From Porpolomopsis calyptriformis (taxonomy: Eukaryota > Basidiomycota > Agaricomycetes > Agaricales > Hygrophoraceae): DNA of 64,000 bases. A program made the translations under genes and the position numbers. The notes beneath the pieces are model-generated. The model was not told the origin of the DNA. It saw only the letters and a list, made by a program, of their open reading frames with translations, and did not search any database. Below, piece after piece: positions 1 through 64,000 of the stretch (its first letter is position 1; the number at the start of each line of letters is the position of its first letter). The stretch spans positions 186,001-250,000 of the forward strand of contig OX621165.1 in assembly GCA_951640195.1 (NCBI GenBank), written 5' to 3'.

Positions 1-820
1 GGGTTTGGTATTATCAATGCCAAACTCTTTGGCTATAGCTTCTATATAAGCACATTGATTGATAGAGATGGACCTTGTCATTCTGTCCCATTTGATTTTG
101 AACCCTAGGAACTAGTGGATCTCACCCATGTCTACAAGTTCGAAATGGCCACTAAGGCCTCGCTGTCACAACTGTAGTTGCAAGTCTTTTCGTCAATCAC
201 AAGGCAGGCCTTGGAGCTTAATAAGTCTAGTAGGATGTAGAAGAAAGTCCTGACGGGGATGTCCTCGTAGAGGGTGATGATTCCTCCTGAGTTAAGTTTT
301 ACTTCTACAAAGAAGTTGTTCTGCAAGTTAAATCTGTTGCGTGCCTCTGCTGAGAGTTTAGGGAATATGGGCATGAACGATTGGCTCAGTAGTTATGGGT
401 TTATGTTTCTCTTTCCTTGTTCTGATGGAAAAGAAGTCTGATGATTCTGATTGCGTTCGTGCTACTACAAGTAATCTCACAGGAGGACGAAGTGATGATC
501 CGCTTCGCCCTCAGGGTTTATATAGTATTTCTAAAGTAGGAGTCATTATGAGTCAGCCTCCACAGTCACCCCATTTTCTATTGTTCACAGCCTCCGATTA
601 AGGTTTGCTATTGTTCCTAGTCATCCTGCAGAAGGCTGTGTGCTTCTGATGACTCAATTCTATAGGGCATAGCCTTCCGCAGATTGAGGCTGTGTTATCT
701 CATGACTGATTTCTATTGTTCTTCTGGTTATGAGATCGCCGTTGTTTCTATCTCTTGCCCGGCGTAGCGGGTTTCTCTTCTTTGACTGAGGAACCTCCTT
801 TTGGTCTTCCCTTTGTGTCT
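1..820. other. Left-edge region, no recognised gene
   Basis: No protein family could be recognised. A short open frame of about 80 codons lies on the minus strand (132-374) with no domain I can name. From about 540 to 720 the plus strand carries scattered ATGACTC/GAGTCA and CTATTGTTC words, the same short words that fill the U3-like part of the solo LTR at 2221-3245. The stretch may therefore be old LTR-derived DNA now lying upstream of the gene at 881. That is inference from shared short words only. Confidence 0.35.
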
Positions 821-825
821 GAGCA

Positions 826-832
826 TATAAAA
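826..832 (+). promoter_or_regulatory. TATA box of the gene at 881
   Basis: A perfect TATAAAA followed by GG lies about 50 nt before the first ATG. It is followed at about 30 nt by a pyrimidine-rich start region (CCCTACACTTCAG). This strong TATA with a short leader is the layout also seen for the antisense gene inside the inner retrotransposon at 10057. Confidence 0.6.
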
Positions 833-880
833 GGTGTGGGGTTGTATCCCTACACTTCAGTTCAATCCTTGTCAATCATC

Positions 881-1716
881 ATGACTCCTTCCCACCAAGG
901 CCACTACATCCGATTCTTCAAGCAGTCTGGAGTGGTGCACCGCACTGCTCCTGTCTTTCTCAATTGCGATTCTTTCCACTACTACCTTCAGCGCACCCCC
1001 TCCGATGCTGACCTCTGCTGGTCCTCCTTCTCTTGTTTTGCTTGCGGTGGCAAGCATAAGGTCAGAAAGTGTCCGTATGTTCGCTGGCCAATCCAGCATG
1101 TTTGTGGCTTGATGGAGGATCCGCTTGGTATGTGTCTTGTTTTGTCTTTGTTAGTCTATGTTTGTTGCTAATAGGCTTTCCTTCTTTTTAGCTTGGGATG
1201 ACGACGCCCCTCCCCCTACTTCCCAGCTCCCTTTGGAGGAGCAGGTTAATTGGGGGTCCGACAAGTGGGCTGACTCTCTTCCTTCTGTCAAGAAGGAGGC
1301 AGTTGACTGGGCTGCCAGTCCCCCTTTCCGTCCTTGGACCCCTGGTCCATTGAGTGTTTTGTCTAGTGGTAATGCTCTCAACTCTCTCGGTCTCTTCGTA
1401 GTTGCTGATTTCTTTGCCTTTTTTAGTCGAAGATTTGTCGTTGTCGTTGACTAATGTCAACGTCAAGATCGAGGAGGAAGAAGTTCCTCCCAGTTTGTTG
1501 TGGAGTCCCACCAACGATTGGTTGGGTGAGGAAGCGAGAAAGATAGCGATGGGTTTTGTTGAAGGGAAGGCTGCCGAGTTGCAGGCCTCCAGTGGTGACA
1601 CCAATGGGGCAATTTACTGGGGTAATAAGTTGGCCGCATTAGATGGTCAAGTAGTCTCGAGTTTCGTAGAGTTCTTGAGGGACAGTATGGTGCAAGAGAT
1701 TGCCAAGATGGACTAG
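881..1716 (+). CDS. Three-exon hypothetical protein with zinc-knuckle-like motif
   Basis: I do not recognise the family. Three exons (881-1127, 1192-1368, 1427-1716) join in frame to 237 residues, with introns of 64 and 58 nt bounded by GTATGT..TTTAG and GTAATG..TTTAG. Near residue 50 there is a CFACGGKHKVRKC motif, a Cys-Cys-His-Cys pattern one residue shorter between the second Cys and the His than a classical retroviral knuckle. The middle is Trp/Pro rich and acidic. A TATA box lies upstream and an AATAAA sits about 57 nt past the stop. It is flanked by transposon debris. It could be a gene captured or carried by an element, or a domesticated nucleic-acid binding protein. The intact splicing argues that it is a real gene. 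Confidence 0.65.
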
Positions 1717-1863
1717 TTTAGATAGTTAGTCGGACATGGACTCCCCCTCTTTGTACAAATAGTTTCCGCTGCCAATAAAGACAGCCCCCCTTCCAAAGAG
1801 AACAGGCAAAGAAAAGAAAAGAATCAAGAAAAGAGAGGAATTTTAAGAGAGTGAATGCCAATT

Positions 1864-3600
1864 TCATGACACTCGCTGGAATTCATTTACTGCTAGGGTG
1901 GATGATCTAGCTATAGCTATATTGTCTATAGCTACTGTGACAATAACCTTGCTACCAAGTTCACATTTGAAGAATACAGAGTGGTCAATGCTTGACCAGT
2001 AGTATCCCATCGCATAGAATGCTGCAGCGAGGGTCTCATACCATTTGTGTCTAGCCTGCTTCAGCCCATACATGGCTTTGAGGAGTTGACAAACCTTCCC
2101 TTCTTCCCCAGGTTTCAAGACTCCTTTTGGCAGCTTCATGTATACTTCTTCCTTGAGGGAAGCATTAAGGTAAGCACTTTTGATGTTAACCTGGTGGATC
2201 TCCCAGTCTAATAGGGCTGTATCAGGTGAAATATAAATACTTCAGTTCTAGAACTACTGGAGTTATACATCAATCAAGAAAGTCCTAGTTGTTCAGGGGA
2301 GATGTGGATTGATTGAGTAATGGTCACTTCCTCCTTTGATGGGGCTTGAGTAATCCTTGGCTAGGATGTACAGATGAACAGGCTATCCAAACTCAATGGA
2401 TAGTATTGACTAGGAGAACAAGAATTAAGTCAATGGCTGACTTAGAGGAATATGTATCACAGTGAGGTCTCTCCAATAAGGACTGAGACTTTGAGAATGT
2501 GATGAATAAGCAGGGGCTGAGGTAAGATAAGATAGTCCACGATGGCTATCTTCAACTTACAGAATACATCAAGAGGTAATTCCTAAGTTGGTTCTTTATG
2601 TAAGAGGGCTTAGGTGAAATCACACAGGGTATAAGCTTAATAGACTAGACTAGATTGGATGTATTGACTATAGACAAGTAGTATCAATAAGGGGTAGCAC
2701 TAGGTACTGAGTACTAGGGGTGAGTTCAAGGGAAAAGGGGGGAGAGTGGACTAGGGGAGGGGAGTGGGGTAAAAGTGGGTTGAAAGTGAACTGAACTCCT
2801 CACTGGTCAAAAGGGGGCCCTTTATATATGTTTGAGAACAATGGGCAATGAGAACAATGGGAAATAAGAACAATGGATAAAAGAACAATGAGGAGTTTGA
2901 ATTGTGACTCACTATGAGTCAGACAATGAGGAGAACAATGGAGGAGATTAATATGAGTTATAGTGACTCAGAGAACAATGGAGTGATAATAGAACAATAG
3001 AGAAATGAGATATGAGTCATTCTGACTTAGAGAACAATAGGGAAGAATGCTATTGTCCATGATAAGATAGCATAGGTAAAGATAGTAGTGTATCTTATCT
3101 GAGATAAGATAATATGTGAGGGACAGTGATATCTTATCTAAGATAAGTTAAGTTAAGATAAAGGATATTTGAGCTATTGGATGCTACTTGCTGAATGCAT
3201 GATCTTTAGTTAAGTTTGATACCAAATCAGTTTAGGATCATGATAGCTGCTAGGGCAAGTATGACTTGGATGGATAGCATTTTGGCAGCAGAGGACAATG
3301 TTTTGGTGTAGTTGGTGCTATACATTTGACAGTGACTGCCTGCTACGATTCGTACATGGTAGGATTCAACAATGTTATCAGCATTTCGTTTTTCTCTCAA
3401 GACTTCAGAGTGCAGTATTACCAGTTTTCCTAGTGGTAAGTCGACAATTTTCTAAGTGTGGAGTTTCTATAGCTAGCCTATTTCATACATAAGTGTATCA
3501 TTCCATGCTTAACCATGAGGGCCTTCAAGAGCCTCAGTTATTGAGGATGGTTCAGTTCCCATGGATCCAGCAATGGTGTATAGTGGGTCCAGGCATTTAT
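1864..3600 (-). pseudogene. copia reverse transcriptase, interrupted and truncated
   Basis: Sequence just right of 3246 encodes the RT motif ending ILALAA. The frame resumes left of 2220 with DWEIHQVNIKSAYLN and KAMYGLKQARHKWYE, all typical copia RT. The solo LTR at 2221-3245 splits the two. The catalytic YVDD box is degenerate (VAIDN), so this RT is dead. It ends at 1864. Confidence 0.75.
2221..3245 (-). repeat. Solo LTR-like repeat, copy 1
   Basis: This 1025-bp unit recurs almost identically, split, at 8911-9450 and 22900-23389. It sits inside the copia RT between GCTGT (2216-2220) and GCTGC (3246-3250), a 5-bp duplication with one mismatch. On the minus strand it has a TATATAAAGG box near 2835. 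The upstream U3-like part carries eight GAACAAT words and several TGACTC words. The ends (TATCATG..CACCTGAT) are not the classical TG..CA, so solo LTR is the best but not the only reading. Confidence 0.65.
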
Positions 3601-5215
3601 CATTGGGGTGGGTGTAAGTAGAACTACATCCTCTATCTTATTTATTGAGGTCAAGGTCCATTTCACAGATGAATGCTTTGGCATACGCTGTAGCAGCTGG
3701 CTCATATATGCCTTTCTGCATGTCGCAATATAATCCAGGTGGTAGGCATGTATGCATTCCTTGTCCATATGTGGGTTCAGCATCAGGGATTCCATCAGCA
3801 GGTGGGGTAGTAGGCTCAGGGGGTTTTAGTAGTTTGTGCTCAGGCTTTTTATTATCGGTAGGTTCCTCAAGCTGCTTGGGAGGGGGTTGTAAGACCTTCT
3901 CCATCTCCTCATCGTCCAAGATATCACCAGGGATAACAAGAATTTCATCGCCAATAGTTTGTGAGTCTTCAGAATTGAAGACAACATCTCTTTCCACACT
4001 GATAGATCATTTTCCAGGCCAGTAAATTCAGAAGCCTTTGCTTTCTGAGTTGTATCTGACAAAGCAGCCTTTTCATGCATGTTTATCCAGTTTGCCAGCT
4101 TGCAGGTCCTTTATGTAGGCTACAGCACCAAACTCATGGATTCCACCCAGGAACAGCCTCCTATCCCACACCATTTCATATGGTGTCTTACTGTTCAGTG
4201 CTCAGGTCTCTGTTCAGTTTTCCAGCCAGATGCAGTGGTGCATGGCTTCAGCCTAGAGAAAATGAGGTAGTCCAGATGCAATAAGGAGGGTGTGGGCATG
4301 CTCAGTATGAGTACACATACCCTGCTCAGAGACTCCATCTTGTTAGGGGGAATTATGAATGGTGAGTTTGCATTTTGTTCCTTTTATTCCAAGATGGTAA
4401 TCGAATTTGCTACTTAGGAATTCTCCCCCTTGATTGCATTGGAGGAATTTGGTAAGTGCACCATCATATTGGGTATGAATGGCAGCTTTGTCCCTTTTGT
4501 AGGCCTCAAATGTTTCACTTTTCTTCCCAAGGAAGTAAACCTTTGTTTCCTAGGAGTAGTCATCTTTGCAGAAGGCTGCATAGTGTTTTCTGGCAAGGCT
4601 CTGCACTGATGCAGGGCCCCAGAGGTCCCAGTGGATGTGTTCACCATATTGTGTCACTCAGGTGAGTGACTCTTTTGGGAATGGTTTTTGTGAGGCTTTT
4701 GCCTTCACACATGGCTCACAAAACTCTTCCTTTGAGAGTGGGTCAATCTCAATTCCCAGTATTGTTCCATTGGTTACCATGCATTTGACTGTAGGTACTG
4801 TAACATGGCCAAGCTTCTGGTAAGCCTCCATGAGGGTCATTTTCATAACCATGGTGTTTACCTGATCACACTGGGTTTCCATCCCAGTCATGATCCTATA
4901 CAAACCCTAGGAATGCGGTATTCTAGCTATCACATGGCCAAGTGGGTGGGTAATGACAGCATAGTCTTTCTCAAAGACTACAGATTTGGCAGCCTATGCT
5001 AGGCGGCTAACCAAGACAAGGGTAAATGCTAGGTCAGGAGCATACACACAGTCCCTTAGTATGACTGATGAAGATGAATCTCTGTTAGGCAGGTCAATTG
5101 TAACATCACCCATACCAATTGCTTTGAAGGTCCTCCCATCTGCAGTTTTGATTTCCTGGTCAATTGGTGAATACTTTTTGAACCTTTCTTTATTTGGACA
5201 AAAGTGACAACTCAC
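3600..5215 (-). pseudogene. copia protease/pre-integrase/integrase remnant
   Basis: The segment at 5215-4994 reads like the protease to pre-integrase linker (VYAPDLAF). A GAG-pre-integrase block with KLGH and two Cys-x2-Cys residues follows (4903-4658). The integrase core comes next with its first acidic motif (HWDLWGP) near 4620 and a GGEFLS block near 4430. At least five stops or shifts interrupt it. An acidic Pro-rich linker (3997-3638) then leads into RT. Confidence 0.65.
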
Positions 5216-5369
5216 ACTATGTCAGATGCCAGGTGGGCCTTGGAGATGAAGGCTTTAAAGTCTGATATGCACACAAAGGCAAAGAGGGTCTGAGTCTCAG
5301 GTGCCATGGCCACATTGGCTACCTTAGCCTTTTTCTTTGCTTTCAGTTGGTGCAGGCCTTGCCCTTCCA

Positions 5370-6225
5370 TCCCACCTCCAAGTGCATAGCAAGTTGCCTT
5401 GAAATGGCCAGTCCTTTGGCAGTTGTAGCATTTCTTAGTTGTCTGCTTCTTATTTCATTTAGAGCCTGAGGCCTCATCCCAACTCTGTGAAGCAAACATT
5501 GCAGCCTCAGCCATTTTCCTTTAGCTGCTAGCAATCAAGTGATGCTCCACTTCCTGGATAAATACAGACGCTAGGTCATCTGGTTTGATTGATGATCCAG
5601 TAACCTTCATAGTGGTCTCAACCATTTGGATTGTTGGGTGGTATATCTTGGGCATGGATGATATCATGATGCTAACATGTGTTGGCTCCAAGACAGGTAA
5701 GCTCATCACTCTTAAGTATTCAACCCATTCAGTCATCATTGTGAGGTGGGCCTTGAGCTCTGCAAGATGGGTTTTTAGGTCAGGGGATGATGCACATTTC
5801 ATACTTTGGAGTGCATTGAGGACATCAATTTGATGTAAGATGCTTGTTGTAGTTGCATCAGCTTTGACTGCATCCCACATCTCTTTTGCAGTAGTGAGCT
5901 GCATGATTTTCTGTGATAAGTGTGGGGATGTGGACAACAAGATAAGATGCTGAGTGAGATACTCTTGCTGTTCAAAATCCATGATTCTCTTTTCTTTCGC
6001 TTCTATTTGGTCTTCTATCACAGGTTTCTTATTAGCATGGGGAACTCCTCCAGTTTCTGGGTAAGGGGTGGGCTTCTGAGCACAACCCTCTAAATGGGCT
6101 ATGAGACCCTTTGAGCCCATTGCTCATTTGGCTTGTGGTTCATAATCAGCCCAGTTAGTTCTATCATCTTGAAGTTTCAGGATGACAAGCAATTGAGAGT
6201 TAGAAGTGAGTAAAGAGTCTGACAT
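5370..6225 (-). pseudogene. copia gag (UBN2-like) with CCHC knuckle
   Basis: The frame starts at 6225 and hits a TGA near 6122, where the flanking codons suggest a former CGA (Arg). It continues as a UBN2-type capsid region to about 5521. A further TGA precedes a classical knuckle of the C-X2-C-X4-H-X4-C type (CYNCQRTGHFKATC) at about 5385-5430. It is non-functional as it stands. Capsid and nucleocapsid roles are inferred from family knowledge. Confidence 0.7.
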
Positions 6226-6230
6226 AACTA

Positions 6231-6246
6231 CCAGGGCTTGATAACC
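6231..6246 (-). other. copia primer binding site
   Basis: On the minus strand the 16 nt right after the LTR read GGTTATCAAGCCCTGG. This resembles the initiator-tRNA-Met complement used by many copia elements (known pattern TGGTATCAGAGC). The gag ATG follows within a few bases (6225). Confidence 0.6.
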
Positions 6247-6351
6247 TGTTGAGATAATCTTTGGGTAAAAGTCGCATTGAGACAAAATACTAAGATTACA
6301 TAATACAGACAAGACGTAGATGTACTGATGAGTGATTGCCTATCCTCAACA
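6247..6351 (-). repeat. Possible 105-bp copia 5' LTR
   Basis: The segment starts TGTTGAG and ends CTCAACA, a perfect 7-bp terminal inversion with the TG..CA ends expected of an LTR. It directly abuts the primer binding site. It is very short for an LTR, so it could be only the surviving end of a longer one. No second copy is visible in the window because the other end of the element is lost. Confidence 0.5.
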
Positions 6352-6866
6352 AGTTTAATAGACTGAAAGCATGTAGTCTTATTGCAGTGGCAGTCGTTGA
6401 ACTGACATCCTCATTCTGGTGCTCCTGGTATTCTCACATCTATATTCACAACCTGGATAAATTGGCAAACCTCACTGCTGTTGATAAGATCTGATTGACT
6501 TTACACCTGAGATAAGAAATGCAAGACATATAGTTGATTGTGAAGCTGTATAGTCCTTGCCAGTCAGATAGATTTTGCAAGCAGTAGCATCCTTTGTAAG
6601 GCTTGATAAATCTGTCACATAACACAAGATTAATGTTTGGTTGGGAATGGGGATCACCATTGTTGATCAGGCAGATTCCACAAGTTCTACTATCCTATAT
6701 CTGCCATTACCGATTCATATGTAAGAACAATAGGTATTACAGAGGTTAGTGGGTTTATAAGGGTATATAAGGTCACTTCCTTTTATCCTTGGTTTCCTGA
6801 TGGTTCTCAATGCTATCGATCATGTGATTACCACATTGTTGCTCTCTCATTCTTCGCATTTGGGAA

Positions 6867-8826
6867 TCAGGCTTTATCGACAGGATAATAGCTATCAATG
6901 CAATATAAGGTAAAGAACAAAAAGCCCACGTTCTCCAAATGCAAGATAAACACCCTCTTCTGGTGCATCTGATCGAAGGCGTTCCAGGTTGAGAACACCA
7001 CTATTGCTAGTGCAGTCACAATCCTGAACATGATTACAAGGTGTACAAGCACACGTCGGTGAAATCAGTGAGAGAATGGCAAGATGAGTGGCAGTGCTTG
7101 GGCACTGGTAAGCACTACAATTGAAGCAATGATGTAATTGGCTGGTGCATCAGGTCCAATGTGACCAGTCTAGCGTGGATACACATATGATCAGCCAGAT
7201 TCTCTATCTGCACTGAGTTTAAGCTCACTAATAGAACAAATACATTGCTCACAGACACAATAAGGATGGTAGATGTTAATAAGGGTGCTACTTGGCCAAG
7301 TGCATAAGTCCATAGGGAGACTTGCCTGTCTTTGGTAATACAGTTGATTCGCTCATAATGTATAGCCTCCATTCAGGCCAAAAGTTGATGCATTATGAGG
7401 TCTATGCAGGATGAGTTTGGTCACAATGTGTGACAGTGGAGACAATTACCTGATTCAGTATATAGTGTAATATTGTTTTTGTTGTGTTTGTTCTAATTTT
7501 GGGTATACATGTCACATAATCAGTTGAGTATAGATTGTATTGACTCCAAACTGACCTTTTTCGCAAATCTTATAAAGGTTTTGGCCTGAAATAGGATGCG
7601 AAACATTTCAACACTACCATATTTAGTAATCCTCAGCCATCTGATACTGCATAATGTACCCAAAAGTCTATGCATTATGGATGCCAATTCCCTGCCAACC
7701 AAGTTGGTTAAGACCAAAAGTTGATGCATTATGAGAATTATGCATTATAACCTTATGCGTTATGAATGAATCAACTGTAAGTCTATTTAGAACTAGGATG
7801 AAGAAAAGTGGAAGGGCGGAGAGGTAGAACATGGCGGCAGAGCCAATGTTGAACATCTGAATTATGAAGGCGGTACAAGATTGTGTCAACAACAATGATA
7901 TGAACATTGTTTGCTCTTGTATTTTACTGAGTAACAGCTGAGAAGACAAGGCACTTTGATTCGCAACCAGAGTCAGATCGAGGTAGTGTAGATCCAAGTG
8001 GTGACTACCCGAGATCGATGCAGGCCCATAGAGCACCAGTGGGGAATACTCCCTTGAAAACTAGCTCATACTCTTCCCTGTAAAGCACATGATGGCTGCA
8101 ACAGTATTTGAGACAATCCAGGCCCTAGCAATGCCTCCAAAGATGAAACATGAGCCCTGGCATGCTCCTACCACACATTCTTCCTGTTCTTCACCCTAGG
8201 TGTTGGACTAACAAAGGTGTATTATATAAATGCAAGGGAGGCGACAAGGAGAAGGCCATATAGCAACTTTGCCATAGTAGATGAGTATGTGAAGAAACAG
8301 CTGAGATGAGAGAAATAGACTGTCATGGGATGGGAGTAACCCGCAGTCAATGAAGATAAAGGAGAAGTATGTGATGATAAATATTGTAAGAGGGAGAATG
8401 TGTTTTCTGCCATGTTCTATAGAGAATATGAGTGATGGGGGGCTATGAGGAGACTGATGGATTCACCTGCATGACACTGGGCTGGATATTTTCCATTAGA
8501 TCCTGAAAACCATCAATTAATCTTGATCTGAGTAATTACAAACAGTAGGTTTACCTTGCGCATGTTGTAAAGATAGCTGTTGCCAACAATGGCCATCTAG
8601 ACTAGACTTGAGTGTTGTCAGAGCAAATATATATTAGGAGATACCCACGTCTAAGCCAGTGACATTTAGATATTGTTCAAACTGTTGAAAGTCAGTACTA
8701 GAATGTATGAGCCAATGCATTTCAGACAAGAGGAAGGATTAAAATACACATACTCAGAAAGGATGACACCTGAGCTGAAATTTCATTTGCAAAAACAGTT
8801 CCAAACAGCCTGGTCCATCATAGATT
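6867..8826 (-). pseudogene. M28-type membrane metallopeptidase (PFF1/ERMP1-like) remnant
   Basis: Spliced pieces match the fungal vacuolar/ER M28 peptidase in order. The end of the peptidase domain reads ILSDTDFQQFEQYLNVTGLD, followed by an intron, IVGNSYLYNMRK, another intron, and LMENIQPSVMQ. Then comes the multi-membrane region (YFSHLSCFFTYSSTMAK, YSPLVLYGPAS, TSTILIVSVSNVFVLL), and finally the start of the lumenal tail (KRVFILHLEN). Introns are still recognisable. It is broken by a TAG in place of Trp near 8056, a frameshift near 8800 and other stops. The N-terminal half is absent: its left neighbour in reading order is a superoxide dismutase exon. Confidence 0.65.
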
Positions 8827-8888
8827 GGTAAGTAGATGCGAGGGAGAGGGTGCAAGATTCTTCCAAAACAAAGAGTGATTTATATGAC
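8826..8888 (-). pseudogene. Mn-superoxide dismutase exon 2 fragment
   Basis: After an AACCAG acceptor the minus strand encodes HINHSLFWKNLAP, the metal-site block of Fe/Mn superoxide dismutase. It continues the exon now 14.5 kb away at 23453-23642. Past this block the SOD frame is lost and the M28 pseudogene begins, so the locus was already rearranged before or after the transposon insertions. Confidence 0.7.
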
Positions 8889-8910
8889 CTGGTTGGAAAT
8901 GACATCAGGT

Positions 8911-9450
8911 ATCAGGTGAAATATAAATACTTCACTTCTAGAACTACTGGAGTTATACATCAATCAAGTAAGTCCTAGTTGTTCGGGGGAGATGTGGATT
9001 GATTGGGTAATGATCACTTCCTCCTTTAATGGGGCTTGAGTAATCCTTAGCTAGGATGTACAGATGAGCAGGCTATCCAAACTCAATGGATAGTATTGAC
9101 TAGGAGAGCAAGAATGAAGTCAACGGCTGACTTAGAAGAATGCGTATCATAGTGAGGTCTCTCCAATAAGGACTGAGACTTAGAGAATGTGATGAATAAG
9201 CAGGGGCTGAAGTAAGATAAGATAGTCCATGATAGCTATCTTCAACTTACAGAAAATGACAAGGGGTGATTCCTAAGTTGATTCTTCATGTAAGAGGGCT
9301 TAGGTGAAATCACACAGGGTATAAGCTTAATAGACTAGACTAGATTGGATGTATTGACTACAGACAAGTAGTATCAATAAGAGGTAGTACTAGGTACTGA
9401 GTACTAGGGGTGAGTTCAAGGGAAAGGGGGAAGAGTAGACTAGGGGGAGG
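8911..9450 (-). repeat. Solo LTR-like repeat copy 2, left half
   Basis: Near-identical to 2221-2760. It is preceded by CAGGT (8906-8910), which is repeated at 23390-23394: a perfect 5-bp target duplication inside the SOD intron. It is cut at GGAGG (9446-9450) by the outer chromovirus. Confidence 0.8.
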
Positions 9451-9632
9451 TGTTAGACGGCAGTCTAGGGTTGATCACAAGGTTTTACTTCAGGCTCTGG
9501 GTGTAGGGTTTTAAAGGGTTGGAAGACTACTGATTGGGGTGTTAATAAAAGAAACAGACTTATCCTAAGTCTATCTACTGCTAGCTTTATATACTAGCCA
9601 AGTATGAGTCATACTGACCACATGTGAGTCAT
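9451..9632 (-). repeat. Outer chromovirus 3' LTR, part 1
   Basis: First 182 bp of the left LTR. It is interrupted at GTCAT by the inner element and resumes at 16096. Matches 22536-22717. Confidence 0.9.
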
Positions 9633-9887
9633 TGTTATGTCCGAAGTTTCGGAGTTGAATTCGGAGATCAGAAATGGATAAACGACGGGACTTAGTCGAT
9701 ATTCTGTCTACAGATACAGGAAAAAACACAGTACTTATATACCTGCTAGATAATTATATCTGAGACATAGTGACGACAGAGGACGTCATAAGTAAGAAAC
9801 ATGTGAAAAGTACGGAGTGTTCAGAGTTGTCGGAGTAATCGGAGTTCTTTGGAATTCATCGGAGTTCGTCGGAACTGGGATGTAACA
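9633..9887 (-). repeat. Inner chromovirus 3' LTR
   Basis: 255 bp, same ends as the right copy. In element orientation it is preceded by AAGAGGGAGA, a good polypurine tract, followed by TAC. Confidence 0.9.
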
Positions 9888-10015
9888 GTATCTCCCTCTT
9901 AAGGGCGAGCCCTTGAGACCGCATATTGGACTTGACCATATTTGGTAATGACCAAGAAATCGGAGTTTCGGAATGTGGCGGATTTCGGAGAATCATCGGA
10001 GTTTGAAATCGGAAC

Positions 10016-10025
10016 ATATATAATA
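10016..10025 (+). promoter_or_regulatory. TATA box of the antisense gene
   Basis: TATATAATA followed by AGG lies about 30 nt before a pyrimidine-rich CACTCTTCTTC start region and 40 nt before the ATG at 10057. It is on the strand opposite to gag-pol, so the gene appears to have its own promoter. Confidence 0.5.
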
Positions 10026-10056
10026 AGGTCCAGCGGATCACTCTTCTTCATTAACA

Positions 10057-10830
10057 ATGTCCACTCGCGACGAAATCCAAGCTCAACTCGCACAGCTCCA
10101 AGTCCTGCTTGAAAATGAAGAACAACGAGAGCGCAAGGAAGCGGAGGAGGCCTGGAGGGCAGAGGAAGAGCGTCAGTTGGCAGAGGAATGACGAGCGGCC
10201 AGAAAGGTGGCCAAGGCTGCAAAAAGGGAGGCAGCAAGGAGGGCAAAGGAGGCGGCTCAAATAGCGGAGCCAGCAGAGCAGGCGGAGATGGCGGCGGAGG
10301 AAAGATCAGGGCAAGAGGCCTTGATCAGATGACCGTAAGTACTTTCTTTTTATCCGCTTTATTCCGGAGTTGACCAGAGTTCGTTTAGGAGGGCTCCGTG
10401 CGAGCCTTGCATCAAGAAAGGGAGCGCAGAGGGGTGTGTGTGGCCGACCGGACAGGGGAAGGCCCGGAGTTGTACCACCTGCCAACGGGTGAAGGCCAAA
10501 TGCTGGGTTGGGGAAGAACCAGCAAAAAGGAAATGCATCCGGAGTACCACGGAGGAACCGGAGCACGGAGGAAAAAGGTGGCAGGGAAATGCGGAGTCGT
10601 TGGAGATGGCGATTTTGAGGGAGGAGCTGCAAGGAGTTCAGGGGGAGATGAGGAAGATGAGGATGGAGATGAAGAGAATGAGGGAGTCCATGGAGAGGAC
10701 TGAGGAGTTGTTAGATGGGGAGTATAAGGATAGTGGAGAAAGCGGAGAAAGTTCGGAGGTGTCGGAGGAATCGGAGATGTCGGAGGAGGAAATGCCCATA
10801 AGGGATGTAGAAATAGTCCCTTTGGAATAG
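10057..10830 (+). pseudogene. Antisense cysteine-rich coiled-coil gene inside inner chromovirus
   Basis: Plus-strand gene between the pol end and the 3' LTR. Exons 10057-10334 and 10389-10830 join in frame across a 54-nt GTAAGT..TTTAG intron. The 239-codon frame starts MSTRDEIQAQLAQLQ, continues as a Glu/Arg/Ala-rich coiled coil, then has a compact cysteine cluster (CEPC, C, CTTC, C with spacing 2-8-12-2-6). This resembles a Zn2Cys6-like DNA-binding fold. A second coiled coil and an acidic Ser/Glu tail follow. Two in-frame TGA codons (45 and 92) have neighbours suggesting former CGA. AATAAA at 10859 serves as polyadenylation signal and abuts the convergent pol end. Similar proteins recur in mushroom genomes from memory, but I cannot name the family. 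Confidence 0.65.
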
Positions 10831-10879
10831 ATAATGAATTTTTTGAATTGAAGTAAAGAATAAATAAGAGCGAAAGAAA

Positions 10880-13800
10880 TCAATAGTCAGGTCCGGGTTT
10901 CTCCGGATAAGTGGAGTGGAACTCCGAGATGAGTTCCGAAGCATGTCCTAGCTCAGTAGCGAGGATCCATGAGGTTTCTTCGTCGGTACCTTCGTAGCCT
11001 TCCCAACGAACCAAATACAATAATTTGCATAAGCGACGCCTATTATCAATTTTCGAGTCTAGGATTTTGGAGATCTCGAACTCCGGTTCTCCGTCTATGA
11101 TTACCGGAGGAGGTGGAGGTTGTACTTGGTTCGGAATCGTATTTGGTGAGGCTGGTTCCAACTGTGATACATGAAAGACAGGATGGATAGCTTTCATGGA
11201 ACTAGGCAAACGGAGAGTATAGGAATGGGTTCCAACTCGGGCAATAACCTCGAAAGGACCTAAGTTCTTCTCCGAGAGTTTCTTGGAGGGTCTGGTAGTT
11301 TGGAAAAACTTGGCCTTTACAAAGGCTTGAGTTCCTATTTCGAAATCAGGGGCTGGAATGCGCTTTAAGTCAGCATAGTGCTGATAACGCTTTTGAGCTT
11401 CGGAGATGGTATTTCGGAGTTCGGAGTGGAGTTCATCCAAATCAACAGCTAGTTCTCTGGCTCGAATGGAAGTAAGGTCACACTCAGGGTGTATGAAATA
11501 TTTGGATGATAACCCTTGTTAGCGAAAAAAGGGGATATCCCAGTAGTAGCGTTTGGAGCGTTGTTATACGCGAATTCCGCAATAGCCAGGAGATGGGACC
11601 AGTTGTCCTGTTGATAGTTACAATACATCCATAGGTATTGCTCCAAGGTTTGATTGACTCATTCAGTTTGTCCGTCACCTTCCAGATGATACCCGGAGGT
11701 AAAATGGAGACGCATGTCAAGGACTTTACCCAATGACTGGAAAAAGTGGGAGACGAACTCCGAGCCTCAGTCACAGGTGACATGTGAGGGAACTCCATGT
11801 TTGGAGAATACATAGACAAGGAAAAGTTGAGCGAGTTGAGGAGCAGTGATGGTGTCGAAGGTTGGTATGAAAATAGCTTGTTTGGAGAATCGATCAACAA
11901 CGACAAGAATAGCGGAGAATTCATCGGAGTTAGGGAGTTGCTCGATGAAATCCATGGAAATGGAATTCCAAGGTTTCTCTGGAATTGGGAGTTGCTTGAG
12001 CAAACCATAAGGTCGATGGCGAGGGACTTTGGACCTAGCGCACATAGTACAGGAGTTACAGTAGTCCTTTACAAAGGTCCGGAGTTCTAGCCATGTGTAT
12101 TCTCATCGGATCAATTCAAGCGTTTTGTTTTGACCGAAATGACCAGCAATTGGATGATCATGTTTCATACGCAAAATTTGAAGTCGTAAGTCATCTACGT
12201 TGGGCACATAGATACGATCATCGTGACGAAGGAAACCAGAAGTGTCGATAGTCCATTGGAGATCGGAGTTGGCATCGGAGTTGGCCTCAGAGTTGGACTC
12301 CGCAACCTTCAGATGCTCCATAGCCACTGGATCATCATGGAGTGAATTCCAAATTTTCAAGTGGAGGGAGTCTACATCCATAATGAATGCAGCCTTTAAC
12401 ACTGGATCCAATAAGGATAAAGCTCGTAGGGATGAAGCCAGTTGCTCCGAGGTAAAAACCGGTCAGAGGTTCTGAGGGTTGATACTGGTGTAGTCGCTAT
12501 CTCCCTCTTTAGGGTTTATGTCATACCAACGTGTTAAGAAGTCCGGTTTTGCTCCGAGTTTTCCAGGGCGAAAACGAATGACCAGATTAAAGCCTGACAA
12601 AAATTCAGACCAACGAGCCTGACGCCGTGACAGGAGTTTGGTCATAGAAAAGTATACCAAATTCTTGTGATCAGTGACAACGTCGACCGGGTCAGAAGAG
12701 CCTTCAAGGTAATGACGCCAGTTGCGAAAACTATCGTGAATGGCTAACAGTTCCTTGTCATGAATATCGTAGTTCAACTCTGGTGGAGTTAAAGTCTGAG
12801 AGTAGAATGCAATGGGATGTAATGATTCATCATCAGCGTAAGTTGACAAGATGCCTGCTATGGCATAATCGGAGGCATCTGTCTCTACTACCAGACGTGA
12901 TCCCGGAGTGAAATTGACAAGAACAGGAGCGGAAGTGAAGGCCCGCTTCAGAGATTCAAATGCGAACTTGCATTGAGTATCGAAATTCCACGGAACGTTT
13001 TTCCGGGTCAGTCATGTAAGCGGAGATACCAATCCCGAGTAGTTATTGATAAAACGCCTATAGAAATTTCCAAAACCTAAGAATGACTGGATATCCTTGA
13101 TTTTCCGTGGTTCCAGCCAATCCAGGATAATTTGAACCTTGGCAGGGTCCATGGTAATTCCACCAGGGGAAAGAATAAATCCAAGGTATTCAATCGTATC
13201 TTAATGAAAGAAACATTTCTCCAGTTTTCTGAAAAGACTGTTAAGTCGGAGTCTTCGGAGTACCTCGCGGACATGTCTCCGGTGATCTGTAATGTTATCC
13301 GAGTAGATAAGGATATCGTCAAGATATACTACAATGGAGATATCGGAGAGGTTGGAGAAAATCTCGTTCATGAAACGTTGAAATGTTGATGGGGCATTGC
13401 ATAGACCTAGGGGCATAACCAAGAATTCGAAAGTACCATACCTGGTATGGAAAGTGGTTTTCCATTCATCCCCTCCCGCGATTCATACATTGAAGTATCC
13501 AATTCATAGATCGATTTTGGTGTAAATATGACCTTTGCTGGCACAGTCCAGGAGATCGGAGATGAGCGGAAGTGGGTAACGATCTTTCTTGGTGATTTTA
13601 TTGATGCCTCGATAGTCCATGCATAAACGTAAGGAACCATCTTTCTTGCGGATGAAAATGATCGGAGCACCGCCCGGAGATCCGGAGGAATGTATCCAAC
13701 CTTTTCTAAGATGCTCATCCAAGAATATACGAAGGGCTTCTTGTTCCGCAACAGAAAGAGAATAGATGCGTCCTAGTGGAGGTGTCGTACCTTCCTCTAG

Positions 13801-14556
13801 CTCAATATGGTGATCGCTGTAACGATGAGGAGGAAGACATTTAGATTTTCCTTCACTGAAAACATCAGCATAGTCATGATATTCCGGAGGAACTTTCGCG
13901 TAAAACACAGGGTCCAGAGGAACATCAGAGATGTCGACAGAACACGCTTTCGCAATATCAGTAGTTTGAAGAACGAATGATTGAGATCCTTCTTGCTTGC
14001 TAGCATGTACAAATGTGGCTGCCGAAATAATGGACACAGGAGGAAGTGAAGTCGGAGCTGGAGTCGGAGCTGGAGGGTCAAGCGGAGTTGCCTCGGAGGG
14101 CATAGGTGTCGACGACGAAGATGAATACATTGGTTTTGGTGTCCCGAATGAAATACTGCTTGTAACCCAGTCAATCAACAGATTGTAGCGGGTAAGCCAG
14201 TTGAATCCAAGAACAGCAGAACAAGATGCATCCAACGGAGTGACCAAAAACTCAATATCTAGAGTTTCTCCAGATGGAAATTGGACAGGGAGGATAACTC
14301 CCACATCAATGGTTCTCCCTTGAGATCCATCAAATAATCGGAGTTGCTTCGGAGGAAGCAGAGATGTTTTGAGCTTGTTTCGATGGACAAAGTCAAAGTC
14401 CAAGAAACAGTGCGTGGATCCTGAATCGATAAGAGTCGGAATAGATAACGAATCGATAAATAAAGTGATCAAAAAGGAATCAGAGCAAGGAACGGAAGCG
14501 TTGAGCTTTACAATAGAAGACGCAGGAACGGTTTCAACGCAGTCCACATTCCGCAT
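10880..14556 (-). pseudogene. Inner chromovirus pol with chromodomain
   Basis: Aspartic protease (TLIDSGSTHCF, about residue 43), RT (KKDGSLRLCMDYRGINKIT, then YLDDILIYS near 13330), and RNase H (VETDASDYAIAGIL, TDHKNLVYF). The integrase has a HPIAGHFGQNKTLELIR zinc-finger region and the core blocks MDFIEQLP, GSEFVSHFF and DGQTE*VNQTLEQ. A chromodomain closes the frame (FEISKILDSK, LYLVRWEGY, about 11080-10930). The long first frame (14556-13504) is open. Beyond it at least seven TGA codons fall where this family has Arg. Confidence 0.85.
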
Positions 14557-14569
14557 CTCATGTGGACTG

Positions 14570-15635
14570 CCTCCTATTTTTCCGGAGCAGCCGGAGGGGC
14601 GCTCGGAATAGGAATAAGGGATTCCTGAGTAGGTGGATCAGCAACAACAGTGGCACGTCCAGAAGCCTTCTTTGAAGCAGAGGAACCAGACTTTGGACAT
14701 TCCTTCGCCATATGACCTGGGGATCCACAAAACATACACAAGTTATTATCCAAACGACATTTTCATTCGGCTGGAGTAAGCTTCCCATCTTTTCCAAGCT
14801 TATCGGAGAGGTCAGGACGCTTCGGAGTTGAGGTAGTCGGAGTGGATTTCATAGGAGTTTTCTTGAAAGTAGAAGGTGTCGTTGGAGTTGAAGGTGGTTT
14901 AGGAGCATTCATCGGAGGTGCAGGAGCACGACCGGAGTCCCGCTCAAGCTCTCCTTTACGTTCCCAATACCTAGCATCAATCATTTGAGCTAACTCCTTC
15001 ATAGCTACCAACGTGGCTAGTTTTCCGACTTGAGACATTTAATCCTTGATTCGATCTGGAAGACCACGGTAAAAGATATGCCACAGTGCTCCAACGTCCC
15101 ATTGGACTTGAACCGCTAGCCTATTGAAGTGCACAATATATTTGGCGATCCGTTGATTATCGAACATCTTCAAAGATTCCAATTCCACTTCGGCAGTTCC
15201 TATTGGATCCAAAGGTCCGAATTGGTCCTGTAACTCGGAGCAGAACTCCGAGAAGTCCGAAAGGAACAATGGAGGGTTAGGAATAGTCTCCAAAAGATAA
15301 GGTTCGAATAAAGATAACGCCATTCCCTTCAGAAATGACATAGCATAATTGACCTTAGCTTCATCAGAAGTAAATGCAGAAGGCCTATCCTTGAAATTCA
15401 ATTGAAGTTGAACCAGGAAAGGTCAGAGTTTCATTGGATCAGAGCCATCGAAAGGATCAGGCTCTCGGACTTTAGATTTTGCGGGTTTAGCTCCAGAAGA
15501 AGCTTGAGCGATGGTGGCAATATTTTGAAAAGCCATGATCAATCTCTCTTCAGCTGTCTCCTGTTCCAGAGCTTCCTGAGCTGGCTGGACTTGAGGTGTC
15601 TCTTCAACCAAAGTTGATGCTTGACCTTGAGTAGT
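14570..15635 (-). pseudogene. Inner chromovirus gag
   Basis: Capsid-like region (RIAKYIVHFNRLAVQVQWD, GLPDRIKD) followed by a Pro/Thr-rich linker and a knuckle of the form CMFCGSPGHMAKEC near 14700-14740. Stops at KL*PF, IKD*MSQ, AE*KCR and EK*EAV. The first and third are TGA at expected Arg positions. Confidence 0.8.
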
Positions 15636-15822
15636 CCGCAGAGTTACGGGTCATAACAGATTTTCTCGATCATGAAAAGCAGTAGGAAGCCTTTCAGATA
15701 TACGCGTAGTCGGAGACACAGGACTTGTTTCGGAGTTGGTCGGAGATAATCGACCTCTAGTTGAAAATCCCGTAAAACGTTCAAGAGTATGTTGTGTCAT
15801 CGTGAATAAAAACCCGAGCTAG

Positions 15823-15833
15823 AGACAGAATAT
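15823..15833 (-). other. Self-complementary primer site, inner chromovirus
   Basis: ATATTCTGTCT on the minus strand, two nt from the LTR. It is the exact complement of AGACAGAATAT at the predicted transcript start inside the same LTR. This is the same architecture as the outer element, with unrelated sequence. Confidence 0.75.
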
Positions 15834-15835
15834 AC

Positions 15836-16090
15836 TGTTATGTCCGAAGTTTCGGAGTTGAATTCGGAGATCGGAAATGGATAAACGACGGGACTTAGTC
15901 GATATTCTGTCTACAGATACAGGAAAAAACGCAGTACTTATATACCTGCTAGATAATTATATCTGAGACATAGTGACGACAGAGGATGTCATAAGTAAGA
16001 AACATGTGAAAAGTACAGAGTGTTCGGAGTTGTCGGAGTAATCGGAGTTCTTCGGAATTCATTGGAGTTCATTGGAACTGGGATGTAACA
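15836..16090 (-). repeat. Inner chromovirus 5' LTR
   Basis: 255 bp. On the minus strand TATATAAG (15944-15937) lies 32 nt before AGACAGAATAT (15912-15902), the predicted transcript start. Nine differences from the left LTR, every one at a CpG. Confidence 0.9.
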
Positions 16091-16095
16091 GTCGT

Positions 16096-16272
16096 AACGA
16101 CTATGGATGAGTCATGTAGATAAGGAGAGTGATGGTAGACTAAATATAGATATGGCTTGGTCACCTTCTATTACTAAGTGGAGCTTGGGTGGCTAAGCGG
16201 TTATTGATGTAAACTGTCTGATGTAAATAGAGATAGACGAGCAAAGGAAAAAGAAAAAATATATCTCTGACA
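16096..16272 (-). repeat. Outer chromovirus 3' LTR, part 2
   Basis: Remaining 177 bp of the left LTR, ending ATCTCTGACA. One C/T difference from the right LTR. A purine-rich tract (GGAGGTGAA on the minus strand) precedes it in element orientation, as expected for plus-strand priming. Confidence 0.9.
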
Positions 16273-16551
16273 TTCACCTCCACAAAAGGGAAATTCGTCC
16301 CGTATTTTGAGAAGACCCTTCGAAGCGAAGGAAGGGTGTCAAGGGGAGGTGTAAAGGGATGGTAGAGGTGGGTAGAGGGGTGATGAGATGGGTGAGCGAT
16401 GAAGAGGAAGGATGAGTGGATAGTTGTCAGATCAAAGACTATCCACTAGGTATACTTTTCCTCAACTCTCCAGTAGATACCACCTTCTCTAACCACACAT
16501 CCAGAAGGGAGGCGTAAGGAATACTGTTTGTTTGGAAACAGCATCTGGTCC

Positions 16552-17244
16552 CTAGGTCACGCCATCATAAACTGGGGGTTGAAGCAGGTGTCCATCTGGG
16601 TCAAACCAGTGGTAATGGCCATCCAACTCCCGGGCACGTCGCAACCAAGTTTCAGCCAGCTCCCTACACATCACAGCATTCTCCTCCAGGTCAAGGATCC
16701 TTTCGTACTTGGCATCCATCATCGAGCGATAGCCATTCCGGGCAGCATAGAGTCGGTCAGCAACGCGATGGATGCAGTGTGAGATGGGGTCTTCGGGGAT
16801 AGTGGGGGTGGTGACGTCAGATTCGACCTGGTCCGGTATAACCATCAAAAGTTGGTGCCCAACTTGGTATGCCTCCAGCCAATCTTCAAGTTGATTCTTC
16901 TTGTCGTCAAAGTCGCTATCCTTGTCGAACGTGTACCAGTGATGGTCATAGTTAAGTTCGCATTGACGTGCTCCAGAGATAAAAGGGACGTAGGTTTCGG
17001 GGCACCCAGATAGGTGCTCGACCTTGGCAAAGGGGAGCCCTCGGTAGTTACGATTTCGTCCCAGCTTGTCAATAGTATCGGTACATCATTTCGGCTTCTT
17101 GAACCGTCGGGTAACCAAGACACTGTCGGACGAGGAAGAGGAGGAAGAAGAATTGGGGGGGAGGTTGGAGGTAGAAGCAGTGGGGTTCCCTCGGGGTGGA
17201 TGCCTCCCAGTCGACTTGCGGGCATAAAGAACTTGGCGGGGCAT
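16552..17244 (-). pseudogene. Extra 3' ORF of outer chromovirus with H3-tail-like N terminus
   Basis: Lies between the chromodomain and the 3' LTR, where envelope or accessory genes sit in some LTR elements. It has 231 codons with a single in-frame TGA at codon 53 (17088-17086), in the context AAA-TGA-TGT, where CGA is the likely ancestor. The first 20 residues contain ARKSTG followed by a PR two residues later. This corresponds to histone H3 residues 7-12 and 16-17. A run of eight Ser and an acidic, Tyr/Trp-rich domain follow, with no transmembrane segment or signal peptide, so it is not an envelope protein. I know of no named family for the rest. The histone-mimic role is inference. Confidence 0.65.
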
Positions 17245-17358
17245 TTTGTGCTTCTTTTGATGATTGTCGGGAAGGGGAAGTCCTTATAGTCGTCGGAGAT
17301 TGAAAAGGAGAAAAAGAGATTTAACGATCATGATGTCGGTAGTATTCGTGAAAGAGAG

Positions 17359-20300
17359 TTAAGTTGCCACTTGAATAGACTTTTCATAGTTCATCAAGAT
17401 GTCTTTTGCGTGCTTGAGGTTCCATTGTGGTTCCCAGGTAGCTGCCTCTATTGGGTAGCCTTTCCACTTGATTAGATATTGTCGGTTTCGTTTTCCTGGG
17501 GTGTGATTCAAGATACGTTCCACTTCATACTCAGGCTCTCCTTCGATCACATCCGGAGGTGGTTGGAGATTGTCATCTTCCTCAATGGGGGGATGGAGAT
17601 TGAGATTCTCCTCTAGAGCTTTGAGTAGCGAAACGTGAAACACGGGGTGGATCCTCCATGACAGCGGTAGCTTTAGTTGGTAAGCCACAGGTGATACTTG
17701 TTTTAGAATTATAAAAGGTCTGAGCCGGCGGACATCCAGTTTCTTCGCGGGCCGGCCAGTTTTCAAATTCTTGGCATCAAGCCAGACCCTTTGTCCTTCA
17801 TAAAACGTGGGTTCCTTTTGACGTTTTCAATTGGCATAGAGCTTCATTGAGTTAGTGGTCTTTTGAAGAGACTCTTCAGCGTTCTCTCTAGCTCTAGTAA
17901 GCTGCACGTAAAACTCATTGGCATCAGGATTTGAGGTTTGGGTTGGAACTGATAAGGGGGTGTGAGGATGTCGACCATATTCAAGCTAGAAGGGGGATTG
18001 GTGAGTGGAGGAATGTTCTCGGTTGTTATAAGCAAACTCCGCCGGGGCTAACCAGTCTTTCCAATCGTCTTGCATGAAGTTAGTGTAGAGCCATACATAC
18101 TGCTCTAACTCTTGATTGGTTCGTTCGGTTTGTCCATCTGTTTGGGGGTGATAGGCGGTAGAAAGCCCAGAAGTGGTTCCTAGGAGTTCGTTCAATGATG
18201 TAGCAAACTTCGATGAGAATTGGGTTCCTCGATCGGTAATGATCTTCTCTGGCCATCCATGGTGCTTCCAAACATGTTCTTGAAATAGCGCAGCAGTTCC
18301 TTTAGCAGACAGGTTTCCAGTTGTTGGGATGAAGTGAGCCCGTTTGGTGAATCTGTCTACCACAACTAGAATGGCATCGAATCCTTTTGAGTTAGGGAGT
18401 TCCACGATAAGATCAGCAGTGATCTGTTGCCACGGTTTAGTAGGAGGGGGTAACGGTTGGAGAAGTCCAGTGGGTTTCTGTGGATAAACCTTGGTCTGTT
18501 GACAAGCAAGGCAGGACTTCATGTAATTGGTGATATCTTGTGGGGCACCTTCCCATGTGTAATTACGGAGGAGCAGTTCCTTCGTCTTCTCAATGCTGGG
18601 ATGGCCACTAGTGGGTGTGTCGTGGGTCAATCGAATAATTTCCATGCGCAAAGATACGTCCTTTGGCACAACTATATGATCTCCAGCATTGCGCACAATG
18701 CCATCTACGTGGGTGTATCCGGAAGAGGGATCTTCAATTTTGGCCATGATCTCGAGGGGTAGGGGGGAATGAAAGCAAAGCTTGGATAAAAAGTTGGGGG
18801 ACGATAAACTGATGATTGCATTGATGAAAAGCGCATTGACAAAAAGTTCTTTTGGCAGAAGGACCTTGTCCTCCACCTCCTCATAAGACTCCGGGTAATG
18901 ATCTGGACGTTTGGAGAGTCCATCAGCCTTATTCTTGATTCTAGGCTGGTAGCTGATTCTGAACCAAAAGTGAGCTAAAAACTCAGACCATCTAGCCTGG
19001 CATCTAGAGAGTTGATGACTGGTCATGAAGTATTGGAGGGACTGGTTGTCAGTCTTGATCATAATGGGTTGCCGTGTCCCTTGTAGGAGGTATCTCCATT
19101 CATTCAAGGCAGATATGATGGCTAAAAGCTCTTGGTCATGGGTGGGGTAATTTCATTCAGCTGGGAGGAGGGTCTTGGAGTAGAAGCCAATGGGATGCTA
19201 ATCTTCTTCATCATTCTCTTTCTGGGTTAAGACTGCACCCAGTGCAACACCAGAGGCATCCGTCTCCAGAAGGTAAGGAAGATTTGGCTTTGGGGTCCTC
19301 AAAACAGGAGCAGAGGTAAGTGCATTCTTGAGGGTATCAAAAGCACATTGTTGCCTAGGGGTCCAAATCCATTCTTGATCCATTCGTAAGAGCTCATTAA
19401 GAGGATGAGCAATCAGGGAGTAATCCTTGATAAACCTTCGCCAAAAGTTGGCAGTGCCAAGGAAGGATTGAAGGTCTCGTTTCTTCTGGGGGATAGGCCA
19501 GGTTCTGATCGCCTCAACCTTCTTGGGGTTAATAGCAATGTGGCCTTTAGAGATCATCATCCCCAGATAAATCACTTCCTTTTTCTCGAACTGGTACTTG
19601 ACAGGTTTGCAGGACAATTGATTCTTCTCCATGATCTCTAGAGTTTGTTCCGTCCAATAGGTGAGTTCAGTAAGGTCCTTTCCCATGATCAAGATATCAT
19701 CAATATAGATGTGGACCTGTTTGGAATCGATAACCTCTTTGAAGAGAACGTCGATCATTCATTGAAAGGAGGCAGGTGAGTTTCGCATTCCAAAGAACAT
19801 GACAGTGGGCTCGAACAGCCCTCGTCGAGTGTTGAAGGCTCCTTTCCATTTGTCTCCTTCTTTGATACGAATATTGTTAAAGCCCCATCAGATATCCATA
19901 ACTGTGAACAGTTCCGCTTCTGATAACTTGGTTTGTTGAATAATCTCAGAGATGAGAGGTAAGGGATAGGCATCTGGGATTGTGTGAGCATTCAGATAGC
20001 GATAGTCTTGGATTGGACGCAGTCCAGCATCTTGTCCTTGGGCATTAACTTCTTCACCTTTGGCAGCAAAGAAGAACGAGGCAGCCTGTTTGGAGTTCGA
20101 TCATTGTATTCATCCACTTGCAAGTTGTTCCTCCAGGAATTCATTCAGCTTTCCTTGTTCGTACTCAGTGAGTTTGTACACCTTTCCGATCTTGGGTCTA
20201 AAGGTAGGTTCGAGATCAATCGCATGGTCAAATTCTGGTCGTCGTGGGGGAAGTTCATCGAAGGTAGTCTTCATAAACACCTTCCAGTGCCTCCAGTATT

Positions 20301-20830
20301 TCTTCGGCACATACTTCTTCATATCTTCCTCCACAGTAGTGGGTCTTGCATGGTCTCCCAGTGAGACCAATCTGATAATCTTGGCATAGGAGTCGCTATT
20401 CAACGTAGAGCCTACTCGCGACACTATCACTCCAGCCTGAGAAGTCTTGGTTGGGGCCACAGTCTGACGTGAAGTCAGTGTTCCAGCCTTCCAGTCAACC
20501 AGGGGATCGTTACATTTGAGCCACGGGTAGCTGAGGATAACCTGTATCATATCTCCTAAATTTGTCACTTCCAAATGGGTTCATTCCCTAGGAAAATCCG
20601 GCATCTCCATCCACAGGTCTACAGCATATTTGATGGGACCTCCTCGGTTGTCTGTCCCATCTGCATTCCACATGGGGATTGGTCCTTCCAATCAATAAAA
20701 AGGGATATCGCGCTCCTACACGAAATTCCAGTTTATAAAGCATCCAGAGGCGCTAGAGTCTATCAATGCACTGGCAGCAATTCGTCTACCAGTGTCTGTG
20801 GTTTCCAACTAAAGGGGTATGGTTAAAGCT
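17359..20830 (-). pseudogene. Outer chromovirus pol with chromodomain
   Basis: In order: an aspartic protease motif LIDSSASG near 20770 (the usual DSG is DSS here), then an RT with YIDDILIMGKD (about 19690). RNase H follows (LETDASGVALGAVL, TDNQSLQYF), then an integrase with an H2C2 zinc finger (HPSIEKTKEL, CLACQQ). The core has D (TADLIVELP), D (TDRGTQFSSKF) and an E-containing AYHPQTDGQTERTNQELEQ block. A C-terminal chromodomain has YEVERILNH, QYLIKWKGYP and TWEPQWNL (about 17530-17380). Premature stops include MDI*WGF, SFQ*MID, AE*NYP and YAN*KRQ, all TGA where Arg is usual, plus TAG in EED*HP and SPF*LE. Confidence 0.85.
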
Positions 20831-21009
20831 TCTTCGCTCGAATCAAGTGCACCAAGAATTTGGGAAATAGATTGCATAGGGGTAGTGGTACACATAGAAA
20901 AGGAGTCTGCAATACACGAGCTATTGTCCGGACTGTTCAAAAACCCTGTTTCTCCAAAGCTCTCTTCAGCTCTTCTTTCCTCCTAGGCTCCCAGTTGACG
21001 ATACCACAC

Positions 21010-22355
21010 TTCTCGAAGTCTTAACAAGAATCTTCATTGGAGTTAACCTCCTCAATCGAGGCTGAGGTCTCCAGAACTCGAATGTTTCTCCCTCAACCAG
21101 GTTTCTTTCCTCCACGACCTCTAGCTGCTGGGGTGAAGGAGCGGCTTCCAGAACCAGAAGTACTCATCCTAGGAGCATTGGGACAAGAACTGGCAAAGTG
21201 GCCAAATCGTCCACAGTTGAAACATGCTCCTTTGGGAATTCCTCCTAGTGAAGCAGGCTTCTCTTCTTGTTTGATCCTGGGGGCAGCAGGGTTGGAATAG
21301 GTGGAGGAACCAGCAAGTGGTCCTTGTCGGTAGGGGGTGTTGGTGATGCGAGTGTTGTGAGTTTGGGGCTTAGAGGATGTTCTAGCTAGAAATTCTCAAT
21401 GTCGTCTGTCAAGTTCAGCAGCATGAGACTGCCATTCAAAGAGGGTGGTGGGTTGATGATCTGAAAGGTAGATCTGTTGCAAAAGGGAGGGGTTGAGTCC
21501 GTCTTTATACAAAGTCACCAAAGCTTCTTGTCCGTATCCAGTATCATGGGCCCATCGATTGAAATTAATGTTGTACTCCTCTGCGCTCTTGTTGAACTGC
21601 TTGATGTCCTTGATCTTCAGTTGAGCAGTTGACTTTGGGTCCAAGTCTCCAAAGTCTCGGGTGAGGGCTTGTTCAAAGACAGCCCAATCAGCACCAACCC
21701 AGTTCAACATTGTGTAAGCATCTACTTGACGCTCAGCCCATGGTTCTGCATTTCCTCCAATCATAAATGATAAGGCATAGATAATCTTGTCAGCCTCTGA
21801 GATTCCTGGTCATCCTAAATGATTCAACTTCACTTGACGCAGGAAGTTGCAGAGCTTGGTGGGATCACCAGAGAATTCGTCAGGAGGGTTCATCTTGATC
21901 TTAGCGGGGGCAGGGGCAGGGGCAGGGACAGGGGCAGGGGCAGGGACAGGTTGGGGGAATACTGGGGGTGCTTGGAAGGGTTGGGGAAATGGCCCAAGAG
22001 GGGCAGGGACAGGTTGGGGGCCTATGAGGTTAGCCATCAATACTTGAAGTTGTTGTTCGATTCTATGACTCGCTTGCGCTTGGTCTTGTTGGACCTGCAG
22101 CAATTGTTGATAATCCTGCTTCATGATCTCGAAGGCTACACATGGATCTTCTTCTTCATCCTCATCATTGTCCTCAGCTCGACCTTTCCCTTTTGAGTGA
22201 GAGGGACCCGCTTGTTCTTCTTCTTCTTCTTCTTGTTCTTGGGCAGGGTCAACCATCTCGTCATGGGAGGGAGCTGGGACAGGAGGGAGAGAGCCTTCCT
22301 GGGAGAGAGGGATAGCAGGGTGAGGGATAGTGGATGATGAATGAGTCAAAACCAT
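21010..22355 (-). pseudogene. Outer chromovirus gag
   Basis: Acidic N terminus, coiled-coil-like Gln-rich stretch, a PAPAPV low-complexity repeat (plus strand GGGGCA repeats at 21908-21950), then a capsid domain. The nucleocapsid knuckle CFNCGRFGHFASSC lies at about 21215-21255. Stops: a TGA near 21811 (HLG*PGI), a TGA near 21396 (RRH*EF) and others after the knuckle. The two named stops fit former CGA Arg codons. Confidence 0.8.
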
Positions 22356-22523
22356 TGGTAGAATGGTGGCAGTTGGATATTAGGGAGCTTGACGGGAATA
22401 CAAGGGGAGAGAGCAAGCCTAACCGATATTGATGTCTGGGTGGTGAAATTGATCTGGTGGGTGAAGACCTTCAACACTGGCCAGACAGAGTAGGGGTTGT
22501 ATAGCGGGGAGTGAGCAAGAAGG

Positions 22524-22535
22524 AAGTCTGTTTCT
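22524..22535 (-). other. Self-complementary primer site, outer chromovirus
   Basis: The 12 nt directly next to the 5' LTR read AGAAACAGACTT on the minus strand. This is the exact reverse complement of AAGTCTGTTTCT inside the LTR (22646-22635), placed 32 nt after a TATA box. It matches the known Tf1/sushi mode, where the 5' end of the transcript folds back as primer instead of a tRNA. Confidence 0.75.
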
Positions 22536-22894
22536 TGTTAGACGGCAGTCTAGGGTTAATCGCAAGGTTTTACTTCAGGCTCTGGGTGTAGGGTTTTAAA
22601 GGGTTGGAAGACTACTGATTGGGGTGTTAACGAAAGAAACAGACTTATCCTAAGTCTATCTACTGCTAGCTTTATATACTAGCCAAGTATGAGTCATGCT
22701 AACCACATGTGAGTCGTAACGACTATGGATGAGTCATGTAGATAAGGAGAGTGATGGTAGACTAAATATAGATATGGCTTGGTCACCTTCTATTACTAAG
22801 TGGAGCTTGGGTGGCTAAGCGGTTATTGATGTAAACTGTCTGATGTAAATAGAGATAGACGAGTAAAGGAAAAAGAAAAAATATATCTCTGACA
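22536..22894 (-). repeat. Outer chromovirus 5' LTR
   Basis: Complete 359-bp LTR (TGTTAG..CTGACA on the plus strand). On the minus strand TATATAAA (22678-22671) lies 32 nt before AAGTCTGTTTCT (22646-22635), the predicted transcript start. It differs from the left LTR by about seven transitions, including a CG versus TA pair at the ACGAAA/ATAAAA site. Confidence 0.9.
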
Positions 22895-22899
22895 GGAGG

Positions 22900-23389
22900 G
22901 GAGTGGGGTAAAAGTGGGTTAAAAGTGAACTGGGAGTGAACTGAACTCCTCACTAGTCAAAAGGGGGCCCTTTATATATGTTTGAGAACAATGGGCAATG
23001 AAAACAATGGGAAATAAGAACAATGGATAAAAGAACAATGAGGAGTTTGAATTGTGACTCACTATGAGTCAGACAATGAGGAGAACAATGGAGGAGATTA
23101 ATATGAGTCATAGTGACTCAGAGAACAATGGAGTGATGACAGAACAATAGAGAAATGGGATATGAGTCATTCTGATTCAGAGAACAATAGGGAAGAATGC
23201 TATTGTCCATAATAAGATAGCAGAGGTAAAGACAGTAGTGTATCTTATCTGAGATAAGATAATATGTGAGGGACAGTGATATCTTATCTAAGATAAGATA
23301 AGATAAAGGATATTTGAGCTATGGATGCTACTTGCTGAATGCATGATCTTTGGTTAAGTTTGATACCAAATCAGTTTGGGATCATGACA
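22900..23389 (-). repeat. Solo LTR-like repeat copy 2, right half
   Basis: Continues the left half after the outer chromovirus and matches 2755-3245. It contains an extra GGGAGTGAACT duplication absent from copy 1. It also carries the TATATA box and the GAACAAT and TGACTC words. It ends ATCATGACA just before the CAGGT target duplicate. Confidence 0.8.
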
Positions 23390-23452
23390 CAGGTTGGGTT
23401 GAACGATGAGACAAATGGATTGAAACAGGTGGTAAAAAGGATAAATACTTAC

Positions 23453-23642
23453 TGCCCCCATTGAACTTCACCATGGCTTGCAAGGCGATGCATTCTTTAG
23501 CAGAGAGGCACTTGTATGCAGCATTGAGTGCATTGACATAAGTTTGGTGGTTCTTCTTGTGGTGGATCTCCATGATCTGGCAGGAGATGTACAGCTCGAG
23601 GTCATCGTAAGAGTAGGGAAGGTTGGGCAGAGTGTTGGACAT
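23453..23642 (-). pseudogene. Mn-superoxide dismutase exon 1, separated from exon 2
   Basis: The exon begins with [16 protein letters not shown], contains the [14 protein letters not shown] metal-ligand helix, and ends with FNGG at a GTAAGT donor. It lacks a mitochondrial leader, like cytosolic-type fungal Mn-SODs. Its intron now contains the nested retrotransposons (8906-23394). The downstream C-terminal ligand region was not found in the window, so a functional enzyme is unlikely. Confidence 0.75.
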
Positions 23643-23897
23643 GATCGTTTGATGAGAAGATAGATAAATTGAGTCTCCGATCAGGATCATGTCATCATCG
23701 ATCCCTGCTCGGCTCAGAGTGTCTTCAAGATTCTCTTAACGTGAAAGCATGAAGTTCACCTTCATGCTGAGGGGTACCCCCCGAAACTAGTATCGATGGT
23801 CGAATTGGTACATAAATACATTTTATTGAAATGAAGCTTGGAGTAATCATTCTATACTTTTGCTGGCCACGGCACGCATGAGTGGTTCTACACCCCA

Positions 23898-25138
23898 TCA
23901 ATCCCTACAGTAGCTGTCATCAAAAGGATACAAAAAACTGGAATATACATTGGACACACCATACTCCTTTGTCCACTCCTCGTGTCGATGAATATCCGCT
24001 TCAGCCACAGTTGGCTTGCAGTTGCTCAAGCTCCGCAAAAAATCATCACTAGTGACAGGCGAGACCACTATTCGATCTTTTTCTGCTTGCTCCCATGTCA
24101 TCTTGATGGCGGCAATATCTGAAGGGTGGCAGGGTGTCAAATAATGCGCAAGGTCATGCCCAATCTTCTTGAAATGCGTAGCAGCCATCATTGCACGCAA
24201 TGGTTGATAAATAGCATCATTCACCACATTGGCAATGTCAGACCCAGAGAAGCTGTCATCCACAAAGTCAATTGATGGTATCAAGTCTTCAAGGAATATT
24301 GTACCCTTCTGTCTTTTCCGCAAGTTGATGCAGGTGGCTTTCATCGAAGACAGTTTTTGTAGATCCAATGTGGAAATTGAATATTTGGATTCGTGCTTCC
24401 TTATCTGGCATTGGGATATAGATTCTCTTCTGAAGCCTGCCAGAGTTCAAGGTCAGACACATGGTGCGAGAGAACACAAGTGCTCTCACCGGCGTATAAT
24501 AGCTGGGTCAAGTGACCAAGGCTCATTAGTCGCTGCAAGAACCAGCACACCTTTGTCATCGCGCCCAACCCCATCCATCTGGGTTAGCAACTCTGTTAGG
24601 ACCTCCCTAGAGCCTTCTGACCGTAACCTATCGGAGCCACGTTTGCGAGCGACAGAGTCAATCTCATCGATGAAAATGACAGATGGCTTCCGTGCTCGAG
24701 CTATGTGGAAAAGCTCCTTCATAATTCTTCAATGCGGGCACCAATAGATCAGATGTAAAAGTCTTTTAATTATTTTTTTTTATCAAATAAGGGATGACGA
24801 CTTACTTTCCAGATTCACCCTGCCATTTACTGACAAGATCGCCAACGGATACACTACAAAATGTGCTCTCTGACTCAGTTGCCACGGCTTTGGCGAGATA
24901 TGACTTTCCAGTTCCTGGGGGCCCGTAAAGAAGAATGCCCTTCCACGCCTTCAGTTTCCCCTTGAATAAACTTGGATGCATAATCGGTAGAATGACCGCC
25001 TCCTTGAGTGAGGCTTTGGCGTTTGACAGCCCCCCAACATCGTTCCACTTGACGTTCGGTTTGTCCGAGATAATAACATCATTTAGTGCTTCTCTAAGCT
25101 GCTTGGTATAACGGCTTGGAGCAGTTTTGTCTTCACTG
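23898..25138 (-). CDS. Vps4-type AAA ATPase, MIT domain missing
   Basis: Vps4 disassembles ESCRT-III at endosomes. Exons 25138-24806, 24726-24490, 24436-24305 and 24252-23898 join in frame. Visible features: the conserved [10 protein letters not shown] start, Walker A GPPGTGKS (about 24900), Walker B FIDEID and the Vps4-type helix [18 protein letters not shown] near the C terminus. The arginine-finger segment (AIIRR) survives. The N-terminal MIT domain that binds ESCRT-III tails is absent and no ATG precedes the AAA module. Either this is a truncated copy or it is spliced to the RhoGEF gene upstream. AATAAA lies about 75 nt past the stop. Confidence 0.75.
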
Positions 25139-25157
25139 CTGAGGGCCAGCGCTCAAA

Positions 25158-27016
25158 CTAAAATTTGAATGAAACTGGTGCAACGCACTTATCTTCACTG
25201 ATTGTAAGTTTGGCTAAGTCGGGTTCTATGAGGTGATCATCCCTGTGGTCAACACTTTGCCTGGCTAAGTTTTCTGGGTTTTCGGTCTTTCCTGGGTGAT
25301 CATCCCTGCGACAACTAGCATCTGCAACTTTAACATAGGGTGCAGGTCCGATTCCAACAGCGCAGTTCCTACTGTGGGGAGGCAAAAGCACAACGTCCAT
25401 ATGTCCTGGCTTTACTTGGATAGGCCCCTTACTGCCCATGAGTTTGTCGAGGGTCTCGGTTGCACGCATCATCAGCTCGTACTCGCGCCTTTCCGGTGAG
25501 GTGATCGTCAGCAACCATCCGTAAAACTTTCTGTAATACTTGATCCGGGTTTTTGGTAAAAGGAACAGAGCATCAAGAGTCCAGATGGATATTTCTGAGG
25601 AAAGGGGAGGAGGGTTTTTGGCGGACAAGGTGGCCAAGTCAAACTGAAGTTGTTCGTTGGATTGGACAGGTCCCCAAGAGTCGAAGCCGGTGCAATACTT
25701 GGTGTAATAAGAGGTATAAGGACCTTTAAGGTCATGAATCTGAGAGGAAGGATAAGATGAAATGGCATAGAGAGGAACAAGAACGGACCCATTGCATGAG
25801 AAGATCTTCGAGCGCTTTTGACGAGGAAGGGGTTCGGCAGATCTCTCCGAGTTTCTGTGTGAAAGTAAGCTCAGAGAATGACCGAAGCAGTATTCTCACC
25901 ATGAAAAAGGGTCTATTTGCCTTGTATATGCTCTCGATGCATCGAAACATAGTATCCAATTCAGGAGGGGGAAGGCTAGAGCGAGCCCATACATCAGCTT
26001 GCTGTACAAGAGCTATGAGACCGCATTTGTGGTAGATGATTATGGATAGGCTTTACACGTATAATGCCTTTCAATAGGTCAACATACATTTGCTCCGTTT
26101 CAATGAGATCGATTAAAGGGTTTATCTTCTTTGGCTTGTCATCCAGCAAAGAAGACGACCGTGCAGAGTTTGTGGGGCTTGCAGGGAGCAGGAGATCCGA
26201 GTTGTTTGAATTCTCCACTGCCTCCTTGATTGTAGCATGCCATGACTTAGGAAGGACCCACGCGGTCGACCCGTCTTCATACTGAACAAAGCATTCCTTG
26301 TCCGAATACGGGCTTAGATATGCTCTCTACATGGTCAACTTCATGAAGTTGCTTGTTGCGAAGAAAAGACATGTCTACACCTTTACTTGTTTTCCTGTCC
26401 TAAATAGCTTTTCAACCGTTGGGTTTATGCATTTGTAACGCATACTTCCTTTTGATGGTTTGATGAACCATGTGGAATTATGGCCAATGTTGCAGAAGTC
26501 AAGACCGCCAAAAGCATAAGTGTAACAAGTCTCCAGGAAGGCTCGCGAGAGGCCATGGCTAGTAATTCTGTCACTTCTCTGGATCATATACCTTGGACAA
26601 TGACCACGTTGGTCAGGATATACCCATTCATATCCTATATAAAGGACCTGATCTGGCGCATCTATGTGTATGGGACAATTTTGCCAACCTATAAGGTGAC
26701 ACAGGTGAGTATGAGTAAGACACCACAGCATAAAAAACATGACGTGCTCCGAACACCAGTCGTTGCCAAGAAATATCCGTCATCATGGAATAAACATAAG
26801 GATAGGACTTTGTTTGGAACGGCACGAGGGTCGTTCTTCAGGAGGTTAGACAGTTTTGATGGAAGGTTGTAACTGTGAGCGGAATTTCCGGGAGGTGAAA
26901 ATGGAGTTTCGCGTGCCATGGGTATTCGGTAGTGCTTACCCACGAGACGTCTGGCCGTTGCTGATATAAAAACTATCCCTTGGGCCAAATGCGAAGAACA
27001 TGGTGTGCAGCGACAT
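25158..27016 (-). CDS. RhoGEF (DH-domain) protein with N-terminal beta-type repeats
   Basis: Activates Rho-family GTPases by nucleotide exchange, as known for DH domains. Seven exons (27016-26940, 26872-26724, 26688-26387, 26326-26057, 26001-25900, 25854-25789, 25739-25158) give 515 residues in one frame. The N-terminal half has repeated units typical of a basidiomycete family (FFAFGPRDSFY, IGHNSTWFIKPSKGSMRY, TAWVLPKSWH). The DH domain follows: INPLIDLIETEQMYVDLL, then LPPPELDTMFRCIESIYKAN, KALEDLLMQW and WTLDALFLLPKTRIKYY. No PH domain is evident. It starts 89 bp from the divergent PTPA gene. The terminal exon could instead be spliced at 25189 into the Vps4 module. One donor (GTCCGT at 25788) is unusual. 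Confidence 0.8.
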
Positions 27017-27105
27017 AGTGTTGCCGCAGCCGTAACTTGAATTTGTTTGCGAGGCACGTGAGTAGAATCCTTTCAACACCCATCGATCACCCCCTGTGGC
27101 TCTCC

Positions 27106-28627
27106 ATGTCCTACGAGGTCCCGCACAAAGCAATATTGTCTAAAGAACAACTTGAGGCGTTTCGAACGTCCAAATCGCGTCAAGAGATCGTGTCCTATAT
27201 CGAATCGCTTAATGAATCAGTAGTCGGAGTGAAACTCAGCGATGAATGCGTTGAGTCAACCGTACGTGACAGTCCTTCAATCGGCGCGAGAGTTCTTTCA
27301 TGTGCTTCGATGATTTTATACATTTCAACACCGCTAATGTGCATCCCCTCGATACAGGGCGTGAAAGAGATATCAATCATCTTGAATTCGGTGGAAGAAA
27401 TCGCACGGGGTATCCCCCCAGTCGATAATTCAGCCTCAAGGTTTGGTAATCCAGCATTCAGAACTTTTTACGACAAAGTTACTGAGGTATCTAGCATCCC
27501 ATTTATCTCATTCGAGTACTGAGAATATTCTATTCGAAAAGACTGCCCACTCCCTCCACGGCAGTCTCCAGAATCTGCCCAAGGACGCCATTCCAGAAGT
27601 ATCGGCCTATTTTACCGAATCGTGGGGAAACCGTTCGCGCATAGATTATGGAAGTGGGATGGAGCTGAATTTCTTGTGCTGGCTGTACGATCATCGTCAA
27701 TTCTGTCACAGTCTCTGCTGACCTGATTATAGATTTTGCCTCGAGCGGCTGGGTGTTATCCAGGAGACGGACCACACTGCGCTGGTTATCAAGGTTTTTT
27801 GGCGGTAAATAATAACGCCAACAACCGTACTTTCCTTCAACCAATGATTTCCCATAGGTACCTTGAGATCATGCGGATACTACAGTCGACATATTGGCTT
27901 GAGCCTGCAGGCTCACACGGCGTTTGGGGTTTGGACGATTACCATTTCCTGCCGTTTTTATTTGGCTCCGCACAGCTGCGAGGTAGGTTCCTCGCTCTGC
28001 GACCCCCCTCGTTCTCAATCCTATAACATCAAAGGGCACAAGTATATCAGGCCAAAGGCCATACATGATGCAGAAATCGTTGATGAATATTCGAAAGACT
28101 ACATTTACTTTGCATGTATAAAGTTCATCAACTCAGTGAGCCATCCCAAACAATGGGTCGACATCCGTTCTGACAGCCAAGTGGCAGATCAAAACTGCTT
28201 CATTAAGATGGCACTCCCCTATGCTGGATGACATCTCTGCGGTGAGTAATGAATGATCTACCGTCTACCCATGCATCAGTTTCACATCCCTCCATAGGTC
28301 AAAACATGGGACAAAGTGAACTCAGGCATGATCAAAATGTACCTCGAAGAAGTCCTCAACAAACTTCCGGTCATTCAACACTTCCTATTTGGCTCCATCA
28401 TTCCTTACGATGGGCCACCGTTACCAACCTCCGTTTCCGAAAACTCAAACCATGCACATCTGAGTCAAGAACATGGACACGGACACAGCGGTTCTACCGG
28501 AGGGACGAGTTGGGGTGATTGTTGTGGGATACCTGTCCCTTCAGCATTTGCTGCTGCTCTGGAAGTGAAGAAGCAACCAGGGACGCGGCTAACAGGTCCA
28601 GGGATAAGACCTGTTCCGTTTGACTAA
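27106..28627 (+). CDS. PP2A phosphatase activator PTPA (peptidyl-prolyl isomerase)
   Basis: PTPA/Rrd proteins activate protein phosphatase 2A and have prolyl isomerase activity in cytosol and nucleus. Eight exons (27106-27261, 27358-27486, 27542-27684, 27733-27804, 27858-27982, 28035-28135, 28188-28241, 28298-28627) close to 369 residues. Hallmarks: [71 protein letters not shown], and the C-terminal [14 protein letters not shown] His-rich insert (HGHGHS) precedes the end. The start at 27106 (MSYEVPHK) fits the family; an in-frame ATG at 27037 would add 23 residues. Confidence 0.92.
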
Positions 28628-29128
28628 TTACATCTTTTACCGAGTCTTTCTTCTTTACCTTGCGCAAAGAAATCCGTTGTGGCATCAAGTCTTGGAATTT
28701 AAACTCTTGCCTCGCCCTCGAAGAATCACTGGCTCCCTAATAGATAGCCCACATCGCAGGGCTTACGAATTCATCCTCAACAATGTCAAAAGAGTGAGTG
28801 CTCTGCATTTATAAGACGCTAGCCACAGTGAAATCGGAATAAGTGTTCAACTGCGCTCCGCAGTTACACGACAATACTGGGCAGCCTATATAATAGTTCA
28901 GGGATGCAATCCCAGAGGTAATCTAGAACTTGTAGTATACTATGATAAGTGAGGAAGAACATGCGAGTGTGATGCAAAGTCCTGATGGGACACGACAGAA
29001 TCGAAGTGGAATAATAGCGATCATAAGAGAAAGAGTCCCAACACATGGTTAAAAAAAATTAATGAAAAAGAGAGACAAGCTATCAAGTTCGTCAGATTAG
29101 ATCCAATAAAAGTTGCATACGATCACCA
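28628..29128. other. Intergenic, nothing recognised
   Basis: Convergent space between PTPA and the chitin synthase. Short frames on both strands show no family resemblance. No RNA gene or repeat seen. Confidence 0.5.
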
Positions 29129-32100
29129 TCATGCATGACTTAGCAGGTTCCGATCAATCGCAGCATTGATCATAGCCTTCCTTGCTGTGAGGTCCACGGC
29201 AAACAGATCCTCAAGCTGTCGTCGAATCCCTCTCTTTGTCACCGAATTAAGGTCGGCAGTTTGCAGTATCTCGCGTACAGCGCGGTCAAGATCACTATCC
29301 GTTGGTGCGCCCGGTGCCAGATCGACATCCTCAGGGCTACGCGTTATCGGGATGGCCACGTCCAGATAATTTGTCACGGGTCGAGAAGGAGCGGGTTGAT
29401 ATAACATAGCCCCATCGTTAGGCGGCCGCAAATGTGACTGAGGGGTGTTGCGTCCGGATTGATATCCTGGTGGGTGCATGCCAATTTGGGACGGAGATGG
29501 CGAATGGCCCCGAGGCTCGTAGTATGTTTCACGTCCGTAGAGGGAAGCCGTCCGTGATTCAGCGTAACCCTCGTTTTTGACTTTCTGGGGTGGAACCCAC
29601 GACCCGATGCTGTGGTTGGATTCTTTATCCCAAAGCTCGTTTTCCTGGGAAGAAAGTAAGGCATGCATCAACTCAATATCGGTAAGTTGCTCACGTAATC
29701 GTTCCATGACTTCAATGGGATGGATCGTGGGTCGAATTTACCCTCGTCCTGTCAACACTCACGCTGAATGTGAATTCTCAGGCCGGACATATGACGAACT
29801 CACATGGATGATGATCTTCTTTCCAGACTCGCCCATCACGACACGTGTCTGCCCCCAAGAAAAGTCATCCATCCTCCAGAATGAATAAAGAGGAAGGAAG
29901 AAGGAAAATGCTGGGATCGCGATAATGTAGAAAAGCATCCAGCCGATCATGTCCCATTTCCGGCGCAAAATGAAAACCAACGCTTGTAAACCGTAGATAG
30001 CGGCTATCATGATTAGAGAAAGCTGGGGAATAGCCTTGTGTTCTCCGGCAACCAGATAGATCAGGTAGACGATCTTTGAGGCAAGGTAAGCAGCTGAATG
30101 GATTGAACAAAAGGAACAAAAAAAAAAAACGTACATAGGCCACAGTGACAGGCTGAGTTAACGTTGACACCAGATCAATCATGACTACAAATCGCATAGA
30201 GAAACAGCAGAAGCCGCATAACTGCTCCAAAAACACGAGTTCTCCCAAATTGTGGACGGTCGAGTTGATCCATCGACGACGTTGTGATAACAACACCTTC
30301 CAATCGTCCGGAGCTACAGTGAATGCATGGGCATCGCGAACGAACTGAGTCTTGAACCGAGGGAAGTGTTTGAGTAACAGGGTCGTCAGGTAACGATCCT
30401 CTCCGAGATGAAGCAAATTCTTCATGTGTAACGTGTCGACCCTGTTGTCTGAATAATCTTGAATGATCAGATTGGAAATGAGCAAAGGCTTGTGCGTATC
30501 AGGTGTTCGAAGACGATAAAGCGTAAAGCAGCCAGGAAGACAGGTGACTGAACCGAAAAGGCTTTCGAATGCTTTGGCCATGTGATGTGAAATGAAGTAC
30601 TCGTAGACCTTGAAGAATTTCAGGAATTGGGGGGGAAGAAGCAACGGAATAGCTCATACCTGCATCATTGTAATCAATGATTGCTTAGCATTCGCCAACT
30701 CTGTTTCGCCACACACGCCAAGAAGCTTCTTGTCATGAATCATCCTACATCAGACATTCAATATTTGAGTGTCAGTGCAAAGCCAGAGGAACCACGTACG
30801 CGGAGATGAGACGATTGACCGAATAAGGATCCACGGTGGTATCAGCATCGACCATGAACATGTACTCATAAAAGGAAGGGTTAACACCGATCACGTTCTT
30901 GATCTGATGATACATTTCTAGCTCCAATGGGTTCATCGGCGAATCGAAGTGGACCTATCCAACGCCAAATTAGCACCAATAGAAAATAAGGGGAAAAAAA
31001 TAATACCTTGTTAAGGAAATGCATAAGGAGCATCTGAGAATCCCGTTTACCACGATTACCAGGCCTCGATCGTTCGGTAGGCTTGCCAATCTTGACGACG
31101 ACGAGGTATGGGACGACGTGACCCGCACATTCATACAATCCAGAGTAGACTTTCCCCATATTGTGCTGCTTTGCACCTTCCCCAAGAGACAGGAAACTCA
31201 AGGGTTCAGGGTCCAGGTTTGGATCAGCGCCAAGAATATCCAAGACGATTCGTGGAGTAGGACGATCGTTACCAGAACCAACGATCATCCCATCACAAAT
31301 AATGAACAGTAGCTTCCGTTTATCGTCGTACTTCATCTGTGCAAGAGAATCGATGGTCCTCCTTAGGGAATTATCCCCTTCTGTGTAACAGGGGACTTGG
31401 CATATAACAAACTTGTCATGATCTTCAGGCGCGCGGGAAGCTCCAAAGTTCACTGAAGCCAAAAACTTGAAACCGATAACGCTGACCATGATAATCGACA
31501 GAACAAGAAGAATATACGTGGCGAAGAGACATTGCGGGGAGAATCGGTTATCGACCTTGCCGATCAGGAACAAGTTGCGTAGGCACACCTTCTGACGTCG
31601 CAGGACATCATGGTCGATATTTAGGTTATCAAGAAGCTTCGTGACATCACCGCCGGAATGGAATTTGAACACGTCCAGAACACTGCCATCCATAAAATTG
31701 GGATCGGTGGGCGGAGCTTGTTGACCATAGGGTGCCCTGAGGGCTGGGCCATTATTGATATACGACGTTACGTCGTATACGAGGCCATTATAAACCCCCA
31801 CTGAACTACCCGAATTCGCCATATTCCGGAGCGCCTGAGGTGTATATCCAACGAAGCCAACCCTGTTATTCCAGCGCATCTCGGTCATGCTTTCGAAGTA
31901 CCAATCGGGACGCGAGTCATTGGTGAAAACACGGAAGTCATGGTATTGAGCATTCGGATCGGTGTCATTACTTGAATCCAACACGACATATGGGCTCATA
32001 GACCCGGTTACCCCATCACAAAGCGCGCTGACCTGAACGGAAGTGGTAGAAGACTGGGCGTCAAAACCGCATCAGGAAGAAAAAGGAAAGAGGAGGCACC

Positions 32101-35100
32101 TGGACAGGAAATATATTGTCCGCTTGCATCCCTCCATAGGCGAGAATAGACTTGGGAGGTACAACGCCGACAACCCGCCCGTGAGTGGCAGCGATCTGGG
32201 ATAAGTCGAACACCTCTCCTCGAATAGACGTATACACATTATTAGGATTCAGTTTCAATGAATGAGAGGCCAACTCGCTTGTGCTGAACACATGCTCGGT
32301 AGGACAGATGACGTTGCCGAGGACGGCGATAACAAACACGGCGCACGCGCACACGAACCAAATGATCATGTTCAGCGCTAGTTTCTCTCGCCACGCTTGC
32401 CGTACGTCCATCCGCTTCATCCGCCCGAACCACTTCAAACATAGCGTGGGCACCCAGAACGTCAACATCCAACAAAGAGCGACCCATCGCCTACGAGCAG
32501 ATGTCTCCTTCATGATCTCACTTGTCTCACCCTCCTGAATCTCGCCGGCGAGCGCCTCTTTGTCAAGAAGCCCCTTCTTATCCGCGTTATGGAACATGTT
32601 TCGAGAAGGCGCATACGACTCGGTGCCAAAGTTAGACACAGAGTCATCGCGGTGGCTTGTGAACCTGCTTCGCCTATCAAACTCACCACTACGGAGGGAA
32701 TCCCGCTCTTCGTATTCATCCTCATACAACTCTGCCCGCTGGAACGGTGAGGCATCGGACACGAGGGGAAGTGCCTCCTTCGAGGTGTTGAAAGTGTCGC
32801 CATATCTACCCGAAAAAGGTGAGGTATCGCCGTCAACACTTGGTGATGGATAAGGTGCATAGACGTCAGCGATCCCACGAGGATCGAGGCCTGCCTCTGC
32901 TTCGGCGTCACGAATGCGGTTTCTCTTTTGCTCTTCAACGTCTTGCGAGCGAAGGCAATCCTCGAGCTTGTGAAAGGCCACTTGCGAGAGAAAGACCTTT
33001 CAACAAAATTAAGATCAGATGAAAGACAGTCTACCGACGGATCCTGACCTTGTGCTGCCCCAAAACGACATCCCGCTCAGTCAACGATAATACCGTTCTC
33101 GCCTGCTGCACACGTTCCCTCGAATCACCCTCAGACACATTAAGAGCGTCTAATGGCTCCCTGTACCTCTCACAAAATTCCTCCGGCGTCATCCCCACCT
33201 CAAACACATTAATACACCGCCTAGCGATCTCCGAGAACCCCACACTGCGCACTTGCCCCTTCACAGACCTCCCCTCGAGTTGATTTGGCAATTGGGACTC
33301 GTTCGGGTTCACGCAGAACACATACCACGGCTGCGTCTCATCCAACGTCTTGAACAGCGTGTCCAGTGCCGCCCGGAACTCTCCAGCAACACATGGAACA
33401 CCCTCACTTGGCACAACGCTGGCGGCTTGTTCCTCCTCGTCCTTCTCCCTTTCATCACCTTCAGCTCCTTCCTTGAGCGTGGGCATACGCTTCACGACGT
33501 TTTTCCGCCTCGTCGACGGCGCACGCATAGGCTTCACTGGCTGCTGAGCAGAGACGATGGTATCCTCGTTCCTCGGATGTGCCTGAGTCGCAATCGCTTT
33601 ACCCAAGAACAAACCCTTCACAAACGGATTGATTGAGCCAGAAGCATCAATACCATCCGTAGCACCTCGGAAAAGGGACACAAAGTCTGGATTAAGAGCG
33701 TCCAAATTCCTCTCGAGAAAACCTTCGGATGAGTACGTCACAGCACCATTAAAGTGGTTCACCGTGAACGTCGGGAAACCTGAGCGATCCGCGACCCCAG
33801 ACTTGAACGAGGAGTGATTTCCCCACCGTTTCCCGAACGCCTCCACCATCGTATGATTCGTCTTTTTGGGAGTACGTCGGGCTTGATCGTCCATGATGTG
33901 GACAAGTCCGCCAGGTCTGTTTTGCAACAATCGAATACACTCGGCATTGTCAAAGTAAGGTACCTGCGGAACAAACCGCGAGATCCCTTCTGTAGCATAT
34001 TCATTCACATGACTCTCGAATAGCCGGCGTTGGATACAATTCTGCAGCCTCTCGTTGGCGAAGTTGACGCAAAACTGGTCGAGTGAGTTTGGACGGCTGG
34101 TCATGTTCTGCGGCCCAGGTAGGTCGAATAAGCCGATGAACGTGGCAAAATCATCCTTGCAGAGCCGCTGGTTGATGTGCTCGTTCACCCACGCGAAGAG
34201 GAGAGAGTAGAGGGTTTTGGCGAGATCGTCCCGGTTGTCTGATGCGCCATCCGGATCGAGAAAGACGGTGCAGAGCTCCTTCTTGACGAGCTTGGTTTTG
34301 TACGAAAGGGCGGCCTCTAGGGTAGAAGGCTGCACTCCGAGGAATTCGGAAACGACGTCTAGTAAGTCCACGTTGCGTACTACAGCGGCATCTTCATTTC
34401 TGTGACGGTCGATCGTGAACTCGAGGTTACCGAGATGAAGGATGGCGGCAACAAGCTGGCAGGTTTGGGCCACGTGTCTCTTTGACAAGCCTATGGTTTT
34501 TAATGCGCCCTTGAGATGTTCGAAACGTTGGGCGTCCTCGTTTCGGCCAGCACTCGGACGGCTGGCAGTGTTGCGGTGGCCTAGATAACGAAAAGTGGTC
34601 TTTTCCAAAAGCTGGAGGTGTTGTCTCTCCTCTGGTGAAGCCCCAGCCACGAGGTAATAGAAGATGTGGAAGTTTCTTTCCCCCGAGGGCACACCAGCAA
34701 CACGGTTCCGTTCCAGATAATAATCGAGTGTCTTGATACCACAAACACGGCCACGGTCAGAGAACTGCAACTCTGTATATTTGCCGAAGCGGGAGGCGTT
34801 TGGGTTGAAGAGAGTGCGTGCGTTTCCAAAGGTTTCGAGAACGAATTCCGAGGCGGGTACTTGAGATGCGAGTTTGGAACCTTTTTTGCCGGGATTGCTG
34901 ACGCTTAGTTCAAGTAGGGTCTTGATAGCGAGTCTGCGGTTCTCAGACTTTCCACTGCCGGTCTCACCACTGTGTGTGGAAAGGTCATTCACCGAGAAAT
35001 CAAAATGGCAGGGTGCGGAAACAAGACGGACCTGAAAAGAATGCACTGGTCCTGGGTCGTCCTCCGCATATGATAGTACGCATTATTGGCTAGCTGGAAT

Positions 35101-35375
35101 ATATGAGGAGGTAGAATTTCCTTATTTTCCGCAGTGTCACGGTACTCTGCAGCATACTTGTGGAGAACGGAATCTGAGCTGGCGGGAACATACTTGTGCG
35201 GATTTATGGCAACGAGGGCGCTGGAACCTATTTTTGTGTAGATATGGTCTGACATGAAACGTTCGCGAAGACATGACACGATTGTGTCGTCTGAGATGGA
35301 TGGAAGAGAGGCGAGGTCGGTGATAGCCTCTAGCCTCTGGTGGGCAAGGGTTGCCCCGGTAGAATGCCTGTTCAT
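29129..35375 (-). CDS. Chitin synthase with N-terminal myosin motor (class V/VII type)
   Basis: Polymerises UDP-GlcNAc into cell-wall chitin at the plasma membrane; the motor domain tethers it to actin tracks. Ten exons (35375-35032, 34969-33049, 32996-32100, 32032-31007, 30954-30800, 30744-30660, 30608-30131, 30093-29804, 29748-29695, 29644-29129) give 1921 residues. The myosin part has a P-loop GETGSGKSE (residues about 115-123) and ends [15 protein letters not shown]. Two membrane segments follow, then a cytochrome-b5-like region ([19 protein letters not shown]). The GT2 catalytic part has [31 protein letters not shown] and QRRRW (the QxxRW motif). The C terminus is a DEK_C-like bundle. 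The exon 7 donor GTTTTT is weak but is the only one that keeps frame. Confidence 0.92.
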
Positions 35376-35622
35376 TGCGGCTCCAGGATGCTGTGTGAAT
35401 CAAAAATTGGTGAAATAACGAAAGTGGATGTGGTTGACTGATGCTGGTGGGTGAGAGAAAGAATTTCCAAGCTGGTCGAGCACGATGTAAACACTCCGCT
35501 TCTGACCGGGATATCTTCCGTCGGTCGGCCCGTAAGCCGGCCGGTGTCCGGTCAGTCCCCGGTCGGTGACCGCATTCGCCAGCTTTGCTCCTCCTCATCG
35601 TTCCCCTCAACGTCGACGACGT
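35376..35622. promoter_or_regulatory. Shared divergent promoter of chitin synthase and zinc transporter
   Basis: Only 247 bp separate the two start codons. The middle is C/G-rich with alternating CCGG/GGTCGG words (35505-35570), including a CCGGCCGG palindrome-like cluster. No TATA box is evident. Coupled regulation is inference. Confidence 0.45.
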
Positions 35623-38085
35623 ATGCCCGCTCAGGTCCAACGCGAAAGGGTTCACATTCACCGCAGAAAGTCGAGCAGGGAGGACGAGGACAATGTCGCG
35701 ACGACGACCACAGACCCATCCGTCGCCTTTCTGAACGCGACGAACGATGTGCTCCCCCCTCGCAGTCGGATGTATTCCAGTCCTCCACGTCTCTCCCCGT
35801 CCTGGTCGAATCAATCCTTTCAAAATTATCCTTCTTCTGCGGGCCCCTTCCGTACCACTTTCCAGCACGACCTTCCCCCAAACGGCTCGGCTAACCCTTC
35901 ATCACCCTTACATCCATCTTTCTCCATGCCTTCTCATCCAATCCCATCCGCACACCCTCCCCGACACTCCCACACACGAACACTCTCGATACCCTCCCCA
36001 TTCTCCCCCTCCTTTCCCTCCCCACTCTCCGCGTCTTTCTCATCCCCCCCACCTTCCCCTTCTACCTCGCACGAGATACCTCTCTCAAACACACCCAATC
36101 CCCGTCGGCACACTCGTCTCCACTCACGCAATCTCTCCGTCTTCTTTCCCCAGCCCAACTCTCTCCCACAGACCTCAATCGCAGAGGATGGCGCGCAAGA
36201 GTTGGAATTCACAGAGAACGCTTCCATCCCAGCCATCATCACATCGAGTGCTGGCCCAACCACCACCACCTTTATCACTAAAAATAAGACGCGACCCACG
36301 GGCGAACTCCTCCAAGACTTCTCATTTGGTGCTCGTCCACCCGACTCCTCAGACCCAATAGCACCCACACCCACATCTTCAGGCGGGATCTCCAGGAGAG
36401 GACACCACCACAAACACTCACTTTCCCACAACTTTTTCTCTTTTCTCGAACCCGGAGCTGATCTACACACGCAACCAACGCCAACACCGATATCACCTTG
36501 GACTCAAGTATCCTCATTACCGTCCGCAGGTCCCATAACGACCCATTTCCCTCCAGAGCAACCACCGCTCCACCTATCCTCCCCCTCACCCACCACTCCC
36601 GCTCCCACCGACTCGCCACCACCACGGATATCGCACCGCGCAGTGGCGTGTTCGGTCGCTCAATTCCTGTTGGGAGCGCGGATGTGGGTGGCCGGACAGC
36701 AGATCGGTGCGCTTGCGTGTACTGGGCTTGGATACTGGGTCGTTTTTGACGCGATGGGAGTGGCTGTTGCCAGAGTCGTGCCGGGATGGCTGGCAGCCGG
36801 CGGCGAGGCAAAGACAAAAGTGAGGAGACCATACGGGTATGTATGTCCATTGTCAACGGGCAATCGTCATACGAAAACTGATCGGGGCCGTGTTGCAGGA
36901 ACGCGAGGGTGGAGACGGTGCTTATGTTTGTGCAGGTGGTGTATCTAATGTTCGCGTCGGTGTACGTGTGCAAGGAGGCAGTGGAACATTTATTGTTGAG
37001 TTTTGGAGACCTTGGGGGACACGGACACGGGCGCGGGCATGGTGGAAACGCGGTCCATGCCGGTGCGGAGACACACCATCACCACCTTGCGGAGGAAAGG
37101 GGTGCTAACGGGTGGGCGTTTCGTGATCTTGGTATGGAACAATAGACTGACGATGTATAGGGTGGACTTCCCACTGGTTTTGACGGTTTTGACTCTGTTT
37201 TCGTTGCTGGGAACGGCGTTTATGTATGACAATCACGCCAAGTTGGTTCAAAGTTCGTGGATGATATTTTATTTTCTTGTCTCCTGTGTTAAATAACGCG
37301 AATAGTCTCGAACAACCACATCCCACCGATTAGCACACTCGTCCGTGGTATCCTCTCACCGTCGCCCATCCACTACCATACATCATACCTCCACCGCCGC
37401 CAGGGACCGCTCACTCGAATTTTCTCAAACCCATTCGTTGCCTCTCCCGTTTGCTTCTGTGTGGCGATCCTGAGTATCCGATTATTTGTCGATCCGTAGG
37501 CACTTCTCTCCGTCGTTCCGCGCCAGAATTAACATCTATCCGAAAGATCGTTCCAGCAAGCATCCGACCTTGCACTAGCCACATTAGAGGTGTTTATCAC
37601 GTTCAATATCGCATACCGCGCGTGCGTAGTACTGGGTGCTGTCCTGTTGCAAACCAGCCCGCCAAGGGGGCTGAGCGGGGGTCGAATGGAGGCGTTCTTG
37701 CGAGCGATGAAAGAGGTGGGTAAATCTACACTTATTTTTTTTTACATGTTCTACATACGTTCTTGCACAGGTCGAACGACATCCCAAGGTTCTACATCTC
37801 CCGGCTCCGCATCTATGGCAGCTGACGCCATCGTGCGCCCCTCCAATTTCGTCGGAGAGAAAGGGAGGAGGGATGAGGAGCCAGGCGCTGGTGGCTACGC
37901 TAGAACTACATGTCCAGGCCGATCTAGGGGACGAGGAAGTATTAAAGCTGACACGATGGGCATGGGAGCGATCTGTGCGGGCACTCGGTGGTCGTGTGGG
38001 TGGGAACGGGAATGGGAAGGGAGAGCTAGAGGGAGGGGAGGGGGAGGTAGAGGTAGAGGTTACAGTTGGTGTGGTTCGAGGATAA
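35623..38085 (+). CDS. Zinc transporter of the cation diffusion facilitator family (Zrg17/Msc2-like)
   Basis: Such proteins load zinc into the ER/Golgi. Exons 35623-36836, 36899-37111, 37161-37252, 37306-37495, 37547-37715 and 37771-38085 give 730 residues. A long Pro/Ser-rich cytosolic N terminus (about 360 residues) leads to membrane segments (VACSVAQFLLGARMWV, LGYWVVFDAMGVAVARV, VLMFVQVVYLMFASVYV). The His/Gly loop typical of zinc CDFs follows (GHGHGRGHGG, HHHH), then further helices and the cytosolic tail (ERHPKVLHLPAPHLWQL). Start chosen at the first ATG in frame; upstream in-frame codons contain only GTG. Its stop is 7 bp from the convergent gene at 38093. Confidence 0.82.
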
Positions 38086-38092
38086 TACAATG

Positions 38093-38986
38093 TTAGGCCC
38101 CTTGGGCCCATGAAAAGAGCTCGGTAGCGATCTTGTCGCTATTCCAGTCGGTTAGCTCGCCGTCTCCATCGCCGACATGGACTTTGGCAATCTCCAAGCT
38201 TTTCCTGACGTACTTGGGTAACCAGCCGAAAAATTCGGGGTCGGGATGTTTCTTCAACTGGTCGACGATATCCTGCCAATTCCAACATTCGTCCGGCTGA
38301 ATCCTCACATCGTCCCACCACAACCAGTCCTTTCCGCGGCCGACGATGCCGTCCTCCTGGGAGAGATAGTGCCGGATGTGGTGACCGGCGCCGACGAAGA
38401 GGGCGGCCATGGCGAGGTACACGCCGGGTTCTGGGTTCCTGCCGGCGGAGTAGAGGCCCTTAACGAGCACGTCCTCGACCTCTCGCCAGAGCCTGGGGCG
38501 GAAGAGGGGCTGAGTGGCGAAGGCGCGGGCGAGGAGGGTGGCGTGGACGGATGCGGTGATGTAGTACCGCTTCGGCTTGGCCTTGTCGGACTCGTTGTTT
38601 GGGGTGACCGCGCGGGAAATGTAGTCCCAGATGGCGTGGTGGAGGGAGTAGGAGAAGCGCTCGGCGAGGACGTCGGGGCCGGCGGCGTGTCGGAGACGGG
38701 CGAAGGTGTAGTGGCGGAGGCCGATGGGCTGGCCGGGGTGGGAGAGGAAGGGGGGGAGGGTGGAGGCGAGGAGGGCGAGGTGGGAGAGGAGGGAGTCGAT
38801 TTGGGAGGGCTGGGCGGAAGAGAGGAGGAGGAGACGGTCGATGGTGACTTCAAGGATGGAATCGAGGGTGTCGGTGGTGGGCTGACGACTGATGAGAGTT
38901 GCCAATATCGAGGCTGAGTCTTGATTGGGATTTGCGAAGAATTGGGCTACGTGAGGCTCTGAAAGTGCGAGCTGAAGATTCTGCAT
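38093..38986 (-). CDS. Conserved hypothetical protein, 297 residues
   Basis: Intronless frame starting MQNLQLALSEPHVAQFF. Leu- and Ala-rich helical repeats with TLLARAFATQPLF and CWNWQDIVDQLKKHPDPEFFGWLPKYVRKSL near the end. No named domain recognised. The coding strand is very C/T rich around 38690-38880, which produces a long but spurious opposite frame. It begins 5 bp after the stop of the upstream gene on the same strand. Confidence 0.7.
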   Translation of the reverse strand: MQNLQLALSEPHVAQFFANPNQDSASILATLISRQPTTDTLDSILEVTIDRLLLLSSAQPSQIDSLLSHLALLASTLPPFLSHPGQPIGLRHYTFARLRHAAGPDVLAERFSYSLHHAIWDYISRAVTPNNESDKAKPKRYYITASVHATLLARAFATQPLFRPRLWREVEDVLVKGLYSAGRNPEPGVYLAMAALFVGAGHHIRHYLSQEDGIVGRGKDWLWWDDVRIQPDECWNWQDIVDQLKKHPDPEFFGWLPKYVRKSLEIAKVHVGDGDGELTDWNSDKIATELFSWAQGA

Positions 38987-38991
38987 GATGA

Positions 38992-39707
38992 CTACAAGAA
39001 CACGAAGACTACCGAAATCGAGCATATCGCCATGCAAGCCGTAGCAAACACGCTCACTCCAAACGGTTGGCTATTCCAAGCTAAACACACCGTTCCCGCC
39101 AGTGCGAGAATGAAGCCGACGATGGTAAAGGCTATACAGAGCGAGTGGCATCTCTTAAGTAAACGGACATGGGGCGGGCTGGAGAACAGCCCGACGTGTT
39201 CTAGATGTGGATGGATCCTCGGTGTGCCGACATCTTCCACTTCCTCGCGTCTCGCTTCCCTCACTCTATAATTGACGAGGAGGAAGGCTGCAAGAAAGGA
39301 CGTGACCGCTGGGGGGGTTTGTCTGCGTGAGCGAAAGGGTAGGTTAGATGGTCAGGCAAACCGACCGGCAAAGACATGGACGACTAATGCGCCTATTAAA
39401 CTCGCGTTTGAGAAACGAGAGAGACGGGTGAGGGCAAGGCCTTGACCGGGAGTGATCGTTTGGACTAATCCTGCCTCGGTAGACGCGAAAAAAGTGGTCT
39501 GCACGGGAGAATTACCGTCAGCTTCCCCCCCCCCGTCGTCTCTAAGCTTACGATGACGGTGATCAATTGTAAACGATCCGTCCAGGACTGCACGAGATCC
39601 TTGATAGCCTGTTGACGGGCCTTCTCGTCCGCCTCGTCCTGCGTGATAGCCAGTGTGGGTATGTTCTCCGGCTCGTTCACGACCTTCGTTCCTGTTGGTT
39701 TATTCAT
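38992..39707 (-). CDS. Small multi-pass membrane protein, 201 residues
   Basis: Exons 39707-39552, 39498-39366 and 39308-38992 join in frame. It begins with an acidic hydrophilic stretch, then QLITVITTFFASTEAG, a first membrane pair (ASLIGALVVHVFA, TSFLAAFLLVNY), a basic linker, and a second pair (LCIAFTIVGFILALAGTVCLAW, GVSVFATACMAICSISVVFV). This architecture is common in agaricomycete proteins of unknown function. Four helices predicted by eye; no catalytic motif. Confidence 0.75.
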
Positions 39708-39801
39708 CCTGTAAATTACCGACTGACGAATGAAGTGAAGCATCGATCAGGATCACCTTTAATTGACACTATTTATTCGCTCTGAATAAGTATATACACA
39801 C

Positions 39802-42620
39802 TCACGCAACCGCAGCTGAAGAACTCTTCCCTACATAACTGCTTCCCCCTTCCACGAACGCACGCGTACACTGTGCCATCGTCACCGATCTGCATCCATC
39901 CATCAATCAGCCCCTTGTTCAAACCGACGAGGAAGACCACACTCACGCTCGTGTTATGGGATCCGTCTGGTAAAAATTACTGATCGGGTTCCGGAAAGGT
40001 GCTCCAGATGCCTTCGTCCCAGAAGTCCGTGCCGCCAGTACCTTCAGCCCCGCCAACGCCACCTCAGCAGACGTTCCCTCCCTGACCTCATACCGCACCA
40101 GACTCGGCGATATCTCCCACATCCGATCCCTCAAGCTCAGCACGTCCTCATACGGCAAGGTAACCCCAAGAACCTCAGACAGTGCCCTAGGCCACAAATC
40201 AATTCCTCGATCAAACGCATACTCAACTCACCCACCGAATAATTTTCCAGTCCTCCCGGGATGCCCCCGGTGGAGGAACAGCCGCTCGGCCGAGTTGCGA
40301 TCGGCCTTCCGTGTTTATCCACGTCGTCGACTTTTCGGTGTATGCAGCCCCAGGCAGACAGACATCCGCCAGTTGTGCCCCAATATCACCGTGGTGACCC
40401 TGATACACAACGAACGCGTCTTGGGGTATCGATTTCGGGTCAACCTCATCCGCGTTAAGCAGGTAGATAAACTTGGGCTTCGTCATCGACGCTTCCTTTG
40501 ACGGAACAAAGCCGATATCATACGCAGCAGGTCGAGAGGCAATCTACAAATTTTAATGTGAGTATATCATTTCACTCTCGAACACGTAACCCACTCGCTG
40601 TAAGATGCTGAACCCGTTCCACTCGGGAGTCACAAGCTTGCTCTTATTTTTCTCAACAAATTTAGCAAGACCATGGTAGACAGCCGCCCTGTCCGGATGC
40701 TCTGCCATCGCTCCACCAACAATAATCAGCGGTCTCTTCGCAGCCTTGAACTTCCCTGCAAAACCGCCCTTCCCGGCAATGAAATTGGCCAGCGCTTGCG
40801 CACCCTCACCAAGATAATCGTACCCGTACGTCGTATCAGCCCGCTCGCCAATGAACCCGACCTCCAACCCGGTGTGCAACCAACTTTTCCGGATGCGTGA
40901 GTTGAGCACTGCCGCCTCGTGTCTCGGATTCGTCCCCACTAAGAGGATCACGTCCGCTTGATCAATGCCAGGAATCGTACAGTTGAACAAATAATTTGAG
41001 CGGACGTCAACACCATGTACGGGTGGAGCACTACCTCCTTCCTGGTCGAGAGTGAGATTATCCGACCCGAGACGGTTGACGAGATCTTTGAGCGCGACCA
41101 TGGCTTCTGCGTCTGCAAGATGTCCCACCACCGCTTGGATCTCGTTCTTCTGCGCGCCCGAGCTCGCGAGACCATTCGAAACAGCAGCCAACGCGTCCTC
41201 CCATGAGGCTGAAACGAAACGGTCCCCCAGCTTGATGAGAGGAGCCGTCAAACGCTGGAACCGGAGGCCATCGTACGCATAGCGTGTCTTGTCGCTGATC
41301 CATTCCTCATTAACATCATCGTTAGTCCGTGGTTGAATCCGCATGACTTGGACCCCACGCGAGTCAACACGTATGTTCGACCCAACAGCATCCAATACGT
41401 CAATGGACTCGGTTTTCTTCAATTCCCAAGGCCGCGCGTGAAAAGCGTACGGTTTACTCGTGAGGGCACCAACAGGACACAGGTCGACTACATTGCCGGA
41501 CAGTTCCGAATCCATAGTCTTCTCCACGTACATCCCGATCTGGAGATCATTACCCCGTCCGGTGGTACCGAGATCCTCCACGCCGGCAACCTCGTTGGCG
41601 AACCGCACGCACCGAGTACACTGGATGCAGCGGTTCATGGAGGTCTTCACGAGAGGACCGAGATCTTTGTTCTCGACAGCGCGCTTGCCGGTGATTTCAT
41701 GGAAACGTGTGCGATCCGAGCCGTACCGCATCGACTGGTCCTGGAGATCACATTCGCCGCCTTGGTCACAGATCGGACAGTCCAGTGGGTGGTTCGCAAG
41801 GAGAAATTCCATGACGCTCTCGCTATAAAAACACGACACATGCGTGAATCATTCTTTCAAATTAAACGTGTGGTGGATGCTAACCGAGCTTCATGCACAA
41901 GGGGAGTATTGGTGAACACCTTAGATCCTGGCATGGCAGGCATAGCACTTTGGGACCACAATCAAGGTTCTGATAGTATAATTGCTACCCTGTAGAGATA
42001 CGTACCAAGAAGCTACGGGCTTTGGTGACCGCTCGACTTCTACCAGACACATTCTGGCGATAAACAGCTAAATGGGTGCAAAGTCCGAGAACCTAGCGGC
42101 TCTTACCTGCAGTTCCCAGCAATAGCAAGCCTGTATAGAATGAATAAAGAAATGAATATTAAAAATAATACGTGAACCGAACCTGTCGTGGTAACAAAAC
42201 CTATGATCGAGATGAACGTCAACCATGCAAGATGAACGGTCCCAGATAGAAATAATGCAGGCATACCGAGGTATTGCTGCGCCAGCAGCTTCACAAGCCT
42301 GAATCAAAGCGGAACCTGATGCAGAAAACTTGAGCACAAAAAAGGAGCTCAAAGGCTACGATGTGCACGTCAAACCGGACCTTGCGGTACCGTCACTTCC
42401 TTGCCATCCACCGTAAGAGTGATATCTGCTTGCTTCGCTGAAGTTGATGCGATCGTTCGGCGTCCTGAACACATCCCAGATGTTTAGCATCATAAAATGA
42501 ATAGAACAGAGAACGGAAACCGGTACCGTGCGATGGACATGGAGAAGGAGAGTTACCGACAACCTTCCCGAGAAGTCCCGTTGTGGAAGGACGTGACGCG
42601 GTAGTTACAATGCGCAGCAT
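39802..42620 (-). CDS. NADH:ubiquinone oxidoreductase 75/78-kDa subunit, mitochondrial complex I
   Basis: Peripheral-arm subunit that passes electrons through three Fe-S clusters. Eleven exons (42620-42557, 42464-42381, 42315-42267, 42200-42183, 42130-42107, 42053-42006, 41947-41885, 41822-40595, 40543-40236, 40186-39947, 39889-39802) give 737 residues. An Arg/Ser/Thr-rich leader (MLRIVTTASRPSTT) fits a mitochondrial presequence. The 2Fe-2S ligands are in FCYHDR, GNCRMC and CAMP. The second cluster group reads CPICDQGGECDLQD, and the 4Fe-4S group CIQCTRC..CPVGAL. The molybdopterin-like domain follows (WISDKTRYAYDGL). Two exons of only 18 and 24 nt are predicted. All phases agree. Confidence 0.95.
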
Positions 42621-42829
42621 GTCGAGGGGTGATGCGCAAATTCAGTGCGCGCACCGGTTCTGTGTGGCTTAAATGACTGGAATTGGGCGGAGTGAATGAG
42701 CAGACCGGGGGGACTGCTCGTCAGTTCAGAAATGGGCAGATGGTTTAAGCGGAGATCAGATTTAGTACATATCTATTACGTAATTTGTGGGCATATAATG
42801 GGGAGCAGAAGTAAGAGCAGTAAAAAAAA

Positions 42830-44360
42830 TCAAGGAACATAAGCAACCAAAAGCACATTCACCACAAGTTTCTCTAAGTACTCCCCTCCAGAAATAAAAG
42901 GCACTCGTTCCTTCCCCACCTGGTTACCATTGGGAGAGTCCCAATCGAGCAATACGGTAACCCCGGCTTCTGCAAGCGAAGTGGCTCCACTCCCCTCGAC
43001 CATGTGCCGCATATTCTCAGATTCTTCCAACTCGGAACCAGCTCCGCCAGCGAAGATGCCACGGACGGGGGGAAAGGCACCACCACCGCTATGGCGTTTT
43101 CGATGTGCAAACTTGGTGTCGCTCATGTAGTCCACGGAGCGATCGATGGGCCAGATATAACCCCCCGCCGTCCAATGAAGCTCGGGTACGAGTTTGTAGA
43201 CTTTGATTGCGTGGTATAGTAGCGCGTCACCGCCTTTGAGCTGGAAAACGGATCAAAAGGCTAAGTTCACGAAAGACGAACTGAAGCACTTACGTGCGGA
43301 ACCAATGATTCTGCCAGAGTTTCGGCAGGATCCACTCCGTAATCGTTTATCAAGTAAAATGCGATCTTCCTTCCGCGCATGGTGTTGAGGATCGGCGAGA
43401 ACAAGTCTAAAAAGTTATCGCTGGGTGTGATCAGAGGTTCTGGATGGACCCCCGCAGACCCAAACGTCCTGAGATAAACACCATACGAGATGGCGAGTTT
43501 ACATCCTTTTTGCACCACTTCAATCTCGCACTCGCACTCGGCCAGGAATGCCACCCACTCCATGTCTCCACTCTTCCCATTGCGCCCGAAGTACCGCTCC
43601 TCGCTCTGGTTAGCGTCCCTGATCACGAGCGCACCACCGCGGAAACGGACGGGTAGTGTGATATTGATGGTAGCCACCCGGCCGTCATTGCGCATCGTGG
43701 GGGGCTGGGTGCTCATCCTGCGGCCGCTCGTGATGACATCCAGCCTATCGCGACGGGCGGTAAGGTAGTGCCCCAGAGGGAGAGACGGGAAGAGGGTGCC
43801 GCGTATGGCGTCCATCATAGGATGATTGGAGATTTCGAGGGTGGCAGTCAAAGGGAGGTTCAGAGGGTAGAAGAGTGACTCCGTAGCCAGAGCGAAGTCG
43901 TCAAAGTTGGGGGAGGGAGGGTTCTGGTTGCAAGCTGCGATAAGGACGTTGAGGGCTGGCGGAGTCTCGTGCTCGACATCGATCGGGAAATCGAGGGAGT
44001 GCGCGACTCCGCTCTGACAAATAGATTGAGATAAGTAATGAACTGAAATGGGAAACTCACCTTGGAGCGAAAGAAGAGGATGAGAGAGGAGGGATCGAAG
44101 GGGATGCGGCCACAGACCGTGAAGGGGCGGGATTTGGCGGCGATGACTCGTGCGACGCTATCACGAAAGACAAACTCTTCATCGACAACGGGTTCATCCA
44201 CTCTGGACAAGATACGCCTGGATGGACCGGTCGATCGCTGGGAACTGCGTTCGATCTCGAAATCAGACAAGCTCCGGTTACTGCTGTATGGTAAAGGCCC
44301 AGTGCCCGAAAGAGAGGGAGAATGAGTGGTTCGTGAGGCGGCGAATCCAGGCAAGTTCAT
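42830..44360 (-). CDS. 2-oxoglutarate/Fe(II) oxygenase-like protein
   Basis: Exons 44360-44061, 44013-43294 and 43240-42830 give 476 residues. The middle has the prolyl-hydroxylase-like jelly-roll pattern NDGRVATINITLPVRFRGGALVIRD, followed by FLAECECEIEVVQKGCKLAISYGVYL. A later GGDALLYHAIKVYKL resembles the second strand group. The classical HxD is not clear, so enzymatic activity is uncertain. Similar proteins recur in mushrooms from memory. An upstream open frame (44363-44614) could be an additional 5' exon; I saw no in-frame splice that requires it. Confidence 0.6.
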
Positions 44361-44724
44361 TGTTAATCACAATAAAGGGCAAGTGATGTGATGTGATTCG
44401 TTCGGTGCCCTACCTCCAACTGTGGCGCTAAAAAGAAATTTGGGAGGCGCTTGCTGTGGCTCGACCATGAGGTAAGTGGCTGTGCAACGCTCATGTTGTG
44501 ATCGACACCGTTCACCTCAATATTTTGCACTTTCTCGATGGCTGGCAGAGCGGGGTGTTGCCCCCTTGAACGCTGGACTAGAAACGCAAGCCGATCAAAG
44601 GGATATGCGCTCACTACACTTAAATTGTGACATGCAACAGTGTGACGGATCGCATTCTTTCATCCATTACATCCCCTCCGCTCGTTAATTGCTCTGTTAA
44701 CAGAGTCAGATACCTGTTGCCACC

Positions 44725-47700
44725 ATGGGTAACAAAAAGAAAGGCAAAGAGGTGCCAATGTACATCGTTGGTATGTTGTCGATTGCATTCACACTCCACG
44801 CATCTCCCAACGGCAGCGCAGAAATGATTACAAAGGCCAGAATGAGTGCGGGCAATAGCTGGGTAAGTCTCACCACTCAGGGTATCCCTGCGTTTCACTC
44901 AACTCACGTCGTATAGGAATACTACGTAAAGGTAAGCTATATAACATCGCACGCCGATTTTTTGGCTGACAATCCCAAAGTGGGCCGGTTACGACTCAGA
45001 AGATGACAGGCAATTCCAGCTCTTCATTCTCATTGATATAATTTCTCATACACGAGTAGTTGGGAACCGGCGGACAACGTTCAGCAATGCAGTCGCATCT
45101 TAAAAGGATTTTGGAGACACGTTGGCGTACATGAGGGGGTATATCCCCCTGGATATCTGGTAGAGGCGACTTCTGAGTGGATAAGCATGTTCTCGTTTCC
45201 TTCCAGCTAATTTTATCTTATCTACTATGCTTCTGAAGATAAGATGAGACGGTACTTCGATGAACGTTGCGACGCACATCTCACTGCGGCCCTACTGCAA
45301 CGGAAAAGAGACGAACTGAAGGAGCAACGATCCGAGAAACAAGTAAGATATAACCTTTGCACACTTGAAACTTTACTCATTCAAATCAAAGGCGTTGAAA
45401 CGACAAGCATCGGTGACAACGGTTGCAGAATCTTCTACAGAATCACATATCGTAAAAAGGAAGCGGAAGAGGAGAGTCGTTGTATCAGTGAGCACACTAC
45501 CTTGTCAGCTCTAATCCATTTAATATTGCGTTTACTCACCCCTAGAGCGATGACGAGAGCTATAACCAGTCGGATACTGTCGTTGGACTGGAAGGAAGGG
45601 CAGCATCTGTCGATGGTGTTAGCAACCTTTCTCGCTTTTGAGATTATCGCGGTCTATCTCACACCGGTGTAGTCTTTCAGCTTGCAACCACACCCAGGTG
45701 AGCTCCCACGCAAGATCTTCAGAACCGGTTCTTCCTCAGTCACCCCCGGAACGACGACTCCCCGAAAGGTACGCCTCTTCCCCAATGTTTTGTTCGCTTC
45801 TGATTTCGCACTCAGGGCAAAGAGAAGATGCGATCCCCATCCCCTCAATCTAACACCCATAGTCCTTCAAATTCGCTGTTCTCAGCGGTGCCGTCTCCTG
45901 AAGCCCCCGCTTCGCTTTCCTCTTCTTCTTCTTCGTCCTCCTCGCCAAGAGTTTCTGTTCCACCTCAACCAGGCCCCTCATCAAAGGCATCGACTTACCA
46001 CGACAGAAGAAAAAAACCTCGGGTCATGTATGAACCGGTATTGATCGGTCCAGGTCAGGGTAGTATGCTTCCTACCAAGCGGAGACTCATGCATGCGCCT
46101 GGCCCTTTCGAGAGCCCGAGACCGCCTAGTCCAATTTACTACACTCCTGACACACTGTCTGGCCCGGACTTCAACACGGAGACCCCAATGGCAAGCGTGA
46201 ATTACACAGAAGAGCTTGCATTTACTGAGCATAGACAAGGTGCTCGAAAGACCCTTTACTTTCTGTCCTGCATTTAATACATTTCATCTTACAGACCTAG
46301 TGGAAGACCACGAGGATGCATTTGAAGGATTTAATGGGTGCGTAGATGTCAGCATGATACCTTTTTACGTCTCTGACGTTTTGTGAAGTGGGTTACCTGT
46401 TCCAGCCGAGAAGTCCCCCGCTGGGGAATATGATCTAGCCACGGCCGACTCATACACAAACTCCATTGTGCAACCCGAGTGAGTTGTCGTGTTTATCACA
46501 ACGTTTCAGTCTCTAACCATTGTTTCCGAAGAGCTTGGGAGCGAGACTTGTATGGTCCATTGATTCGACTGGCTTCTAGACCTCACAATTTATTGCAGTG
46601 TGCGGACCGCAGAGGCCTCAAGCTCTGCTGTTGATGCTACCAAGATAAGGTAAACACCCGTGAAATGAACTTGCAACCTTGAGCTGACTCGAACAGAATA
46701 CGAAGGAAATGGATGTGGTGCGGAGAATTATTCATTAACGTTGATGAAAACAATGAAGAAAGGCTCTGCGGGATCGTGATCACTGATGCCACCGAATTCC
46801 CAGGGCAAGACATCATCTTGACCCGCTTGTTTGGATCCCGCAATTCCCTCCGGTTTCGAAAGTTACGTGACTGTTCTGATCTTGATAGGATCCTTCCAGC
46901 CTGCGAACCGCCATTACAAATGGCAAGGCTGGGACCTCAAGATAATAAAGATGACCTCGCCCTAAAAAGCCTCTCGGAATATATGAAATTCAAGGAGAAA
47001 GTTCTGTGACCGCTCTATCCGCCGCTACTGTCACTGATGGAAACACCTACAGTTTGTATATGAACCTCTTGTGTCGGATGATGTTTTTACTGGAATATTG
47101 CTGGTCTTTTCGTCTAGCTCATCACTGTGTCATCTGTTCAGGGTGCCGGGGGATCTGAAACAAGAAAGTGATTTGTTGACGGCGATACTTCCTTGGATAA
47201 CAACGGTTCATCAACAAAAGCAAGAATGGCGGCTGCCTCCGACCGAAATGGCTTCTGCTTGTGACATCCTGGATGATCAACGCGCTGTCGATGCTGTACA
47301 ACCGGATCAGCGCGGTGGCGACCACAGTCTATTTGGATTAGAACCTGGACGTAGGGGCCTTTTGAGAAATAATCCGACTTATTGTCGAGCTCTTTCGGTC
47401 ATGAAATTCCCGAAAGCATTCCACCAGTCCGTGTCGAAAAGATCGTACTTTATTTGGAACTCTGGAGCGGATGGGAATCCAAACGAGTCCTACTTGGAGA
47501 CGATCTGGCTTTCGTCGATCCTGACTCAGTGGAAGGCAAAGAATGTTGAGCTGAAGGCTGAGGCTGAAGTGGAGGTTATTTTTGTGCACGTAGGCGCAAT
47601 AGTTTCACTTCATCGATTCCCTGCCATTGTGGAAAAGCGGGGGAGACGTTCTGATATTCAGTTCTTTACTTATGGTACACATGAAACTGTGCCTCCCGAG

Positions 47701-48449
47701 CGGTGGGGCATACGAGAGATATACCCGCTGGGTATGTATAATGTTGAACGTCTCTGGTGGCTATGACTCTGTTTTTGTTGTTTTTTCTAGGCGGGATTGT
47801 GACGTTCACGCCGAATGCCATTATTGAAGATCCCAAGGGTGCATATGACATGTTGAAGGAGCTTTCAAGCCACCAGAGGTGGGATTGCTACTTGCTGCCG
47901 GCTGTTATCGGGATGGTTTCGAAGGTGACGTGTGGAGACCAGGATCCACTGTCTATGCTGAAGGAGTGAGCAGAAAAAATTTCTTCAAAGTCGAATGATC
48001 ACTGATGATGAAATAGGGAGAAATTCGTGTATGACATTATTCTAGACTTGATTGCTCAGGGACAAGTGTCGCTGATTCAGGCGCCTGTTGTCTGTCGACA
48101 CAGTCTTGAATGGGCTGGAAAGCATCACAGAATGGTAGGAATGCAGATGGATGAACTCCTTGAAGAATGCATCAAAGAGTTCAATGAGTTGGTCTTGGAC
48201 GAACCCGAACCGGAGTGGATGGGTGCGATTGCAAAGGAGATATCAATGGATCTGGCACTTATGCAAATGCAACCGGTTATTATGGACACATTCCGGCGAT
48301 TCGTCGTCATTAAGGGATCCGAGGAGGACCACGTTGTCTGGAACGAAAACGGGGTAGGTGCTAATTGTACTCTATAGACGAGGTGCTAAAACTATGCTCA
48401 GTCCGAATGGTGTACTTTGGCCGAATTCGACTTTAAAGATAGAATATAA
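44725..48449 (+). CDS. HP1-like chromodomain protein, 924 residues
   Basis: Chromodomains bind methylated histone tails, usually H3K9me in heterochromatin. Eighteen exons (first 44725-44770, last 48402-48449) close in one frame. Residues 14-70 form the chromodomain: YIVEMITKAR, WEYYVKWAGYDS, WEPADNVQQCSRILKGFW, with aromatic-cage positions Tyr, Trp and Tyr/Trp present. A basic coiled region follows (RKRDELKEQRSEKQ, KRKRKRRVVV), then a Ser/Pro-rich linker. The long C-terminal domain of about 500 residues has KWMWCGELFIN, AEVEVIFVHVGAIVSLHRFPA, DIQFFTYGTHETVPPERWG and FRRFVVIKG. I cannot assign that domain a named fold. Introns after exons 4 and 5 have GC donors; the intron after exon 8 has a GTTAGC donor. 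Confidence 0.82.
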
Positions 48450-48642
48450 TGTAATACAGTAAACAGAGTGAATGATGTCATACGATCGATCGATCGTCTT
48501 CCCTCTTCCGCTCCGAACCCGTCATCCGCACCCACACATCCGACATCCGCTACCCAGTTAGCCGCCCCGAAATCGCATAAATAGCGCTGCAATACTCTCC
48601 CATTTCTAATTCACAAAGTAACAACCCATCATCGCAAACATC

Positions 48643-49443
48643 ATGTCTTCTGTTGATCTCCTTTACACCATCATTCGCTCCCACCTCATCCTCGCAACTG
48701 CCCCTGATGCCTCGTGCTTTATCCCCAGGACGTCGAGCGTTGAAACCAATATTTCTGAAAGCGACCATGATGACGATGACCAATATTACTGGGGTTGGGA
48801 TCAAGAGTCCTCATCCATCAAACTCTTGACCAAATCCGACCCGCGACCAACCGAAACTGGTTACACAACAAAAACCTACCTCGCTCCAAGGCTCTCCTTC
48901 GCCCCACCCCCGACGCCTCTTAAACCCAGATCTAATCCAACGTCCACACAACCTCACGTCTCTCCCAACCGCTCACCTCCTATCGGTCTCGGAATAACCG
49001 GATTGTGGGAGGAAGACGACACGACGTTCGATGGATGCGGCCGCGTTGAGCTTGCTGACGATGACAATAACCACGAGGAGCTTTATTCTTCGGGCCAGGA
49101 TGGCAGCCTTGAGACGATCGGCACGTGGGAGGATAACGTCGACGGCGCAGGTCTCGGTGATCTTTCGTCAGACGATTCATCATGGTCGATTTCGATAGGC
49201 CTTGGGATCCTTGGGATGCTTAATAACGATGGATCGGAGTTCGATGGGAATGGAATCGTTGGTATTTCGTGTGCGGGTGAGGGCGCGCTAGACAGACAGA
49301 GGGAAGGGGAGGAGAGTGAGGTGACGGAATATGGCGGTGATGGATGTGTGTCAGGGGAGTTGGTTGAAGAGGTGTGGAACACATTCATGTCCATGGGGTT
49401 GACGGACATTTCGATCACGCCTGGTGAAAGAAGACAGTTCTGA
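48643..49443 (+). CDS. Acidic hypothetical protein, 266 residues
   Basis: Single-exon frame starting MSSVDLLYTIIRSH. Strongly acidic (ESDHDDDDQYYWGWD, WEEDDTTFDGCG) with a Pro-rich middle and a degenerate internal repeat around GLGITGLWEEDDTTFDGCG, later GLGILGMLNNDGSEFDGNG. No family recognised. Confidence 0.6.
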   Translation: MSSVDLLYTIIRSHLILATAPDASCFIPRTSSVETNISESDHDDDDQYYWGWDQESSSIKLLTKSDPRPTETGYTTKTYLAPRLSFAPPPTPLKPRSNPTSTQPHVSPNRSPPIGLGITGLWEEDDTTFDGCGRVELADDDNNHEELYSSGQDGSLETIGTWEDNVDGAGLGDLSSDDSSWSISIGLGILGMLNNDGSEFDGNGIVGISCAGEGALDRQREGEESEVTEYGGDGCVSGELVEEVWNTFMSMGLTDISITPGERRQF

Positions 49444-49669
49444 TTCGCCGCGGTAGCAGGCGTCAGCATTTTGGGCTTTGAGCCGCCCCCGCCACTCTCG
49501 GCTCGTCATCATCGTCTAGGAACTTGTCATTTTCGGGAACAGAAAGTGAGGGCGAAGAGGCTATGCAATGGCTTGCCATGATAGAAATCCAGTTACATTA
49601 GAACATTGAATAGAAAAACGCACGATCGGATATCATGATGGATTGATAAGAACGAGCCTCCGCTTCCAT

Positions 49670-50059
49670 TCAAACCAATAGTCGAACCAAAACAGATGTA
49701 ACCACCATCAATCCTACCCATCTCCCATATTTCAATTGCACCCCACTAGACACCGGGTTGTTGCAAGAGCAAGTCTCATTATGACTTGAACAACACTGGA
49801 AGAACGCCCCCCTAGATGCATTGTTCGCAGGGAACGAATTCTGACTGGGGCTAGTACCGTTGGAAGTGTATGGACAGGCGTAGGTAGAGTTGATGTATAT
49901 GGGCGCGCTGCCGACTGCTGCACAGCATGCGGAGAGTGTTGTGTTCGTTTCGGCTTCGCAGCCTACATGGTTTTGTGTCAAAGTAGTTCTGTCAAGATAA
50001 TCTACGTGGGCTCGCTCACCGTTGAATGAGCTTGAGATGGGAGCGCCTGGTCCTGACAT
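49670..50059 (-). CDS. Small cysteine-rich surface protein, 110 residues
   Basis: Exons 50059-50020 and 49962-49670. Eight cysteines in the order C, CC, C, CC, C, C, several Asn-x-Ser/Thr sites, then a hydrophobic C terminus (WVGLMVVTSVLVRLLV) that could be a membrane anchor or GPI signal. A cleavable N-terminal signal is not obvious, so the true start may lie further upstream. It resembles small secreted proteins of mushrooms in style only. Confidence 0.5.
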   Translation of the reverse strand: MSGPGAPISSSFNGERAHVDYLDRTTLTQNHVGCEAETNTTLSACCAAVGSAPIYINSTYACPYTSNGTSPSQNSFPANNASRGAFFQCCSSHNETCSCNNPVSSGVQLKYGRWVGLMVVTSVLVRLLV

Positions 50060-50254
50060 GACTGTATGCTACAAAGGCGGTTTGCACGTGACTTGGCTCG
50101 CCATGTGCCCAGCAAAAGTGAGGCGAGGGACGAGCGGATGATACTTGAATGAACGGTATAGTATGAAAGGCCACAAGCAATACAACATTTTGAATGACAG
50201 GTGCGAAGAACAGTACTACAACAATGGGAAACGGGACTAGGGCATCACTACACC

Positions 50255-51545
50255 TTATCTCAGGATTCCACCAACCAATAACTTCTCCTTAGGTGACACA
50301 TCATTGTAGCGCGAGAATATATGGAACGGTTTGACCTGCGATCCAGGAACACTACGGGCAGGTGCAAAGCCATCCAATCCAACCACGATCTGTAGTGGAG
50401 ACTGAGGGGAATTGCCGAGCAGTATCCAATGCAACGCAAATTGACCCCAAGGTGTGGTATTCATAGTGTAGCCACAGTATGCGTGATAGAAACCATCCGA
50501 GCCTTTCTGCGCTACATACGGGGTGAGCATTATTTGACAATAGAATGGGAGGGGGGTTGCATACATAACCACTCGTTAGCTATGACAATCACGTTGCACC
50601 ATTTATAGCGCTCATGAGGGTTATACACTCCGTTTTGTGTCCCGTTTGCCTGTCTGTGCGGATTCGTAATGATTTCTCCCAACACCCCCCGAGCATAGAT
50701 ATCTCCGGGGTCTTGAAAAACGTACTATTAGATTTGTAATAAGTAATATTGGTAGTATAGACTTACAAGAAATGGTCCATTTTGAGTTAAGAGAAGCTTT
50801 TTGGAGGAACGCGTCCAAATCTGGTGGTGACTTTCAAAAGATCGAGTAAATAAACTCATGAAGAAAAACCAACAAATACATACATTGATTTCTCTTCGCG
50901 TATCTGACAATCTTCCGGGTATATTTGGCCAGTAAATATCTATTCCACCAGATGTGTGTTTGAGCGCTTCTATTGCTATACTCCGGATGGCTTTCTTAGC
51001 ATCATCCATCATGTTCATGAGCTGCAACAAAAAGTCGAGATGTGCTCAGGTGTGGAGGATTCTCAGCAACATACCACCTTATTGGTAGGGATCAATATGG
51101 TGCGATACTTCCTGTGATCAAACAAGACGAGCATCAGTTTGCTTTCCGAGAATGAAAAAAATGATGGTGATTCCAACCATAATTGACGACGTTCCGCAAG
51201 GGTGAGAACCCCAATTGGTGTACGGTCTAGCGTGAAAGGAGGAAGCGGGCCCGTTCTACCATGAATTTGAAGGGTGAGCTGGTCCCAGGAGCTGTTTAGC
51301 GTGCCTTTGAAAGTGGTGCCTCGTTGATCCGAAAAGTCGATTGTCGTATTGGTGATTTTTCCAACTAGGTTTGAATACCGTCGAGCCCAGTTGCGCAAAA
51401 CGACGGTAACAGAAAACGTCGGCTGGAGTTGAGAATGGCCGCTAATTGAGAGCGTGACGTTGCTGCCATCATTCCAGTTCCCGTCTTGACATGGAGAGTG
51501 AGAGCAGTCCATTTGAAAATGACATGAAAGCTTACTCAGATCCAT
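50255..51545 (-). CDS. Hypothetical multi-exon protein
   Basis: First exon from 51545 (MDLSKLSCHFQMDC) encodes a beta-rich region (NVTLSISGHSQLQPTFSVTVVL, GTTFKGTLNSSWDQLTLQIHG). Middle pieces include MMDDAKKAIRSIAIEALKHTSGGIDIYW, and the last block ends SRYNDVSPKEKLLVGGILR at 50255. Splice sites between the middle pieces could not all be resolved. The N-terminal part is similar in style to the N-terminal domains of the lectin pair nearby, but I cannot show homology. Confidence 0.4.
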
Positions 51546-52491
51546 GCCGCAGATGTGGATATCTGAATCACAGTTGGCAGAGACGAAGACACGAAAACAG
51601 CGCCTCGTTATATAACCTTTGCGATATCAGCCGCTGACGAGGACTCGAGGTTCAGTTCGATCGATCGTTGATCATCGATTACGGTACCCATTCCCTCCAG
51701 CCCCAAACACTTTTCTATCCACCAAATAAAGCAGTTTTCTGCCGGTCTCCGTCTCCGTAACAGGTCAAGTTCGACGTGAACATGAAAATGATGTAAGCAC
51801 CCAACAGCTTCTGTACCTTCACGCTTGCTGCCGGCAAGTTCCTGCTTTATGCCATGGCATCTTCCCCTCTGCCCAACCTCAGGTTCCTGTTGGCTGCACT
51901 CGGATTCACCAAGATATAATCAATCACATCATCACTGTGGGTAGATACAGCCCGATCATTCATCCACGCTAACACGCTTCGAACGCACTCTCAGGGCTTC
52001 TTTTCTTGATCTTCCGCAGCCTTCCATTCAGCTTCCGGTGTCTACTGCGATGCTTGTCTGCCCTTTACACTGGGAACTCTTATCCCTGTGCGATACTCTC
52101 TCAGGTGCACAACCCCAATGCATGATATTTGGTGTTTTTTTGCGCTTCACTCATCCGTTCATGTCTTTTATCAGTGCCTCTAACAACTGCATCACTCTTG
52201 TTCCTAATCGGGGTTTCCCCACCCAATGGGCATGGCGCAATCGACATGTTTAGGCAGGGAGAACAACCTCATATTTGGGTGCAGTTACGGCCTAGGTGTC
52301 TGCAAGCCTGAGCACCTTTAGTTCAACAACTTGGCACTCTACTTTATCCCATGGTGCTGTCCTGTTTCATTGATAGCACTAGTACCGTACAAGGTATCTT
52401 CGTTTTACTGTGACTGTAAAAGTAATCGCAATACAGATGTGTATCAAGGGTGCATAATTGTGGTCAAGTACGCCCAGTTCCAGCTTGAGGC
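51546..52491. other. Intergenic, nothing recognised
   Basis: About 0.95 kb between the 5' end of the gene at 50255-51545 and the 3' end of the minus-strand lectin gene. Only short frames without family signal. Confidence 0.5.
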
Positions 52492-54453
52492 TCATTGTTC
52501 AGGGTTGAATCTAGCCGCATTAAATTCATCGACGATCTGATTCTGTATGAAGAACTCGCTAAGAGCGGTGATCCTGCATAGAACACAGAGTTGTACCTGC
52601 CCCAATGCATCGTTGAATATCTTGAAATCTTTGATGCATCCACCCCACTTGCTGTAACCAAGTGTCAAATGCGTCTGCAACCACGAACCATTCAGATGCA
52701 ATAGCATGTGAATTGAGCGTTGAACTGACCTTTCCTTCAGTCTTGGCCTTCGGCACAACCCAGCTAACCGACTTGGGTTCCTTTCCATTCACGTACAGCA
52801 TAACCGTGTTACTCTCAAACACCACAGCAATGAATGACCAAGTAGACTTTGGTATGGGGTCCGATTTCAAAACAAAGCTCTGTGAAACACGGAATTCATC
52901 GCTAGCTGTCATGTCATAGTGGATCAGATCGACGCCGGGAGATTCTGCATGAAAAATGCAAGGGGTTTCCACACCGCTCTCCTCATATTTGATCCAGGTT
53001 GTGATGGTGATAGGTGCAGCCCAATCAAGCGAAAGCGATACTGTTTTTGAAATTTTGGTCTTGTTATCGCGAGTTTTTCTGAGAGGGTAAGTCTATGGTG
53101 AATCAACTACAGAAAGGGCACACACAAGCCGTTGATTTGTCCTGGAAAGTGGTAAATGTGCCAAGGGTTTCCTAGCAGAGATACGGAATTCATGGCGCTT
53201 AAGAGCACCAAGGGACTGTCATCCGTCGACTGCAAAAACGACTTGACGAAGGCAAGGGAATTCAAGCCGACTGTGGGAAAGAACAAATTAACACCATGAG
53301 GCGGGACGACACAACAGAACATACAATGATTACTTCCATTCTGAGCATGACCGGCAAACGCGATAATAGGTCCAGGAACATAAAACACAGGATTCAGATT
53401 CCGGTGTAGCCGGGTGCTGAAAGGACCTGGATTGAAGTAAATAAAATCAAGGGCCCAACTTGCAAGTCAAGAAGGGAATGACCTTCTTGGCGGACCTTGC
53501 ATTCAACAGCGTCGAAAATTACAAAACCAATCTCATCAATTGCATTGAAAGAGTTTCTGTCAACTTTTCCGAAAATAGCAGTGATGATCTCAGTCGCTGT
53601 ATCACAAGAAGGTTGGAGTCGGAATGCAAAACGGTCAGACAGGCAATGCTTACATTTGAAGAGGATTGTTTGACCTCGAATAGATCGTGAAGTTGGCAAC
53701 ATGGTGCCATGGCTGACATCCTTGGTGGTGCCGTTATAAAGTCTATAGACAACCTCAAAGCCATCGATGGAATCGCTGTAACACAGCAGTATTCTTTCAA
53801 TTGGGTTGAAGACATTGATGTTCATAGTGGTAGGCCAGCCTCCAACTGCAAATTTGACGTAAGTGACAGAATCCTCATGGTGTGAACCTGCAGGAAATCA
53901 ACTTACTGTCAATTGCATCGTTGAATGCTAGGTTGTTTATGCGACCGAGCAGTTCCGTCTGGCGAAGCTGTGATGGGTTGAGGGCAGTGTGCACTTTCAA
54001 ATCCTCGACTGCCAGAATAGCAGGTGCCGTAGGAGCTTTGGCTAGAACACCATAAATTAACAACCGTGAAAACTGACCATTAAAACTGTACATTGGCTAA
54101 GAGTCCATTCCTTATGCCAAGATAAATCATTGGTGAAAAGCAACGTGTGGCCATGCGCAGAGAGGGTCGCGCTGATCTTTGTGGTGGACATATACTTCAC
54201 TCCAATCTGGCCACCATGAAGGGTCTCGATGAACCCAGTTATCTCCTGCGATCCTGCACAAGTCGAGTATGTGAATGCGAATTTACCCTGTGGGTCTGAC
54301 TTGAATTCTCCTTCACAGGCTTTCGAACAGCCAAAAAAGCACGTTCCATTCCACATCCCATTCACTGTTACAACAACAAATTATACGGCGAGTGTAATCG
54401 CAAAAACAGATCCTGGACTCACTCAGTTCGGGGTTAAAGGTAGGAGCAACCAT
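52492..54453 (-). CDS. Jacalin-like plus LamG-like lectin, minus-strand paralog
   Basis: Starts at 54453 (MVAPTFNPEL) and ends at 52492 (QIVDEFNAARFNPEQ). An N-terminal beta domain (KFAFTYSTC, ITGFIETLHGGQIGVKY) is followed by a short helix LRQTELLGRINNLAFNDAID. A jacalin-like domain comes next: IERILLCYSDSIDGFEVVYR, then NAIDEIGFVIFDA. The C-terminal concanavalin/LamG-type domain has SLDWAAPITITTWIKYEE, STWSFIAVVFESNTVMLYVNGKEP and GYSKWGGCIKDFKIFNDAL. Intron positions match the paralog at 54991. No signal peptide. Sugar binding is inferred from fold resemblance. Confidence 0.65.
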
Positions 54454-54990
54454 TGAGCAAATTGCGAGGGCGTCTGTAACTCATAATAGGGATATATCAG
54501 GATACACGGTGTCTTGCATCCGCAGTCAGAGGCATGTTGGCAGGAACCCTGGGCGAAGGGGAAAGATGGGTGGGTCGGAAGCTATATCTTAAGAGCATCT
54601 GCAGATCTGCCTTGATGCCTCCACATTGCAGAGACGCGCAGATAACTGCTTGATTCAGTGGAGGGGTGTTTGCAGTTGCCTGGGCCAGAGGGAACGATAG
54701 ACTTACCCAGGCCAACAAGATAGTACTGAATTCCCCATCGCCCGACTCTTTCATGACCCAGCTTGAACTATTGATATATGCTACAGGGGGGAACGTGAGG
54801 TTAGGTATGATGTAGATCGATAAGAGGCTCGCCTCAGCATGGCAATACGCAGATACAAATCTCAGATTTGTATGCTGCAGATGAACAATGCATCTGCAGC
54901 ATGCCGATCGTTCTTATCCTTTTTTCAGCCTTTGCCATATAAACGCTGACCCAGCACCTTCTGTGCAACACAAACGAACGCTCATCTACT
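54454..54990. promoter_or_regulatory. Shared divergent promoter of the lectin pair
   Basis: 537 bp separate the two start codons. It contains an inverted TGCAGATG/CATCTGCAG pair around 54870-54900. The word CCATATAAACG (about 54936-54946) provides a TATAAA-like box some 50 nt before the plus-strand ATG. Confidence 0.4.
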
Positions 54991-57203
54991 ATGCCTGATA
55001 GTAAGTTGGCCTTGTTCCATCGGTTTCAGATGCTTTTTACACCACCCACCTACAGTCAAGAGCGAGTGGGCTGTCAGCCAAAAGTCTGATGAAGACTTTC
55101 TCTTCACAATAACAATCGAGACCAACAACAAGTTCGAGTTTCAGGGCACAGATTCAAACGGCTTCAAGATCACCAATGGTTCCCTTCATTTGCGAGACAT
55201 AAAATTTAGCTTGGACCACCCACTCGATGGCGATATCACCTACACCGGCAAGTTGGATGACGAAGCTAGTAAGGTTGTCGGTAAATGGGAAACGAAAGAT
55301 GGATTATCCTCAGGGGACTTCGAAATGTCGCTCAAAACTCCGCTGACTGTCTTCCCGCCTAACCCCTCCAAAGACAGCTTGAAATCCTCTGTAGCAGGAT
55401 CACAGAATCCCCTCTCTGGTTCGGAACCTTCTGTCGACGAGACCAATGATGCTGCTGGCAGTGGTTCTAAGCCCTCTGTCGGTGGTTCCAATCCCTCAGG
55501 TGCTAAAGGTCCTGTCGGTGGTAAATCCGCTCCATCCGTTGGTGGTTCCAACCCCCCCATTGCCAAAGGTCCCATAGGGGGCAGATCCACCCCATCCGTA
55601 GGTGGTTCAAACCCTTCCGTCACCACCGCCACAGCCTCTGTTGGTGGTCCTCAAGCCCCTATTGGTAACTCAAAAAACTCTGTTGACGATGCCAAGTCCA
55701 ATCATCATCCAATCATCGACCCTATCCAGCTTGATCTCCGCCAGACCCCTCTGCTTGGTCGTATGATCAACACAGCATTCAATGACGCCATCGACAGTGA
55801 GTAGATTATTTTTGCGAGGACTCACTGTTGACTCTGTTTTTCCAGTCGGAGGCTGGGCGGTAACCATGAGGATCAAAAGACTGAACTCGATCGAAAAGAT
55901 CATTTTGCAGTATGGCGACTGCATTGACGGCATCGAGGTTGTATATAGACTGAACGACGGCACCACCAAGGCGGTTAATCATGGAACCATGTCGTCAACT
56001 CAACACCATACTATCAAGTCAGAGACCATCATTTTTGGGCGTAAGCTTTTCTCGTCTGCTTCGGACCTGTAGACATCAATTTACTGGTGATACAGAGACT
56101 GAATTCCTTGCTGCTGTCTTTGGAAGAGTCGACCAAACTTCAGACAACGCTATCAATGAGATTGGGTTTGTAATATTCGATGCCGCAAAGCGTACTATCC
56201 GTCTGCAAGGTTGAAAATATCCTCCCCTTTGTGACGATTGTTGACATGCGTTATCCACTAGATCCTTTCAGCAATCGGAAACAAAAAAACACCAATCAGG
56301 TTTTCTACTTTCCGGGACCCGTATTTGCCTTTGCCGGTTATGCTAAGAATGGTAGTGGTCACCGTGAGTCGTCTCTTGTCATGTCATATATGGCCCCCCA
56401 AAGTATTAATCGCCCGCGCTTCACAGTTGGCTTGAATTCTCTTTCCTTTATCAAGGACTTGTCCACGTTAACCAACAGCGCTTCTACGCTTATCTTGGAT
56501 GCAGCGGCTCCCATTTCTATGGAAAGGACCCCCAAATACATCTACCGCTTTTCTGGCCAAGTTGATTGGTTGTGTGTATAGTCTCTTGTAACCTGATTTC
56601 GCCTTAAGTGATCTAATACTGTAGTGAGGGCACCGATCGCAAGGTCTCACCAGTGACAGAGGACGGCAAGGCTGAGCTATCGCTGGACTGGGGCACCTCT
56701 CTTACCATCGCGACCTGGGTTAAATACGACAAAGTTGCCTCAGACCGTTGCATTTTCCACACACATCGTGAAGACATCGACAATCTTCATTACACGATGA
56801 GCAGCGAAAGAAAATTGCGAATCTACACGGAGTCGTGGGAGTTATTCTCAGCGATTCCAGTACCCACCGCTAAATGGTCACTCATCGCCATAGTCTTTCA
56901 GAATGGGATTGTGACCATCTTCATTGATAAGGAGCCCTCTGAAGCAGGTGTCTGGTCCGAGATAAAGGATTCCAAGGTCAGCGATTACCCTGTTTGCATG
57001 ACAATCAGCTGATTAACTTCGCAGTTATCCCAGACTTCTGTATCTATCGGTTACAGAGATTGGGGAGGCTCTGTGAGGGATTTCAGGATATATCAGGAAG
57101 CGTTGACGCAGGTACGTCTGGGGTTCATCCCTCCACCAGCATTTACCAAATTTCAGCGCAGAGCCAGATCGTCGCTGAGTATCAGAATAGCAAACAAACC
57201 TGA
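54991..57203 (+). CDS. Jacalin-like plus LamG-like lectin, plus-strand paralog, 595 residues
   Basis: Nine exons (54991-55000, 55056-55796, 55846-56040, 56096-56209, 56262-56363, 56427-56571, 56625-56976, 57025-57111, 57162-57203) close in frame. The first exon is only 10 nt. N-terminal beta domain (KFEFQGTDSNGF, DITYTGKLDDEA), then a linker with repeated PSVGGSNP units that the paralog lacks. LRQTPLLGRMINTAFNDAID leads to the jacalin-like domain (IEKIILQYGDCIDGIEVVYRL, NAINEIGFVIFDA). The LamG-like domain (SLTIATWVKYDK, KWSLIAIVFQNGIVTIFIDKE, WGGSVRDFRIYQEAL) ends at SQIVAEYQNSKQT. No signal peptide, so probably cytosolic like many fungal defence lectins. Confidence 0.7.
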
Positions 57204-57460
57204 AGTTACCATGACAAGTGAGGATATTGAGAGCATGCTGGTTCAAAACGTATTTCTAGGTATATTGGGTCAGGCTTGGTACTTTCGAGAAATCATACCG
57301 GTCATGGTAGTAACTAAACGGTGCATATGTCTTTGTCTTTGAAGCACATCGGGGTTCCAAGTCTTATGCTTGGTTACAATGTTGGCAGACTCGGTGGGAT
57401 CCCATGATACATAAGACACAGAATTCCATGTGGGATCCCTGGCATTTGACCAATAGGTCC

Positions 57461-57586
57461 AATACCGCAACCTAATGGACTCCTCAAGTGTCTGAGGTTT
57501 TTCGAGTAACCGAACAAGGATCGAACATTTGCTCAAAGGCGAGCCTTTTGCATCTTTACGAGTCACTATCTCCTCTTAAATGAATG
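57461..57586. repeat. Upstream duplicate, copy 1
   Basis: About 126 bp (AATACCGCAACCTAATGG .. TTAAATGAATG) repeated directly at 57756-57892 with roughly 85-90% identity by eye and a 9-10 bp insertion in copy 2. Copy 2 runs into the start codon of the F-box gene. Confidence 0.75.
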
Positions 57587-57755
57587 TTCGCAACCAGCAG
57601 TCTCGTTCTCTCAACAATGATTGCCAACAAAAGTTGTGTGATCTTAGCGGGTCGGAAGGGTTTTTATTGCATCTCTGGTATATTTTGAATTGATCTCCAT
57701 CGATTTCAATAGGGGTTGGCCAGCAAGCAAGCAGCTGACCAATATTCAACCTTTC

Positions 57756-57892
57756 AATACCGCAACCTAATGGTTCATCACCCCACCCCTCAAGTGTCTG
57801 ATGTTTTTCCAGTAACCGAACAAGGATCAAACGTTTGCTCAAAGGCGAGTCTTTTGCATCCTTACAAGTCACAATCTCCCCTTAAATGAATG
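57756..57892. repeat. Upstream duplicate, copy 2 (reaches the F-box start codon)
   Basis: Second unit of the direct repeat, offset about 300 bp. Its end AAATGAATG overlaps the ATG at 57890, so the duplication copied the 5' end of the gene together with its leader. Confidence 0.75.
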
Positions 57893-59053
57893 TCCTCCAA
57901 GGCCCTTCCTACTGAAATAATTTTAAAAATCATAGCTTTGCTCGGTCGCACCGAGCTATTGTCACTTGCTTGTACCAACAGCATCTTTCGAGTCGAGGCT
58001 GAACGCCCCCTCTACCAAAGTATCAATTTCGAGGCCTATCATTCAGCAAACTCTAGTATCCTTAAATGTTTTGAGAGCCTTCAAGTCAAAAACAGAGCCC
58101 TTCTTGTGAAATCATTCTCCCTGTCTCTCCGTTCATTTTCAGAGTTCTCAGAAGCAATCCTCCAATCTCTCTGCGATTGCCTATTGCTCATGTCATCGCT
58201 GACACGCCTTAAATTAAAATTTTCTTCCGTTCACTCAGAGTATGTTTCAATGATGCTGGAACCTTGCCTTTGGTAAGCATCTTAAATTATCGTCATCAGT
58301 AATTATTTCGTTTACCAGCCTCCGGGGCGATCAGCCGCTGCGTTTTCTCTCTCACCACCCTTTTCCTCTCTGAGACCTTGGTAGAACGAGTCAGACCGTG
58401 GGTTCTGTCCCAGAAAGGCCTCGAAACTTTCATTATTCATGACGAAAGTGGTCTTCCAACCCCAGAAAATCTTTCAATGTACCGGCAATTGCACAACCAA
58501 TCCACAAACCGTTTCACTCTCTTCCGTCTCTTTCGAATAGGTACCACTGAACCCGACACAGTTGACGCGTTCCCAGCGTTTTCACAGCAATGGAACGCGG
58601 GCAGAATCATCGGGTACAATTTTATCACCAACTTCACAATTTTCATCAAAACGCTCTCTGATGACGAGCGTCTGCGTCAAGTGGTCTTATCCATACTCGA
58701 ACACTTCCCGATGATCCATAGACTATCCGTACATGTTGAAGATGGCGCGGTCAATGCCGTGAGACTCATCTTCTTGTCTCAAAGCGTTAGTAAAAATTTG
58801 ACAATTCCAAACCTTTTAGAACCATGAAACCCTCGCTTCGATCCTCTCGTTGTTCCCTCTCCTCGAGGAATTCAACGTGAGGAACTGGGAACACTCTCCT
58901 GATGATGCAACAGTCCACCCGTCTTTTGAGGGACGCACAGTCGAGCTGGCAAAGATTTGGTCGTCACAATGTCGGGAAATGGGATGGGTCGGTTTCCCTG
59001 ACTCTTCAAAGTGCATTCGTGATAACGGGATGTGGAAGATTCGCGGACGTTAG
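57890..59053 (+). CDS. F-box-like protein
   Basis: Begins MSSKALPTEIILKIIALLGRTELLSLACTNSIFRVEAERPLYQ in pieces that fit an F-box (Leu-Pro, hydrophobic helix, Leu..Leu..Ala..). Such proteins recruit substrates to SCF ubiquitin ligases. The first exon runs to about 58275. After an intron the frame resumes (LVERVRPWVLSQKGLETFIIHDESG), and a last block (LFPLLEEFNVRNW, FEGRTVELAKIW) ends near 59053. The first intron does not join in frame with the simplest sites and a TGA at about 58827 needs another intron, so the model is provisional and the gene may be decaying. Confidence 0.5.
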
Positions 59054-59577
59054 CATTTTATGGGTCAATATACATAGGGACCGCATCGACCAAAGTGGTC
59101 CACACCCAATACCCCCAGAAACATGGAAAGATCTACTTCGTAATTTTGAAGGAGTGGTGGAACACTGATGAAACTACTTCACTCCCTCTTCTGCCCACTC
59201 GTAGCAAATGCTGAAAAGGAAATTTGAACCGGATGTGCCGGCTGAGCTTCGCTCTCTGACTTGACGAATTCACCACAAAACTCGAAGAAGATGGTGGCCA
59301 AAATCTTGTCGCCAAGTTGCTTGCGCCATTGCTCATCTGGGGGGGATACTGTTGCGACTATGGATAGTGCACTTGTCGCAGCAAATATGAAAAAAAGGGG
59401 CGAACCAAGAAACACTTAGAAAACTGGAACAAAGCTCGTCGAGGTAGCGTTCATAGGAAAGAAAGTGACAATCATAGTAGAGCTGGAATGGGTAAGATTC
59501 CATTGGTTGGAATAAACGCAAAAGATGGAGCACGACACACACATAGGAACCCAGTTGATTTAATACTACAGAGGCAA
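59054..59577. other. Intergenic with 3' duplicate of the membrane-protein genes
   Basis: Contains, around 59380-59577, sequence resembling 61790-62006 (GAACCAAGAA, AATAAACGCAA, TTGATTT). These are the duplicated 3' flanks of the two tandem membrane-protein genes. No further gene recognised. Confidence 0.45.
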
Positions 59578-61263
59578 TCACAGAGGCGATTCTTCAGATT
59601 GAGGCTCACCAGTCACCCATGCAACATTATATTCGGGTGGGAAGACCTGTTGGAAGTTCACAGGGCCGGCATCGATTTCTCGAATGACCTCTGTCCTGTC
59701 TCCTTCCATTGCTGGGCGAGAAATCCTTCCCATGACATTGGGCGGAGTGTTGTTTGACGATGGGGAAAGATTGAGCGGAGAGCGGTTCACGCGTTGTGAG
59801 GTGCGTGATGTTGAGTTGACCGCAGAGGACTTCGAGATGGGTGAGGGTCTGGAGGTCTGTGACTCCCATGGTATGTCCAACTTGAGCGTGACTGTAATGT
59901 AGCCAGTGTGAGCGGCAGTTAGTAAGGGGAGTAAGGCACTCACAAGGGGTAGGGGCTGCACTAGTATTAGGCTTGGCTTTGAAATTGACACTGTAGAAAA
60001 CCTTGGTATTCGCTGTTGCTGTGTCGCCAGAACCACTTACCGGTTGCAGCGTCGTGCACAAATCCACATTGAGACCAGGATGATCAGTGCGATGACGATT
60101 CCCCCACCGATCTAGGCATGTCATTTTTTTTTATCGAGAATTAGAGGCTAAACGTTGAAGGACAAACAGTAGCTCCAGCAACAACGCCTTTACTGAGATG
60201 ATGGTGTTGGGAGGGTGGAGGTAAAGATCTAAGCGGATGGGTGGAAATTCAGAAAGGTGAGGTGAGTGCGACACATCACACAACTCACGCGGTAGGATTA
60301 TTGTATATCACGATTCCGCTGATATCGAAAACACCACCGGAGTCAGCGCTAGCTTCGTTGACAATCTCCACAGTATAATTTAATGTCGGGTCCATCCCGG
60401 TCTGAAAGTACTTGACCACATTAAGATCCCCCCAACGCGATGACGCGTTATACACCTGGCTGATGGGTGACCCACTTCCCGGAGGTGGGGTGACAGTAAC
60501 AGAATATGCATCCTCTGGCCAGTCAACGGCACCTATGACCATGAATGAACTCGTGGAACTGAGCACAAAGCTCATACTTGCGCCATATACGTCCGTCATA
60601 AGTGTCGTATAATTCGGGGCGACAACATCGTCGGTGACACCCCAAGGTCCTTCAATGTTGAAAAAGGCATTCTGAGTACCAACATTTGTGACAGTGGACA
60701 CATTGTGCGACTGGATGGAAAGACTGGCAGACAGATATCAAGCACGGAACACATAAGTTCAATGTGAGTGCGTACTCAGTGCCGACAGTGATGGTAGCAC
60801 CGGTGAAAGAGACTAAAGCGTTCTCCGTTACGGTCAGCATAACTGAGTGTGGCCCGTGTGCCAACCCAGAGTAGCTGGCGAGAACGCCCGGACCGGCGCC
60901 AGTACCATAAGTTCCAAAGCCTGAATCAAGCCCCGTGGCATACGAGCTATTGCTTGCATTGCCATACAGTATAATGCCTGTGCCTATCCAACTGATGGTG
61001 AAGTACAAGGCTGACGCTGAAGTCCTGTGAGCGCTTTGCTACAATAGCTGAAAGTTTGAGTGTCTCTAGACTTGGCCGACAGGATGTAAACTCACTCCGG
61101 GGCCCACCTTGTCAGGTTTATCCATAGACCAAGAGGAATCCGGACTACCAGAGAATGTGACATTCCAGGTTGAATTTATTGGTCCATCTGGATATGGATA
61201 ATACCGAAACATCGGAGAGGTGTCAGGGAGCGTAAAATTATGTGCTGTTAGGTTGGAAGGCAT
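59578..61263 (-). CDS. Single-pass receptor-like membrane protein, copy A
   Basis: Starts MPSNLTAHNFTLPDTSPMF (ATG 61263). Exons encode an Asn-glycosylation-rich beta region (WNVTFSGSPDSSW, FTISWIGTGIILYGNASNSSY). A second beta domain follows (FNIEGPWGVTDD, YSVTVTPPPGSGSPISQVYN, FDISGIVIYNNPT). A membrane helix GGGIVIALIILVSMWI is followed by basic ARRCNR, and a Ser/Pro-rich tail ends EIDAGPVNFQQVFPPEYNVAW. This matches a common agaricomycete type-I-like membrane protein class without known function. A signal peptide is not evident. Some splice junctions unresolved. Confidence 0.6.
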
Positions 61264-62006
61264 GGTTTCCAACTGAATGAAAAGAAATCGACATTATTTC
61301 GCACGTCCGGTAGCAGTAAAGTGGTTAGCAACCAGAAAGGGAGTTGGCAGATCGGATTGCTGGTTATTTATACCGACGATCAGGGTAAAACGCGTGGTTA
61401 TTAGGGACACGCGTGTTGAGATTGGCAAAGACTGCGATCAAGCATTAGAAAATCGGCGGGGTGTTAAGTGCTGGTAGGTATGGGCTAATACCATGCCCTT
61501 GAACATCGGGTGAGGACTGCAAGATGATCAACCTCGGTTGGCACATCCAAATGACAAACTCACAACTTGAGGACTGGGGGGTGGGCTTTTGATAGCACGG
61601 CTCACCCATCTTATAAGAGTTGAGCTGGTCGCCACAATGGACCAGGTTGGTTTCCCCAACTGTTTGAGGTGTATGACGAGAGCGAGATTGGTTTGTGGCC
61701 CAGCACCCATGAGCCGATATACATGCTTATAGGGGATCGCCTGGACGAAAGTGACCCGAGTAATATACATTATACAGTATAGAAGATGTAAAGCACTTGT
61801 CCCAACAAAAATGAAAAAGAAAAAAAATTGGGGAGAACCAAGAATGGTTTAGATTGCGCCAGGCAATCAGAACTAAGTTTTTCGAGATATTGTTCGTGTG
61901 AAGGAATGAAAATCACGGTAGAACCGGAAAAAAGAATCTGGGATGGGTATGGTTAGAATAAACGCAAGAGACAGAGCACAACATACATACGGGAACTTTG
62001 TTGATT
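61264..62006. other. Spacer between tandem membrane-protein genes
   Basis: Contains the 5' flank of copy A and the 3' flank of copy B. A minus-strand frame at 61528-61770 has no recognised domain. The right part resembles 59380-59577. Confidence 0.45.
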
Positions 62007-63720
62007 TCATACTGTAGAGACAATCATGGCTTCCCTACCAGCCGTCCATGCAGCATTATATTCGGGTGGGAAGACCTGTTGGAGGCTGACAGGGCCGGCA
62101 TCGATTTCTCGTAGAACATCTTCGCCGGCTCCTTCCATTGTCAGGTCAGAAACCCTTCCCGTGACGTTGGGCGAGGAACGAGTTGACGATGGGGAAGGGT
62201 CGAGCGGAGAGCGGTACACGAGCTGTGACATGCGTAATGTGGAGCTAGCTGAGAACTGCAAGACGGGCGAAGGTCTGGGGGTCTGTGAATCCCATGGTAT
62301 GTCCAACTTGAGCGGGACTGTAACGTAGCAAGTGTGGGTGGGGCAGTTAATAAGAGGAGTATGGCACTCACAGGGTGCGGTGGCTACAGTAGTAGCAGTC
62401 TGGACATTGCTGCAGAAAACGTTGGCATTTGCTTTTACAGTCCTGTCAAAAGTGCTTACCGGTTGCGGCGTCGTGCACGAATCCATAGCGCGACCAGGAT
62501 AAGCAGTGCAATCAAGGCTCCCCCTCCGACCTAGATACAATTGGCCATGTCATTTTGTTAACTCAAGAATTAGGGGCGAAACGTTAAAAGGACAAACAAT
62601 CGCTGCAGCAACGGTGCCTTTCCTGAGAGAATGGTGTTGAGAGGATTGGGGTTGCGAGGATGGGGGTAAAGATCTAAGTGGAAGAGAAACAAATACGCAA
62701 TCATTCAAAAAGGTGCAAACGAGTACAACAACACCTCATTCAACTCACGCAGGATGGTTGTATATCAAAATACCGCTGATATCGAAAATACCGCCGTCAT
62801 CAGGACTAGCTTCATTGACAATGTCCACAGTATAATTTAATGTGGGGTCCATGTCCGTCTGAAAGTACTTGACCACGTTAAGGTCCGTCCAACTCGATGA
62901 CGCGCTATACACCTGGCTGACGGGCGACCCACTTCCCGGAGGTGGGGTGACGGTAACCGAATATGCATCCTCTAGATAGCCAACGGCACCTGTGATCATG
63001 AATGCATTTGCCGAGCTGAGCACAAAGCTCATACTTGCGCCAAATTCACTCGTCATAAGTGTTGTGTAATTTGAGGAAACAACCTGGTGGGTGGGACCCC
63101 ACGTTCCTTGAGTATTGACAAAGGTACTTTGAGTGCCGGCATTTGTGACAGTGGATACGTTGCGCGACGGGGTGGATAGACTGGCAGATAGATATCAAGC
63201 ACGGAACACAGAAATTCAATGTGAGTGCGTACTCGATGTCAACAGTGATCGTAGCACCCGTGAAAGAGACCAAAGCGTTCTCCGTTACATTCAGTATGAC
63301 TGAATGTGGGCCATGTACTAGACCAGAGTAGCTAGCGAGAACACCCGGACCGGCGCCGGTACCATAAGTCCCAGAGCCTGAATCAAGCCCTGTGGCATAC
63401 GAACTATTGGTTGCGTTGCCATACAGTATAATGCCCGTGCCTATCCAACTGATGGTGAAGTTGGAGCCCTGCGATGAAGTCCTGTGGGCGCTTTGCTACA
63501 GTAGCCGGAGGATTGAGTGTCTCCAGACTTGACTAACAGGATGTAGACTCACCCCACGGCCCACTTTGTCGGGTTTATTTGCAGACCAAGAGGAATCCGG
63601 AGTATCAGAGAATGTGACATTCCATGTTGAACGTATTGGTCCATCAGGATCTGGATGATATTGAAACATTGGAGAAGTATCAGGGAGCGTGAAGTTATAT
63701 GGTGTTAGGTCTGGAGACAT
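62007..63720 (-). CDS. Single-pass receptor-like membrane protein, copy B
   Basis: Tandem paralog of copy A, about 2.45 kb away. It starts MSPDLTPYNFTLPDTSPMF at 63720, has the same two beta regions (FTISWIGTGIILYGNATNSSY; YSVTVTPPPGSGSPVSQVYS), a membrane helix (GGGALIALLILVALWI) with ARRRNR stop-transfer, and a tail ending EIDAGPVSLQQVFPPEYNAAW. Intron layout is the same. Both copies look intact. Confidence 0.6.
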
Positions 63721-64000
63721 GGCTGGACGGTGGGTGGAAAAGAAACGGACATTTTTGCACATCCAAAATATGGTCGGACACAGTCAGTTGTCGTTGGCAA
63801 CTGGAAAGAATACGTCGACAGATCTGATTGCTGGTTGTTACACCCAGGGATGGTCCCAATGGGGGTTATCCAGGACGGACCCAAATGACGCGATGGGCAA
63901 GGACTGCCACCAGGCATCGAGAAAAAGTCGCGCGCCTGTTAAGTGCTAATATTATGTTGAACATCGGGCGATGAGGGCGACATGATCAATACATACCCGG
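63721..64000. other. 5' flank of copy B, right edge
   Basis: Similar in part to the 5' flank of copy A (61270-61500): shared GAAAAGAAA, ACATCGGGCGATGAG-like and AAGTGCT words. No gene recognised. Confidence 0.4.

Follow-up and report, generated by a model that had tools for sequence, protein, structure and literature searches.

The locus described here raises the question of why a retrotransposon should carry, directly behind its pol gene, a protein whose N-terminus reads like the tail of histone H3 around lysine 9. It lies in a window of 64,000 nucleotides (the whole stretch of DNA analysed), within a genome of 33.5 Mb and 17 contigs; our whole-family surveys cover this genome alone. An accessory ORF (17244-16552, minus strand) opens with MPRQVLYARKSTGRHPPR directly downstream of the pol of a chromodomain element, here called family A, and its N-terminus in the window is MPRQVLYARKSTGRHPPRG. 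Reading the DNA confirmed the initial annotation, which had placed after the chromodomain an ORF whose first residues include ARKSTG and then PR: the window copy reads MPRQVLYARKSTGRHPPRGNPTAST..., ends in a stop codon and, also as annotated, is interrupted by a single TGA at codon 53. The features of the element are as follows.

22712..22894, minus strand: 5' LTR of the family A element, a direct repeat with 16090-16272 (1 difference in 183)
21810..22355, minus strand: probable first part of gag (181 aa), assigned only from its place at the element's 5' end
17362..20946, minus strand: pol of family A, no longer open (at least 12 stops in frame), recognised by tblastn from the open lineage B pol (59% identity, 1206 aa)
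17380..17529, minus strand: chromodomain at the integrase C-terminus, with the three aromatic cage positions Y/W/Y present (PF00385; aligned to the CDYL, Oxpecker and CBX5 chromodomains)
16552..17244, minus strand: accessory ORF, interrupted here by the codon 53 TGA; sister copies that are open have 230 codons
17191..17244, minus strand: H3-like N-terminal tail, residues 1-18
17206..17223, minus strand: ARKSTG, equal to H3 7-12 (protein residues 8-13); the mimic lysine is residue 10 with Met and 9 without
17077..17109, minus strand: basic patch (RRFKKPKRRTD in open copies) after a Ser-rich linker, NLS-like by eye, with a putative function
16555..17076, minus strand: C-terminal region without an assigned fold (no Pfam family over cut-off, no PDB match)
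16090..16272, minus strand: 3' LTR, a direct repeat that pairs with 22712..22894

The accessory ORF begins 114 bases on from the pol stop (17361-17359). The 183-nt repeats and the pol homology identify family A as an LTR-flanked chromovirus (a chromodomain Ty3/gypsy element) whose gag is assigned by position only, and PF00385 recognised the chromodomain at the integrase C-terminus in A (E 7.7e-17) and in the lineage B described below (E 9.4e-15). The accessory ORF is part of a chromodomain LTR retrotransposon and its H3K9-like tail is N-terminal, as had been claimed. Against the 12 or more stops in pol, the LTRs differ at 1 of 183 bases, and by eye the 12 flanking bases contain no target-site duplication that matches; perhaps copies have recombined, or the LTRs escaped the decay that broke pol. 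A second chromodomain element lies nearby in the window, its pol ending at about 10880, and an ORF with a cysteine-rich stretch (10339-10830, plus strand) is found just past that end.

The initiator Met is expected to be removed before Pro. Once it is removed, the protein numbering coincides with that of H3: R2, A7, R8, K9, S10, T11, G12, P16 and R17 are shared, giving nine identities in 17 positions (computed on the N-terminus of a sister copy; the same nine are seen by eye in the window copy). ARKSTG and PR match H3 as the initial annotation had it, and its count of 8 of 12 is corrected to 8 of 11 positions over H3 7-17. The tail motif in A is YARKSTGRRPPR, and the natural copy L012 has the tail MPREVRYARKSTGRRPPRG. 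Among the 974 ATG starts in the window that are followed by 25 open codons, a single one shows an exact run of six residues with H3 1-20, the next best run being four (three starts). Shuffling residues 1-20 of one family A copy produced a run of six once in 20000 trials and nine identities in none of them. A pattern coding for ARKSTG occurs at 125 places genome-wide, versus 14 for the reversed pattern. Neither the A nor the B accessory protein matched a histone family in Pfam, and the A profile had no match at E 1 against all PDB sequences; we therefore rejected a histone-fold gene as the setting of the motif. A single-sequence structure model of the A C-terminal region was uninformative (pLDDT 39).

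For family A, a protein search with the accessory query gave 125 genome matches (98 near full-length, by count), and a DNA search gave 40 scored copies, all over the full 693 bases and, apart from the window itself, 94-96% identical. Among the 100 of 125 ARKSTG pattern places listed, 40 belong to family A, 55 to family B, three to host H3 genes and two are degenerate places that do not encode ARKSTG (assigned by eye from coordinates); only C3:203207 of those listed falls within the window. From loci L001-L060, the best-scoring ones, we read 36 distinct A copies, leaving out L056 for its wrong frame offset. Exact ARKSTG is present in 24 of them and the lysine is kept in all 36. The initial annotation had held that intact homologues retaining the tail would speak for mimicry; 14 of the 36 copies are open over 230 codons, exact ARKSTG being present in 9/14 and the lysine in 14/14. 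Burial of the motif by an upstream in-frame start, named there as grounds for refutation, was ruled out: in all 36 A copies the frame is closed by a stop exactly 13 codons before the start, and no Met intervenes, and such a start was seen in 1/26 copies of B (L114, Met four codons upstream; 16-24 codons seen). Nine N-termini of old A copies (65-81% identity with the query) were also read; by eye, six still show a tail in decayed form, and all six keep the lysine.

The tail is also found in a second lineage. Ten pattern places outside family A were read and all ten encode another protein, which begins with MPAERSHQTARKSTGGRPPRAPRMSTGGQPPRRAPPPLAST... in most and with MPAERIQHHSQTARKSTGGRPPR in one. 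The accessory ORF of this lineage B begins MPAERSHQTARKSTGGRPPR in the natural copy L074, matching 12 of 16 H3 residues; its tail follows the pattern [Q]TARKSTG[G/R]RPPR and is succeeded by a coiled-coil-like stretch. In one 9.9-kb region the B accessory ORF lies 124 bases after an open pol of 1273 codons with a terminal chromodomain. Between A and B, pol shows 59% identity across 1206 aa, so that 41% of positions differ. When profiles of the accessory proteins were compared, A 6-50 aligned with B 8-57 (tail and linker) only, with a probability of 41% and E 0.0003, and no kinship was detectable between their C-terminal parts. Because only tail and linker can be aligned, no part of these proteins, which have otherwise diverged or been replaced, is better conserved than the tail. 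In a search of all PDB sequences with the B profile, the top 24 rows were H3 tail peptides; the best E, 0.035, is not significant by itself. The best 60 of 126 rows included three phosphoglycerate mutases and one Cse4, and in these 60 the matches to H3 and Cse4 chains were confined to the first 36 B positions. The genome pattern counts, the survey of ATG starts and these PDB rows place the H3K9 likeness beyond chance. Decayed tails are readable by eye in 9 of 11 N-termini of old B copies (51-75% identical), with the lysine kept in all readable ones; in the remaining old A and B copies the N-terminus is, by eye, lost or replaced.

Some B loci have unusual arrangements. At L083:4355-5089 (minus strand) the accessory frame is open for 52 codons upstream of the Met, with no Met between, and reaches into the last pol codons in another frame; a frameshift there could yield an integrase-accessory fusion. 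In one B subfamily (L073, L120 and L133; C1:520945, C4:419828, C5:732639, C9:1164918 and C11:520666) the matched accessory part is stop-free in five copies, and the upstream pol end of L133, the one read, is decayed. A second ORF follows about 1.8 kb downstream in that subfamily, at a near-constant distance and with a similar segment, without ARKSTG in the two read (L104, L105). The subfamily is perhaps a non-autonomous element with the accessory gene at its core.

Selection on the tail was assessed in 26 B copies, of which 10 had been found through the motif and 16 chosen by their C-terminal part; as the first ten were selected on the motif, the remaining 16 form the fair set. Changes were counted by parsimony on a tree, on internal branches and with CpG-type changes set aside. 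The frameshifted copies L014 and L023 were excluded from the pN/pS and branch counts; L056 (wrong offset) was excluded from the branch counts but distorts the A pN/pS values, so that we use the branch counts for A. Codons vary in the B tail with the residues unchanged in 26/26 copies: K12 is AAG in 18 and AAA in 8, S13 is TCT in 14, TCC in 6 and TCA in 6, and T9 and T14 are ACT or ACC. The tail (QTARKSTGGRPPR) shows 0 non-synonymous and 9 synonymous changes in the 26 copies, versus 68 and 106 in the other five segments together (Fisher P 0.028). In the fair set, where exact ARKSTG is present in 9 copies and the lysine in 16/16, the tail has 1 non-synonymous and 8 synonymous changes versus 52 and 72 elsewhere (Fisher P 0.086). 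Set against a neutral expectation from site counts (28% of sites synonymous, with transition bias outside the model), the B tail gave P 1.2e-5 for 26 copies and 2.8e-4 for 16. Its non-CpG pN/pS (0.05-0.08) is the lowest among the five segments compared. With CpG-type changes included the ratio becomes 0.32 (16 copies) or 0.23 (26 copies), above linker and coil (0.17-0.21); we read these CpG-type changes as decay after insertion.

Family A by itself was rejected as proof of selection, since its counts do not show it: the tail is not conserved in excess of the rest (0 non-synonymous to 2 synonymous internal changes), and of the 28 non-synonymous changes counted in residues 8-18 (34 copies), 25 are CpG-type. 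In the comparison of tail and adjacent linker suggested by the initial annotation, the tail is the better conserved in B with CpG-type changes set aside, but neither in B when they are included nor in A. The mimic lysine in its context is kept in 36/36 A copies and 26/26 B copies, and the B tail departs from neutrality. As a second, related lineage has an even better copy of H3, the likeness looks selected, judged from these sequences. The mimicry itself, N-terminal, present in two lineages and constrained in one, is well supported on the same grounds; its purpose we infer.

A third lineage, C, delimits the distribution of the tail. Its pol is 56% identical to that of B and 53.5% to that of A (about 466 residues), and its accessory ORF, in the same position, starts with MPATRSTRSPSPQ or MPATRSPSPQ, without ARKSTG in five of five loci (L107, L110, L113, L131, L132). 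Homologues with the same C-terminal domain and no motif had been named as evidence against mimicry. Lineage C goes part of the way, with an ORF in the same position that lacks the motif, but in the one C locus compared the C-terminal part showed no detectable kinship to that of B, and the objection does not strictly apply. Elements of this type can do without the tail, since C combines a chromodomain with a motif-free accessory ORF. The motif was found in none of seven stretches read after chromodomain matches, three of which are lineage C, so that the tail is a property of A and B and not of chromoviruses at large. At L108 and L109 the frame continues for about 150 residues past the chromodomain (MDNFFGID...), in L109 with a stop inside. 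L111 has no accessory ORF after its chromodomain, and L112 resembles a host chromodomain helicase by eye.

Beyond this genome, single-sequence protein searches with A and with B returned no homologue at E 0.01. The B profile, which includes the motif, gave one match among 5.8 billion proteins, P0001 (186 aa, from a 4079-base contig; E 1.3e-5). This protein carries QTARKSTG(G/R)RPP three times, as QTARKSTGGRPP at the N-terminus, QTARKSTGRRPP in the middle and QTARKSTGGRPPR near the end. In the profile comparison with P0001 only 18 columns of one repeat align, and P0001 matched no Pfam family. It may come from the same species as the window, since the pattern places listed above are 100 of the 125. 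The residues RPP after STG(G/R), where H3 has KAP, are common to A, B and all three P0001 repeats, which points to one module rather than three accidents. No confirmed relative was found in viral_contigs searched with A2 and P0001 or in genome_contigs searched with P0001. At the DNA level, viral_contigs had no stretch fitting the TARKSTGxRPP pattern and the prokaryotic genome_contigs had five, one with a stop inside and four in open frames of 37-86 codons; only one of these four spells TARKSTGRRPP, and all were treated as chance rather than as relatives.

Chromodomains bind H3 5-10 (QTARKS) and hold methylated K9 in an aromatic cage. The A and B chromodomains match those of CDYL, Oxpecker, HP1, CBX and MPP8, with Y, W and Y in the alignments at the positions that we take to form the cage. 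In the host genome a Pre-SET and a SET stretch lie on the same strand, separated by 400 bases; their exons match Clr4 and other H3K9 enzymes, which are also the best matches of the Pre-SET part. The genome also has cytosine-methylase-like stretches, in line with the CpG decay. A chromo-shadow (HP1) match was not found in the genome, and the controls for this search gave no match either. Family A has VLY or VRY before ARKS in place of Gln/Thr, which should weaken chromodomain binding. Given cage-bearing chromodomains and a host gene of the H3K9 type, the leading idea is a methylated tail read by a chromodomain, as in the ATF7IP-MPP8 pair, where a methylated H3K9 mimic in ATF7IP is read by the MPP8 chromodomain (PMC9768651; also PMC6172828; both in excerpt). 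The N-terminus of the A and B accessory proteins, encoded directly after pol, would imitate H3 around lysine 9; a host Clr4/DIM-5-like enzyme would methylate the mimic lysine, and a chromodomain, either that of the element's own integrase or that of host HP1, would then read it. The rest of the accessory protein would link that chromodomain to the intasome or to heterochromatin. We tentatively consider this, a host-methylated H3K9-mimic tail read by the element chromodomain or HP1, to be the best reading.

Ranked second after it is a role as silencing decoy or inhibitor, which we consider unlikely. Here the tail would occupy the H3K9 methyltransferase or HP1 and lower the H3K9 methylation of new copies. 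The B protein has a second repeat, RMSTGGQPPR, that fits RxSTGGxxPR (7 of 10 positions as in H3 8-17) with M at the K9 place and S following, each in 26/26 copies, and such a lysine-to-methionine repeat could trap the enzyme as H3K9M does. In fission yeast H3K9M traps Clr4 (PMC5030085, in excerpt), and EZHIP inhibits PRC2 by a K27M-like mechanism (PMC6513997, in excerpt); the likeness to B is the M at the K9 place. The B repeat differs from these inhibitors in that the preceding Arg is kept in 13/26 copies and is H in the other 13/26, and inhibition by B is putative. Internal non-CpG changes in the repeat are 0 non-synonymous to 3 synonymous in the fair 16 copies, consistent with a trap, but 5 to 4 in all 26. 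P0001, with its three motifs, looks multivalent, as a decoy might be. Against this, the lysine-to-methionine repeat is absent from family A, and the copies are heavily CpG-decayed, as would be expected if they had been methylated.

The tail might instead imitate H3 for other ends, through other H3-tail readers, kinases, acetyltransferases, importins or chaperones, or as a basic tail that simply binds nucleic acid. H3 tails have many binding factors, the match goes beyond K9 to STGG and PR, and in A a basic patch is next to it; however, neither H3K4 nor K14 is retained (K14-A15 is R-P in B) while the ARKS core is, and a merely basic tail would not hold S and T amid synonymous variation. We therefore regard such uses as improbable next to methylation of the tail and its reading by a chromodomain.

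The origin of the tail bears on the last alternative. All three host H3 genes read depart from H3 just after ARKSTGG, as at an intron, and from their sequence they appear to contain introns; the B tails are close to these genes at the DNA level, even at synonymous sites. This border and this closeness make capture from an H3 gene or transcript possible, and the PR beyond the intron-like border, together with RPP, indicates that a bare H3 exon was not simply taken. The ARKSTG serine codon in B (L073-L082; TCT, TCA, TCC) has the same three forms as in the host H3 genes L061, L062 and L064, and L078 differs from one host H3 gene at 1 of 27 bases; the shared serine codons reflect either chance or exchange with H3 genes. 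That the N-terminus is a relic, captured once from an H3 transcript or arisen by chance and persisting only through recent amplification (scored A copies are 94-96% identical to the window copy), is the least probable of the explanations, as only tail and linker remain alignable in the accessory proteins of lineages with such divergent pol, B shows synonymous change without amino-acid change, and RPP in place of KAP is common to A, B and P0001.

Viral mimics such as influenza NS1 and SARS-CoV-2 ORF8 resemble the tail in being parasite proteins with a short H3-like segment. The NS1 segment is C-terminal and that of ORF8 internal, and neither comes from a chromodomain retrotransposon. To our knowledge, histone mimicry has so far come from host regulators and viruses. 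The automethylation sites of G9a/GLP and the ATF7IP-MPP8 system share with the tail an H3K9-like motif in a non-histone protein. However, these are motifs of host regulators, whereas here a transposon protein bears the motif at its extreme N-terminus, in register with H3 in the case of A, and the match is longer (QTARKSTGG in B). Our literature search, with most subscription journals outside its coverage, found no account of a histone-like transposon accessory protein. The means by which chromodomain integrases locate heterochromatin or escape it are, as far as we know, understood only in part.

Fungal chromoviruses, those of basidiomycetes included, have an additional ORF, marked as of unknown function in the Figure 3 legend of PMC2864245 (in excerpt). 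These chromodomain Gypsy elements resemble A and B in having such an ORF, and differ in that section 5 of that source gives no histone likeness for it. With a chromodomain and an imitation of its ligand in one element, peptide methylation and peptide binding can be tested cheaply and directly. It is conceivable, although we hold it with some doubt, that the accessory protein is a dedicated pseudo-histone-tail protein which, methylated by the host enzyme, acts as a portable heterochromatin address, or in B as an enzyme trap through the lysine-to-methionine repeat, and that [Q]TARKSTG[G/R]RPP, seen here in two lineages and in triplicate in P0001, is a recurring transposon tool. The tail may help the element deal with host silencing. 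If true, this would be histone mimicry encoded by a transposon, with selfish DNA exploiting the very mark that silences it.
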